This document shows, piece after piece, positions 1 to 64,000 of a DNA stretch of 64,000 nt. Position 1 is the stretch's first letter; each line of letters begins with the position of its first letter. The notes beneath the pieces are model-generated. The model had not been told where the DNA came from, did not search any database, and worked only from the letters and a program-made list of their open reading frames with translations. Position numbers and translations under genes: made by a program. Source of the DNA: Hysterium pulicare CBS 123377 (lineage: Eukaryota > Ascomycota > Dothideomycetes > Hysteriales > Hysteriaceae); the NCBI GenBank assembly GCA_000467715.1, contig AJFK01000173.1, forward strand, positions 44,739 through 108,738, in the 5' to 3' direction.

Positions 1-110
1 ACTGGATTCTGCACTCGGCCCCCGCTTTCGGGCCGTGAACACGTCCGAACGTTGTTACGAATTCCAACTCTTTCACCAAAATGCCCCGCCCCGACGTTGT
101 TCCGACCCCA

Positions 111-120
111 TACTTATAAA
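111..120 (+). promoter_or_regulatory. TATA-like element upstream of the first gene
   Basis: A TATAAA match sits at 115-120, about 133 bp before the chosen ATG at 253. The spacing allows a short 5' leader. No other element could be assigned in bases 1-252. Confidence 0.4.
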
Positions 121-252
121 CAGGTAGCTACTGCAATTCGGACACCACTTTATTCAAAAACTTCATCGGCAACCGAACTCTGGTCTCAACCCACCAGCGA
201 CTAGAATTCTATTGCCTTGTCTTTTCTGAACACTTTTCTCAACCGTGTCAAC

Positions 253-2916
253 ATGCCATCGTCCATCACATCTACGGCTATTGCATCTTCAGCAATGTCA
301 ATTCCAACTCCGAACACTCGACACATGAACCCCGTTTGGCCAATTGTTGCTATGGCTGTCGCAACTTTGTCTAACGAAGCTCCGATAGCCTTGTTAGCTG
401 GTCTTGCGGCTTTAGGGTATATTCTTGCACAGGCATCCGAGCAAGCTGATGATCATCTCAACTCCCTCAAACGAAAGCGGCGAACTCCATCGAAACCCGC
501 CTTGAAATTATCCAGCGTGGACCAACTGTGGCCAATAGGCGTTATTGCAATTGCAACTGTGATCAACGAGGGGTCCGTTATGCTCTTCGTAAGCGTGGCA
601 ACCTTCTTATACATCCTCGCCAAAGAACCCCCATCAAAGGAGTCAGCTCAACTTTACAACGCTTGTACAGACATTATTCTCTTTCAACCGTTTCAACAAA
701 ATGCTGAATTCAAGATGGAGAGTTACGGACCCCCCTGCACACGTGGGATGGTCAAGTCCACGGCATCGATTCTTATTCCCAGCTCCATCTACACCACGTT
801 CAAATTGATAAATGAGATTTCCTTGGTAAAGACTGGAACCCACCAATTGGAGTGGTACCAAGAAGGACTCAAAGCTGCCGTCAGCTTCTCCGAGTGGCTA
901 GAATTCCGGTGGCAGCTGTCAACCTCTCCAATTCTGCACCTCCAGGAATGGGAGGCAAAGTTTCAGTACCCGTCCACTCAACGTCCACACCTCGCAGAGT
1001 ATGCTGAAAAGGAGCTCCATAATTCCTGCGCTCTTCTGATCGGAAAGGCGCATGGAGGGAGAAAATTTATAGGAACCTTACGCACCCCCACGAGCACACC
1101 TAACAGTATATCACCCATTATATTCCCTGCTGATACGAATCAATCATTTACTAATCTCGTGACAGATGGGCCGATTCAGGTACAACATCATAATCCTTTT
1201 GATATTGCCGAGGGACTGAAGGTACTGGTCGGCCGGGATAAGATTCTGGCACGTGGCAATAATCGCCTCGGATACGACCCAGTACTTTGCGACCGAGCGC
1301 CGCCAATGAACCTGAATGGTCGCTCTGGAACCGCTACGCCAAACGTGGAAGATCTAGATGACGATGTGTTATTAGACGAAACAATCCTACAATCTCCAAC
1401 GCTAAGAGCACAAAAGCTTTCGTGTGCCGATCTCTCCTATGAAAACCATGCTATCCGACGCTATGATCCAAAATTAAGATTACCGGTTTCAGACTCATCG
1501 TCGTCTGATGAGGAGCACAGCAACCACAGCACTGTGCCGACGACCCCTGACATTATGACTAGCTCATTTCAGCATTGTTTGGCTAGTCCATCTGTCATCT
1601 ATCGCTCCCAGATTCCACTGCCTACAAGTACTTCTGAACAAGAATGGCAAAATTACAACGCGCTCAGGGTGGGAGAATATTTCTATCACCGTATGCAGTT
1701 AGCTAGGTGGAGAAACTTCAAGGATCAAGAGCGGCAAGAGCAGGACGTTGGTGAAGAGCAAGACAGTATTGGCGAGACGCAAGTTGACCAACGTCTTTGG
1801 TATGGCTTGTCAGATGAGGAGCTCTTCTCACTTCTTGAGGAACTGGTATATTATCACGATCCTATTAGCGAATTCACCCGTGAAAAGTGGCGTCTCGCAC
1901 TCGAAGTTCAACGGGGGAACACATTCCAAGCGTGGATCAAAGGAAGCACCAATGCATGGGCCTATGTGATATCAGGACCCTTAGCACAGCGGCGATATCA
2001 GAGGGCTATGCGACTCCAAGATTTGCTGAGGAACCCACCTCATACACCCAAGCCCCGTCACGGCGGAGAGATTGATCGCTTCCTCGAGATCCATAAAATT
2101 TCTCGAGCTAAGTTGGACGATGTACTCGCGATCCATTTTTCATATGGAAATGCCCGTTATTTTCTTCCACAGATTGAGGCTGGAGCTTTGACGCCAAGCC
2201 GCAAAGAATTTATCGACTTCCAATTTGCGGATCAACCGACAGCAGTCAACTCCGGACCTGATGGTGAATTCGAAGCCTCCGATTCCACCTCAATCCAACC
2301 CGGTGCTGCCAATTCAGGATACGGACAACTTCAACAACTAAAAGCCGGGTTCCAAAGCCTTGCGACACGTTACCAGCAAAATGCTCAACGCATTTGGTTA
2401 TCCAAAGCTCCACGGCCTACTCAACCGGCTGTAGCGCAGGTCTGTCATCAATATCTGCGCCAGACCTGCGGGCTAACGGCTCAACAACATGCTATAGATC
2501 CGGAGTACGAGAAATTACAACAGCTGCAGGCAGAGTATCAAGGTATTGAAGCATGTCGTCAGCAGTACGCTGGACCCGTCTACTCGGCGAAGGTTACCGC
2601 TCCCGACGTTGCGCGAGTCTGCCACGAGTACTTGAGCCAGATCTGCGCGCCACACCATATTGAGGTTACTCCTTCAGCCGTTGCACGAGCCTGCTATCAG
2701 TACTTGAACCAGGCAATAGCTGAGCCGCATCAAGATGCAATTTCTCGGCAAACGGCGCAGAAATTTGGCCTTGCGAGTCGAGTCGGTCCACCCCCTATTC
2801 CTTTCCAGACTGGCCTGCGCGCTCAGTTTCCTTTGGAATTCGCGCATATCGACGATATCCCTATGCAGGATGGTGAGATGATGTATCAAGAATTCGGATT
2901 CAGGAACCTTTGTTGA
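253..2916 (+). CDS. Unknown protein with two N-terminal hydrophobic hairpin repeats (tandem paralogue A)
   Basis: The frame is open from a TTG at 217, but the first ATG is at 253 with A at -3, giving 887 aa and no intron. Residues about 27-60 and 92-125 are two copies of one hydrophobic segment of the form WPIxxxAxATxxNExP followed by a small-residue run and YIL. The polar N-E-P/G centre suggests a membrane hairpin or two short helices (inference). Next come a charged linker, an acidic low-complexity stretch near residues 370-450, and a tail rich in aromatic and charged residues. The C-terminus holds a repeat built on VARxCxxYLxQ (about residues 693-825). The downstream gene at 4275 has the same layout, so the two are tandem paralogues. 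I do not recognise the family and assign no function. The 5' end of the locus may extend left of the window. Confidence 0.8.
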   Translation: MPSSITSTAIASSAMSIPTPNTRHMNPVWPIVAMAVATLSNEAPIALLAGLAALGYILAQASEQADDHLNSLKRKRRTPSKPALKLSSVDQLWPIGVIAIATVINEGSVMLFVSVATFLYILAKEPPSKESAQLYNACTDIILFQPFQQNAEFKMESYGPPCTRGMVKSTASILIPSSIYTTFKLINEISLVKTGTHQLEWYQEGLKAAVSFSEWLEFRWQLSTSPILHLQEWEAKFQYPSTQRPHLAEYAEKELHNSCALLIGKAHGGRKFIGTLRTPTSTPNSISPIIFPADTNQSFTNLVTDGPIQVQHHNPFDIAEGLKVLVGRDKILARGNNRLGYDPVLCDRAPPMNLNGRSGTATPNVEDLDDDVLLDETILQSPTLRAQKLSCADLSYENHAIRRYDPKLRLPVSDSSSSDEEHSNHSTVPTTPDIMTSSFQHCLASPSVIYRSQIPLPTSTSEQEWQNYNALRVGEYFYHRMQLARWRNFKDQERQEQDVGEEQDSIGETQVDQRLWYGLSDEELFSLLEELVYYHDPISEFTREKWRLALEVQRGNTFQAWIKGSTNAWAYVISGPLAQRRYQRAMRLQDLLRNPPHTPKPRHGGEIDRFLEIHKISRAKLDDVLAIHFSYGNARYFLPQIEAGALTPSRKEFIDFQFADQPTAVNSGPDGEFEASDSTSIQPGAANSGYGQLQQLKAGFQSLATRYQQNAQRIWLSKAPRPTQPAVAQVCHQYLRQTCGLTAQQHAIDPEYEKLQQLQAEYQGIEACRQQYAGPVYSAKVTAPDVARVCHEYLSQICAPHHIEVTPSAVARACYQYLNQAIAEPHQDAISRQTAQKFGLASRVGPPPIPFQTGLRAQFPLEFAHIDDIPMQDGEMMYQEFGFRNLC
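331..630 (+). repeat. Internal duplication: two hydrophobic segments in paralogue A
   Basis: Copy 1 is encoded at about 331-432 and copy 2 at about 520-630, separated by a basic linker. Both share the pattern W-P, a hydrophobic run, A-T, hydrophobic-N-E, then a small/hydrophobic run ending Y-I-L-A. The second copy has drifted more (N-E-G-S instead of N-E-A-P). Confidence 0.7.
2325..2720 (+). repeat. C-terminal protein repeat (VARxCxxYLxQ units)
   Basis: Unit 1 (about 2325-2470) and unit 2 (about 2509-2646) both run from LQQLxA to a VAxVCHxYLxQxC core. A third, shorter unit (about 2665-2720) has the core only, as AVARACYQYLNQA. The conserved C, Y and L at fixed spacing suggest a small helical unit amplified in place. 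Confidence 0.65.
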
Positions 2917-4274
2917 CCACTGTATACCCCTTTCAGACCTTCCAGGATGATTGGTCTGGGTTCTGTGAGACGCATCAAAGAGCTTTCGCAACCGTAAGCG
3001 TTGCCTACTTGGTCCCAGTATTTCGTTACTGTCTTTAAAAACTTTAGCTTGGGAAAAAGATTCACCGGTATTTATATAGACTGAATACTCCAGGCTGTGA
3101 GCACACAAATTAGTGCCTGAATCATATAATAACCTTTGATTATCAATTCTACTGTAAGGTGATCCTGGTATATGGATGGATTTCGAAATCCCATGCCAAC
3201 CATGTGATTGGTTCGGTGCATAGTTCCCCCGCTCCGTATCCCACATCCATCCATCCCTTTCTCTGAACTCTCTACTTCTCTAGCATTTGCACACGATATC
3301 TTCCACAATATGTGATAAATGGAAACGTGAATGTATTGAGTCTTTGCCTATCTAATGATTCTTTGATGAATCTGTCGATTTTTTCCGACCAGCTACGGAT
3401 GCCATTCGTTTTGCGGTGTGCCTTCACAATGATCGACTTCCACCTTCCTCGTTATCCGAAGGCCAACGATGATCCAGCTTTGACCCTTCTGGAAAAGTAC
3501 AACAGGATACTATCGCTTTGCCTTGAAATGAATTCCCAGGTCGCCGTCTATGATAAACTTAATACACGTTGACCTGCGGTCCTTCGAAATTGAACATTTC
3601 TCCTCCCGTCTGCTACAAGATAGAGTTACTATGCTATTTTACAGGCCTGCCTCAAGTTTCAACGTGCCTTTAAAGCCTGTCACGAAGCCCAAATGATGTA
3701 GGTAGGCTGGAACAAAAGAACAACAGATTAGGAGACTCAGGTCCTCAATTTTAAGTTTACCCTTTTCAAGTCGTCATGCCTCCCTTCACTTCTTTGTGGG
3801 TTCTCTTACCTACGTCAATCTTGATGACTTCTTTATACAGGAACACGGTATTCAAAGCCCAATTGCATGAGATTTGGCAGCCAATAACCTTCGGGATATA
3901 TCGCTACGTGCATCAATCGAGTTTTCTACTACTAATTGTATATTTACATAGCTCTAAGTCTCCTTGCCTTAGTTATGTATGACATGCCCTTCGTTGTACG
4001 TGTACAGTTCTGACGATGTACTTTCACTTCTTGGCGTGGGCGGGGGCTGTGATTAGTCCGGCGCATATTTCTTCCGCTCCGTACACGTTATTCACGCCTT
4101 TCACTTAGAACCGTCCCTGCAAAATAGTGATCCGGTTCCACTTCAGCCTATATTTTCCCTCGTAGGTGCTCTACTTTCTTCTGCATTTCATTTCATTTGA
4201 ATCAACCAGACTCCACCGACAACAAATCAACCCGAGTCTCTGTCTTACCGAATACTTTTGCTCTATCTACCAGT
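2917..4274 (+). other. Intergenic region between the paralogues, with a duplicated promoter segment
   Basis: No full gene is visible. Bases about 3203-3300 and about 4049-4190 resemble each other (TGTGATT..GT.CGG.GCATA..TTC..CCGCTCCGTA, then CTCTACTT.TCT..GCATTT). The second copy is the proximal promoter of the gene at 4275. The first stands in front of a short open frame (3366-3572). A TATATTTT match at about 4149-4156 could serve the 4275 gene. Confidence 0.5.
3366..3572 (+). pseudogene. Possible remnant of a third paralogue (68 codons)
   Basis: The frame opens at a GTG at 3312. The first ATG is at 3366 and gives 68 aa (starting MNLSIFSDQL). It lies just downstream of a diverged copy of the 4275 gene's promoter, so it sits where a gene copy would start. 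The peptide itself does not clearly match either neighbour's N-terminus. It may be a truncated copy, an unrelated small gene, or chance. Confidence 0.25.
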
Positions 4275-7256
4275 ATGTCAACTTCGCTTGCCAACTCGTT
4301 GGCCACGTCGACGCCCCCCTCGACCATGTCAGTGCCAACACCGAAAGTACAATCAAAGAAGGCTCTTTGGCCTGTCCTTGCGGTGGCTATCGCCACTCTT
4401 ACAAACGAACCACCGCTCGTTCTCGCTGCCAGCATGGCCGCTTTGGGCTACTTGTTTACTACAGTATCCAAGCACCCTGACCGTCTTCGTCCACTAAATT
4501 TCCCTGATGCGGAGTTGCGTCCACCGTCCAAGCCTCCGCTAAAGCCAAAAAACATGGACACTATCTGGCCAGTATTGGTTGTCGCGCTGGCGACTCTTGT
4601 CAATGCACCCCCTGTCGTCCTGGCAGCCGGTGTCGCAGCACTTTTCTACATAATGACGGCAAAGTTAGAAGATGTAGTAGACCAGGTTACCACCTCTCAG
4701 CAACTTGTAGTCACGAGGCCTCTTCGATGTTCTCCACAAATCGAAGAAATATCGGTGCTCAAGACCACCATCCTTCTACAAAGTACTATCGTTAAATCCT
4801 TCCGTCTACCTGCGTCGGCCTCCTCTCCACGAAAAAACCCACTACTCCTGGAGTGGTACGATGAGAGTTTGCCATTAAAAGACAACATCTCCAACTATGC
4901 AGACTCCGCGCTTCAGCTTCCGACAAAGTTTTCCCTTGGGATTCAGGCTTGGATCATAAAGTTTGGCATACTCAGAGTCCATTCCACGATCTTCATACGA
5001 ATTGATCCGGACTCCCCTGACAGCCAACAGGACTCTGGTTCAGAGCGAATTGGAGAAGCCAAGAGTACAGCACCCACTACTCCTGACCTCAGTGTTGTGC
5101 CAAAAAGTCGTCCCAACCAACCTCAGCGAGCTATCGAGCTCACCAATCCTATATATGATAGACGTCCAGCCAAGGCGCTTAACTCGAATCCCATTGATTG
5201 GCCCAAGAATGCAGCTCCACAGTCTGTGGCGGAAGACTTTTACTTCAGCATCAACCAAGGATCAGATACGATTGGTATTGACCTTGGACCACGACGTGCG
5301 CCCTTCCTTGCCAACGAAGGCCTCCCCGTAGACTTCGCGTCGCAGCTCATGGCCGGCCAACTGCAAAAGTCGAAGAAAGTCAAGACAATCAAGACAATGA
5401 AGCCGAAGTCGAAACAAAAGGAAAAGCATTTCTGTCTGACGGAGTGTAATCTGGACTACGTGCAGTATTACGGTAAACTGACACAAGATGATCGTGCGGC
5501 TGTCCGTCAAGCCAACCGTGCTTTTGGGCGTCAGTCTGATTTCATGGACTCTCGCCCTCTTGGGCCTTTTATAAATCCGCCTGAGTATACGTGTGAGGAT
5601 CCGAGGAAGTGGGCTTTGTATTTTCTTCGCCTTCCTCCACTACGACATCAAGAAAAGGTAGAGTTCTATGCGACTCAATGGAAATTGACGAAGGAAGCAG
5701 CGCGCAAGATTCTGCTCCAAGTAGAGATTGACGAGGCAACGCAAAAAATTAACAAAGCCTTTCAGCATGGAAATCAATGGCGGTCGATTGTTTCGAAACC
5801 ACAACTTGATTCTACTCAATCAATGGGTCTATATAAGGAACAAACCGCTATTGAGACCCGCTGGCATGAACAGCAGCTTCAACTTTGGTGGAAGGCCCTG
5901 CAGCATCCGAAGACTGTATCGAATGCTCACACTGAATGGGACCCGAACCGATACGACCCATTCGAATCTCCGGAAGACTTTTTGAAGATGTTGCGAGTCT
6001 ATCAAGATGCACATCTTCCCGATCCGGAACGCTTGATGCTTCAAAAGGCGTACGCCGACTACCTGCGGCTGGGATCAATTGTCGCAATTCTCAAGGAGAA
6101 TTACGTCTGCCCTAATATCGCACCCACGGGCGAGCTATTCCTACGACGACGCGAGACGCAAGCCGAACAACTTTGCAACGAGGGAATGGAACAAGGACCT
6201 GAGAAACTTCCCTCTCTAAGTCCTGAAATAATGCCTCAATCCGCTGCACCTATACTCCAGCGTACCGGAGCTGCCTTCGCTGACAAGTACTCATTTGTTC
6301 GCCAGCTAGATTATAGCAACGACAAGTTCACAGAAACTCGTCAAAAGTGGGCGCAGATTTTCCCTTACAACGACACCAACATCCCGGAACAGCTCCGGCC
6401 ATTTGATCCGTTCTGCGATCCAAATGTCATTCGCAGCCTGATCGGATGGGCCACATGTCTAGAGAATGAGCGCCAAACGATCATGGCGCATGGCCTTCCC
6501 GAACAAAGCCTGGAAGAGCGACGGAAGACGTACCAGGGGAGCATCGAACGTTTCCTCGGTATCGATGACCCCATGCGAGTGTTTATTAGTCAACAGGCTG
6601 CTGCGCGCGGAGAGATGGTTGTTGATATCGACAAGCAGTACACAGTTCAACGAGCAGCTGAAGTTGAGCGTATGGAACGTCTCCGGATGCGGAACACGCC
6701 GCAGGTACCCGATACTTCTTCAAATATCCCCGCTCAACATCAAACACGTCAGACTCGGCCTGCTCGTGTGGCTCCACGCCAGAGACGCTGGAATGCTCCT
6801 GCCGCAATCCAGCTGCCCTCCTTTCAACCTCCTGTTGCAGCCCCAGCTACGCACATCAATCCTCCAACGGCAAACCAGTTCGAAGATGCTTTTCAGCACG
6901 AGGCCAATAAGCCGAGCAATGCGCCTAAGCTGAATCAGTACGCCGTGCCTGTCCCTCCGGTTTTTGGGAACAAATTCGATACTGCGCCACGTCTTATCAA
7001 GAGCACTAGACGGGAAGGGAAGAAGTCTCGATTCTTTCCCACAACGCAAAGCCGGTCTGAAGATGCTTCCCAGGCCGAGGCCAATATATCTACCAACGGA
7101 CCCAGCCAGACTCAGCAGCTTGTCCATGTTCCTCCGGGCTTTGAGAGCACGTTCGGTCCTGCTCCCCGTGTTATCAATAGCAGCAAGCAGGAAGGGCAGG
7201 GTGGAGGTGTTCTTAGCAACATGCAATACCGGAAGAAGTCCCGATTCTTCCCGTAA
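4275..7256 (+). CDS. Unknown protein with two N-terminal hydrophobic hairpin repeats (tandem paralogue B)
   Basis: The frame opens at a TTG at 4197. The first ATG is at 4275 with A at -3, giving 993 aa and no intron. A second ATG at 4325 is aligned with an internal ATG of paralogue A (MSVPTPK versus MSIPTPN). Residues about 29-65 and 96-130 are two close copies of WPVLxVAxATLxNxPPxVLAA..AALxY. Other shared blocks with paralogue A include an LEWY(D/Q)E motif near residue 190 and an (I)(E/D)RFLxI motif in the C-terminal half. A K-rich stretch lies near residues 370-385. The C-terminus is a duplicated module ending KKSRFFP. The family is not recognised; a membrane-anchored soluble protein is the simplest reading. 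Confidence 0.8.
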   Translation: MSTSLANSLATSTPPSTMSVPTPKVQSKKALWPVLAVAIATLTNEPPLVLAASMAALGYLFTTVSKHPDRLRPLNFPDAELRPPSKPPLKPKNMDTIWPVLVVALATLVNAPPVVLAAGVAALFYIMTAKLEDVVDQVTTSQQLVVTRPLRCSPQIEEISVLKTTILLQSTIVKSFRLPASASSPRKNPLLLEWYDESLPLKDNISNYADSALQLPTKFSLGIQAWIIKFGILRVHSTIFIRIDPDSPDSQQDSGSERIGEAKSTAPTTPDLSVVPKSRPNQPQRAIELTNPIYDRRPAKALNSNPIDWPKNAAPQSVAEDFYFSINQGSDTIGIDLGPRRAPFLANEGLPVDFASQLMAGQLQKSKKVKTIKTMKPKSKQKEKHFCLTECNLDYVQYYGKLTQDDRAAVRQANRAFGRQSDFMDSRPLGPFINPPEYTCEDPRKWALYFLRLPPLRHQEKVEFYATQWKLTKEAARKILLQVEIDEATQKINKAFQHGNQWRSIVSKPQLDSTQSMGLYKEQTAIETRWHEQQLQLWWKALQHPKTVSNAHTEWDPNRYDPFESPEDFLKMLRVYQDAHLPDPERLMLQKAYADYLRLGSIVAILKENYVCPNIAPTGELFLRRRETQAEQLCNEGMEQGPEKLPSLSPEIMPQSAAPILQRTGAAFADKYSFVRQLDYSNDKFTETRQKWAQIFPYNDTNIPEQLRPFDPFCDPNVIRSLIGWATCLENERQTIMAHGLPEQSLEERRKTYQGSIERFLGIDDPMRVFISQQAAARGEMVVDIDKQYTVQRAAEVERMERLRMRNTPQVPDTSSNIPAQHQTRQTRPARVAPRQRRWNAPAAIQLPSFQPPVAAPATHINPPTANQFEDAFQHEANKPSNAPKLNQYAVPVPPVFGNKFDTAPRLIKSTRREGKKSRFFPTTQSRSEDASQAEANISTNGPSQTQQLVHVPPGFESTFGPAPRVINSSKQEGQGGGVLSNMQYRKKSRFFP
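4361..4665 (+). repeat. Internal duplication: two hydrophobic segments in paralogue B
   Basis: The copies are at about 4361-4470 and 4561-4665, and they are closer to each other than the pair in paralogue A. Both carry WPVL, ATL, N-x-P-P, VLAA and AAL-x-Y landmarks at matching spacing. They are joined by a linker containing a PPSKPPLKPK segment, which paralogue A also has as a TPSKPALK segment. Confidence 0.75.
6883..7254 (+). repeat. C-terminal tandem duplication ending KKSRFFP
   Basis: Two consecutive modules (about 6883-7044 and 7057-7254) each run from a F/SEDA..EAN block through VPP.F...F..APR.I to KKSRFFP. The second copy contains extra residues before its KKSRFFP, which are the last residues of the protein. 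Confidence 0.75.
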
Positions 7257-9425
7257 TGAGTACTGAGTCTTTATACAATGATGTATGGCCTTCTTTTAAC
7301 GTTCTTCCATAGAGCATTTTGATCATAAATACTCGTCTCGGTGGTGGTAAGGTGTGCTTGGGTTGGCTGAGTACACCAACGTCTCAGTACCAGACGGTGG
7401 TTCTCTTTCGACGGTGGTGGCATAGGATGTGGATATTTCTTTTATATAGGGTTCCAAAAGAATACTGATATTCTTTCCTATTCTTTTTAAGGCGTTCTAA
7501 TAGAGGCATAGGAGGGCATTATCATTCAGCATTATGCCCCCTAGGAGATTGTTATTGTACAATGGAGTGAGCAAACCTAGCATTAGAATGTTATAGACTT
7601 ATCACATTCATGCCAAAATATTTGTCACCCGTCGTGATACCTCGCTATCAACTTACGTTCTATTTACAAAGCCACCTAGAATACTACTTCTAATGGTGTT
7701 TAATCTCCTTCACGTGGAACCGTAACTCCCGGTCCCTGCTATCTTCGTATTGTGCGAAATCCTTTCTCGGTCCTATAATAACCTTATCGCAGCATGTTGT
7801 TAGCGAATATCCCACTTCTTGAAATGCCATGTCATAGTTTGTTTATTCCTAGAAATTGAATCTAAACTCTGGTTAATCATGACATGCCCTTTTCCGCACT
7901 TCCCTTCGCGATTGGATGCATTCATCAGAGAATCCAAGGTTGGTCTTCCACGCTGAGATGCGCGGCGAGAGAAAAATACCGAAGCCAGCCCCTTCATATT
8001 TTATAGCTACTAACATGAGTCCTGCGAGCGACTTGCGCGAACGTCGAAGAGGATAACTGAGACCAATGATGCGGAGAGATTGTGGGGAAGTTGATCAATA
8101 GTCGCCCCGAATCGCAGCGCAAGTTACGCGAAGCATCCAGAAGATGACAGGGAAAGGCATGAGGGCTTGGTAGATGCTTGGGTTACTGAATGCGCGAAAG
8201 TGTTACAGAATCCGAGAATGGGGACTATGCTTGTAGCAAATTGAGTTTTCGGTATACCGGGCGGAGCTCCGTTCGTCGTCTGTGATACTTGTGTACGTTA
8301 ATCGAGGAATACGAGGAAAGAGGAGCGAGTGGAGAAAGATTTGGCAGTTTCAACGTGCTATTTTAGAAGAGATCAAGACTTATTATTTCCCATAGATACG
8401 AAGCTACTGTAGAGGAAAAAGACGCGAATGCCGAACTCTCTACAGAAGGAAACTCCTGACCAAGCATGAACCACCATAGCCTTGCCGTACAAGTAAATTA
8501 CCCTGTTGTCGAGCCAATACTGTCTAATGCAACATTGACTGTCTTCTGGGAGCTTCGTGGGTACTCTTGCGCTGGTACGGGACAAACAAAAGCAATCAGC
8601 CAACTCATTCCGCTTGTGTCTACGTATGAGCAATGACGGGAAGGCGTCTTTTGCAGTACTAAATGCCGAAAGACAGCCTTGTATCGCAACTCCCAAGTAA
8701 AGCTCATTCGTTAGCTTGTACCAGTACAACTATATTACTTAGACCTATTCCGCTCCTATCATACATATACCCCTAAACAGTATATCAGTGGATTAATCTC
8801 ATCCTGCCCACCGAACATAGAAAATGCACGGCGTTGATTGGACAACTATCGACCTCCTTTGCTACTTCTCTTGGCCTTGAAGGAAGAGTGTCAGCCTTCA
8901 ACGAAATGAGACAGTTCAACTTACCCGGCGTTTAGAGTACTTCACCAGTACCAACAGTACGGTCATATTTTGTACTTTCACTATGTTCTCAAACCCACTC
9001 TTTCGGGGTCACCCGGAGGAAACCGCCCTGGCACGTCAACACAAAGTGCGAACCTAGCGCCATCGTGTGACGAAATAGCGGAGTCTTTGATCTTGTGCGG
9101 TGCTAAGACCCGCGCAGCTGAAGCTTTTTGGAGAAAACACTCTCGCATGCCATCGGAAAGAGTGGTTTTGTCGACGTGATGTGACGGATTCGTAGAGGTG
9201 GATCCCGCACAGCCCCTTAAACCTGCTCTCCTGAAGTAATTCAGCGAGAAGTGCCTTCGCATGCCCTCGGATTCAGTGAGTTCGGGGGTATCCTGTGGCC
9301 GATTAGCGATGTTTCGAGCTCGCGTACTGACGGCTTCTCGTGAACTCAAATTTTGAGATTCACTCCCGCATGTCGGAGTGATTTGACTTTCACCCCGAGC
9401 TTGCTCGCCAGCCTCTTTCGAACCC
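7257..9425. other. Gene-poor spacer, 2.2 kb
   Basis: Only short open frames lacking recognisable motifs are seen. The largest are minus-strand 8373-8729 (118 codons) and 8981-9478 (165 codons); neither has a recognisable domain. No tRNA or repeat array was seen. Confidence 0.4.
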
Positions 9426-9780
9426 ACATATAAGCCACCCTCGCCCTCTCCTCCAGAACGCCATTTTCCTTGCATCAACTACAACTCAGCCAGCCACAAA
9501 CAGGACCTCAACCCTAGCTGTGGTTGTTAATACTTCTTACCCCCCACTTACAAAATCATTTCACAACTTATCCACTCTTGGTAAGTACCACATCACAGTC
9601 ACAGTCACATGATCTTCCCTTTCCGCCAACGCACACCACATAAGCTACTTCCCTGCTCTTCGATACAAACCTACTGTTCCTCTCCATACACACAACACCA
9701 CCACTACTCTTGTGGATGAACACCCCATACTGATCAACACAACAACAGACACAACTCATCTCCTATCAAACTCGCCTGAC
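9426..9780 (+). promoter_or_regulatory. Promoter and 5' leader of the 2587-aa gene, with a likely 5' UTR intron
   Basis: An ACATATAAG element (about 9426-9434) is followed by a CT-rich stretch typical of fungal start regions. A strong donor GTAAGTACC at 9581 and an acceptor ending at 9748, with a CTGAT-like branch site about 20 bases upstream, predict a 5' UTR intron (9581-9748). The reading frame is open from a GTG at 9712, but the first ATG is at 9781. Confidence 0.5.
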
Positions 9781-12700
9781 ATGCCACCGCCCAAGCCCGG
9801 ACAGCCAGGCACAGCCGAAGGGAAGCCCAAACGCCGACAAGGGCATAGGCAACCTAACAAGAATGGAAAGACAATTGCCACCGATGAGCAGGTAAGTATA
9901 ATCATGAAGTATAATGAGATAAGAATCACTGACCGTATTCCAGGTCAACGAGACGGTTCCCGAAAAGGCTCTGTCCTATGAAGGGTCCAAGGGAAAGCGC
10001 AAACGTCGCCGAGGGCGTAAGAGATCTAATAAAAAGGACAAGACAACTGCCGTCAATGGAGAGCAGGTAAGTATAATCATGAAGTATAATGAAATAAGAA
10101 TCATTGACCGTTATCCAGGTTGACAAGATGATTCTCGAAGAGAATGAGTCCCCTGAAGCGACCGAAGTGTCTGCTGTGACGACATTTCCTCCCACGACTT
10201 CACCTTCAACGGCGTCTCCTACAACATCCTCTCTTACAACATCCTCTCCTACAACATTCTCTCCTACAATATCCTCTCCTACAACATTCTCTTCTACAAC
10301 ATCCTCTCCTACAACATCTTCAACGAGGTGTTCACTGGGACATCAAGAGATGACTGCCCCTGTTCCTCAGATGTTCGCATCTGTCAACATGAACGCTATG
10401 TTGTTGAAGATGGATAAAGCCCTCGCAAACTTCCACGAGAGCAAATCCGAAGTTGAGGAGGCTCGAGATATGTTGTCGATGTTGATCCATGGTGCAATTG
10501 TTCCGCCCCAAGCTGAATCAGACGCCCAGTCTCAATCAGAGGTCCGGCTCGTCGCCTCAACGATGCCTGCCGAGAATAAATCGCGTCCCGTCTATGATGG
10601 CAACAGCGAACAAGTCATCATTAAGATCGGCCAGCAGACTCCGAATGTCATCTTCCCTGCAGCTTCTACAGCTCAGACGGCTGCGGTAGTAGCTGGGCCT
10701 CCTGTCATTACTGAAGAGATTGTGCCAACTGCATCGAAGTCTGAGAAGTCAGCTGCTTTGCCACAAGAGGGAACTATACCGAACGATAGGCCTTCCGGTG
10801 AACACTCTGGCGGTTCACAGGTAGAGGAAGTTGGCCCAGTGGCGTCAAGTGATGCTCTAGAGGAAGATGTCAAGATCGTTTCAACAAGCAATCCCCCCAC
10901 TGGAACTATCCAGGATGAGCAGACTGGCTCATTAACATCGACGCTTAATGGATCTGCAAACGACTTCGAGAATGCTGAGCTTAGCTGCCAACCGCATCAG
11001 CCGACTTTTGAGTCTCTCATCCAGACTGGAGATGATGAGCCACATGCTGAGAATCCAGAAATGGCAGTTGTGCTCTTCATCTCTAAAGAGACTGTGACTT
11101 ACGGCAGCCACTTCCAAGAGGATAGGCGTTTAACAACGAGTTTGGCAGGTACCGTTGGTAGTGAACATCAGCCAGGGAAACTGGACGACCAGGCAGTCAT
11201 CATCTTTTTGATCCCCTTTGGCGACATCCTGAATCAATCCATGAAGAATCGAGTGATCGGAACTACATTAACTGCTTCCACGTCTTATGGAAACGTTAGT
11301 ACCTCGCAGGATCTTGCGTCGACCGATGCCCCATCTACATCATCCACTGGCCGTAGCGACGAACAGCTAAATGAAGAGCGTTCAATTCATCACGCAGGAA
11401 AGGAACTTGTCTTATTCAAAGATACGAATGAACCCGACTCTCATGATGATGAAGTTGAAGAGAATCAACATTATACGATGAACCCGGCGACCGACGCGGA
11501 TGGTGAGAGTTTTCAATTGGATGAAGATACCACAACACGCCGGGAGGACGAAGACGCTCCTACCGAGGATGAAGACGCTCCCGAGAACGGGGACGCCCCT
11601 ATCGAGAACGAAAAAGCTCCACGTTGGGTTTACGTTTGGGAAGGGCAGCCCCAAAACATCACCAACGACGTTCGAGCATACTACAGAGAAATGGATATCT
11701 ACGTCGACCGGGCGTACTATATACGCCATATCAAAGAACATGAGAAGCAGCGGCGTCAAGTATTCCTACTTGGGCAGATGTGGGAGGCAACATGGGAACT
11801 TAAGCTGCGTGACGAAGGCTTCCAACGGATAGTGCATTTTTATGGTGTTGCGGAGCTGAAGAAGGAGGCTAAGAAGATGTTCCCGGCAAGTTTGGCACGT
11901 ATCTTCGGGTCCGAGAACGCAACCACACTTGGCAAAATTCTGGACAGTATTAAGGAAGCTGCTACACTGCAGGCGCGCCAAGAAGCGCTGCAAGATTGGA
12001 GTCGGAAGATTGAGTCCTTAACCGATATCGACGTTACTCTGGGTGAGGGTGAGCTAGGGAAAGAAACGATCAAGAGATATGGCACTGAATACGTGCTCAA
12101 AACCATTTCTCCGAACTTGGATCTGACTCGAGCCACTCAGACCCAGATCAAGAGAATTCAGAGAAGAATTAAGGACCTGATCGGGGCAGAAGGCGACTTG
12201 TACTACGACCTGGAAGATGCAAAGGCCAAATTCGAACGCGAGAATAAGATTATACGCCAGGTCATCGTTCCAGAGATCAAGGCAGGAATTGACTTCGAGC
12301 GACGAAGAAATGCTGCGGGTCGTATCATCGGCCTTGGGATGGGAGAAACTAGAACAGCTGTCATTGGCGAAGCTCTCTCCCAGAACGAAGCAGAGATTTT
12401 CAATCCTTTCCCTCCCGCCAGCGAATTTCTCAACCCATCACATACTATCACGCAATATGATGTCGATGCTCTAGAAACGGTCGAAGAACTACTCCAGGGC
12501 ATTCGGCGTTCTTCAGGGCACAGGAACTCGGTGTCATCTTACAGTTTTGTCGGTTCGGTCCCAAATGAGATCCAAGAAGAAGCTGAGCGATTATCAACCA
12601 CCACCAAAACCACCATCAAACCAGCTGTGGATTTCGCAGAACTTGGGTGGGCTTATGCCAACGCTCGTGCAAACTTTAGTGCCGTTTTGCCCGTCATCAG

Positions 12701-15700
12701 CCCACAAGACATTCGACAACTGCCGGCAAGACATGAAGAATCTTCTCCGGTTCCAAATACGTCTTGGGGTTCGCCGCGATTCATACTTCCACAAAATCCG
12801 GCAATGGGACGTCCAAAATTCAGAATTCCACCATGCTTTCCAGGATTGTTCTCTGGCCTGCCTCAGAAACTCGGTTTTAAGGTCGGATGGACTACATGGG
12901 AATTTCGACCATGTTCACATGGATTCGTAGATCGCGACAATCCTCAACCGTGCCCTTCTTTTGATTCAGGACCGGACCATATGGCTGGTACAGAAAATGA
13001 GTCATCGTCTTGTTCATCGTCTTGCTCATCCGCTCAACGCTGCTTGTCAATTGGAAACTTTGGCTGGCTGCGAGGGAACGACAAGGATGAAGGAGCAGCA
13101 GAAGCTCCTCAATCAACTGCATCTCCAACAGTCCAGCCGCTTCCTTCGGCCTCCGGTCCGATGCTAAATTCATCAAGTGCACCGATGACTTCCACTAACC
13201 ATCCTCCAGTTGTCAAACAACCTACTACAATCTTCAAAATGGATTTTGGACCGGCTATGACAGGAGCCCGTGGAGGAAACCCACGAGCTCGAGGAAAGGG
13301 GGGCCGCAACAGAACTGCCGCAACAAACTCAACCCCGTCCTCGACGCAACGACCTCTTGGCAGTCGCCTTTCGAATAGTGCGAAAGGGTTCCAAACTAAA
13401 GGTACAACTGCCAGTCAAACACACGGATTTGGCGGATTTGGAGGCTTCGGACAAAGCCAGGCATCACCCTTTGTAACGGCATCTGGACCTCCTCGCACCT
13501 TCGGGGCCCAGGAAGGCTCATTTAAGTTCACTGCTGGAGCAACGACTGTGAAGAATCCTCACCAGTCTGGTTCCTCAGGCACATTTTTTGGATCGAATCC
13601 TACCGGTAATCCATCTCCCGCCACTGCCTCCGTCTCTCCAGCAGCTCCTCCACCCCATGCTACTGGCACTCCTTCTACTAGTGCAGCCGAATCTTCGTCT
13701 CAAACCAACGTTGCACCAGACGATGAAGATGAGCATGCGGATGGAGCTTCAGACACGATTCCGATGCCCGATACGGAAGATTTCAACAATGAGCCCGTAA
13801 ATGACGAAAAATCTGCTGCTGCCAACCTGAGCTCAGAAAGTGATGGCTCAGCTAGTACAACTGTTCGCGGAGATAGGAGGATTCAGACTCCCACAACGGA
13901 CACTGAGACTGGAGTTACGTCGAAAGAACCTGATGCTACGACATCAGCAGGCCCACAACCAAAGACCCGATCAACTGGTGCAGCTCCGGCAGACAAGATC
14001 AACGTTTCAAATAAAGGGAACGTGAAGGGGGTCCTCGATGAGCGATGTCAAGATTTGGAAGCGGGCCTTCCATACCAACAAATTGCTCCGGAATTCTATT
14101 ACACCGGCGAGGAAGACGAAGATGCTCCCAAACCCCGAATGGATGCACCCGGCAATACATCTAGCCTACCAAGCGGGCCACTTGCCAAAGAAGAATCGAC
14201 GGCCTCAGACACGGAGAATCAAGAAGATGTTGCCGCGAGCGAAGAGGATGATGCTAGCGAGGACGGCGAGGATGATGACGAACTCTCCAGCCATGATTCG
14301 GACGACGAAAGCGACGAGGATGATGACGATGCTCCTCCAAGCGGCGGAGCAACTACAGCTTCAGCCCCGCAGTCGAGCGATAACCATCAAGATGGCAACG
14401 GCGACCATAGCGAGTCGACCGGTCAGCATCGTGAAGCAGGTCATGGTGAGGACGTTGGAGAATCTTCGAAGCCGGCATCAACAGACTCAACTTCCAAGGA
14501 GCAAGACACGCCGGCCAATGACCAGCAAATCCTAGATGATGCCCAGGTACCTGGTTCTCCCAAGCCACTTCATTCAGCGCAAGAGACGGAGACCAATTTC
14601 GAAGAGGAAATTTACGCAGAGGGATTTAGTACACGACCGACTGCTACTCAAGAGACTCAAGCAACTTGGTCGAGCTACCAAGCTGGGCAGCAGAAGGCAC
14701 CGGCGTCTCACACAAAACCCATCGAAAATCTGTTTGGAGGGCCAAATCCACATACGTTCGCACCATCTCTAGCGAGCGCCGGTCCAACCCAAGGCCCTCT
14801 GGATGGAGCATCAGCAGCGCCTTCAGACATATCCAAGGCGGCGTTTAAGGCTGCTGATTGGGCTTCGATATTTGCCCCGGGATCTGATAGCAACAACCCA
14901 TTCGGGTCGGGGCTGATCAACAACCCATTCGCAAGTTCATCAAATGGAACCACGAAAGCCCGAAAGGCTCCGAAACCAAAGGCACAAGTGGCGCCCCAGC
15001 CAGCAGGCAATCCGACCTTTGGTGTCGGGGGTTCTGGAAGTAATCCATCAATAGTGGTTACACAAGGCGATTTGGGTGCAATTACCAGTGATGCCCTCAC
15101 TAGGTTCAACTTCAACATTCGCGTAGAAAAACATGCGGCATCTTTACTAACTCCTGCTGCTGCTGCGAACTTGGAGATTTCTGGCGTGAGTGACGTCCCC
15201 AAAGACGCTTCCCAAACCACTCCGAGGTTAAATGGAACGGTGAAGGAGAATGATGCGTCAACATCAACGGTGTCAAAGCCGACTTCGGAAGAGCACACTC
15301 AACCAGAGCCGACAGTGTTGTCCAATGGGAGCAACGATGATTCAAGGACAATAGATTCGATACGAGCTGCTGGAGGTTCTGAAGTGATTTTTGACCCACT
15401 CGTTGCCCCAACCACTACAATAGAGGCTCCAGAAGCGAAGTCTGAAGTTGCTAAAGACAAGGAGCCACCTTCGCGACTAACAAAGCCGAGTGCAGTGGAT
15501 CGAGCTCCGGCAGCTCCAAATTCGAAGATTATAACCTCAAACGTCTTTGGAGACTCCGATAATTCTGATGGCGCGATTGGTATCCACCTCAATCCGTTCA
15601 TAAAGTACAAGATACCTCAGATGGAAGATGAGAGTGAAGCTGGTGATGATAGCGAAGATGACGAAAATGCTGAGCCGATGCGTATCACTAAGAAGAAGCC

Positions 15701-17648
15701 TAGGGGTGGCCCTATACCTTGCACGGTTAACTTGCAGGGAAAGTATATGAGCAGAAGCAGTACGAATAAATTTCACACTGGATCAGTATCTCCGAGTCCA
15801 GTAAAGGGTGCATCTCCGACTTCAAAGCCTTCATTGGAGTCGCGACTTAGCGGCGGTACTTTCAGTCAGCCTCGTCCAGCAACAGGAGAAGAAGCCGCTG
15901 CACCCACATTGACGAAACCTTCGTTTGAGTCGAGGCTCAGTGGAGGTATTTACAGCAAGCCTCCACAAGAGGTTGCACCAACCGCCGCACCCACAACGCC
16001 AAAGCCTTCGTTCGAGTCGAGGCTTAGTGGAGGCATCCACAATGAGCTTCCTCAAGAGACAGCACAAGCCGCTGAATCCACAACGATAAAACCATCGTTT
16101 GAGTCGAGGCTCAATGGAGGCATCTCCAGCCAGCTTCCTCAAACATCAGTACAGCAAATGGCTACACCGGATGTTGTGAGTCCAGAATCTTCAACGGCAG
16201 AAGCGAAGGCATCAAGAAAGCCTTTCGCGAGCCTCTACAACTTCTTACGCATCCTTGATATAGCAAGAGGCAATCAAGGCCCACCACTGGAGTTGTTGGA
16301 GACCTTCGCGACCCCAACAAGCAACGCTTCATTGGGACTAGCTACTCCAGCACCGGAAGAGAAGGCAGTCAAATACCCGTCAGAGACAACTTCGCTCTTC
16401 GCGCGCGTCCTTGGTGAGGAAAAAGCTCCCGAGGACTCAGCGGCGGAGACCTCTACAACTCCAAAGGACACTTCATCGGGCCTGAATAAGGTCGAGTCAG
16501 CAACAATTGTATCTTCTGTAGAAGCACATGATGCTCCGGAAGATGAGCATGATTCCCTTTTCGACTCGGACGGCGAGGATGAGTACAAGGAAGCTGACGA
16601 GAATGATGACGAGGGCAAAGAGAAGAAGTCTAAAGACGATGAAGGCCCCAAGGACTATAAAGGTCCAAAAGATGACGATGAAGATGGCAAAGGCAACGAC
16701 CCTGGAGCAGGCGCAGCTTCAAGCGGCAGCCACTCCAATGCTGACGACAACGCTGATAATGATACCCGTGGCTCCATTTCAGGCGGATCATCCTTCAACA
16801 ATGACCACCAATCCACTCGTCCCAGCTCCGGAGGAGGTCAGCGAGATGAGGAGGTGCAGACAAAGAAATCCCCATCTACCTCCAACAGTCGGGTAAAGTT
16901 CTGCTTCCCAGGTGATGATGACAGGGGCCTGAATTCTGATGGCGATGAGTCCGAAGATGAGGAAGCGCGTCTGAAGCTCCACGTCGGCGATTATGAGGAT
17001 AAGAACTCACCAGAAGACCAGGCTCTATCTGAGAAGATGGCACGGCTTTCTATTAAATCTCCGAAGCAGCTGTCGAGAGGCCGAGTGAAGACAGCACATA
17101 AAGCGCCCACCGAGGCCTCGACTCAACCACTACAAGACTCTCCAGCTAGCCAAGATTTCGCATCTCCATTAATGATGGGTAAAGGCAAGAAACAACCAAC
17201 AACAAGTAAGTTCCTGCAATCCGATGCCTTCCGTTCGAATGCCAACACGAAGTCAGAACTAGAACAAGATCAGCCTAAGCAGAAGCGTTCAAAAACTGCC
17301 AAGACAAAGACCAAGCTTCGAAAGAAGAAGTCTAAAGCAGTCTCGCCAGAACTCCGCGCCGCAATTGAGTACAAACAACGTCAAGTTGTTATCCTTGAGC
17401 AAACAGCGATTCAGGGAGCCGCAGATTGCCGGGGGGAAATTGGCCTCTTATCCCGGCAGGCACAAGCGTGGTACGATGATATGCAGAGCAGTATTACCGA
17501 TACTTCAACCGCTTACGAAAAGGCGGTTGCGCAAAAGAGGGTCGACGATGCTGAGCGCCGCCTTTTTAGAGTGGAAGATTACGTCGAGAAGGGGTGGAAG
17601 AAGTACGAGAAGGCTGTTGAGGAGTTGAACAGCTTGATGGGGTATTAG
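9781..17648 (+). CDS. Very large, mostly disordered repeat-rich protein (about 2587 aa)
   Basis: Predicted exons are 9781-9891, 9944-10066 and 10119-17648 (37, 41 and 2509 codons before the stop), all phase 0. The first two exons encode a basic K/R-rich N-terminus. Residues about 98-149 are a T/S/P repeat. Residues about 575-872 look like the only folded part: an aromatic, charged helical region starting near APRWVYVWEGQ with coiled-coil-like stretches. Residues about 1178-1245 are G/F-rich with several FG motifs (GFGGFGGFGQ, FFGSNP), and further NPFGSG/NPFASS motifs follow. Strongly acidic tracts lie near 1450-1485 and 2150. Four KPSFESRLSGG repeats span about 1980-2087, and the C-terminus (about 2475-2587) is basic, then coiled-coil. 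FG motifs recall nucleoporins, but no nucleoporin fold is recognised, so I make no such call. A nuclear role is plausible from composition only. Confidence 0.75.
9790..10160 (+). repeat. Tandem exon-plus-intron duplication with two near-identical 52-bp introns
   Basis: Intron 1 (9892-9943) and intron 2 (10067-10118) are both 52 bp and differ at only a few positions, near the middle and 3' end. The flanking coding sequence is also duplicated. Exon 1's end (GKPKRRQGHR...DEQ) matches exon 2's end (GKRKRRRGRK...GEQ). Exon 2's start (VNETVPEKALSYEG) matches exon 3's start (VDKMILEENESPEA). The period is about 175 bp, and introns and exons were copied as one unit. Confidence 0.85.
10185..10330 (+). 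repeat. 15-bp coding minisatellite (S-P-T-T-S/F)
   Basis: About eight imperfect copies of a 15-bp unit (TCTCCTACAACATCC-like) encode a Thr/Ser/Pro tract. Such tracts are often O-glycosylated or disordered linkers in fungi, but this protein has no signal peptide. Confidence 0.8.
15825..16145 (+). repeat. Four KPSFESRLSGG repeats of 87-90 bp
   Basis: The K-P-S core codons start at 15825, 15915, 16002 and 16089 (spacing 90, 87, 87). Each has a fixed KPS(F/L)ESRL(S/N)GG core and a variable P/Q/A-rich linker. Conservation of the core against a drifting linker suggests selection for a short linear motif. Confidence 0.8.
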
Positions 17649-19065
17649 AGGGAGGTCGCCAATAGGTTGACGGCGTGAGGGTGGATATATTTCGGATAAG
17701 GGTATTTGGATCGGGAGAATACTGGTGATCGTTCACGGTGAAGGTGGACTTGTTCGGCTGATGACAAGACCGAACAAGAGGATCGACGTCTTGGTTTCCG
17801 ACAATTGTTGGCATTTAGGATTGGGTTGATTCGAGGAGATCCCCATATTTTGCTCCCCTTCTTGGTTTTCATACTCCGCCTTTCTTCTAACCCCCTTGCA
17901 CATTTCTTCCCATTTTCCACTGCGCTCCGCTTCATCTCACTGCCCATCTCCTTTGTTCAAGCGTGGGAATTTTCTTTACACCGAACGGATGGCGTTCTAG
18001 ATTGGGTAGATCCAGCGAGATCCCCACATTTGCTTCCCTTTCTGCTTTTCACATTCCGCCCCCTTCCAACTCCCAAGCACCTTTCTTCCCCATTTTACAC
18101 TGCGATCCACTCCGTCTCACTGCCCATCTCTTTTGTTCAAGCGTGCGAATCTCTTTTACAGAAAACGTACCCTAGACCTCTACCCTCGGTAGGTCTGGCG
18201 CAGAGACGTTTTCTCCATCTCCCCTCGGATACTTTAGATAGATACCCCGAATTAAGACGTCGATCCTCTCCAGTAAAGAATTGAAACAAGATGAGTGAGA
18301 TTTCGTGAGCGCAGTTTAAATGAATGCAGTCGAATAATATATATCGTAATTGAAAATCTGAAAAGAACAACAGCTATGTAGCGTCTACGTACTGAGGATG
18401 AATCGAGTAAATAACGTCTTGACTTGAAGGTTCCCTCAGCGAAGGAAGACTGCCTCAGTCTAGAGGTTCCGCGGAGTCACATCTAACACAAACGCGAAAT
18501 AAAAAGGATAGATGAGACATGATACGATGACGAAACGCGGGCCTGTTATCCGCGAGAAGCTTGAATAAGGTCAAGAGAGGTGAGGGCTGAACTCGGGGTT
18601 CATTGATTCGCGCTACAACCACCACAGTTAGATCAATTTAATTCTCACCACGCCAGAGCCGGTATAGCTCATTATCGGTCATTTCTCACGCATCATTGAC
18701 GTAAAATTCAAAAGTACATTTCAAATATCATATTTTGGGTTTGTTCTTTATTTCATGTTGGTATTATACTCTCACAATACATTGCTTGAATGTATTACAG
18801 AAGGATCATATCCCACCCATTAAGCTTCCACCCAAAATCAACACCATCATATGTATTAAAATCCTTGCCAATTACCATTCCCATTCCCAAACCCAAACTC
18901 CCTTACTCAATTCCTTTCGGGCAACGAAGCCCAATACCAGCCAGTGAATTCCATTCATGAGCCATCCCATAGCTTCTATATTCCGTACAAGCTTCCCGAA
19001 GCTATCGCTAGTTGTCAGATCCAAGTCCGGCTTGCCGTTCTCAAAGCGGTCATCGCGTCAAGCGT
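17649..19065. other. Spacer holding a 180-bp tandem duplication; otherwise nothing seen
   Basis: Bases 17816-17985 and 17997-18166 are an imperfect tandem duplication (listed separately). The rest is AT-rich without a credible gene and includes the presumed 3' end of the minus-strand NCE102-like gene, from about 18730. Confidence 0.5.
17816..18166 (+). repeat. Imperfect 180-bp tandem duplication downstream of the large gene
   Basis: Shared landmarks include GAGATCCCCA (17836 and 18017), CTCACTGCCCATCTC (17937 and 18117) and TTGTTCAAGCGTG (17953 and 18133), giving a period of 180-181 bp. Differences are mostly substitutions. The segment is CT-rich like a fungal promoter leader, but no gene follows it directly on the plus strand. 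Confidence 0.8.
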
Positions 19066-19683
19066 TTAGACTTGGCTCATTGCGGGGCCCCTACGAAGTC
19101 CACCACGCATGTTGACATTAACACCGCCGCTCATGAGAGAGAGGACGAGGGAAGCGGTCCATGCTGCCCAGCCGAACCAGAGGAACGCAGTTGATGCTTG
19201 GGCTTCGTGGCAACGCTTCTTTGTGTCGTAAGAGCCGTTCGTGATTTCGTTGGAGTGTGTGTAAGCCTAAAGCGTAGTTAGCAAGGCGGAGCATTCGTCG
19301 TAGGTATTGAGGTAACTTACGGAGTTTCCGCAGCTATGGACATGGAGGTATGCAGCAGTCGCAACAGCAGCGCAGAAAAAGAAAAGAACATTCAAAGCAT
19401 CAAGCACGGTGTTCACAAGTGGGACACTGAAGCTGTCCAAGAATGCCGTCGGTAAGAGATATAGTAATGATGCCATGCCAAAGATGGCGACAAACATGTC
19501 GTAGTTAACAAGGGATGAGTTTCCGGCGAAAGCAGTCGCGATCATGTTGCCAATGAGCGCCATGACGATCAAAGTACAGAAAAACTAATGCCAGTGTTAA
19601 TGATACCGCGCATTGCGACTCTCTTGGTCGATGCGACTTACTTGAAAGCCACGAAGGCCAAGATTCAGAGCTTTGGACACCAT
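19066..19683 (-). CDS. NCE102: Non-classical export protein 2-like MARVEL membrane protein
   Basis: Three exons on the minus strand: 19683-19642, 19584-19321 and 19266-19066 (14, 88 and 66 codons; introns 57 and 54 bp, both phase 0), giving 168 aa. The start MVSKALNLGLRGFQ runs into FFCTLIVMALIGNMIA and VNYDMFVAIFGM, the pattern I know from fungal NCE102/NCE2 proteins. Four hydrophobic segments fit the MARVEL topology. The loop between TM3 and TM4 has a C at HSCGNS and another at KKRC, as often seen in the family, and the C-terminus is short and basic. In yeast, Nce102 is a plasma-membrane eisosome/MCC protein acting as a sphingolipid sensor. That role here is by homology only. Confidence 0.9.
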
Positions 19684-22600
19684 TGTGAATGAGTTGCGCG
19701 GGTGGTTTTGGCGGGTGTTTTTGAAAGCAAAAGGTTATGCAAAGCTAGCAAAAGCAGATTCAACGATATTGCGAAGCTTTTTGGAAAAGGTGATTTGAGG
19801 AATGCAGTGGTGGTGGGAGGTGTTGGTTGGTGGTGTGAGTTCTGGTAGCAATTAATATCGTCAGCGGGACTTCGCGGGTTTCAGGCAGCGTCATCGCTTG
19901 CCGATTGAACCAAATACGTCACCTGCCTCGCGACAGAGGCGAAAGCCACAGCGCATGGACCATCAAGTTGGAATTTGGACTTACGCAGCGCGATGATGAT
20001 GATGATGATTTTGGCTTTGTTCGATGTAGAATTGAGGTTTTCGAGGAATGTTTTGGATTCGAGAGGTTGTTTTGCGAAGGCTGTGTGATGGTTGGAGGAG
20101 TTCCTTGTCATCCCGGCAGAGGCGTTGAAGCGGCAACGACTGCGTACTACAGAGCAGGGATTCCATCACCATTACAATTTACATGAAGGACTCAATCAGC
20201 CGACCAATTCATTTTTTTACATCTTTGGCTCAATCATGAAGATGGATAGGGCGTTAGAAGCGTAGTCTCTTGGTGAGCTGTATAAAAAATACACAGAGCA
20301 CCTACTGTTACATGTCTTGCAAATAATCATAGCTCAAAAGACTCAGAATTGTCAAATACCCAGGCATGTCTGTGGACTTTCCTAGCGATAGAGGCTTGTC
20401 GAAATCGGAATCATATATGCATGGCTTAAGAAAAGAGGCTTGAAAAATTCTACATTTACAGCCAAAGTGAATCCAACATCGTCCCGAATTGATGGGCAAA
20501 GGTTAGGTATGTGACATGTTTCGAAGCACGTGTATTCAACTCTAGAATTAAGGCTACCGGCCCTAGCTGTCAAATCCAGGGTACAGTACTCTATATTACC
20601 GCGACTACGAGTCTCGAACCATCGAACAAGTGCTTCGATGACGATATGGCGGACTTCCCGGGAAACCAAAGAAAAGCTTGGAAACATAACAAGCTGTGCT
20701 TTGCCATTGAACCCAATTATTTGTGAGGATAGCCGATGACAGTTTGTTTGTTGACCAAGTCTGAAGAACTCGAAGCCGAAGGGATTTTCGATTCGTACTC
20801 AAAAAGGCAATAGATACTAATTGAAAGACTTGCAAGAAGACTGGGTGTTTGTGTAGCATAGCTTTTATCCTAAATCAGCATAAGATGTTGCCCAAGTTTA
20901 CCAAGCTGTGTGATCACCGATGGCTTAGCCTCCTTTGCTAGTCCATCCTCTAGATCTTTTACAGAAGACACTTTAACTCTCGCATGGTCGAGCCGTTTTG
21001 TAAACTAGACACGATCAGAGTTAGCAATGAAGAAACATGATGATAAGGCTCGCGGCAGCGAAAGCACTTTGATGCGTATCACAAAGGCCAAACCAACTAT
21101 GCGAAAGGACTTAAACAAGCTATATCGTCATTAACAAAGTCCTCATTTGAACCTAGAGTGATATCTTGTCTTGTAACATCCTACCTTAAATTGTTCTTCC
21201 AGGGCCGTCTTCCCGCAGGTTGTTGTACATACAAATTTGCGTGCATCGATGGTAGAGTCAATCCCAAGTGTCAAGTTCTGGAAGTAGTGGGCTTCCTTTC
21301 CTAAGTGGCAAATCCCAACAAATCACTCTAATTTGCGATCATTATATTATGGTAGCGTTCGCTGTTCCCTCGATAGGGAGTAACGAGACCTCGGGGTTCG
21401 ACGGATGCAGAAGAGTACTTGTAGCAGTAGTCTTGTCAAGCTATTGAAAGACACCGCTCTTAGCCACGGAATCCGTAGCAGTGGGTTGTGTTTCAGAGCC
21501 CTGAGCCCTCTAAATTGGAATAGACAATTGCTTTATCCATCCACATTCTCCTTGTTGAATTGCCCGTGTTCGTAGCTGTATGAGACTATGGCCCTCAAGC
21601 CGAGCTCTCTGCTTGTTGTTATTCCTCTATTCATCAGGCTCTAATGTCCCAGGCTTGTGTTTTTGTAAAAGGAGTATGGTCGTCAGCGTGTTGCCTTCAG
21701 TCGCTGGTGTGGGAGGACGAATTGGTGGTAACGGAATTGCATCCCCAAGGGAGATACAAAATGGAGACCTGTGGAGATTAGGCGCATCGCATCAGTGAGG
21801 TGTATGCATTGCTCTTCTACTCCTTACCCTTGAATTGTATTGCGGTGGTCTGGCGCCCAGCTTCCGCTTCGAGAACTCCACGGTTTCGCTCCGGTATTGC
21901 AGTATCGAGGCAAGACGTCGAAAAGCCTACAGTACGTCTTTGAAGTTGCTGGGAATGCTGCTCTTGTACACAGCAGCTTGGCAGACTGTAAGGCCGCACT
22001 GTCGGTAGTGTGCTTTCGAACATTGACTCGGAGTAGGCTTCAGGGTTTTGGCAGAAACAGATGCCCTCCGTCGTGGATTCGTTCTTGCGCTGTCTTCTTG
22101 GGTGAGAAGTCGCATTGCGAGGTCAAGTTGTTCTGCTACTGCATTCTCTCCTGGACATCCAGAGTGCAATTAGGTCGAGGCTGTAGAGGAAACAGTTGAG
22201 TTTGGTTGAGCGTTAGGTGATTTGTCCATTCTTTTCACTAGGGAGTACGAGGGACCCTTTGGAAGGAGTAGGGGTGTAGAATGTGAATTGCGATGGGAGG
22301 CGCGACAATTGTCAACACCACGGAGGGGGCCATCGAGCCGCCTACTTTACCTCGTCCGCACCTGCCAGGGGAGTATCCTATGAGGAATTACGAGCCGCTG
22401 GCTTCTTCAACACAACCTTGGAATTTGTATGGCACCATCTTACAGTCAGAGAGTTCTCTTCGAATACACAGGAACCAGCACCTGAGCGGTCGTCTCGAAG
22501 GCCCATGCCGGCTGCCGACACGAAACTCTCTTGACCTCACCCCCACCGACTACCAATAGTATAGCAGCATGCCGATAGCGATACTGCATACTGCAACTAG

Positions 22601-23599
22601 ATAGCAGGTAAGTCTCAACTCGTGCCGTATGCTAGGGCTTTGACGTACGCGTAGTTTAGGGATGATCTCATATAACCTCGCCAGCAGCCATTGGTCCCTG
22701 GCTAGGTGGCTCCCTCCCCAACCGCCCAGCTCCTAGCTCTCTTCAGACCTTATGCTTCTCTGCAAGCTCGAATGAACAGGCTACTACAGCCGAACTTACG
22801 GGCACCATAATGGTCAAAAATATCAACCCCGAACCTCCTTGAAGCTGTACTGCGGGGGAAGACGCAAAAGCTCGGCCGCTGGGACGGTAAAAGGCAATAG
22901 CATAAACATGATTCGACTTTCAATGATTGAAAAGTCCGAATTTGCTCGATGATATGATGCCCGGTTGATTAGCAGCTCGCCTAGGTCGGTGCGATCGGTG
23001 ATGCAGACCATCGCAACGGCCTGGACCGTGAACGTACATAAGGATCGACAAACCACAACGACAGAGAGGGTGGGCTAAAAAGCATAAAAGAGGATCGGAG
23101 AATTGTTACTCAAGGATACTATCGAATTACCTGTTAAAAGAATTGTTCGATGCCTCGGGACACACGGTTACCCTGGACCTAAGGCTTCCGCATAACACCA
23201 CCAACGTGGCATGAATACACTCGAAGCTAACATGAGATATTTACGTCAGGAGGTAAGGAGTATTTTATGGGATAACTTCATCCGCTCAAATGTTCCGTTC
23301 AACAATACGATAGCGAATGGAAATTTGAACGTCAGACGTTGGCATACCTTTCCAGTTGCAGCTGTCCCAGGAAGCTTTAGGTCCGATCATATTAAAGCTC
23401 TGCAGGGAAAAAGCGGGGTTGAACATGCTTTCCAGGGCAAGGTTAATAATATACCGCAACCATTACTAGGTAGGCGACTGGAATGCTGGGCTCGGTCTGA
23501 ATATGTTATCCTTTGGAATCTGATAAGAGCCGAACAGCGTTCCGGTCACTCTCAAATGGAGAAGCAGTCTGCAATGCCAGGCTTTGATATCAGTCTCTC
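19684..23599. other. Gene-poor spacer, 3.9 kb
   Basis: I see no intact gene. Frames up to 131 codons exist (the longest from an ATG at 23211) but none has a recognisable motif or flanking exons I can defend. A (GAT)n microsatellite lies at about 19993-20010. The first few hundred bases are the promoter of the minus-strand NCE102-like gene. Confidence 0.4.
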
Positions 23600-24732
23600 A
23601 ATCTAAAGTGCGTTACACAAGCTCAGCCCATGGCGAATGGGAAGGGGTCGTGCAGGATGCACAGAACGTGCCCACAGGAGGCTAGGGCCAGGCCAGAACG
23701 ATCAAGCAATAGCGCTGGCAGAGATCTTGTACGAGGAATTCCAGGGGCGCGTGATCCCCTTTGTTTGTTGCGACGAGGCGCTTCCGTCGAAACATGGCTT
23801 CATTGTCCCCGCACACTGACAGGTCGGGATTGATCGATGGGCTGTCCCGCTGCTTGAAGCGAACAATGGCGTGCAGGAAGCATGCTTTGCTGAAAGAGGA
23901 GGGAGTTTGGGGGGGGCGGCCCCAAGCGAACAAAGCTGGAAGCCAACCGATATGAGGAGACAGAGGGAATTTTCGGGACGCTGAAAGCACAGGTTATCCT
24001 TGTTTCGGACGCTAAAGAGCAGTCTCACGACTGTTTTTGATGAGGAGAAGAAGGCGACGTTGAAGAGGAGATGCTGCCATACGCAGCCGTCGATGATGAT
24101 TTGCCAGCACGCCCCTGGACCCATGGTCTCGCTATCCACCCGGACGGCAGCTTTCAATTTGCAGGAGTTCGTCCCCAAATTGTCCACGCCTAGTCTGCAG
24201 TTGGCCTGGCCGTCTCCGCATTTTACGCATCTGCCACCCACAGCCCCTGATCCTTGGCCGGGCCGTGCGAGCTGCAGGAAGCCTCAAAGGCGTTGAAGTC
24301 TGCGCTTCCAACCTTCTGATCACCTCTGCGCGGAGCGTTCTGTCCTGAATCCTCTTTCCTCCAAAGCCGGGAAGCACTTTGCGCCTGCTGTCGGACGAAT
24401 CGAAGATCATCGCCTTGTTACCCCAGGTCGATACTTCTCCTGCGCAGAGCACTGTTGACAAGCTGCAGCGTGCCTATACACGGCTGCAGCGTTTTCCCCA
24501 CAGGCTCTGAGGACTGGAAAGTATCGAACCACCGCGCCAAGTCATCTATCAACTCTCTCGATCCCCTCCGCTCTCAATATTCTCCATCACCATCGCTCGG
24601 GACGCAGGGCGACGATGCTCCCACGTCAATAATAGTGTCCAGCTCGCCTGGTTTTCGGATTGACGAGAATCCTCGAGTCAGAACCGTGGCGTTTCCCCAC
24701 ATTCTTTCTCCCCTGGAGTTTCTTCGCTGATC
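23600..24732 (+). pseudogene. Possible decayed coding tract
   Basis: Several neighbouring segments read like protein but are broken by stops or shifts of frame. One frame running 23899-24732 has only five stop positions: TGA-TGA at 24038-24043, TAG near 24174, and TGAs near 24248 and 24317. Just upstream, another frame has a single TGA near 23817. No family is recognised, so this is a weak, by-eye inference. The tract may be chance open sequence in a less AT-rich stretch. Confidence 0.2.
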
Positions 24733-27177
24733 CCCAGCCTTTACGGCCCTATGCAACGACTTTATGCCCCAGTATAAACCGTCTCTTTCTTCCACGATTC
24801 TACGCATTTCGCAAGACTAGGGATAGATTGGGTCAAGAGGTTGGCGCTTGTTCGGCCTTCGTTTTTCAGGTACGTCGTTATGGGCGAGCATCGACTAAAT
24901 GCTTCCAATTGATCGAACTGAGGCTTACTATTATTGATGTCAGCAATTTTTCTGCACTCAGTTTTGTTTCGATATAGTACGACTACGAGCCTTTGGGTAA
25001 TAGACTTGCTTGGTAGGTCCGTGCTACACTATCTTAGCTCCCTCTCTTGCCTCCATCAAGCTGTGGCAAGCTGTTGTTGGTGTGAGTGTTGTCGGGGAGT
25101 GTATTGTTCTGAAGACTTTGATACAGGCTGACTCGCTGGCGATATAGATAGAGGATTTTTGAATCTCGAGATATCCCCGGATTTGTGTATTTTGATAAAG
25201 TTCTTCCTGTAACTAGGTAAGCAGCTCTCTTTTGATCCGGCAACAGGTATCCGCTTTCGACTTTGCTCCGCTCGTCTCAGTCATCTCAATTTCTGTCCTG
25301 TGCAGCGCATCATGCGGCCTTGTCTGGTGGTGTCGTTGATGAGGTGTGTGCCCGATCGATACTCTGTGGCGGCTCGCCTGCCTGCGGAAGTCGTTCACGC
25401 CCTGCTGTATCGCGACCGCATCAGTTGCAGTTGGTGGAGTATTAGGCTCTTGCAGGACGTAACCTTGAGGCAGTTGCAGTCATCGTGTAGTCTTCGCTCC
25501 GTGTGCTTGGTGCTGCGTGGTCGCGTTGTGGTTGGGTGCAGTCTGGATATCAGATCAGGGCCGGGCGAAGCAAGCTGCACGACCTCCTTTGTTGTTTTCA
25601 CACAAACCTCTCACGCATTCTGTCATTATCTCCTAAATTACCTTTGTCTCTCTCATTGCATCTCTCTACTGGGCCATGTTGCCATGGTGCTTTGACTAAA
25701 CAGGCGTGCATAGTAATTCGCAGAGCCCCTTGACGCTTCTGCGCCCCTCCCTCCATCGACCTCACGATAACCCAAACGAGAAGGACATCCAGCACCGGAA
25801 GGCGGCGTGACCTTTCCTCCGCTTTGGCCTCCTCGCTTTAAAATCCCTCCCACCGCACTTCCTCTCCCTCTCCTTCTACCTCACCCCCCTCACCTACCTT
25901 CAACCTTCATCTTCTTTACATCTGCATCAGATCCTCATCTCTTGCTTCCTCCTCTCGCACTTGTCAGACTAGCTCAGCTTGCCTCGCCGCACTCGCGGCT
26001 TCACGGCTCGTCTCGCTTTGTCGGACGTTGTGTTGAGCTCTCACCGCCAGCTGCACCCTCAGCTGCAGCGAACTTTGTCTTTGATTTGAGCTTTGCATCT
26101 CTCCCCATCTACAGTTTGTCGAGCCTCATCAGCTTCCTTGACTGTACAAGGTCTTCATCTTCACCAGCACCGTCAAATCTGCTCGGCGGCGTTGTGACCA
26201 GCCAGTTGGAAGTCGATCGTGCTTCAGCTCTTGTTGACTCCACTCTGTTGCTGGCACCCTCAAGACTTCATTCTGCCTACAACGACAGTCAAAGCTCAGC
26301 CTCAGCACTCGTCTTGACGCTGCTTCAAGTGCCGAGTGAGAGCACTGGTTTCGTGAGCTATCAGGCAAGTATTACTTCGCGTCCCCAGTATACAACCATC
26401 ACTTCGATCTCGTTGACCGTCATTTGTTGCTGTGATCATACAGTTGGCTTGCATTCACTGACATTCTTCGGCATCTAGCCTTCAGACCTCCAAACTTGTT
26501 CACCAACTAAGACCTGGGACAAGCTCATAGACTTTCTTCCTCTTTCTTTTTCAGTACACGGGTACACGGCATACACTTCTTCAATCTCTTCATAGGCGTT
26601 TCCACAAAGGGGATACAAACCGGTGTGTCATTAGAGATACATTAGCGTTTGCTGTAAGTGAGCCCCTTAACAAACATTGTTCGCATATGCCAAGCTCCAG
26701 ACCACTGCCTTTCCCCTTACACGCTGCATTAACTCATGCTACCTTTACTTCATCGAACCACCTTTCGTTACATTACGTCACTCCAATGAGGCTCCTTTGG
26801 CATTCATCTGGTTCCGTCGGACAGGCTCTCCCTTGATCACTCTCAACAAGTCATTATCCCAAGCATTTCTTCTCTTCTGCCTGCTTCTCCTATATCATGC
26901 AATTAGCTTACCTATCTTAGCTCGCAGTGAGACGTGCTTGATGAGATACACGGCATATAGTACACAGCCAAGTTTTCTCCACCATACACTCTTTAACAAG
27001 ATCTTTAGCCACATACGGAGAGTTATCATCCTTTCTTAGTGAATCGGCTGAAGAGGGCACATCTCTTAGCTCCTGCTAGACTTCTGAACGATAAGGTAAG
27101 ACTTTGCCAGCGTGTCAATCACGACGAACATCTGGCAGCATTCAGCTAAATGGATTTCTCAGAACATCTCTGTCAAG
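24733..27177 (+). promoter_or_regulatory. Long upstream region and 5' leader of the PSP1-domain gene
   Basis: A CTTTAAAAT element at about 25837 followed by a long pyrimidine-rich tract (25850-25960) looks like a fungal core promoter. That would give a leader of over 1 kb. A donor GTAAG at 27096 and an acceptor ending at 27162 predict a 5' UTR intron ending 15 bases before the ATG. Another donor-like GTAAGTG lies at 26654. A 223-codon frame here (25807-26478) is pyrimidine-driven and rich in S, L and P. I read it as leader, not protein. Confidence 0.4.
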
Positions 27178-30049
27178 ATGAGCTCTACATCTTTCAAGCC
27201 ATCCTTCGCAGGCACTTTTGCAGATAAAGCAAAGATGTCGGCTATACAGGGTCGGCGTGCTACCCCAGATTCGGAGGCGTTGGCCTCATCAGACGAGGAC
27301 CACGAGCACGTGCCGCCAACACGTGCGGCGCCGGCTCATCCTTTCACCGGTGCCAGACGACCATCTACTGGCTGGATGCGTGACATCCAGCCAACTAATC
27401 GGAAGTTCTCTCTCCCAGGTGTCTCGCTCTCTGGTTCCACTCCATCAACACCAGCTGCAGACCAAAACCAGTCTGCTCGGTCGGGAGGCTCTGCGTTCCC
27501 TTGGAACCCTTCTGTCTTTGCGAGTGACGGACGTCGTGGCAGCGCATCAAACCTGAAGGAAGTCCTACAGTCTCCAACTTCGGTCGACTCAACCTTCGAT
27601 AAGCCTCTTGGGTCTCCAACGGAAGATCCAATTGGCTTCCTCATCGAACAGAACACACCGCGCAAATCTATTCGATCCCAATCTTACTCGGCGATTCAAC
27701 ACCAAGATTCCGATAGCTCTCTTCGCTCGAATCAAGTGCCATTCAAACTTCACGGTGCCAATACAGTGGCCTTGTCCTCTTTACGTCATCGCCCTTCCAA
27801 ACCTAGCCTACTTCGCGAAGGTGCCTCGGGCTTGTCACAACTTCGAGAGGACGATTACGACGAAGGTGAAGAGTCCAACGGTTCCGAGCACGGCGTTAAA
27901 CTACCAGCGGGCTATTGGGAGGCTCAACCTAAGGTGTCCGACCGCGCATTGTTGAAGCAAGCCGTTGTCGATAACGCTCGGTCTCGCCACCGTCCAGCAC
28001 CGACTGGCTCACCAGTATCGCAGCAGAGACGCCGCACTCAGCCTTCGATTCGCAATCCGGCTCTCACAGATAGTGATTACGCCATTGAGGAACTCGACGA
28101 CACAGAACACAATATTGACGAAATGCATCGCGCCATGCTCACACGTCGTTTCAGCGAGCATGTCGGGGCAACCCACAACGACAACTTTGACGACCACATA
28201 ATGGACAGTCGAAGCGGCCGCGGTTGGTCTGCCCAGCGTAGCTTCCATCCGGGTCCAGAGAGCAGGCGTCATTCCTTCGCAACGTATCCCACTCAGAACC
28301 CTTACGGACAAGTCCCTACGCTTGCGGACACGTACGAGGAAGAAGAGTTTGGTCCAACAGGACCAATTTCTCCCCATGCACACCCTCAATTTGACAGCAG
28401 TGAGTATCAGTATTTACTTTATCTTGCTCACCAACAGCTTCTCGAATTTCAACGAAAGAACCAGTTTGACCGTGGCTACACAGCTTCCTACTTCGCTGGT
28501 TATGGACCAGCCTCGAAGGCTTTCAACGCCTATACCATTTCGACGGCTCACCCAGACCCGTCTATCGAGCCGAAGCCAATTGACACGAGTCACGCAGTGA
28601 CGAATCCTTATCAGGTACCTAATGTCATCGCCCGACCAGGACGTCGTCTCTTCGTTGTAGCCTTCAAGTGTTCACGGGCTGATATCTACTACCTTCACGA
28701 AAACACTGGACTGGAGATCCGCGTCGGAGATCTTGTGATCACTGAAGGTGATCGTGGCTGCGATCTTGGCCAAGTCACTCACTGTGACGTCAGCCTCGAA
28801 GATGCGAAGAAGTTCAAGTCCCAGGCCGGTGATGAGCATTTCCGCTGGCTTGTTCTGTTCTCGCAATACTCCATTGCTGGGAAGTCCAACGCCGATAGCT
28901 TGGAAGGCGCACTGGCCCGAGCGCAAGGCTACACCCCAGGAATGACAGGCACGGTCAGCCACACTCCGTTGTCAGGCTCTCAAGAGGTGGAGGTGAAGCC
29001 CCGAATGATCAAGCGTGTGGCGCAGACGCACGAAGTACAAGGCCTTCGCGACAAAGAGGGTCAAGAGGCGAAAGCCAAGCGACAAGGTTCGGCCAAAGCA
29101 GTTGAGCTCGGTATCCCATTAGAGATCTTAGATGCTGAGTATCAAGCGTAAAGTACTTCCTTTCTTTTACTTGGACATCTTACTAACAATGCATAGGGAC
29201 TTCCACAAATTGACCTACTACTACTATTCAGAGGCCTATGTCAATTTCAACAACCTCGTGGCAGAACTGTTCAAGCAGTTCAAGATTCGCATTTGGATGT
29301 CTGCAGTGAATCCAGCCTCGGTCGTCAACCCCGCCGGCATGATGCAACTGTCCCCGCCAACAGCCTACGGACCGGGAGCTATTCTTCCCTCTCAATCCCC
29401 AGCTTCTTCAATGCCCGTCGGTCCTGGGTTTGGTTCTGGGAATCATCGTTCGCATGATACTTATGGGCCAGGTAAGCATCACCATCAGTCCAGGGTGTTT
29501 TCGAATGACTTAACTAATACCATGATAGCCCGTGCTACCACCTCTGCAGCCTATCAGCCTGCTCCCACCTACGCCAGCTCATACGACAATACCGGTTATT
29601 ACCCTTTTGCCAACCAGCTACCCGGATACCCTTCCCATGGCCATTCTCAAGGCCAGTACGGCATGGCTCCTCAATATGGCCAACAATATCAAGGACAGGG
29701 ATACCAGGGCCAATACCAGCATCCGGCAAACATGCAAGGTCGCTATAACTCCTACGCCCACGGCTACCCAGCTGGTAGCTATCCATCGCCCGTCCCAGCC
29801 GTGAGTGCAGCCGGAACTCCGTCGAACTACGGCGGCGGATACCACCCTCCGACTACATATCCTAGCACATCATACTACCCCGCCACCACATCAGGCGGCT
29901 ATGGTAACGCGTACACGGCCACCACTTCTGGCGGCTACGGAAATGCGTACACAGCAACCACCTCCGGTGGTGGCTCTTACAACTACTCGGCCACATCAGG
30001 CGCCTATGGCCCTGATCTCACGTATGGCTTCAACAACCTTCGTCTGTAA
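27178..30049 (+). CDS. PSP1 C-terminal-domain protein with Q/G/Y-rich tail
   Basis: Exons are 27178-29147, 29197-29471 and 29529-30049 (introns 49 and 57 bp, with a TACTAAC-like branch in the first), giving 921 aa. The ATG at 27178 has A at -3 and is the first ATG in the frame. Residues 1-480 are low-complexity and S/P-rich. The PSP1 domain spans about 490-690: RRLFVVAFKCSRADIYYL, then GDLVITEGDRGCDLGQV, and across the first intron YYYYSEAYVNFNNLVAELFKQ-type sequence. The tail is Q/G/Y/S-rich with repeated TTSGGYGNAYT. PSP1 in yeast suppresses DNA polymerase defects and localises to granules; fungal homologues tend to be cytoplasmic RNA-associated. The function here is inferred from the family only. 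Confidence 0.88.
29881..29985 (+). repeat. Coding minisatellite (A-T-T-S-G-G-Y-G-N-A-Y-T)
   Basis: About three 36-bp units encode ATTSGGYGNAYT-like repeats in the PSP1-domain protein's tail. This is a prion-like composition that may promote condensation. Confidence 0.75.
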
Positions 30050-30439
30050 CCTGGCTCTCTGGGCTCCGGTCGCGTGCTCGAAGGTTTGCTTTCGCCCCTC
30101 GCGGGCCGGTTTCTCCTGGGTTTTTTCAACATACTTACTTTATGACAAGAGCCCAACGGGCTAGGATGACTGGGGCAAAATGATGGGAAAATAATTGAAA
30201 ACTCACAAAAAAAATGGGCGTTGCTTTTTCTTTCTATGTAACTTATTATGATGGCATCGGCATTCCCCGAGATGGAATGTATGTAGCTGAGCTGAGTAGA
30301 TGACGCCAGCCCCCCAATACGAGTGTCCTCTGTTGGGAAAACCTTTGACTTGACTCTGCTTTGGTGATGTGTGACTTGATTGACTTTGTGAATGTGAGGA
30401 GAGATTGATGCTGGAATTGGGAAAGGGTCTGTGGGGGTA
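30050..30439. other. 3' flank of the PSP1-domain gene
   Basis: No gene is seen. It presumably contains the 3' UTR and polyadenylation region (A-rich stretch near 30190-30215). Confidence 0.4.
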
Positions 30440-31500
30440 GAGGAGATATAGAGAGGTGTGGTTGGGGTACGCTGAAGGATTGAGCTTTGGGAAAAGAGGT
30501 GAATGGCTTTTCCGTCCGTGAGAGGATAGGGAGGGTAGCTAGTTACTGGAGTAGGTGTTATGGAGGGGTAGAAATAGTCTTTTACTTACAGCCACTTCTA
30601 TAAGGATAGGAGCTGGAAAATAGCTAAGTCTAACCTAAGGAAAGAGGGACTCAAATAGGTGTAGCCGGGGCACGGTGAAGGATTAGCCTGTGGGAAAGTG
30701 GATAAATGGCTTTTCCATCCGGGAGAGGTTATAGAGAATAGCCAGGTACTAGAGTATAGATTGCAGAGGATGGGAAAGGGTATTAGTCTACTAAAATATT
30801 AAGAGCTGGAAAAGGCTTAAGGCTATACCGGCAGAGAGAGATCCTGGAAGGTGTGGAAGGTGTACGGCGAAGAATCAGCCTGTGGGAAAGGGAGTGAATG
30901 GATATCCCGTCCGTTAGAGTGTGAAAGGGATAACCATATGCTAAGGTAGGGGTTTTGGGGGATAGAAAAAGGTATTAGTATACTATCTAGTTAAGAGCTG
31001 GAAAAGGCTAAAGTCTGTGCTGGTAGAGAGTGTCTTGAAAAGGTGTAAACGCTGTACAGTAAAGAAACAGGCTATGGGAAAGGGGATAAATGGCTTTTAT
31101 ATCTGTGAGAGCATGAATAGAGTACGTAGTCGCTGAGATGGGAGTTGTGAAGGGCTGGAAATGAGCATTATGTTACTAAATAAGTTCAGACTAGAAAAGG
31201 CCTAACTCTATACAAGTAGAGGGGACTCTGAGGAGGTATGAGTAGTACACGCTGGAAGAACGAGCTTTGAGAAAGGATGTGAATGGCTTTCGCGGCCGTG
31301 TGGGCACGATGGAATAAGCTAGATCAACCTGTCAATCTCTGCCCTTTTAGAATCAAGAAAGCTGCAAATACGTATTTCTACAGCGCGTTGGGCAAGTTCT
31401 AGAAAGATATGTACGCAAAATCGGGAATGAACGGGCTTTGGGAAAGGCGTAAATGGATATACATGCTTTGAGAACACAATAGCGAAACTAGATAGAGCTG
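30440..31500 (+). repeat. Degenerate satellite-like tandem array, about 192-bp units, six copies
   Basis: A conserved core (GGGAAAG..TGAATGGCTTTTCCGTCCGTGAGAG-like) recurs with its AATGG at 30502, 30705, 30897, 31089, 31282 and 31452, giving spacings of 203, 192, 192, 193 and 170. Other shared blocks are GTACGCTGAAG, AGAGCTGGAAAAGGCTAA and TACTAAATA-like segments. The copies have drifted by many substitutions, so the array is old. It is intergenic with no coding content. Confidence 0.85.
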
Positions 31501-31720
31501 CGACTCTAAATCGTGTCGCCGCGGTCGTCGGGAACTCGCCAAGGCCATGGTTACTCGCGCCTTGAAGGTGAAGAAAGAGGAGAGGAAGGTGCCGGAGACC
31601 ACGGAGACGGGCGCCGAGGAGGAGGGGAGGATTGAGTGATTTGAGGAAACAACCATCGCAGACGCGATGGAGGAGCTGGAGGAGATGATGGTGGACGAGG
31701 AGGACGAGCAAGATGAGTAG
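31501..31720 (+). pseudogene. Broken acidic open frame
   Basis: One plus-strand frame reads a basic stretch (CRRGRRELAKAMVTRALKVK), then an acidic one, hits a TGA at 31637-31639, and resumes as FEETTIADAMEELEEMM...DE to a TAG at 31718-31720. Charge-patterned sequence on both sides of a single stop suggests a C-terminal tail broken by one substitution. The opposite strand gives poly-Ser/Pro frames that look like its shadow. The parent family is unknown. Confidence 0.3.
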
Positions 31721-32946
31721 TATCGGGGCCGGCAAGGCCGAATGAAGATAGGTTGAAAGACACCCAAAACGAGAACATTTCCCGCGAACAGATGCAAGCC
31801 ATAGGTCAGGTTATGGGAGCTCATGCTCGAAAGCGGATAAAGTGAGTTTTGCAGCTGCAATTTCTGGCTCATCATGGCCAGCCAAATTCTTTTGGAAAGC
31901 CAGACGGTCCTGCTCCTGTCTCTTGGATAGAGTCCGCCCTGATCTGGCTACTTTTGGGGAAGTTGGCTGAATTTTCATAAGAGTTCGTCACGGTCTCTAG
32001 ATTCAGTGAGCTTTGGATCAGCTCCATTTGTTGTCGCTATCAGTGTTCGTCCAAGTCCGGTCCACAGCAAGCGAAGATCAATCCGTTAGGACAAGGAATC
32101 ATTAGTCAGGAATCGAACAAGATGCCATTTGTCCAAATCCTGTCGAATATTGGCTTCTAGATTTTTTAGACACTGGAGATCTCAAAACGTGAATGAGGAT
32201 AGTTGAAAGAAAGACGCTACACTCCACTAAAAGCAGTTTGTATCCCATTGAAGCCGCGAACCGTTATGTATATCTCAATTCCAGGCGCAGCCAAAGTAGT
32301 ATCAAAGTCGGAGTTGTGGATTTGCGAAGATATATATAAATGAAATGACGTTGAACCGCCTCAATATTGCGCGGATGAAACTCCATTGATCGAAAGCATT
32401 GTCATAGGCGAAGCGAATGAAATGATAGGCATCAGTAGATCAATAGTAGTCATGACCCTCGAGTCTGCACATACATAGATGACGTGTGGGAGTGTGAACG
32501 GTAATGGTGTCAAGGAATCAGCCGGGCGAGGAGTGAGGCTAGGCACGTCCACATTGAAGTTGTGGATTCCGACTTGACTAGAAGAAGTCAAAGAAAGCAT
32601 TGTGATGAATGGATGGACGCACCTCTAGATCGAACACAAAGCATATGTACCATCGTGGAGCCCATGACGTTGCACATATAAATATATGTAAAGAAGAGAA
32701 ATGATAGCCTAGACGCAGTAAAGATGAACTCTGAGAGATTGCGGGAAAGAGACGCTGCTTGAGATAAAATGCTTGCAAATCTAATGCTGTGACATTAGTG
32801 GGATGGGCCGTGGAATCTTGAGTTGATGTCCCAGAAGCGTTGCTCGGATCGCAACCCACCTTCCTCTGCAGGTAACTTCCACCTCAAAGTCAACGTCTAC
32901 CGTCCAACTCCAAGTCAGTAACATCTGGACACCAGCACCATATGCC
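31721..32946. other. Spacer and promoter of the next gene
   Basis: Only short frames without motifs are visible. No RNA gene was recognised. Confidence 0.4.
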
Positions 32947-33943
32947 ATGAATCGTAAGAGAAAATCAGATGGTGAGTACTCCGTACCATGGTACCTCGTA
33001 CGAGTCTTGTACGAACTTACACCTCAAGCCTTAGCAACGGATGATTCTTCTCAAGCTCATCCAATCACTCCTACTCGCGTCGAGCACCCGGAGAAATCCA
33101 AAACTCATACTTCAAGGCCTGCGAAAGCCATGAAACCGGCATTGGACAATAATTCTGCGAGAACTGAAAGCCAGTGAGTGATAGGCCACTAAACCTGCCA
33201 GGCCAACTTACTAAAATGGCAGACAACTCCTCGCGCTCGGAAAGGTGCTGCACAAACCGAAGAAGAATGACAAAGAGGTTCAAGTCTTTCGAACAAAATT
33301 GGAGAACGATCGGCGCGAGTTGAAGGCTCTGCTTCAAGAAGGACTACAACAGGCGTGAGAGAGACCATCATATTTTCTACTATCACAACCAGAGAAGCTG
33401 ATTTGATTCAGAGAGAGTGCAGATGAGGAACATCGTAAAGCAATTGCAGCCCAATTGCTTTTCGCTCTTCGTTCACAACCTCTTCAAATCGGAAATTTGA
33501 AATTCACCGCTGAACATATATCTGCTGACGGCTCGACATTTACAAACCCACTCTTTTTGTTCGCATCTGATCTAATCCAGAAGTCTCGAGGCTTGATGGA
33601 GCAATACGAAAACGTGTCGAAAGAATTTGCCTCCGCGATCACAGAAAACGAAAAGTACCGGGCCGATGAATGGGAGCAGGAAGTACAGGACATATCTAGA
33701 TATCTTGACATCAATCAAAAGGCCACGATGAGGAGGTTCAAGATGGAAATAGGGATTGAGGATGAGAATGGAGGCGAGGATGATGGACTTGATGACCTCG
33801 ACGAAGAGGAGTGGGCAGCAGTGATGAAGGTATGCCCTTGGATCAAGGAGAAGCCGTCTCGTAAGATGGCATCAACGCTTCAATATGCAGAGAGAGGAGT
33901 GAAACGAATCGCGAAAGGTCTCCCAAGGGATGTTTCCATTTAG
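32947..33943 (+). CDS. Small unknown protein with helical core and acidic patch (275 aa)
   Basis: Predicted exons are 32947-32971, 33035-33173, 33223-33354 and 33412-33943 (introns 63, 49 and 57 bp). All junctions keep frame and have GTGAG donors. The N-terminus is K/R-rich (MNRKRKSD) and may be a nuclear signal. Residues about 65-110 are helical and charged (QVFRTKLENDRRELKALLQE), 150-190 are helical, and an acidic run (EDENGGEDDGLDDLDEEEW) lies near 220. I do not recognise the family. A coiled-coil subunit of a complex is possible. Confidence 0.75.
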
Positions 33944-34342
33944 GAAGGGAAGGTGAATTCACCTGATAACTACGGGGTGAACCGTGGGCATTCAGCGAAC
34001 GGGAGCATACGCTACGCTCAACAAGTCGAGAACTTCATAATTTCAAAGTTATGAGGTTCTAATTGCAGTCAACTAGACAATACAGTCCACTGTAAATAGT
34101 AGATTAACTTCTCATGTGTTCTCGCAGCCCAGAGCGCTAAAGCCAGGAGGCTCGCCAAAACATCCCTGCAGACAGCGCCAAGAGTTTCGGTTAGTCAGCC
34201 AGCCCACAAACCTTCAATTTTCGCGAGACGAGCTCGAAAGCCAACAACGAGAACGACGACCAACCCCAACGATCAGTCAAGGTACGCCTCTTAATATACT
34301 TTTACAAACTATCTAGGACATCGTGAACTAACATTGTTACAG
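33944..34342 (+). promoter_or_regulatory. Promoter and 5' UTR of the eL15 gene
   Basis: A 5' UTR intron is predicted from the GTACGC donor at 34282 to the acceptor ending at 34342, directly before the ATG. Such leader introns are common in fungal ribosomal protein genes. Confidence 0.5.
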
Positions 34343-35269
34343 ATGGGTGCCCTCAAATGTGAGCCTCAGTCCTCAATCACCCTCATTCCAATCCCGAAAT
34401 TAACAATTTGCCAGATGTCGAGGAACTTCAGAAGAAGAAGCAGTCGGACCTTATGAGGTTCTTGATGCGCGTGCGCGTAAGTCAACAGCCTCTAAACGAA
34501 TTTCCCTCGAGATGAACACGAGCTAACAATTTGTCACAGTGCTGGGAGGTATGAATCCGGAACCCAATGGGTTTCTCTTGATGCTACTCGTTGAACATAA
34601 GCTGAGAGTGCATCAATCAACAGCTCCGCCAACTCAATGTCATCCACCGCGCCAGCCGTCCTTCCCGCCCCGATAAGGCTCGTCGTTTGGGATACAAGGC
34701 CAAGCAGGGCTTCGTCATCTACCGCGTTCGTGTACGACGTGGAGGTCGTAAGAGGCCTGTGCCAAAGTACGTTTACGCTCACGATACCACTCATTTGAAC
34801 AATTCACTAACCAATCTGTTTCTAGGGGCGCCACCTACGGTACGCTGAGAGAACCTCAAATCCGTGATCGCATCACCACAAATACTAACACAACAAACCA
34901 GGCAAACCCACCAACCAAGGTGTAAACCAACTCAAATACCAACGCTCCCTGAAATCCACCGCTGAAGAGCGCGTCGGCCGCCGCTGCGCCAACCTCCGCG
35001 TCCTCAACTCCTACTGGATCAACCAGGACTCGACCTACAAGTACTACGAGGTCATCCTCGTCGATCCCCAGCACAAGGCCATCCGCCGCGACCCGCGCAT
35101 CAACTGGATCGTCAAGCCCGTCCACAAGCACCGCGAGAGCCGTGGTCTCACTGCTACGGGCAAGAAGAGTAGGGGTCTCGGTAAGGGTCATGGATATAAT
35201 AAGACGACTGCTGGTCGTAGGAAGACTTGGAAGAGACATAATACCCTCTCGCTCTGGCGTTATCGCTAG
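34343..35269 (+). CDS. RPL15: 60S ribosomal protein L15 (eL15)
   Basis: Six coding exons: 34343-34358, 34415-34476, 34540-34548, 34624-34766, 34826-34839 and 34902-35269. They sum to 612 nt, giving 203 aa, the usual eL15 length. The protein starts [17 protein letters not shown], continues through [20 protein letters not shown] and [15 protein letters not shown], and ends [12 protein letters not shown], all clear eL15 signatures. Exon 3 is only 9 nt (Cys-Trp-Glu) and exon 5 only 14 nt. Every junction keeps frame with standard GT/AG ends. It is a structural component of the large cytoplasmic ribosomal subunit. Confidence 0.97.
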
Positions 35270-35547
35270 ATGGGTTGAGTGGTGGGGTGTTAGTGGGATA
35301 TTGGCGGCTCTTGTGGCTATGGCTAATGAGTTTGCGCTGCGAGAGCGTCATGGTGCATGGGGGGTTTTGTTACTCCACTGGACTAGTTAGATAGTTTGAC
35401 TTGTCACGGGAAAATATTCTCTGATCAAAAATATCAGAATGGAATCAATGACTTCGATAAGGGATTCCTTTGCTATGGTGTCATGTGCTGAAACCACTAA
35501 GTGATAAAGTCGATCTGCAAAGTGACAAACCTGTCACCACACAAAAT

Positions 35548-38011
35548 CTATTCATCCTTGTTACCCTCAAAAACCCACTCCTCCCTCTCCTCCGCTCTCC
35601 GCATATACATCAACCACATAACCCTCGAATCACCCCCCTCCTCAACCTGCTCCCAAGCTTCCGCCGTACCCACCTTCGCAGCCCAAGCCATGAAGTTCGG
35701 CTTTTCTCGCATCTGGCGCCAAATACTGGGACTAGATGATGATGAAGATAAAGGACTGGCGTCATCTGCTGACTCGGCGATGGAGGTGATTTGTTGGATT
35801 GTGGGGTCTTCTGTGTTTATGGAGGCGGAGGAGGGGTCGCCGTGAAGGAGCTCGAGATCGTGATGGTAGGATGTCAGGGTTGACGGTTTGGTTTGTTCAG
35901 GGGAGGTGGTACTGCAGCAAAGGTGAGGGGAATCAGTAATAAGTTTCTTATGCGCGCGTCCGTCGGGGTAAGACGGGGGGACTAGGGTTAAGGTTGAACT
36001 GTACTGTATTGAACTTACCGACACCAGACACTCGTATAACAGAGCCAAAGCATCCAGACCATATCTTCACAGTCCATGGATCTGATCTCGACTGGATCAC
36101 GCGCATTGACGAAGGTGCTTGTGCCGTTGAGGAAGTCTTCGCATGCGGCAGCGTCTTCGTGGCGAAAGAGCGCGATAGCTTCCGTGGTGCTGATAATGGC
36201 GGGCCCGGATGGAATGGTGCCATCCAGAACCTTGATTTTGTCGAGAGCAGCCGTGATTTCGTCATTGATCCCGTTTAGGATTTCTATCTGGCTAGTTCGA
36301 TAGATGGAGCCATGTTTCTCTTTTTCGTTTCGAGGTTCTCGGGGTGGGTTGCTGCTTAACAGTTTACCGAGTTTCATACGGACGGGCAGTAGTATTTTGC
36401 GTAGGACGCCGAAATGAATTCGACCATTTAATTCAGCTTGGTTGTCTGGACGGCGTTCGAGGCTGTTTAGGTAGGTCTCGAGCATAAATTGCAGCATGAC
36501 CGGTGGAATGCCGCGAAGGTAAGGAACTGCATTTTGGTGTCGTCCGAATCGACATTTGGGACTTCGGATGTAGAGAGTATCGTCTAAAGCGAGGTCTTCT
36601 AGTCGGTAGGGGTTCCAGGGCGGGGCGATTAGGGTTGCGTAAATGGTATCTGGGATCCGAAGCTTGACGGCTACTTGATCGAAGGGGTTGTTTGGTATGC
36701 AGAAGCCATAGCCCATGAGCACTGTCAAGTACGTTAGACGTTGGACAAGACAAAAATAACGTCATGCTGCTCTTTTGCTTTGGGGCGTAGGAGCAGCGTC
36801 CAATGTGCCTGTGGTGATTGAGGGCAGAGAGTATAGAGCGAGGCATCAAAATTTCGATTATCAGGTTGTGGACAATTAGCTGTTGCTCGATGAGATTTAC
36901 TCACACTCTTCGTTTCCTTTTGGACCATAGTTATTGAAGACCTCCACCCCTGCTTCGCTTCGTACACCAGAATAGAGAGAGAATGAGCGATTGGCCGAGT
37001 AAGACCAGTAAACTCTCGCGTCGTGATCATGATTGAGAATGTCTATAACGGGCCATAGCATTGGAAATGCTTCAAAGGTCGTATAGATCTTGTTAGAGTT
37101 GAAGCCGCGAGAGGTATATATGGTAGCCGCCCATTCGTAGAGTTTCCTTCAGGTTCTTGAGTCAGTGATATATCATAAAAAACTGCAAATATGTTCTTGG
37201 TAAGGTGGCGTGCCTGCATCTGGCAACATGCGGCTGATTATTTTTATCAGTTAAGTGATGTCTAGCATAGAAGCATAGCTTCACTGAGTTAGGATTTAGG
37301 CTGTAGGATGAATTGAGAACTCCATCTACTAGACCTAGACTTCTTTGCCCGATCGTGGGATTCTATTATGTTTGGGGCTGCATAGAAAACGTGAGACGTG
37401 AGGAGCATGAAATCATGCACTGATGTGAAAGCCATAGGACTGACAACTATGACTGAAGGTAGTGCATCTTACCAGGTAAACTTGTGCGGATCCACACCCT
37501 TGCCTTTGAATGTGCCACATGCTTCTAACCACTCTTTCTCGCAGGATGCACTCCTCTCTACTGCAGCGTAATAGAGATTGGTGTCCTTCAACCATTCTAC
37601 ATCTTCGTTGGAGAAGAACCACGGTGTACTTAGAGAGTCTACTTTGGGCAAAGCGCTAATATAGGGGTGCCAAAAGGACTCTTTCCCAAGTAGGAACTGC
37701 TCAATGAGCACGAACCGGGAAAGGACATGATGAGGCACAGAACTAAGGAATGGTGTGAAGACGCTTGACGCATGCTGCAAATCCGGCGCTCCCTCGGGAA
37801 GTGTCTCAGCGGGTATGATATTGAGAAAGGAGAGCGACAAGGAAGGTGGACACGTGCAAATGTGTACTTTCTTTGGTGTATCCTGACCATTCAGCGTTTG
37901 ACGAGCTCGAAGATGAAAGCCACGACTGGGACTCTGTGTTAGCTCGACGTCTGGACTCAAGTAGCCCCCATTGTCAGTGAACCATGTCAGCAATTCCTCG
38001 CAGGTTGACAT
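35548..38011 (-). CDS. SET-domain protein lysine methyltransferase-like (615 aa)
   Basis: Four minus-strand exons: 38011-37473, 37146-36905, 36721-36019 and 35911-35548 (introns 326, 183 and 107 bp, all with GTAAG or GTGAGT donors, frame kept). The N-terminus (LLTWFTDNGGYLSPDVEL) matches the start of Rubisco-LSMT-type SET proteins. The catalytic core follows with DILNHDHDA near residue 220 and NNYGPKGNEELLMGYGF near 258-275. The latter corresponds to the conserved tyrosine and cofactor-binding end of the SET fold. The C-terminal half would be the substrate-binding helical region. Fungal relatives methylate ribosomal or elongation-factor lysines; the substrate here is unknown. The 326-bp first intron is long for this genome. 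Confidence 0.85.
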
Positions 38012-39430
38012 GGTGAATGACGGGCTCTTGGCAATGCAAAATCTGACATCGAGTGGTGTTGGTTTTCAAAGTCGGTGTATTTCTGCAGACACGGAACCGA
38101 ATGATGCCGGGGCCGATGGAGGTGAATTTCGTCCGGGATGATTCTTGGCACGGACTCCGAATCGCAAAAGAGGAGTCAGCAGTGTCGAGCATACGGGATG
38201 CTGTGATATGAGATGCAGTGGAGTACAAAATGGAGTCGAATTCGAATACGATTGGCTTGTCGATGGCCGAGAGTTGCAGCGGAGGTACTTTGGAGTACCT
38301 CTCGTTTGCGAGGCAGATACAAACCACCCCGGCGGTGCTCGCTAGGGCGCTCGTGAGGACGATCGTAGTACGTGCCAGGATTATTCCGCATGAAAGTCTG
38401 ACGGTTCTGTATCCTTCCTTTCACTACGGAGTATTGTTACTGGAATCTTTGCAAACCTCTCCACTGTCTCCGTGCGAGTTGTGAGCAGTGACATTCGATA
38501 GGCCTACGGAAGCTAGCGGAAGAGGGATGCTCATGTGCTGGACGCCACCTATTCTGGTCTTAAGGGCGTAGCAGAGGTGTTGTCTTCAATCTCACCGCTC
38601 CACCACGTGGTGTTTTGTCCAAGCTATCGGTTGCCGAACGTCGAAGAGACCCAATAATGTCCTCAACTCTGGCCAGGAGAGCTTCACATGCAGGACTAGG
38701 CGTGCACTAAGCGAATGGCGTGGCAGTGAATACGTGAGGATGCGGCTCCTCTCTCGCATGCTTTGCTGGATCGAGGGCAGATGGTGCTGTGCGCACTACT
38801 CGGCCGGTTGCGGAAGGATCAAAAGTCCGGCCGTCGCTCTCTCAGTGGTCGGGTCTGCCTCGTACGCCAAATCCTTTGGAGTCTCGTACTGCTAAAAGGA
38901 AAAAGGTCGCAAGAAACCCGAGACGCCGGGCAACAAAGCACGGCGCTGTCGCACAAGGCTAGATTAACTCTGACAGCTGCTTTCTGGAAGAGATATTGCT
39001 GCGGGGCATTCTCTTCCCTTCCCCAAAGCGACTCTCTTGTCTTTCTTGTACAGAAGCAATCAATCCTCATAACTTATTCTCCTCTGAAACAATCAGGCGC
39101 GCGTGGCTGATACACTTGCGAAATACGCTCTGTTTTGTAGTCAGCCTTGTAAGAGCTAGTTGGTACACGAGCCATCACCAACCTTCAGCTCCTACTCCGC
39201 TCACCGGTCTCTTAACAAAACAAAGCCTCCCCGGAAGGGGACGGCTATGGCTTCACAGCTCCCTCCTTACCACAGTACAGTGCAGCCAGAGTTCAGTCAA
39301 AGCGGAGATCCAACTCCAAATTCATCTCTTCCACCTTCTTGGCCCAGCTTGGATTTCTAGGACATGTTTAGTAAACTTTCCACCTGCTACATTGCGACTT
39401 CCCTTCACCTCGTAGTCGAAGGTGAACACT
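38012..39430. other. Divergent intergenic region between the SET gene and the 39431 gene
   Basis: This is shared upstream sequence. On the plus strand a 37-codon upstream frame starts at 39247 (MASQLPPYHST...) and ends with a TAG at 39358-39360. Another short upstream ATG at 39364 overlaps the main start out of frame. These could be translated upstream ORFs. The first might instead be a coding exon if an unseen splice exists. Confidence 0.4.
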
Positions 39431-41350
39431 ATGTTCTTAAGCATGTTAACTGCTGATGCCGCTGCCAAACACGGCCATGAATATTCTCCGTCCCGCGAAT
39501 CTCCTACTCCCAACTATGGTTCCTTTCTATCACAATTCCCATTGTCTATCCTGACCTCTGTTGTGCGAGGACCGGCCACTCCTGTAGATTCATCCGACCC
39601 GCCGCCACCAGTTATCAACACCCAAAGTATCTCCGAGAACCACAAAATTTCAATGTTCCAGGAGAGTGAGGCGCCTACCGCTCCCTGTTCTGACCAGTCA
39701 AGACCTGCTTCGGCGGCTTCCATTGACTCGGCCGAAGATAAACCCAAAAAGCGGATTCCCCGACCTAAAACTACATACAACCTCGCTCATCCTCCTCCTG
39801 TCGGTGGCCCTCGGTCAAAGCTCCACATCCGACCAAAAGTTCTTCTCCAATTGCAGCAGGTCATACCATCTGGACGTCCCAAGCCAGTATATGAAGTCCT
39901 TCCATCTTCGGTTTTTGGCCATGTTCCGCGACTGACAAGGAAATTCGCGAGGTCATTTAAAGCGAAGGAAAAGCTCGGCCCGAATGACATATTAGTCGTC
40001 AAGGCAGAAGAGTATGGACTTAAGGATGAGGATGAGTGCTCAGACGATGAAAAGTGGGGATCTAGGGAAGCTGTTGGTATTATATGGGCTGGAAAAAAAG
40101 ACGAGAGAGACGTATTCATCAAATCGGAAATCATGATGGATGATGGAACTTGCTGGGAAGTTTCCAGTTTGCCGAATGGTGGTTACGAGTTTGTGCATAT
40201 CGATGCGCATGGCTTACCGCTCAGATGCCGCTGGATATCCCGCTCAGCTCCAGTGAGAAGGATTTCCGGAAGCTCACAGGCATCTACCAATGTTTCGTGT
40301 GAAGACAAAAAGTTCAGCTTCAGCACCATCAGCCCGGGCAGGCGACGTCATCCAATCATTGCAACCATGACTCGCACGAGCATCGATGTTCTGGATTCTT
40401 ATTCCATGCCCGGCGGCTCTTCAGCTTCGCCTTTTCAATCGCCTCTCCCCACTCCGTCGAACCTCTCAGACGCTGCCTCTTTCATGGACTCTGGCGATCT
40501 TCGGAACGAACTCACACCTATTAAAACCGATGCTGCTTTACGGAAACTCATTGTAGTCAGCGGAATCTGGGTCGGTATCTGTGAGAGCTGGTCCGCATCG
40601 TACAACTACACCAAAGCCACGTGCCCTTCTGTTGCAGTGTCTTCCGCCATTGCCAGCTCACAAACACGTCTCTCCAATACTGGGCGCTCCGTATCTTCGT
40701 TGACTATTGATTCCCCTAGATCTACGGGTGAGAACCGCCGAACATTTCCAAAACTGCTACGAAACAGGTCACAAATACTTCAACGTAATCACACCATCGC
40801 AATTCCCCCACCTGCCACTCCAACGTCCGCGGAAACTTCTCCAACCACTTCTCCAACGACTGAAAAGATTCAAAATCGTCCTCGCCGCTCAAACACGACT
40901 GGCACTGCATTCACCCGCCCCAACAAAACGAGCACTCGCAAACGTTTCGGCTTAGCACTAGAAGACCAAACCGTCCCCGAAAGCGAAGAAGAGCGCGAGC
41001 GCGAGCGCAGCATGGAGCTTTTCCGCAAGAAGCAACTATCCCAACCATTCGACGAACACACACCATTCGAGGCAAAGAAAGGCGCTTTGCAAGACGAGGA
41101 CGAATCCGATTCAGAGTGGACTCCGCCCCCTTCTCCAGACAAACGAGACAAGAGGACCGAGAAGACGCAATCTGCACACGCACCAATCCAAACGACGGCC
41201 GGATTATGGGACTCTGGTTTAGCGGAAGCGGAGGCGAAAGGCGCGCGCGCTAGCTTGAACGTCGAGTGTGAGAGGCGGCAGAAAGTGAAAAGACGAACTG
41301 CGAAGTTTACGCGCATTTTTGGCGTTTTTAGAAGGAGACGTGGTGGTTGA
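39431..41350 (+). CDS. Unknown protein, about 639 aa, with a folded central domain
   Basis: The frame opens at a GTG at 39422. The first ATG is at 39431, with another at 39443 giving MLTADAAAKHG. No intron is visible. Residues about 120-280 look folded and conserved in style (LLQLQQVIPSGRPKPVYEVL, LGPNDILVVKAEEYG, VGIIWAGKKDERDVFIKSEI, GTCWEVSSLPNGGYEFVHID). Then follow FSTISPGRRRHPIIATMTR and a second compact block near 375-400 (LIVVSGIWVGICE). The rest is S/T/P-rich and disordered. The C-terminus is strongly basic (RTAKFTRIFGVFRRRR), possibly nuclear or membrane-associated. No family name recognised. Confidence 0.75.
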   Translation: MFLSMLTADAAAKHGHEYSPSRESPTPNYGSFLSQFPLSILTSVVRGPATPVDSSDPPPPVINTQSISENHKISMFQESEAPTAPCSDQSRPASAASIDSAEDKPKKRIPRPKTTYNLAHPPPVGGPRSKLHIRPKVLLQLQQVIPSGRPKPVYEVLPSSVFGHVPRLTRKFARSFKAKEKLGPNDILVVKAEEYGLKDEDECSDDEKWGSREAVGIIWAGKKDERDVFIKSEIMMDDGTCWEVSSLPNGGYEFVHIDAHGLPLRCRWISRSAPVRRISGSSQASTNVSCEDKKFSFSTISPGRRRHPIIATMTRTSIDVLDSYSMPGGSSASPFQSPLPTPSNLSDAASFMDSGDLRNELTPIKTDAALRKLIVVSGIWVGICESWSASYNYTKATCPSVAVSSAIASSQTRLSNTGRSVSSLTIDSPRSTGENRRTFPKLLRNRSQILQRNHTIAIPPPATPTSAETSPTTSPTTEKIQNRPRRSNTTGTAFTRPNKTSTRKRFGLALEDQTVPESEEERERERSMELFRKKQLSQPFDEHTPFEAKKGALQDEDESDSEWTPPPSPDKRDKRTEKTQSAHAPIQTTAGLWDSGLAEAEAKGARASLNVECERRQKVKRRTAKFTRIFGVFRRRRGG

Positions 41351-44300
41351 TGTGTTGTACCTTTGTGTTCTTCGTTTCTGGGTTTACTTAGCTTTGTCGA
41401 CTGGTTTGCTCAAAGAGTGAGCGATGGTTTTTTCCGGCTATTGGAATGCCCTTCTTCTTACATTACACTCTCTTCTCTTTCCTCCTCTACGATCAATTTC
41501 CTATGTTCTCGCATCGGACTCCTATTATACTGGCGTTTTCAAAAGAGCTGGTCTTCGGCGTTGTTGATGGCTTTCTTCTATGGCACCACCACCCATCTAT
41601 CCATTGTCCGGCGTTCTCATGACCTGCTTCCCTGGATTGGGATATTGATTTTCTGTCTTTTTTTGGGCTTGGGTTTCCTATACCCATGCACGGCTGGCTA
41701 CTGTATGAGTAAGATTACGAGGAACTGGGATGAAAGACACGCTACTCTAGAAGGAAGATGATAAGAACCAATGCAAATGTCTCAGGGCATATTCATTCTG
41801 ATGCTGTCCATCTATACACCTCAGTTTCCAGTAGTGAAATGTCAAAATACTGAGTAGTCGGAAGACGAGATTGACTGCTCAAAAAGAGTCCTCTTTACCA
41901 TACAGACAATCTTGTTCAGAAGAAATACAGCACGCCGCAACGCACTGTTTATGGTGAATTATGAAGTCCGGGACCATTATGTACTACCCAGCTAAGGAAA
42001 GCACTATCTATCCCCACTCCCCCACTCTTGTCCTCCATCTATATCCTCTCTGCTCTTGATCCATGCTCAACAACTCCCTGCAGCATCAACTGGATCGCCG
42101 CTCGCTCGTCATGAACGAACAGCGCATAACGATCTGAACCCAACATCCTTCTCGGGTCCGCCGAATGGGGCGGTGGCACTGGCATTTTGATCCTACGACA
42201 CACACAGAGCATGCTGCGGCGTCAGTGAGGGAGGGAATGAGGGGATTTCATGGGGAAAGTAACGCAGCAACTTGTGATCCTCAGCCTCACAGACTAGATT
42301 GGACAACTGCTCCGGGATATTGGAAAGGCGGATAGAGGCCAGGAGGTGGCCAATCGGCAATGTACAGTGGGAGGATTTCGTGGGGAAGGCGGTTTGCCTG
42401 TTAGCCTGACTGATCTAATGTCTTTGATCGTTCATCTACGGATCCGAAAGGTAGACGCTAGGGAATGGCGACCCCGAAATGTGTTATTGGCAAACGATCG
42501 AGATCTTTGGGTATATCTATCGGGAGTTCGAGTGGGAGTGGCTGTGCATTGGAGGGGATGTTCTCAAGCATTGTCGAGTCGACGCCGCGATCGTTCCTAA
42601 AGGAAGAAGGAAAATCTATTGACGCGTATGTCACGGGATTGAAGTGGCTTCCAAGGTTCACCCAGGATACATAGCAGAGCATGCTCTGAAGGACAAACAA
42701 AAACTCAAGCAAATCAAGCACTCATGTGACGTGATCGAACGATAGCAAAGCCCGATTCTCGGGATTGTACATGTATGTAAGTCCGCACAGATACTTTTCT
42801 TCGGGGTACGATGTTTATATATCTGTGCGTAGGATGAAGGCATGCATCATGGGGCCATGATGACTGCATTCGCATCCACGAAGGAGGAAGGGAATGGCTC
42901 CACCCCCACAGTTCCTCCCTTCCGCGCATTAATCTCGATATTAAGGCGGGAGAGCGACGGTAATTCTCCGTACGTAAGATGTCTGCGGAGTTATCTTTTG
43001 TGGTTGACTCGTTCATACTATCCTATCTTTGCGTCGTCAGCCTGGGGTAAATGCTTTCCCAAAAATGGAAGCGAACTCGCTGACATGCAGCAAGTTCGGC
43101 GCAGAAGCCTCATGAACTTAGTATAGAGTCTGCTCTTTTCTAGAGACAAGAATATCACCGCTTTGACAATCGGTTACGTGGTCGGTGGTGACGACGCGTT
43201 GGATGTCGTTGAAGGAATGGTCTAAAGTCCGATTGACGGACGCCACCAACATCACCGTGCCGATGCGTGGACGAGGCTGCGAACCAGAGATCGTTCGTTA
43301 AGATTATTTTGCCAACACGAGAAGAACTGTGCCTCTGATGCGCAACAAGCGTTGGGTTGGTGTATCGACCTTTGTAGGAGTTATCGGAAAGATTCTTGCC
43401 GGTGGCATAGTGTTGGATTGTAACAGACAGAACCCTATCCTAGAGCATGAAGAGCGTAGGGAACAAACTTTCTCTGTTTACTCAGGAAGAGCTCAGCCAC
43501 GATGCTCGACCCGAAGTAGACAGCTGACGGGGCCGAAAGCATAATCGTACGTAGCACCCTACAAGCCTCTCGAAGACAACTGTAAACAAAGCCGCTGAAA
43601 CGGCGATGCGCCAGGATCGCAACTCTCTACCACGGAACGATTGAGATTGTTTGAATGACAAGCATGAAACGGAATGCCTTATTCTAAGGTCCGGGGAAAT
43701 TACGACATAGAGAAGCTGTCCTGTTAGGGCATAAGAGGCGCCTGAGGTTAGGTCGGCGCCATATTTGGAGTAGTACCAGCGCTTTGCAGGGCGGTTGTCT
43801 AAATCAGGCCCGCGGCTTTGAGTGCGTGTAACGGAGCTCAGCGGGCCGCGCAAAGACGATGCGTAATTCTGGGTATGCGCACAGAGCCTCATCTGAGCGC
43901 TTCGCTCGGAAGTAGCTATTTTGAGTAGTTAGCACGTGAGGCACTTGCGTTGGGAGGAAGTGGTTGACAAAGCTATTGCTGTAGACGCTTGGGTGTTGTA
44001 ACCGTCTTGTGTTGACGCCCTCGATCGATCCAGGCGGATAGAGACATTAGCATGCCGGCGAGCCCGAAACGCTATTCGACTTTCTAGAAGCACCTCAAAC
44101 ATTTCACAAACACCACAAAAAGATCCGAATCTGGCAATGCTGGCAAATAGAAGCATCAATCTGCACCACCACAACGGGGGAGGGAGGCTGTGCAGAGTCC
44201 AGCAGCGCTTGATGAAGGACGATCGGAAACTGGATTGAGGCCGCCGGTGATTGGTGACAAACATCCATCGCATGAATTTCGCGCAGCTGGGATCAAGCCT

Positions 44301-45800
44301 TCCGGCGATCTCTGTTCTGCTGAGCTGAGGAGTCCGCGTGGTTCGTTCACGTTCGTTATTCACGAGCCAGACATGGAGGATGTATGTGGTAGGCCAACCG
44401 GTTGAAACATTTGGGGCATGATCAACAGCCAATAACACCGCCTCACCACCTTTACGAAGCTCGCGAATTCCATGGGGTGGCCGACGTCTACCGAACATAG
44501 CCCGATGACTACGTAGGCTAGATGGGTGGATGATTGGTTTGGCGCATGTTGAGATCGTGGAGAGAACCAGATTTGCAGCACCGCCACACCTACGCCACGC
44601 ACGCAACCCGCCTTTTCCTCCCATTCCCACACCCAACCGTGAATTCTATGCCACATCCAGCTTCGGCCGATGCCCTCACACGCGTTCACATGGCAAAAGC
44701 GTCGCATCGTCTTGCCCAAGTAGGGTTGCAGCCACACCTTGTTCTTATGCGCAGGTCTCAATCTCGCTTGGCTTGCTGGGAAGATGGCTGGGTGTGGTCG
44801 GCGGAGAGGCTGGAAGGGAAATGCAAATTTTGCCTGCTGCCATCCACCCGAGCATCATCTCAAGCTGTCGGTTGACCAGGTATTCGTCAGTCGTCCAGAT
44901 GGCAAAGCCCGGAGCTGGTCCACTTCATCTGGTGGCAGGACATGGCCGGCAGAGATATATCATCATGTCCCTGGTGGTTTGTCGTGGTGCATCGCTATTC
45001 ATCAGAGCTCCCCACGTCCCGCATTTACTTGAACGCCTCATATTATCGTGACCTGGCACATACCAGCACAGGACGTACTCGAGTGCCAGCCACCCGCACG
45101 CACACGGTATTACTACTGAATGACTCCTCTGTGCAGAGTGTAACGGAACCAGCAATTTCATCGCAGGCCCGCAAGACTTCCACAATCCGACACACCTCCT
45201 AGCATTGCAGATTCTTTGTTGCTGCTCGACCTTGCAGCAGCGGCATGTTCTAAAACGAAACCACCCTCCCTTCGAAACGCAGACCCCTCGCATTTTGCTG
45301 GAATTGGCTGTCAGCGCTCCCGCTGGAAATAGGCCTGCAAACAGCGTTCTTGGACGGCTCTAGTCTTGAAACACGCCTTCTGCCAGACGCAGCGACTAGG
45401 CGACAACCCAAACTTACCACCAGCAACTGACTGGCTGTCTCGGATTGCCAGAATTTGGCCTGGCATCGCCTGGCACCCAATCAGTGCCGCTGACAGGCCG
45501 CGAATCGCTGGGACCCTTGACACGACACCCCACCTCATTCCTCGCCCTGCCTGAAGGGTCGAAGGCCTCTGTGGTCGACCTGTGCTTCGCGTCCGAGGGG
45601 CACAGGATAAGTATCATCGCCTCCGCCGTGGAAAGGAAGCCTAGAAAGTCAGTGCAAGTCATTCCATTATTTCAGCTCCTTTCCTATCCCTGTTCTTGCG
45701 GAGGAAGCCCAAGTTCTCCTTCCCCGTCTCCGTCCAATCCGCTCTGCCAGGCACAGCCCTCGGCGAATTCAACCTCATCCACCATCCACCTCCCCAACTA
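41351..45800. other. Gene-poor spacer, about 4.4 kb
   Basis: No convincing gene is visible. A 132-codon hydrophobic frame (41363-41761) starts at a TTG right after the preceding stop and is best read as 3' UTR. A minus-strand frame at 43929-44636 (235 codons from a TTG, 231 from the first ATG) is the longest but has no motif. The right end likely holds the cyclin's regulatory region. Confidence 0.4.
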
Positions 45801-46282
45801 GGCAGTGCCACTCCTATACAGCCCATCAGGCTTTCTCTACTCTTGCCCTCTTTCTTTATACTACTCTTATATCTTGTCTCTCCGCCGGTCGGAAAGCTCT
45901 CCTAATTTATTGCCCATCTCGATTCTGTGTTTCAAAGCGCTATCATCCCTCGCTCATCGCAGCCACCAACGTACAGCCTCCGGACTCAGCTTACACACCC
46001 GATCACAGGCCTCACACCTTGTTGATCCCTTGGATCCGCCTTGTTGGGCTTTAATCTAATACAGAAAAACGATTTACCGGACGTGGATTCCTAATTCCAG
46101 GGAACGGCTTCCTATCGTCTACTACCCCGTCTTGAATTTCGGCGACACCTTGCAAGGATTCCTCACCATTCACCCCCGCGCCACGACGATAAGCGAATCT
46201 TCCTACTGTGAAGCCCTTCATAGTCCATCACAAGTTTAAAGCTCTCACTCTCCCCCGTCTCCACCACCCCCTCCACAGGTCC
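45801..46282 (+). promoter_or_regulatory. Core promoter and 5' leader of the cyclin gene
   Basis: A CTATACAG element at about 45824 precedes a pyrimidine-rich stretch, giving a predicted leader of several hundred bases. An acceptor-like CCCTCCACAG ends at about 46275, just before a perfect CCACCATGG start context, suggesting a leader intron. Confidence 0.4.
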
Positions 46283-47377
46283 ACCATGGCTTATCCGGCC
46301 CCCACCTCAGCTCAGAACAAAGCTGCACTGGATCACTTCATCCAGCTACCGGTATCACAGGACATGATTGCATACCTCTCACAGAAGGCTTGTCAAGTCA
46401 TCCGATGTGAGCCATCATCACATCTCAACAAGAGCCTTCCACCAACACCACCGGCATCACCGTCTCAAAGTGCATCTCAGTTTAGGGATGCATCGCTACC
46501 ATCGGTCGAAGCCTTCATTACCTCTCTGGTGGAACGATCACACGTGCAGGTCCCCACCCTGATGACTTCCCTGGTCTACCTTAGCCGGCTTCAAGCCCGA
46601 TTGCCACCTGTTGCTAAGGGTATGAGGTGTACGGTCCACCGGATCTTTTTGGCATCCCTGATCCTCGCCGCCAAGAACCTTAACGACTCGTCACCAAAGA
46701 ACAAGCACTGGGCCAGATATAGTGCTGTTCGTGGGTATGAGAACTTTGGGTTCTCTATCACAGAGGTCAACCTCATGGAGAAGCAGCTTCTCTTCCTTCT
46801 TGATTGGGACCTCCGAATCAACCCCGAAGATCTGTATCAGCATCTCGAACCCTTCCTCGCTCCCATTCGTCTTTACCAAGCACGTCAGGCTGAGAAGGCT
46901 CGCAAAGAGAAGGAGATGATTGCCCAACAGCAGTACGCCCTTACGGTCGAGAACCTCCGCCGCTCTCGTCTCGACGTTTCAGTTTACGATTCACCCGCCA
47001 CTTTCTCCTCTTATGCCATGGACCAGCAAAGGTTACGTGCATACCCTACTCCTTCCGCATCATCACGCGCAGCATCAAGAACCCCTTCTCTCTCCCCTCC
47101 GACACGCAGCTCTTCGGCCTCCGATGCTAGCTCATCATCCCCGATGTCCTTCTCCGAGGAACCCGAGGAGGCACTTGTGCAACGCTACGATTCCGATAGC
47201 GGTGCGATGCTTGTTCACATCCAAGCACCGGTCTCTCATCCAAAGCTTGAGCATCAACTTCCCCTCGATCGCTACGACGAGAAGCCGGCTAAGAAGGCTA
47301 AGACCTCAACTGGCGGTTTCTTCAACAGAATGTTTGGCACTACCGGTGCATACACCGGCCGCCCAACAGCCTATTAA
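46283..47377 (+). CDS. Pho85-type (PCL-like) G1 cyclin
   Basis: The frame opens at a GTG at 46208, but the ATG at 46283 has a perfect CCACCATGG context, giving 364 aa. The cyclin box spans about residues 71-200: [33 protein letters not shown], the [20 protein letters not shown] helix, NKHWARYS, and [19 protein letters not shown]. The last element is the signature found in Pcl/PclA cyclins that activate a Pho85/Cdk5-type kinase. A coiled-coil stretch ([17 protein letters not shown]) follows, then an S/P-rich tail ending in [15 protein letters not shown]. Roles in the family are G1 progression and sporulation; the exact partner here is inferred. Confidence 0.9.
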
Positions 47378-49446
47378 TTTCCTTCAACTCATACATTTCC
47401 TTTGTTTACCTACCCAAATCATGATAGACGAGGCACTCACGAGTCTCCTTTCGATATCTCACGATGCATATGGTTTGAAACTACTTCGAAGAAGAAGATA
47501 TGGAAACCTACTGGATGGGCCTTCCGGATCTGGGAAAATCTCTCTTGAAGGATTTAAGTTTAGCATTTAGAAGCATCTATCATAGGCATTTTGCATTGCG
47601 GCGGCGCTGGAATGGGTAATTTTGGCATTTTCAATGGATGAGAAGGGAATCCCTCAAAGGCAGTTCAGATAGCATGACTTCTTAAGAGAAGATTTGAGAT
47701 AATTGAATCAGAGGATCTATTGATCTACATTCAACATTCATTCATTATGTTCGACTCTGAAATTTCACAATGTGCATCTATAACTCCTACTACCTTACTT
47801 ACTCACCGCTCCAACCTTTGAACAAAGAATATTTGAGACCGCCCAGCCTATAGCTGCATACCATGACACCTAGCCCAAGGCTTGGACGGTTCACCAGAGT
47901 TACCTCATGCACATCAAGCTCACACCGTCGCACCACAGGACCACCCAGAACCCCTCATCACACCCAGCTCGCACATTATCACCACTTAGAATTTTCTTTA
48001 TCCGGTAAGAGCAGCGTAGTATAGCTACAGCCACACTATCCCCTCGCACAAAAAAAGCCCCCAAAAGTCAGATCGCTTGCCTGCAGTGAGATTCTTGTTT
48101 GGCTCGTATTGCAGCTGTAGGTAAGAAAAGGTACGATGCACCTGCACCCCACCATGACCGGCCATGCGCCTCGCACCGCACCGCATACCCCTGGGCTGGG
48201 AAAGGAGGCCGCCTTTCGAACCGCCTTGGGGGCTGACTCTTATTTCTTCTCCTTCTCTCTGACCTTTCCTTCGAGGCTTGTTCATTGATGGATACGTACC
48301 TATCGCAATTTGTGGAGGAACAGCCGCCGTGAGTGGCTGTGTTTGTGGAGGTATGGAGGATTTTGACTATCGCTGACCGGTGGAATTTTTTGGCTTTTAA
48401 GGCCACCCATTTTGACTTCAAGGTTTACGGTTTATGGGATAGACCTGACTGGGTTTGTTGGAAACACAGCTTGCTGACTGACTGCCCAGGCTTTCTACTC
48501 GCCCTTTCCTTTTTTTCGCTTACAGATTGATGAGTTGTGAAGAGCTCCTGCAGATTTCGGTAGATATGCGTCGCGGATCATGGCAGGATGTTGGAGATTT
48601 GGTGGTGTTTCAGGTGTGCCTTGGCTGAAATGGATGTGGTTTTGGTTGGATGTCAGCGGCAAGCTGATGGGAGGCCGAAGCGAGAGTTTGGCGATGATTA
48701 AAATGAGGTTTGGAGCGGTCAGTAGTCAGCACTTTCACAATCCTCATCGCTTCTTCAACGCTACCGATTACATACCTCGTATGGGCTCCAGCCTCGTGGT
48801 GGCTGTAAATATAGACGATGATGGCATCTATCTCGCTCTGATTAACACATCCTGCCGGGGTGGCCTCACCAACAGTTGCTAGGTATCTTTCAGCTCTGCT
48901 AAGTGGCCTGCAAACTCCAACACTCTCGGGTCCTTAGAATAGCTTAATGGGACAAAAATACCACGATCACGGAAACTCGCCGACATGTTTCCAAATCCGG
49001 GCTATGCTCAGCCGTAGTATCCAGGACTATTATGTAGCTCATTGTTGGTAGACAGGTCGATCATAAACAGCCGCACTTCTCACAAGTCCTCATTCGAAGC
49101 AGCCTGCGCAACAAGATTTCTGCCTCTTCTGCCTAGAGGTAAGTTTTATGCCTGCTCGGCTCAAGGTGTATTTGTATTCGCTGTGGCAATCTATCCAAAA
49201 TCGAAACCTCGGATGATGGCCATTCATGCTTGTGTCCATCATGCACCACAATGCCACTACCGGGACTTTTTCAATGCGGCAAAGCATTGACCGCCTCAAG
49301 TGTCTGATAGGTACATTCAACAGCCACATGTAGAAAACAACGGGAACGTACCTTCCGGGGCTGGACGTTTATCGTGAAAGAAGAATCTCTGTGCTCTAAG
49401 TCTCCACTAGAAACTTTCTTCATGCTCGTCTTCCATTACTCTTTTC
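47378..49446. other. Spacer, 2.1 kb
   Basis: Only short frames without motifs are visible (up to 117 codons on the minus strand near 48.2 kb). No RNA gene or repeat was recognised. Confidence 0.4.
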
Positions 49447-51324
49447 ATGTTCATCAAGCAGGCCTTTAATGTTTTTCGGAGGACGGACTCGATTGTGGAG
49501 GAAAAGGGCGAATATGGCCACTGGGCTAGGTATAGTACTTTCTATGGACTTTTAATCACTACAACTCTTTCTTCTGTCCTCCTGTCCGCCAACTTCCTGG
49601 ACTGGTCGGCTTCTGGCTTTCTATTCCATGTCGCAACCAACCATCGCGCATCCGTGGCTCTAGCAGTCCAAACTCTATCGAGTCTGTTCGGGTTGATACA
49701 TGTCGCTGTCGTGTGTCGACTGATCAACTATGCACTACGACTACGCCTCGAAAAGGCTGAGGTTACGCTGGATGCACTCCGAACATGGGTCGATATGAGC
49801 ATACCCCGAGTCGATTGGGACTTACCACTTCGATTCTTCTTCCCGGTTCTTATCATCGTCTTTGCAAGTCTAGTTCCTCCTGCGTTATGGGCTGGTGCCA
49901 TCACTCCAATATTTGCGGCAGACGCAGCGACCAGCAGTCTCTCAATACCCAGCTACAAAGATGTGTCATTAATTAAAGAATATCCCTCTGAGATTGGGAA
50001 GACTGGGCCCTCTCTTCGAAATCAAAAGGGATTCTTTACCTATTCTGTGGGAATACAGCATATTGGCGATCTCCTTTCATCAGCTGCAGCCGCCTCAACT
50101 TCTGGCAAAGACCCCCGCGTCCATCAGAAGCATGATAACTCCCAGTTCAGCTATGTAGGCCGCTCCTACGGTGTGGGAGCGCCAGTGGGTCTCACGGATT
50201 TCCTCATCACCTCGATAGATCTTGTTGGGAGTTATAAATACCACGAGCCTGGGTATCTTGCGAACATCACTTGCATCTACAACTCGACCTCGGAGTTCAC
50301 GATCAGTGGACCTGTACAAGAATGGATATACGCGGCTGAGGGCAACCTCCCTGACTCCGTCGAGTCTCCTGAGTACTCTAATTACATCGGACATGACACT
50401 GAAGCTATCGTCGCTATCGGAGTGTCTCACAGTGAGCTATCGCCGCGGCGATATCTCGCAATCACATCAGGGCAAAGCTACGCCTTTCTAAATCAAACGC
50501 AATGCGAGTTCGATTTCACGCCCTACCTCTTCAACGTGTCGGTGGATCTGATGAATAACAACATCTCTGTGGAGCCATGGCACCCTATCCCCGACTTCAA
50601 TCCAGAAAGGAATCTTACTCGAACTGTAGTCCGACAGTTTGAGCTTCTTTCTAATGATCTTACGAACCTCTACGTATCCCTCTTAGGCGACGCATTCAAC
50701 TCCAGTATGGCAGCCTTCAACATATCTCATGCTTCTTCCTCCCGCGACCCGCTTAGTGAAGCTGATGCAACACTTGGAGGCCTTACCAATTCTATCGTCG
50801 CAATGACAGATGACATGCTCGTCGCCTACGCTAGCGCACAGCTGATGGTCGGCCACTCATTCTCAACAGCAACTGCCAAAGTTACCAAAGGGGCTCTATA
50901 CTTCGGCCAACCTGCCTTCATTTACGCCATCTTTGGACTCAATCTTGCAATTCTCGTCCTGGTCGTCGCCGAAGCATGGAGAACAAAGGGATGGAAAGCA
51001 CTAGGTCGCTTCAACTATCTCGATCCCCGCGACTTGATCGTTGCCGCTTCGAGGGGCGGCAGAGATATTGCTGATGCGGCAGATGTGGTTTCGCGGGATG
51101 AAGCGCAGAAGAAGCCGAGGAGGATGTGGTTGCTTAGTGATCCAGATGAAGGGAATGGCAGTCTTGCTGTCAAGTTGCAAGGCAAGAATAATGGACATGT
51201 TTCGATTGTGCTAGGGAGTCTAGGCAGTGTTGAAGAAGTAGATGAGGAAGAGGGGCTTAGAAAACGAGTCAACGAGAAACAGGATTTTTCGCAGGATGTC
51301 AAGACGGTTTCTGGTTGGATTTGA
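49447..51324 (+). CDS. Polytopic membrane protein with a large N-glycosylation-rich loop
   Basis: ATG at 49447, 625 aa, no intron. Hydrophobic helices are at about 33-52, 69-92, 129-149 and 489-511. Between the third and fourth lies a roughly 340-residue loop with many N-x-S/T sites (NITCIYNST, NQTQCEF, NVSVDL, NNISVEP, NLTRT, NSSMAAFNISH) and scattered Cys, so it is likely extracellular or luminal. A short cytoplasmic tail is rich in K, R, D and E. Similar architecture is seen in a large, uncharacterised family of filamentous fungi; I know of no assigned function. A cell-surface or wall-sensing role would be speculation. Confidence 0.8.
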   Translation: MFIKQAFNVFRRTDSIVEEKGEYGHWARYSTFYGLLITTTLSSVLLSANFLDWSASGFLFHVATNHRASVALAVQTLSSLFGLIHVAVVCRLINYALRLRLEKAEVTLDALRTWVDMSIPRVDWDLPLRFFFPVLIIVFASLVPPALWAGAITPIFAADAATSSLSIPSYKDVSLIKEYPSEIGKTGPSLRNQKGFFTYSVGIQHIGDLLSSAAAASTSGKDPRVHQKHDNSQFSYVGRSYGVGAPVGLTDFLITSIDLVGSYKYHEPGYLANITCIYNSTSEFTISGPVQEWIYAAEGNLPDSVESPEYSNYIGHDTEAIVAIGVSHSELSPRRYLAITSGQSYAFLNQTQCEFDFTPYLFNVSVDLMNNNISVEPWHPIPDFNPERNLTRTVVRQFELLSNDLTNLYVSLLGDAFNSSMAAFNISHASSSRDPLSEADATLGGLTNSIVAMTDDMLVAYASAQLMVGHSFSTATAKVTKGALYFGQPAFIYAIFGLNLAILVLVVAEAWRTKGWKALGRFNYLDPRDLIVAASRGGRDIADAADVVSRDEAQKKPRRMWLLSDPDEGNGSLAVKLQGKNNGHVSIVLGSLGSVEEVDEEEGLRKRVNEKQDFSQDVKTVSGWI

Positions 51325-51623
51325 TACCTTTACGATAATGAACTTTACGACTTTTCTTTTCAACTTCCTTTTTTTTGTGAGAGGATATGAAGACTGGATA
51401 TAGAACTTTCTCTCTCTCTGAAGATGATGTGCTCCAATATGAATTCTTTAGTATATCATCTCTATTACTACGCATAATCGATGAATTGATATGGAACAGC
51501 CATAGAGAGTGCACCAACCAATCGGAGCTAATTTAATCCGGAGCGTGACCTTGACATCTTCTCCAAGCGCGTCGCAAGCATCTTGAAGTCAACCGAGCGT
51601 CATGTAATATCTTACCCACAAGT

Positions 51624-52931
51624 ATGCACATGCGTATCCGCCTCTTTCGTATCTGGTACAGCTCTACTTACACGGTTCTCTTCTTCATTCTCATCGTCCT
51701 ATTAGCTGTCACTCCAGGCGACACCATCTATCAATCCTTCAGGAATAAACAGATCCAGAAAATTGTCGTCGTTGCCGGAGTTTATTTACTCACTTTTCTC
51801 ATTGTTTTACTAGTCTACTCGACTAGACTCTATACCAATCGAAGCGTTTTACAAGGCATCCCGAAGGCATACATACCGGTTGAAGATGGCGAGGTTGGAA
51901 AAACGGTGCGACGGATGATTGTGAAAGCATTAAAGAGAAGCGCGATTGTTGCGTGGGATTCAAAACCACGGGATGTCAGAGGCGAAATTCAGGCTGGTGA
52001 TAGTACAGGAGCAAGACCATCGACCACTGAACGAAGCTCTAAGCGCAGAAGCCATCTTCATGACGGAACAATCATACCAGTGTCTGTAACTTCACCTCCC
52101 TGGGGTTATGTCTCTCATCCGGGCTGGGCATCACCCGCATCTGATGATTTGCCGAATCTTCAGTACTGGACCGTCATACGAGAGCTACCCAATCTCATCG
52201 AGGCGAAGGCGGTTTCTCTCGCCCCTCCAGACCCTGCCGTCGACGTACCCTCACACCCGCAAGATGACACACCAATTCTTCCCGATGCGCAAGTGGTGGC
52301 GCTTCTGCAACGGCCTGCAGCGATGGGTCTACGTGACTACCTGGGTCAACTGTCCTCATTCGGTCTCATCAATCCGCCTTCGCTTGGCCCTAAGTTTCTC
52401 TCACAGTACGAATATGCGCGCTTCTCAGCCACTCCACTCTCCGAAACCGAGTTCCAGGAAATGATGGCTGTGTTCGCGGACATACTAGGCGGAATGACAG
52501 AACTACATCCTGATGTACTCGAAGACATACGAGCCGAGGTTGCCGAGTCGGAAACTCGCAGCCATGCTCTAGATGGAGCATCGCAGAGTTCGAATGGCTC
52601 GGCGATACGGTATCGCACGCCACGTACGGCATCACAGCCGTTTGACTTAACTTACTCCGATGTCTCGTCCTCGTCACCATCGCAGCGAGGTAGAAGTGAG
52701 AGCCCGGAAACGGTTCGAACGGCTCCTTCTAGAGTGCCTCGTACGCCCTCGCACACGTCTTTGGGATCTGTGATGATTCATTCGGTGGCTAGAAGTCCTT
52801 CAACTATCCTTCCAAACTCCTCTTCTTCTTCGTCTGAACGTTCACTACGGTCAGCGCAGTCTGTTATCAGGCTGAGTGAAAACTCAGCTGAAGGCGGATT
52901 ACCCTACGAATACCACTTTGACGGGAGTTGA
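51624..52931 (+). CDS. DLT1: DLT1-like membrane protein (defect at low temperature)
   Basis: ATG at 51624, 435 aa, no intron. Two N-terminal membrane helices (about 14-33 and 45-66) flank TPGDTIYQSFRNKQ. They are followed by the family block YTNRSVLQGIPKAYIPVEDGEVGKTV and KRSAIVAWDSKPRDV, which I recognise from DLT1 proteins. A second conserved piece is the GLRDYLGQLSSFGLI/FLSQYEYARF region, and the C-terminal third is S/T/P-rich and disordered. The yeast protein is needed for growth at low temperature; its molecular role is not known to me. It lies 299 bp downstream of the preceding gene on the same strand. Confidence 0.85.
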   Translation: MHMRIRLFRIWYSSTYTVLFFILIVLLAVTPGDTIYQSFRNKQIQKIVVVAGVYLLTFLIVLLVYSTRLYTNRSVLQGIPKAYIPVEDGEVGKTVRRMIVKALKRSAIVAWDSKPRDVRGEIQAGDSTGARPSTTERSSKRRSHLHDGTIIPVSVTSPPWGYVSHPGWASPASDDLPNLQYWTVIRELPNLIEAKAVSLAPPDPAVDVPSHPQDDTPILPDAQVVALLQRPAAMGLRDYLGQLSSFGLINPPSLGPKFLSQYEYARFSATPLSETEFQEMMAVFADILGGMTELHPDVLEDIRAEVAESETRSHALDGASQSSNGSAIRYRTPRTASQPFDLTYSDVSSSSPSQRGRSESPETVRTAPSRVPRTPSHTSLGSVMIHSVARSPSTILPNSSSSSSERSLRSAQSVIRLSENSAEGGLPYEYHFDGS

Positions 52932-54092
52932 AGTGATCAACGCCACTCGGTCTATTTTATATATTGAAGAACTGTCTTCGCGCCAGCAGTTCTTGCCTTT
53001 CTCTGCGCTCGACACTAGTGCTGCGCATGTGCCGTGCTCTGAAGCATGATGAAGAGCTCTTCAAGACATAAGACCAGATCCAGTCAAAGCACCCCGTGGA
53101 ATTGATTAGCATGGTCATCAAAGGGATCCGTAGTTGGGCTGAGGATGTTGTCTCTATTCGAGATCCCATCCACCCTGCTAGTGAAGCTGGCTCCTGTTCC
53201 TCCCCAACACGCGTCTACGCATCCACGCAAGATCTACCCGCCAATATGCACCCAGTCCTTGTATTCAAGCGTACAATTGGGGAGGTTGAGCCCAGCGATC
53301 CGGTTGACGTGTAACCCATTCCGAAGGCTGCTCTGGCAATAATCCATCCGTGATATAGCGGTTCTACAGAAGGAACGGCGAGCAGGTGCCGTGTAATAGG
53401 CCAAGGAAAGACATGAATTAATTTGGGCCTTAGGGGAAACGATAGTCTATTGGTGGAAGGGAAACACAAGATCCTGATAAGAGTTCAAAAGCTGGGGAAG
53501 ATGCGAATGCGGTCTTAGGTTGAATAGGACTCGTAAGGAATCTCATTACTATCTCAAACATCTTTCTGCACAAGCATGTAATGAAATCAATCTGTGTTCA
53601 CCAATGTCTTACTCTCCTTTGGAAGATCGTGAAGTTCTTCTATATCTCTAAATCAACTACTTGAAACACAAATCGTGAAACATTCACATCTCTTTAGGCA
53701 CGTCAAGAAAATCTAAGTTTTAAGTCTCTATTTTTACTATTTTTCGATGTTGTGGTTTTGCAATACAGTCGATACATGAAGCAAAAAAGCCATCAAACAG
53801 GAACAGGAACAGGAACAGAAAGTCATCCCGGAAGCCCCATCCACCAACCCAGCAACCGGCATCCACGCATTACATGAGAAGCAAGAACCAAAAAGCCAAA
53901 AAAAAAACATCATCCGGGGAAGCATCATCGCCTGTCAAGCACCCTGCATCATCCACCCATTACACTTCCCCCGCTCTCAACATCGAACTTTCATCTCAAA
54001 CAAACTCGCATCGAAACACAGAAACACAAACCATATCGCACATCATAGCAGTAACCATCATCTTGGAAACCCCACACCCCACCTCAAGCATC
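52932..54092. other. Convergent 3' region with a hexanucleotide microsatellite
   Basis: The DLT1 gene and the minus-strand gene starting at 56843 end towards each other here. A short tandem (ACAGGA)n array of about four units lies at 53797-53818. No gene is seen. Confidence 0.5.
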
Positions 54093-56843
54093 CTAGTCCT
54101 CAAGAACAGCCTCACTCCTCGCCCTCTTCCTCGGCGACGTGTCAAAAGTCGGATATGTATTCTTAGGATCGAATCCCTGCTCATCCTCATCCTCACCCTC
54201 CGCTCCCTCTCCCTCATCGCTACTCACATCTTTCGCTCGCCCATCATCTCGAAACATGATTAAGTCGCCTCCGCCGAGTTTCCAGTTTTCGACTCGGTCG
54301 GGAAAGCGGTAGCAGGGTTTCTTTTTGGGTGAGGGTGTGCCTGGGAGGGCGATGGTGGACTTGAGTGAACGGGGTGTGGTGGGTGAGGAGAAAAGGGTCG
54401 GAAGACGCTCTTTCATCGGGGATTCGAGGAATCGTTGGGTTGGGGTTTTGGAGCGTGAGGAGGTTGGGGTGGTGGGGAGGGGAAGGAAGGCGCCTCGGAC
54501 TGGGGAGACGAGATTGATAGGCGTGGCTTGCGTGCCCTCCTTGAATCGGAGGACGGTGGATGGAGCGTCCGTGAAGGGATCTTCGACCGGGAGCTCGGGA
54601 GTCCTCGGGGGGGTGGCAAACTTGAGATGATTTTCATCTGTATCGACGGTGGAAGATTCGTCGCTGACGGACTCGTCGGTTGATTCCGAAGATGAGGAAG
54701 AGGTTGAATCGATGGACATTTCTCTACGATACGGCGCGTTTGGCTGCGTAAAGGCAGGCGTTGTTGAATCGATGGACATCTCTCGACGATATATTGCCAT
54801 TGAAACCTCAGACTCAGACTCGGACTCGACGGTGTACGCTCGGAGGTACTTCATCAGAGGATTGTTCGTTGGAGCCACAGAAGATATAGATTCCAGGGAC
54901 TCCTCATTGATGGCACGCGCGCTTGCCTGCTCAGATACTGGGGCAGTCTCCTCGAGGGATACCTTTCTGAAGGCTTCCACGGTGGCATGCACAAAAGGTA
55001 CCGAATCAACAGGTCTGGAAGCCTTCACGACTGGAAGTATAGCTTCAATAGGACTCGATCTGATAGACTCTTCCCCAACTGGAGCGGCTGAAACGTCCTC
55101 CATGAATTCTCCGCCTTCGTTGGACAGATCAAGCATCTCAATGCCAGAGAGATCCCGATCACGGAGATCTTGCATGGTTGAAACGTCCTCGACAACTCGT
55201 TCGCCTTGCTTGGTCATATCGAGCAGCTCAATGCTGGAGAGATCCCGATCACGGATACGTTGCTTGGTTGGAGTATATGGGATACTTATACTAGGCTTCC
55301 GTGCGATTGTCGAAGGACCCATTTTGATCGAGCTAGCCCTGTCTTTGGTCTTGGGAATCTCTTTCTTCCCGGGAGTTTCATTCTTCTTGGGAGTCACATT
55401 CGTCTCGGGTGCTCCCCACATCGACTCGTATATCTCGCTAGTTGAGGCGTTCCGACTCAGTGTCCTCGCTGATGTGGCTTCCTTGGGAGAATTCCATGCT
55501 GAATTGTAAAGCTTGTCGGATGAGATGTTCCGACCCAGCATCTCAGCTGGTATTATCACCGTGGCTTCCCTGGTATAATCTCGATGCCACGTCAAACCGG
55601 TTGGTGTCTGCGCCAGTGCTGTCACCCTGGGCCCCTTGACTGCATCCGAGTTCATTGTTGAGTTGTGGAGTTTGCTGGACGAGATGGCTCGACTTGACAT
55701 TGTCGTCGGTGTGGTCACCGTGGCTCCCTTAGGAGAACCCGGCTTCCGTGCATCGTGGAGCTTGCGGGGGGAGATGTGTTGCCTCGGATTGATGGTGTTC
55801 ACTGTGTTCACTCTGACGGACGGGGTGGGTATGCGCGTCTTTGCGACGACCAGTCTTGAACCACAGGCTGGAACAGCAACCGGAGCCCGAGGTGGTGGTG
55901 TAAAAATGGTGGAGTTGAAAGCGGCCACATTATCAGAGAACATGGCCGTATAAAGATCGTCGACGCTGTGGTCCTCATGTCTCGCACTCGGATAAATCTG
56001 GAAACCTCCGAAACCTCCCTGCCGAGAGAACGTTAAGTGCATGGAGCCACGGTCAGCAGCCCTTCTGGGCGAGGTGACCCTCCTTGATGGAACATGTCTG
56101 GCTATCTCGATTCCGTTGTCCTCGTTTGAGTCAAAGCCAGTCTCGTCCATTTCTTTGGCTCCCGAATCCGTGTCATCACTCACATATGCGTACTCCGATG
56201 TGTCTTCTTCATCTGACGTGGACTCCTCGAAATCCCACTCTATCCCCTCGAAAACCGTAACCGCGTTCTCCTTCAGTGGTCTGACCTTATTGATATATTC
56301 GTACAAAGGCCCCATTCCATGGTAATACTCGGCTCTCAGATGGTTGACAAGACTGACCCATTGTGTGAGGTTGTCGTTGTATATCTGAGAAAACGTACCC
56401 TCTAGCTTTAGTTCTTGATCATCTTTCTGGAACAAATAGCCTTTCCGAGAAGTCCGAGAGAACTTCCAGAGAAGATTGCAGTAAAGACAGATAGTGTGCG
56501 AGTATCCTCCAGCGGGTGTCGCATTCCTCCTCCTCCTCTTCTGGAACTGTTTAAGGATAGAGGCACGCATCTCTTCATCCACGGAATTCAGCACAAACCT
56601 CCTCTGTTCCGGATGAAGCAAATACTCGTCTCGATACACACACCAAGGTTCAAGGAAAGCCTTTCGCTTGATAATCTTTTTGATGAGCGCATCCACATTT
56701 GGTAGACCTAGTTTATCGACCACGCGGTCGAGGTCTTTCTGCGCAAGCTCTGGGACGGTAAAGGTGGGCTTGCGTTGTGCAGCCTTCTTGACAACATCCC
56801 CCAATCCAGAATCTAATTCGACAGGCTCAGCCTTAATCTTCAT
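54093..56843 (-). CDS. Unknown repeat-rich protein with an N-terminal folded region (916 aa)
   Basis: The frame opens at a GTG (56849) that follows a splice-acceptor-like GCATAG. The first ATG starts at 56843, giving 916 aa. A 5' UTR intron is likely, from a GTAATG donor just upstream. Residues 1-190 look folded: an ELAQKDLDRVVDKLGLPNVD helix, WCVYRDEYLLHPEQRRFVLNS, a CLYC pair and an NHLRAEYYHGMGPLYEYINK segment. The rest is disordered and S/T/P-rich, with several internal duplications and repeated KL(H/Y)N motifs. The C-terminus is acidic then basic (SPRKRARSEAVLED), suggesting nuclear localisation. Family not recognised. Confidence 0.8.
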   Translation of the reverse strand: MKIKAEPVELDSGLGDVVKKAAQRKPTFTVPELAQKDLDRVVDKLGLPNVDALIKKIIKRKAFLEPWCVYRDEYLLHPEQRRFVLNSVDEEMRASILKQFQKRRRRNATPAGGYSHTICLYCNLLWKFSRTSRKGYLFQKDDQELKLEGTFSQIYNDNLTQWVSLVNHLRAEYYHGMGPLYEYINKVRPLKENAVTVFEGIEWDFEESTSDEEDTSEYAYVSDDTDSGAKEMDETGFDSNEDNGIEIARHVPSRRVTSPRRAADRGSMHLTFSRQGGFGGFQIYPSARHEDHSVDDLYTAMFSDNVAAFNSTIFTPPPRAPVAVPACGSRLVVAKTRIPTPSVRVNTVNTINPRQHISPRKLHDARKPGSPKGATVTTPTTMSSRAISSSKLHNSTMNSDAVKGPRVTALAQTPTGLTWHRDYTREATVIIPAEMLGRNISSDKLYNSAWNSPKEATSARTLSRNASTSEIYESMWGAPETNVTPKKNETPGKKEIPKTKDRASSIKMGPSTIARKPSISIPYTPTKQRIRDRDLSSIELLDMTKQGERVVEDVSTMQDLRDRDLSGIEMLDLSNEGGEFMEDVSAAPVGEESIRSSPIEAILPVVKASRPVDSVPFVHATVEAFRKVSLEETAPVSEQASARAINEESLESISSVAPTNNPLMKYLRAYTVESESESEVSMAIYRREMSIDSTTPAFTQPNAPYRREMSIDSTSSSSSESTDESVSDESSTVDTDENHLKFATPPRTPELPVEDPFTDAPSTVLRFKEGTQATPINLVSPVRGAFLPLPTTPTSSRSKTPTQRFLESPMKERLPTLFSSPTTPRSLKSTIALPGTPSPKKKPCYRFPDRVENWKLGGGDLIMFRDDGRAKDVSSDEGEGAEGEDEDEQGFDPKNTYPTFDTSPRKRARSEAVLED
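54703..55260 (-). repeat. Two internal duplications in the 916-aa protein
   Basis: A 60-bp period pair at about 54703-54790 encodes two YRREMSIDST copies. A 90-bp period pair at about 55087-55260 encodes two (L)RDRDLSxIE(L/M)LDxxxxG copies. Both are in frame. Confidence 0.75.
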
Positions 56844-57339
56844 ATTCACCTATGCAATATTAGCAACCTGGAAAGGCTCACTAGAAAATCATGTTGCATT
56901 ACCTGAACGGAGTTATGGTTGTGATGTCGAGCCTAGGATAAGATATTTCCACTTAAGGGATATGAAGTAATATACATAAACAGGGTTTGGGTAAAGGGAT
57001 AGAAGAGGATGTCAATACGGGGTTGTAAACAGGTAACGCACGTACACAAAGCTCGAACGAACATAGCATCATCATCATGCCAAAAAGGGAGAAGCGCGGT
57101 AGTTGACTAGCAACTGTAGGTGAAGTCAAGTCACCGCCAAGACCAGGTAATTTTCAAAATATAAAATATTCCTCGCCTACAAGCTTCTTTCCTCCTCTCC
57201 ACCATCTCTACCAATACTTCTCTACTACAATTTTGATCCGGTGAGTTGGCCCAACGGCTTTTCCACCCCTCTACCTATCACACTCGGACTTTGTAAAACT
57301 CATCAAATCCAGGTCATCCACTGACGACCAGTCATCAGC
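56844..57339. promoter_or_regulatory. Divergent promoter region, with leader introns on both sides
   Basis: This roughly 500-bp spacer separates the minus-strand 916-aa gene from the plus-strand 386-aa gene. A TATAAAAT-like element lies near 57160. A plus-strand leader intron is predicted at 57241-57312 (GTGAGT donor, CCAG acceptor). Confidence 0.45.
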
Positions 57340-58567
57340 ATGGCCAGCAAAAAGTCATCTTTCACCGCTGGTCTTCGTCGTTCTTTTAGTTTGGCTGACA
57401 GATTCCACCGCAGAGGACAAAGCATGTCCACCACAGCCCGATCCAGCGAAGCTTCGCAGGCAACTCAGGCCTCGACCAATACGCCTCCTCTCGGCTTCTT
57501 GCACGAGACCGAATTGAGTAGTGATCCCAGCTGGGAGGAATACCGTCAGCATGGAGGCTACATCAAGGGCGGTGGAAAGCTGTCGAAGACACGTTTCGAA
57601 CAGCTCAAGGCAGACACAAAGCCATTTGTCGGCAAGGAATTCATGAAGACAGTGAATACGTACGAGGGAGCCATGGTTCCCGGCAGCACGGTAGGTACTC
57701 CAGTTCACCTCCATCTTCTCCCACTTCAGCCAGCAGCGAGACTGACTTGCTCTGTAGACGGCATCTGAATCCAATTCTGGTCAACAATCAGCGAGGACCT
57801 CTGCCCGAAGTCAACCACCAGCCCAACTCTCACCCCGCGAGCTCCTCGACCTTTCATTGGCGCAGAATAGTGCATTCTGGCGAGAACTCACTGAGTTCAA
57901 GACCGAGCAAACGGAACTCACTGCCCGCATCCTCGATAGACTTGACGAACAAGACGCCAAGATCAAGGCACAAGACATCAAGATTCAGGAACAAGACGTT
58001 AAGATCCAGGCACTAAACACCAAGATCCAAGACCAAGATGTCAAGATTCAGGCACAAAACACCAAGAGTCAGGACCAAGACATCAAGATCCAGGACCAAG
58101 CCACCCACCTCGAAGAGCAGAAGGCCCGCGTATTGAAAATGGAGATGAAACTCAATGCCATCTGCGTAGCCCTCAAAGACAAGGTCGAATATCTTGACAG
58201 TGGGATGCAGAGCGTGAAAGCAGACGTGCGGAAAATGTTTGACCAGGCGACAAAAAACTTCGTGGACATCAACACTAAGCTTAGGGTGTACCGGGGGGAT
58301 TTGGACGCCACAGAAGATGCCATGAATGACAACATGGAATTCTTGATGGCAGCTGATGATGATATGAAAGGTCGTCTTGAGGAGCTGGAAGCCGCATTCC
58401 CGGCTCTGGTGGAATCTGTGGAGGCTAGCGTGCAGGGTCTGGGTTCTGGTAATGAGGAAATAAGACCTGGGATCGGTATATCGAACCAGACTGGGGGAAG
58501 CGAGGTGGAGGAGGGTGAGCAGGATGTGGATCTCCCGGAGGAGAAGGACGAGGCTGTGGTTGAGTAG
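57340..58567 (+). CDS. Coiled-coil protein built on a 21-bp heptad repeat (386 aa)
   Basis: Exons are 57340-57690 and 57758-58567 (67-bp intron, phase 0). The ATG at 57340 has A at -3. The N-terminus is basic and S/T-rich. Residues 50-115 look compact (LGFLHETELSSDPSWEEYRQ, GGYIKGGGKLSKTRFEQLKA). A short helix (AFWRELTEFKTEQTELTARI) leads into a coiled coil of about seven QDxKIQ(A/E/D) heptads and a further helix. The acidic tail ends DLPEEKDEAVVE. An oligomeric scaffold is likely. Family not recognised. Confidence 0.8.
57950..58096 (+). repeat. 21-bp coding minisatellite, seven units (heptad repeat)
   Basis: Units start at 57950, 57971, 57992, 58013, 58034, 58055 and 58076 with an exact 21-bp period, encoding QDAKIKA-type heptads. 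A partial eighth unit begins at 58097. Confidence 0.9.
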
Positions 58568-59582
58568 GAGTGGGTAAGTGGATGGCTAGAATGTGTTTTC
58601 CAGAGGTCTCTTTTCTTCAGTACGCCAAGTAGGGGTTTGTAGTTGGGTAGTCCTTCATTCTGGATGCTGTCGTCAACTGCTCCTATGGGTATGTAGCTAA
58701 GCCAGAAAATAGCTTGCATAATCCTCTGAATCTTGTAGTATAGAAAATGGCAGTGGACAATCCTTGGTAATTATTATCATCGGTATATTTCAAAGGCACA
58801 AGGGTGTATGGTGGGGTTAACAATTGGCCTTGGTCCTACACTTTCATGACATGACGCCGTGCTATACAAACTCTCACCGCTCAACGGTCGTCAGATACGA
58901 ATTGCGGCATGGAGGAAAATAGATTAAGTGTTGACAGGTATATCACGCACTACTATAGGCAATGACGGATGTGCGGCAGGCCTCAGGTTTCCATATCGAT
59001 AGCGGTGCGAGGAGAGGATGTTCTGAATGCAGAGCCAACATTCCCAATCGGCATGCTCCAGCACTCGTTCAAGGCGCTGCTGAGCCCAGTGGAGGCATCG
59101 TGCCGTGCCTAGCCGCCGCTTTTGGGAGCAGTCCGGGGCTTCGCTGGCAAGGATCAGGCGGCATCCAGGCAGGTACGGCGAGAGGGCTGTTCGGTTGCAC
59201 GCCAGCCCCTCTAAGAGCTGCAACAAAAGCATCTTGCAGCCTCGCATGCCAACAACCGCCCGCTGTTTCGCTGACCGCGTCCGCCGCTGATGCATTGCTT
59301 TTTCACCCTCCGCTCTCCCTTCACCTAATCATTGCTTGCTGACCTCATCGACCGTCTACTTTTTACGACAACTGTTTTGTTTCACGGGATGCTGTGGAAT
59401 CACCTGAGCATCCTCCCCCGTGCACCAATGTTCATCATCTGAATTTCTGCTCCGCCACAAGCCCGCCTCCAGTCAAGCGCTCCCATAACAGTGAAGGCGA
59501 GCTTCTGCCTACCTCTAGGAGGTATATCCTCTCCCCCAAGCAGCGCTTACTTCTGAAGCTGCAAAGCTGCACCACCGTCAAC
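58568..59582. other. Spacer and promoter of the J-domain gene
   Basis: No gene is seen. An in-frame extension from a GTG at 59394 precedes the J-domain ATG but lacks an ATG of its own, so it is treated as leader. Confidence 0.45.
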
Positions 59583-62054
59583 ATGGTCAAACCCGACGCG
59601 GCGAGAAACTACTACGCCGATCTAGAAATTTCACCCAACGCAAATGCAGATGATATCAGGAAAGCTTTCCGAAGACTAGCTCTCACGTATCATCCAGACC
59701 GGAATCCTGGCAAAGAATCAGAATTCGTTACCAAATTCCAAACCATTCAAACCGCACAAGAAGTCTTGATCGATCCTGTACAACGAGCTAAATACGATGC
59801 GGAGAGGAGGAAGTACAAAGCTTTAAATATACCACTTTTCAATCCGCCTCGAGCTGCTAGACCGCCTGCTCCTCCCCGAAACACAAACACAACCTCCGCC
59901 GCTGGTGGGTCATATTCACACTCGTACCGACCTCAAGCACCTCCCCCTAGACCACCCCCACCGCAGACTCGTCCCCCACGACAAGAACAGTATAAACCTA
60001 CGAATCCTTGGGTACCAAATGGCGCGGATCGCTTCAAGAACTTTCCTAGACCGCCTCCAACCTTTCATGGGCCAAATACACAGAAGAGGGATGCTGAAGA
60101 CCGGGCCAATGTTTTCACGGCATGGCAAAACATGCAACAACGGCAAAAAAAGGCCGAGGAAGGGTTCGCGAAAGCTAGGAGAGATGAAAGTAAACCGTTT
60201 GAACGGGCCCAGAGTACGAGACATCCAAGAAGAGCTGGCTTTGATCCTACCATGCCCGGAGCAGATGAACCCCAGGCCCCAGGCTCGGCGTACAGATCTG
60301 CATATGAGCGGCCTGACCCCTCTCCGCCGGTAACTGCAGATCCATTGAGACATTTCAAGACTCAAATGGAAGAGGAGCCACACATCCCCTTCTCCGAAGG
60401 CCAGCCTCGAATGCGTACCCCATACACCGCAGCCAAAGGAGAGCGTACATCTATGTATTCCAACGAAGAATTAAGGCGATCTGCCAGTACACGCAACTCC
60501 CCAAACCGTCCTGAATCATCAGAGAATGGGGGATTCTACTCCGACTCTGGTCGAACTAGCAGGTCTCGCCAACGAAAGTCGTACGGGGGAAATGCTACGC
60601 GACCGTTCTCGATGTACAGCTCTACTGACGAGTCGGAGTCAGATGATGTTGAGGAAATTCCTGCGCCAAGTAGGCCGAAAATGCCACATCAGAAGACTGC
60701 ACATCATTGGCAGAATTGGAAACAACCTGGAGAAGGAACACCTCAGCCGAACGGCGCTGCAGGACCGACAGCACCGCCCAATGGACACCCATCTGAAGGA
60801 GACAAGGCAAATTTAGGTGGCTTCAAGAGCCGGAGTGCCGAGAGTATTAACCTGAAGTTCTCTCCCTCTGACTGGCATGGCAAATTTGAAGGCAATCCCG
60901 ATTATTTTGCACCCAATCTAGCAACGACATCGTCAGGGAGAGCGAAACAATCTCCTACTCGCGGTAGATCAGCATCAAATCGCCCTCCCCCGAAACCATC
61001 GACTAATACAACCTTCTTCCCACCCCCTCCAGCATTCCCGCCACCCAAATCATCTCACATGCCCCCACCTCCCCCTCCACCACCCCGACTCAATACTCAA
61101 GCTGGACCGGCATCTGATCCACATTCGGCTAAGTTTACTCCAGATGAATGGAAAGAGACATTCAAGGAATCGAATTGGGCTTACCCGAACAAAGAGCCTT
61201 CGCCATCCCGAACGGCTTCTAACGCAACAAGACGAGCTAGGACTGCTTCCCAGCGCAAACCTTCGACTATTCCTGCGGGTACTCCTGTTGTGGATTTGAC
61301 TGCAGATTCGCCGAATGTTTCCACGGAGAAAGTCAAGACCAGTCGCCCTCATCATCAAGCCTTTACTGAAGAGGTCAGCGATGAGAGTTCCGATGCTATG
61401 GACATAGACTCCAATACGCCGACTAACGGACAAACGAAGGGTCCACCACAAACTGCCCAATCAGTACCAACCTCCCCTCACGACGCCAGAAATGGGACAA
61501 TACCAAAGGCACCCGCAACCGCACCCACATCCACCACAGAACCAGTCGGCCCCGGCTTCGACGGCCTAGGCAGTCTCAGAAACGTCGCCCCCTTCGCCGC
61601 ATCCACCGAAGCCGCCGGCCTAAGCGAACTCAACGACATCAAATCCTCCCTCCCCTTCGACTCGCAACCCTCAACAACGCACCCCACCAAACCTACCGTC
61701 GCACAAAAGCTAAAACTCCCCCTTATGCCCAAACCGCCCTCGATCCCAAACCCCCTCACCGCCTCTTCCTTCGACAACTACATGCGCCACTTCCACCTCT
61801 ACGTCTCGGGCTTCCGCAAGTTCAACAACGAGATGCTGAGCCATTTCGTGGCCAGAGAGGCGGAACTGGAGACGCTGGATCGGGGGTGGTTGGTGAACAA
61901 GGGGGAGACGACCGAGGGCATGGGCTTCGAGAGTTATTGTCGGACGTTGGAGGAAGATGAGCATGCGAGGCATCATTGGATGGTGGGGTGTGAGAGGCAT
62001 CATAGGGCTATGGGGGAGTGTGAGGAGGTTCGGAAGAAGGCGCCTAGACGGTGA
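59583..62054 (+). CDS. J-domain (DnaJ-like) protein with long disordered middle (823 aa)
   Basis: The ATG at 59583 begins MVKPDAARNYYADLEISPNA, so the J domain starts almost at once (about residues 9-78). It has helix II (DDIRKAFRRLALTYHPDRN, with the HPD motif that stimulates Hsp70 ATPase) and helix III (KFQTIQTAQEVLIDPVQRAKYD). There is no G/F region or zinc-binding CxxCxGxG cluster, so it is a class III/C protein. The middle is P-rich and disordered, with twice-occurring F(S/T)P(D/S)(D/E)W motifs (about residues 428 and 518). The last 100 residues are folded and helical (FDNYMRHFHLYVSGFRKFNN). The client or location is not evident. Confidence 0.88.
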   Translation: MVKPDAARNYYADLEISPNANADDIRKAFRRLALTYHPDRNPGKESEFVTKFQTIQTAQEVLIDPVQRAKYDAERRKYKALNIPLFNPPRAARPPAPPRNTNTTSAAGGSYSHSYRPQAPPPRPPPPQTRPPRQEQYKPTNPWVPNGADRFKNFPRPPPTFHGPNTQKRDAEDRANVFTAWQNMQQRQKKAEEGFAKARRDESKPFERAQSTRHPRRAGFDPTMPGADEPQAPGSAYRSAYERPDPSPPVTADPLRHFKTQMEEEPHIPFSEGQPRMRTPYTAAKGERTSMYSNEELRRSASTRNSPNRPESSENGGFYSDSGRTSRSRQRKSYGGNATRPFSMYSSTDESESDDVEEIPAPSRPKMPHQKTAHHWQNWKQPGEGTPQPNGAAGPTAPPNGHPSEGDKANLGGFKSRSAESINLKFSPSDWHGKFEGNPDYFAPNLATTSSGRAKQSPTRGRSASNRPPPKPSTNTTFFPPPPAFPPPKSSHMPPPPPPPPRLNTQAGPASDPHSAKFTPDEWKETFKESNWAYPNKEPSPSRTASNATRRARTASQRKPSTIPAGTPVVDLTADSPNVSTEKVKTSRPHHQAFTEEVSDESSDAMDIDSNTPTNGQTKGPPQTAQSVPTSPHDARNGTIPKAPATAPTSTTEPVGPGFDGLGSLRNVAPFAASTEAAGLSELNDIKSSLPFDSQPSTTHPTKPTVAQKLKLPLMPKPPSIPNPLTASSFDNYMRHFHLYVSGFRKFNNEMLSHFVAREAELETLDRGWLVNKGETTEGMGFESYCRTLEEDEHARHHWMVGCERHHRAMGECEEVRKKAPRR

Positions 62055-62967
62055 GGTGGGGTGGGGTGGGGTGGAGGTAATGTAGAGAGGGAGAAAGGGA
62101 AAGGGAAGAATGGAAGTGTGTTGAGAAGACGATAATAATAATCACGAGGATTTCTTTAGCTGCGAGGAAGATGGGCTGGTTAGCCTTTTTTTTCCATCAT
62201 CACTTAGATAGGTAGAGGTCGGTTCATTCCGGTTCTCCTTCTCATGCCCACCTTTCTTCTCTTTAATGAAGGCGGTCTCTTTTGGAGTTTTATAGAAGCC
62301 ACATTTCTCTCTACTGCATCTCCGTCTTTGGAATAAATACTCTCTCTCCGTTCTCCAACACCGAAAGCGTGGCGAATTTGGCGTTTTAGTGGGTTGTTGC
62401 TCGCGCGACCACTTTTTCTTTTTTCTCTTGTCGCACTTCAATCTGTATAATACCCTCCTCCTTCATTTCCGATTTCAAAATCTCCGTTTTCGGCTTGTTT
62501 CGAGTAAGTAGACCGGTTTCGGGGTTACGTACATACTTACTAGCTAGCCAATTCCATGAATTAATAGACTAACTATTTGGTAGCGTAATGAATTGTTCTC
62601 GAAAGGGGGGATTGTTTTTCGTGATGCGATGTGATGATGGATTCGATTACATTATATATATATACGGAAGAAATTAAGAAGAGGATATCTCAAATGCTGT
62701 GCTGTTTAGCCCCTCCCCCGTTTCTTTCTTTCCTTCCCCTGCGCAAAGATGCAAAGATGCGAAAACGCCCGAAATCGCAAAGATTGTTTATCCCCAAGCT
62801 GAAAGCCAGATCAACGAGGTCCAACAATCCGGAACCGTAAAACGCCAACGACAGCCAATACGACGCGTGTGCGTTTCTGCTGTCTTCTTCCCCTCTAAAC
62901 CATACCCCTCCAACAAGATAACAAAACCAGGTAAGCACCGCCGCATCTAGGGTTATAATTAAACGGA
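62055..62967. other. Convergent 3' region with a G-rich run
   Basis: Right after the J-domain stop, bases 62055-62074 are a GGTGGGG-type repeat, a possible G-quadruplex in the transcript. The rest is AT-rich with a short TA repeat near 62655. No gene is seen. Confidence 0.45.
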
Positions 62968-64000
62968 CTACCTCCCACCAAACAGACCCTCGGCCTCCTC
63001 TCTAACCTCCCCATTACCCCCTTCCGCCTTCGCCTTCGCCTTCGCCTTAGCCTCAGCTTCCGCCTGCACCTCCGCCTGCGTCTTCGCCTGCGCCCACTTC
63101 GCCTCATCAAGCTTAAGTTTCAACTTCTTCGTCTTCTCCTCCGCTTCGAGTTTCTGCCTGATGGCTTCCGGACTCTCCTCTCCTCCCTGCTCTTCTTCCG
63201 CAGTAGAAGGAAGTTCGGGCTTCGAGACAACAGGGCGAGCATGAGGATGGGGGCGGGCAGGAACGGCATCTGGTTTCTCCTGTTCCGTTTGGTCGTCTGT
63301 GACGACTGGAGGGCGGTATTCGAAGGTGTCTGGTTTTTTCAGTTCCGGTTTTTCTTCTTCTTCTTCTTCTGTGACCGGGGGATGGGGATTAGGGTTAGGC
63401 TTCTTGGTGGCTTCTTTGAGTTTCTTTTTGGCTTCGGCCGCTTGCGCTTGTTCTTCTGTTTCTTTGATTTTCTGCGCGTGTTCGGCTTCGATGTATTTTT
63501 TGGCTTCTTCGGCTTGCGCTTCCGCTTCCGCTTGCTCTACCGCTGGCGACGAGGGCTGTTTCTCTTTCTCTGCCTCTGTCTCCGGCTCTTTCCATGTCTG
63601 TGTCTCGGTTTTCAACTTCTCCTTCAACTTCTCAGCCTGTTCGTCTTGCATCTTCTTCCTCTCAGCCTCCTTTTCCCTCTGTTTCTGCGCCTCCTCCTCC
63701 CTCAACTTCTCCTCCTCTGTCTTCTTCTTCTGGTCCTCCTTCTGTCTTTCCTTCTCCTCCTCCATCAACTTCTTCTTCGCCTCCTGCTGCTTCTTCAGCC
63801 TCGCCGCCGCCTCCTCCTCATCAACCTCGTGCAGCCATTCCCCTTTGCGATCCCCGAATACCTTCTGACTCATCTGCAACCCGCCACAAACCCCATCCGG
63901 CGCAACCCCCCATTCCAGCCAGAGCCCCGTTTCCGTCCAGATGCCGCCTCGGCCCCCGCGCATGTCCCACATGGTGTCGCCGCCTACGGCGGCCGCGTGG
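62968..64000 (-). CDS. C-terminal part of a protein with a K/E-rich coiled-coil tail (5' end outside the window)
   Basis: The frame is open to the right edge, so the ATG at 63972 is probably internal. A compact segment (WDMRGGRGGIWTETGLWLEW, DGVCGGLQMSQKVFGDRKGEW) looks like the end of a globular domain. It is followed by about 250 residues of alternating K, E, Q and A with long charged helices (KKQQEAKKKLMEEEKERQKE). It ends with an (AKAK)n run and EGLFGGR. The tail is reminiscent of charged tails on some fungal mannosyl-phosphate-transfer-type proteins, but I cannot identify the domain. Confidence 0.65.
   Translation of the reverse strand, partial: HAAAVGGDTMWDMRGGRGGIWTETGLWLEWGVAPDGVCGGLQMSQKVFGDRKGEWLHEVDEEEAAARLKKQQEAKKKLMEEEKERQKEDQKKKTEEEKLREEEAQKQREKEAERKKMQDEQAEKLKEKLKTETQTWKEPETEAEKEKQPSSPAVEQAEAEAQAEEAKKYIEAEHAQKIKETEEQAQAAEAKKKLKEATKKPNPNPHPPVTEEEEEEKPELKKPDTFEYRPPVVTDDQTEQEKPDAVPARPHPHARPVVSKPELPSTAEEEQGGEESPEAIRQKLEAEEKTKKLKLKLDEAKWAQAKTQAEVQAEAEAKAKAKAKAEGGNGEVREEAEGLFGGR

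Follow-up and report, generated by a model that had tools for sequence, protein, structure and literature searches.

Near the left end of the window, the 64,000-nucleotide stretch of DNA that was analysed (C140:44739-108738 in the 37.2-Mb, 596-contig genome of Hysterium pulicare CBS 123377), lie two genes, P1 and P2, on the same strand. An earlier note on this DNA had reported a tandem pair of proteins, and both reading frames, uninterrupted and on the plus strand, are found where it placed them. Both begin at the earliest ATG in their open frames, and stop-free lengths of this order are expected by chance, from base composition, with probabilities of only ~8e-19 (P1) and ~2e-19 (P2). By codon usage, the true frame did not stand out in either gene, with values of -0.005 in frame versus -0.003 in frame +2 for P1, and of 0.009 versus 0.002 for P2. 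The two genes are tandem paralogues, and the pair is real and no artefact. Their features are as follows:

253-2916, + strand: gene P1, uninterrupted open reading frame of 887 aa, paralogue of P2
271-963 (aa 7-237), + strand: P1 stretch homologous to P2 (32% identity, E 9e-28)
334-429 (aa 28-59, 32 aa), + strand: P1a, first hydrophobic unit of P1, from unit alignment, shuffles and hydropathy
526-621 (aa 92-123, 32 aa), + strand: P1b, second hydrophobic unit of P1, centre N-E-G-S, without proline
2591-2712 (2591-2640 and 2663-2712), + strand: internal repeat in the P1 tail, 50-bp copies, 78% identical in DNA
4275-7256, + strand: gene P2, uninterrupted open reading frame of 993 aa
4302-4964 (aa 10-230), + strand: P2 stretch homologous to P1, from the alignment to P1
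4365-4466 (aa 31-64, 34 aa), + strand: P2a, first hydrophobic unit of P2, from unit alignment, shuffles and hydropathy
4563-4661 (aa 97-129, 33 aa), + strand: P2b, second hydrophobic unit of P2, from the same lines of evidence, with a modelled helix-break-helix
6865-7199 (6865-7022 and 7042-7199), + strand: internal repeat in the P2 tail, 158-bp copies, 69% identical in DNA

The alignment of P1 residues 7-237 with P2 residues 10-230 contains 75 identical positions out of 233. The two proteins do share their N-terminal hairpins, as had been proposed, but the homology is not confined to them and continues to residue 237 in P1 and 230 in P2. This post-hairpin stretch of about another hundred residues, taken alone, gives a P1-P2 score of 85, where 300 shuffles reach 49 at most. 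Beyond it, the remaining 650-763 residues of each protein have no detectable relation to one another, where the earlier note had described the tails as strongly diverged. The tail score is 47, against a shuffled maximum of 73 (100 shuffles); a global alignment scores 75.5, a value equalled by 31 of 200 shuffles, and the best score of a tiled alignment (51) is equalled by 3 of 20 shuffled maxima. Six pairs of tail segments were also picked by eye, and one of these, P1 500-650 with P2 660-780, exceeded all of its 500 shuffles (48 versus a maximum of 44), but was discounted because of the way in which it had been chosen. A few tail stretches have a disorder-type composition. Both tails carry internal repeats, which indicates that duplication operates inside the tails too.

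Two hydrophobic units of 32-34 residues, close to the ~33 residues first suggested, are present in each protein, separated by about 33-35 residues. The four units are homologous: all six pairs score above every shuffle (67-111 for the real pairs, while the best of 500 shuffles per pair came to 39-52), so that the proposed relationship of the copies, both within and between the proteins, is borne out. Nine residues are invariant in the four-row alignment (W, P, A, A, T, N, L, A, Y). The unit centres read N-E-A-P, N-E-G-S, N-E-P-P and N-A-P-P. Of the N-x-P centre claimed in the earlier note, the asparagine is thus present in all four units, but the strict motif in only two; a nearby proline is found in three, and P1b has none. 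The units are only moderately hydrophobic, and it is their repetition, rather than their hydropathy, that beats chance. The best 32-residue Kyte-Doolittle windows reach 1.84 and 1.63 in P1 and 1.95 and 1.44 in P2, while the maxima among 1000 shuffles per protein are 1.9 and 1.7, and by this measure only P2b exceeds all shuffles. Each protein contains two stretches of 32-36 residues that include no more than two polar or charged residues, and no other such stretch reaches 30. Hydrophobic moments are low (0.02-0.21).

The four copies also bear on the order of events. First units grouped with first units, and second with second, in 942 of 1000 bootstraps over 55 aligned columns, with 29 for each alternative grouping, which favours a doubling of the hairpin unit prior to the gene duplication. 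Running counter to this simple order, P2a and P2b form the best-scoring of the six pairs (111), and in the 35 columns of the hydrophobic core they are 60% alike, where the position-matched pairs reach 49% and 40%. This likeness could reflect conversion within P2 or a shared constraint. The shared region, compared over 225 codons, has a pN of 0.435 and a pS of 0.699 (bootstrap range of pN/pS 0.52-0.72, 300 resamples). In the first units dN is 0.40 and in the second 0.54, lower than the 0.92 of the stretch that follows them. Because dS is saturated or nearly so, and infinite for the linker, dN/dS is rough and its direction alone is meaningful.

Whole P1 or P2, searched against the genome, returned just these two genes at E<=1. 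With the 39-residue P2b unit as query, the 37.2 Mb yielded four matches at E<=10, and these are exactly P1a, P1b, P2a and P2b. A candidate third relative on contig C425, obtained with a 107-residue double-unit query, was not accepted (E 0.52, 27% identity). These searches ran through six frames, exon by exon, with only the best candidates scored, and may have passed over relatives that are interrupted by introns or have diverged far. A third copy upstream of the pair was sought by tblastn with both proteins over the window, C140:1-40000 and C140:34739-44738, which yielded nothing else below E 0.18. The proposal of local duplication holds up, in that the sole two such genes found in the genome adjoin in tandem. 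Profile searches against Pfam, NCBIfam and PHROGs returned no family at E<=1 for either protein, and P2 had no match among PDB sequences at E<=10. For P1, a single PDB match (7lsv_A, E 0.51, query residues 756-829) was not accepted. Pattern scans of viral sequences (13 fitting stretches) and of bacterial and archaeal genomes (64 fitting stretches) gave no confirmed relative, and no paper in the literature consulted was recognised as describing the family. Calling the proteins unrecognised was thus apt: neither has a clear match to a characterised family in the three profile libraries, nor a significant one among PDB sequences. Judged by this genome and the profile libraries, P1 and P2 appear to be orphans as a pair, although their style of anchor is a familiar one.

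The surroundings of the pair contain several other elements. A 36-bp element occurs between the genes in two copies that are 83% identical (3203-3238 and 4048-4083), the second some 190 bases upstream of the P2 start, and was looked for before P1 and not found there. A third copy lies at C80:146653-146683, ahead of an orphan frame of 121 aa. Its 31-base pattern has three matches in the genome, against none for a reversed control, and its 22-base core eight, against three, some of the weaker ones being followed by pyrimidine-rich DNA; the element may act as a promoter element or may be no more than a small repeat. Upstream of the window, the next large frame before P1 (7053-8546 of the piece L010 of the same contig) encodes a subtilase (Peptidase_S8, E 2.9e-21). 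Downstream, a repetitive, low-complexity open frame of 2516 codons (10098-17648) has no Pfam match at E<=0.01; a 15-bp tandem array is located at 10215-10318, and 9818-10158 holds a pair of 170-bp repeats. Another frame, of 637 aa (49411-51324), has several hydrophobic stretches by eye and likewise no Pfam match at E<=0.01.

For the structure of the unit, an AlphaFold2 model was calculated for 57 residues of P2 around P2b, with the three sister copies as alignment. It predicts a helix-break-helix fold, with helices at residues 9-27 and 30-56 and the break right after the central asparagine (mean pLDDT 72.2, pTM 0.31). The first helix is 19 residues long, counting flank, and the second 27. A Foldseek search with this model returned no PDB match at E<=10. 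The N-terminal 237 residues, modelled from a two-row alignment, gave an unreliable result (pLDDT 34.1) in which the helices break at the same places, so that the predicted hairpin stands for the single unit but not for the N-terminal region as a whole. On a simplified insertion scale, the second arm (17 residues) is insertable in all four units (-0.35 to -1.38), while the first arm (~11 residues) is scored non-insertable even in its best window (2.18 to 5.54). An insertable second arm with a poor first one fits arms of unequal length, one short and one long, better than a pair of complete spans. Net charges in P1 and P2 are +1 and +3 for the N-terminal flank, +3 in both for the linker, which carries seven K/R in each, and +0 and +1 after the units; the unit tips have charges of -1, -1, -1 and 0. 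Flanks are basic or neutral and tips acidic or neutral, a pattern that would suit a hairpin, which needs cytosolic flanks on either side. As a prediction from few data, the model, the insertion estimate and the charges together point to asymmetric hairpins, with their flanks in the cytosol, more than to single spans. Membrane anchoring by hairpins, as originally put forward, is consistent with the model, the charges and the insertion estimate, but as a low-depth prediction it is no more than plausible.

Known membrane hairpins offer parallels in layout. According to the parts of PMC12687448 and PMC11130287 that deal with them, monotopic hairpins consist of two helical segments with a kink, often with a central proline, and flanking positive charges. 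Proteins that move from the endoplasmic reticulum to lipid droplets, such as UBXD8 and the oleosins, are described there in the same terms and resemble the P1/P2 unit as modelled; P1 and P2 differ in having two tandem units instead of one and a proline in three of the four, and have no sequence match to them. Two consecutive hairpins are reported for REEP5 (PMC12687448) and for the reticulon homology domain, which is thought to sit wedge-like in the endoplasmic reticulum membrane with cytosolic termini (sections of PMC9437294 and PMC12687448), and this two-hairpin layout of reticulons and REEP/Yop1 is like that predicted for P1 and P2. In contrast to these families, the Asn-centred repeated unit is P1/P2's own, and the predicted hairpins are N-terminal, with tails of 650-763 residues. 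The reticulon (PF02453) and REEP/Yop1 (PF03134) profiles do not match P1 or P2 at E<=1, and the genome has its own genes for both on other contigs: PF02453 matches in pieces on C251 (33.3 bits, cut-off 31.8), and PF03134 (TB2/DP1/HVA22, Yop1-type) on C355 (83.1 bits). For these reasons, membership of P1 and P2 in either family is not supported, although they may work alike.

The reading that we favour, tentatively and at close to even chances, is that two wedge-like hairpins hold the proteins on the cytosolic face of a membrane and that a tandem duplication kept this anchor region while the tails evolved fast. The ancestral gene, already encoding two hydrophobic hairpins at the N-terminus, would have been duplicated in tandem, after which the anchor region would have been retained and the tails would have diverged. 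Each unit of 32-34 residues would fold into a pair of helices, with the polar turn around the Asn as the break between them, and insert as a V-shaped wedge into the cytosolic side of the membrane, most likely that of the endoplasmic reticulum or a derived compartment. The basic linker of about 33 residues would join the two wedges, the protein would be held monotopically with its N-terminus, linker and long tail all in the cytosol, and the tail might serve as a tether or scaffold. Insertion, topology, compartment and tail function are what we infer from these features.

The competitor to be taken most seriously, though unlikely, is an ordinary polytopic anchor, in which each unit crosses the bilayer either as a single kinked span, for a total of two, or as two short spans, for a total of four. 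The insertability of the 17-residue second arm alone in every unit on the simplified scale, and modelled helices of 27 and, with flank, 19 residues, would suit such spans; first arms of ~11 residues with poor insertion scores would not, and one span per unit would place the linker, with its net charge of +3 and seven K/R, on the non-cytosolic side, contrary to the positive-inside tendency. Rather improbable is an arrangement outside the membrane, with the units as hydrophobic helical hairpins that pack together or with a partner in a soluble bundle or oligomer. Helical hairpins are known in soluble bundles too, hydropathy is moderate and a single unit of the four lies above all hydropathy shuffles, but two runs of 32-36 residues per protein with at most two polar or charged residues, and moments of 0.02-0.21, argue against it.

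We give little credence to a role at the septal pore or as an organelle tether, in which the pair would be akin to the fast-evolving, partly disordered septal-pore proteins of filamentous ascomycetes and have its own membrane anchor. In the portion of PMC10023807 that describes them, disorder is frequent among the SPP proteins, some of which are specific to Pezizomycotina, and SPP and SPA proteins, like P1 and P2, are long, fast-diverging and in some cases limited to one fungal group. The tails of P1 and P2 are long and diverge fast, with internal repeats and a few disorder-type stretches; the likeness to SPP, SPA and Leashin is however general and by description, and the repeated double hairpin is absent from that description of SPP and SPA. 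That the frames are functionless (young, decaying or unexpressed) is the least credible reading of all: scans of the own genome and of viral, bacterial and archaeal genomes found no relatives outside the pair and the codon-usage test is uninformative, but two long frames have stayed uninterrupted and nonsynonymous change is below synonymous change in the shared region.

Overall, the hairpin-anchored pair is plausible, yet as an example of a duplicated gene that evolves fast it is fairly ordinary. A bolder version is a long shot: P1 and P2 would represent a separate class of tandem hairpin anchor, built from repeats and without relation to the reticulons, whose doubled Asn-centred unit of ~33 residues is a membrane-bending or membrane-sorting module, followed by whole-gene duplication and quickly diversifying tails, perhaps for strain or species recognition. 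If the anchor is real, it would be a second, independently built two-hairpin membrane anchor beside the reticulon domain, and the pair would illustrate that a duplicated gene can retain its address label and replace nearly everything else.
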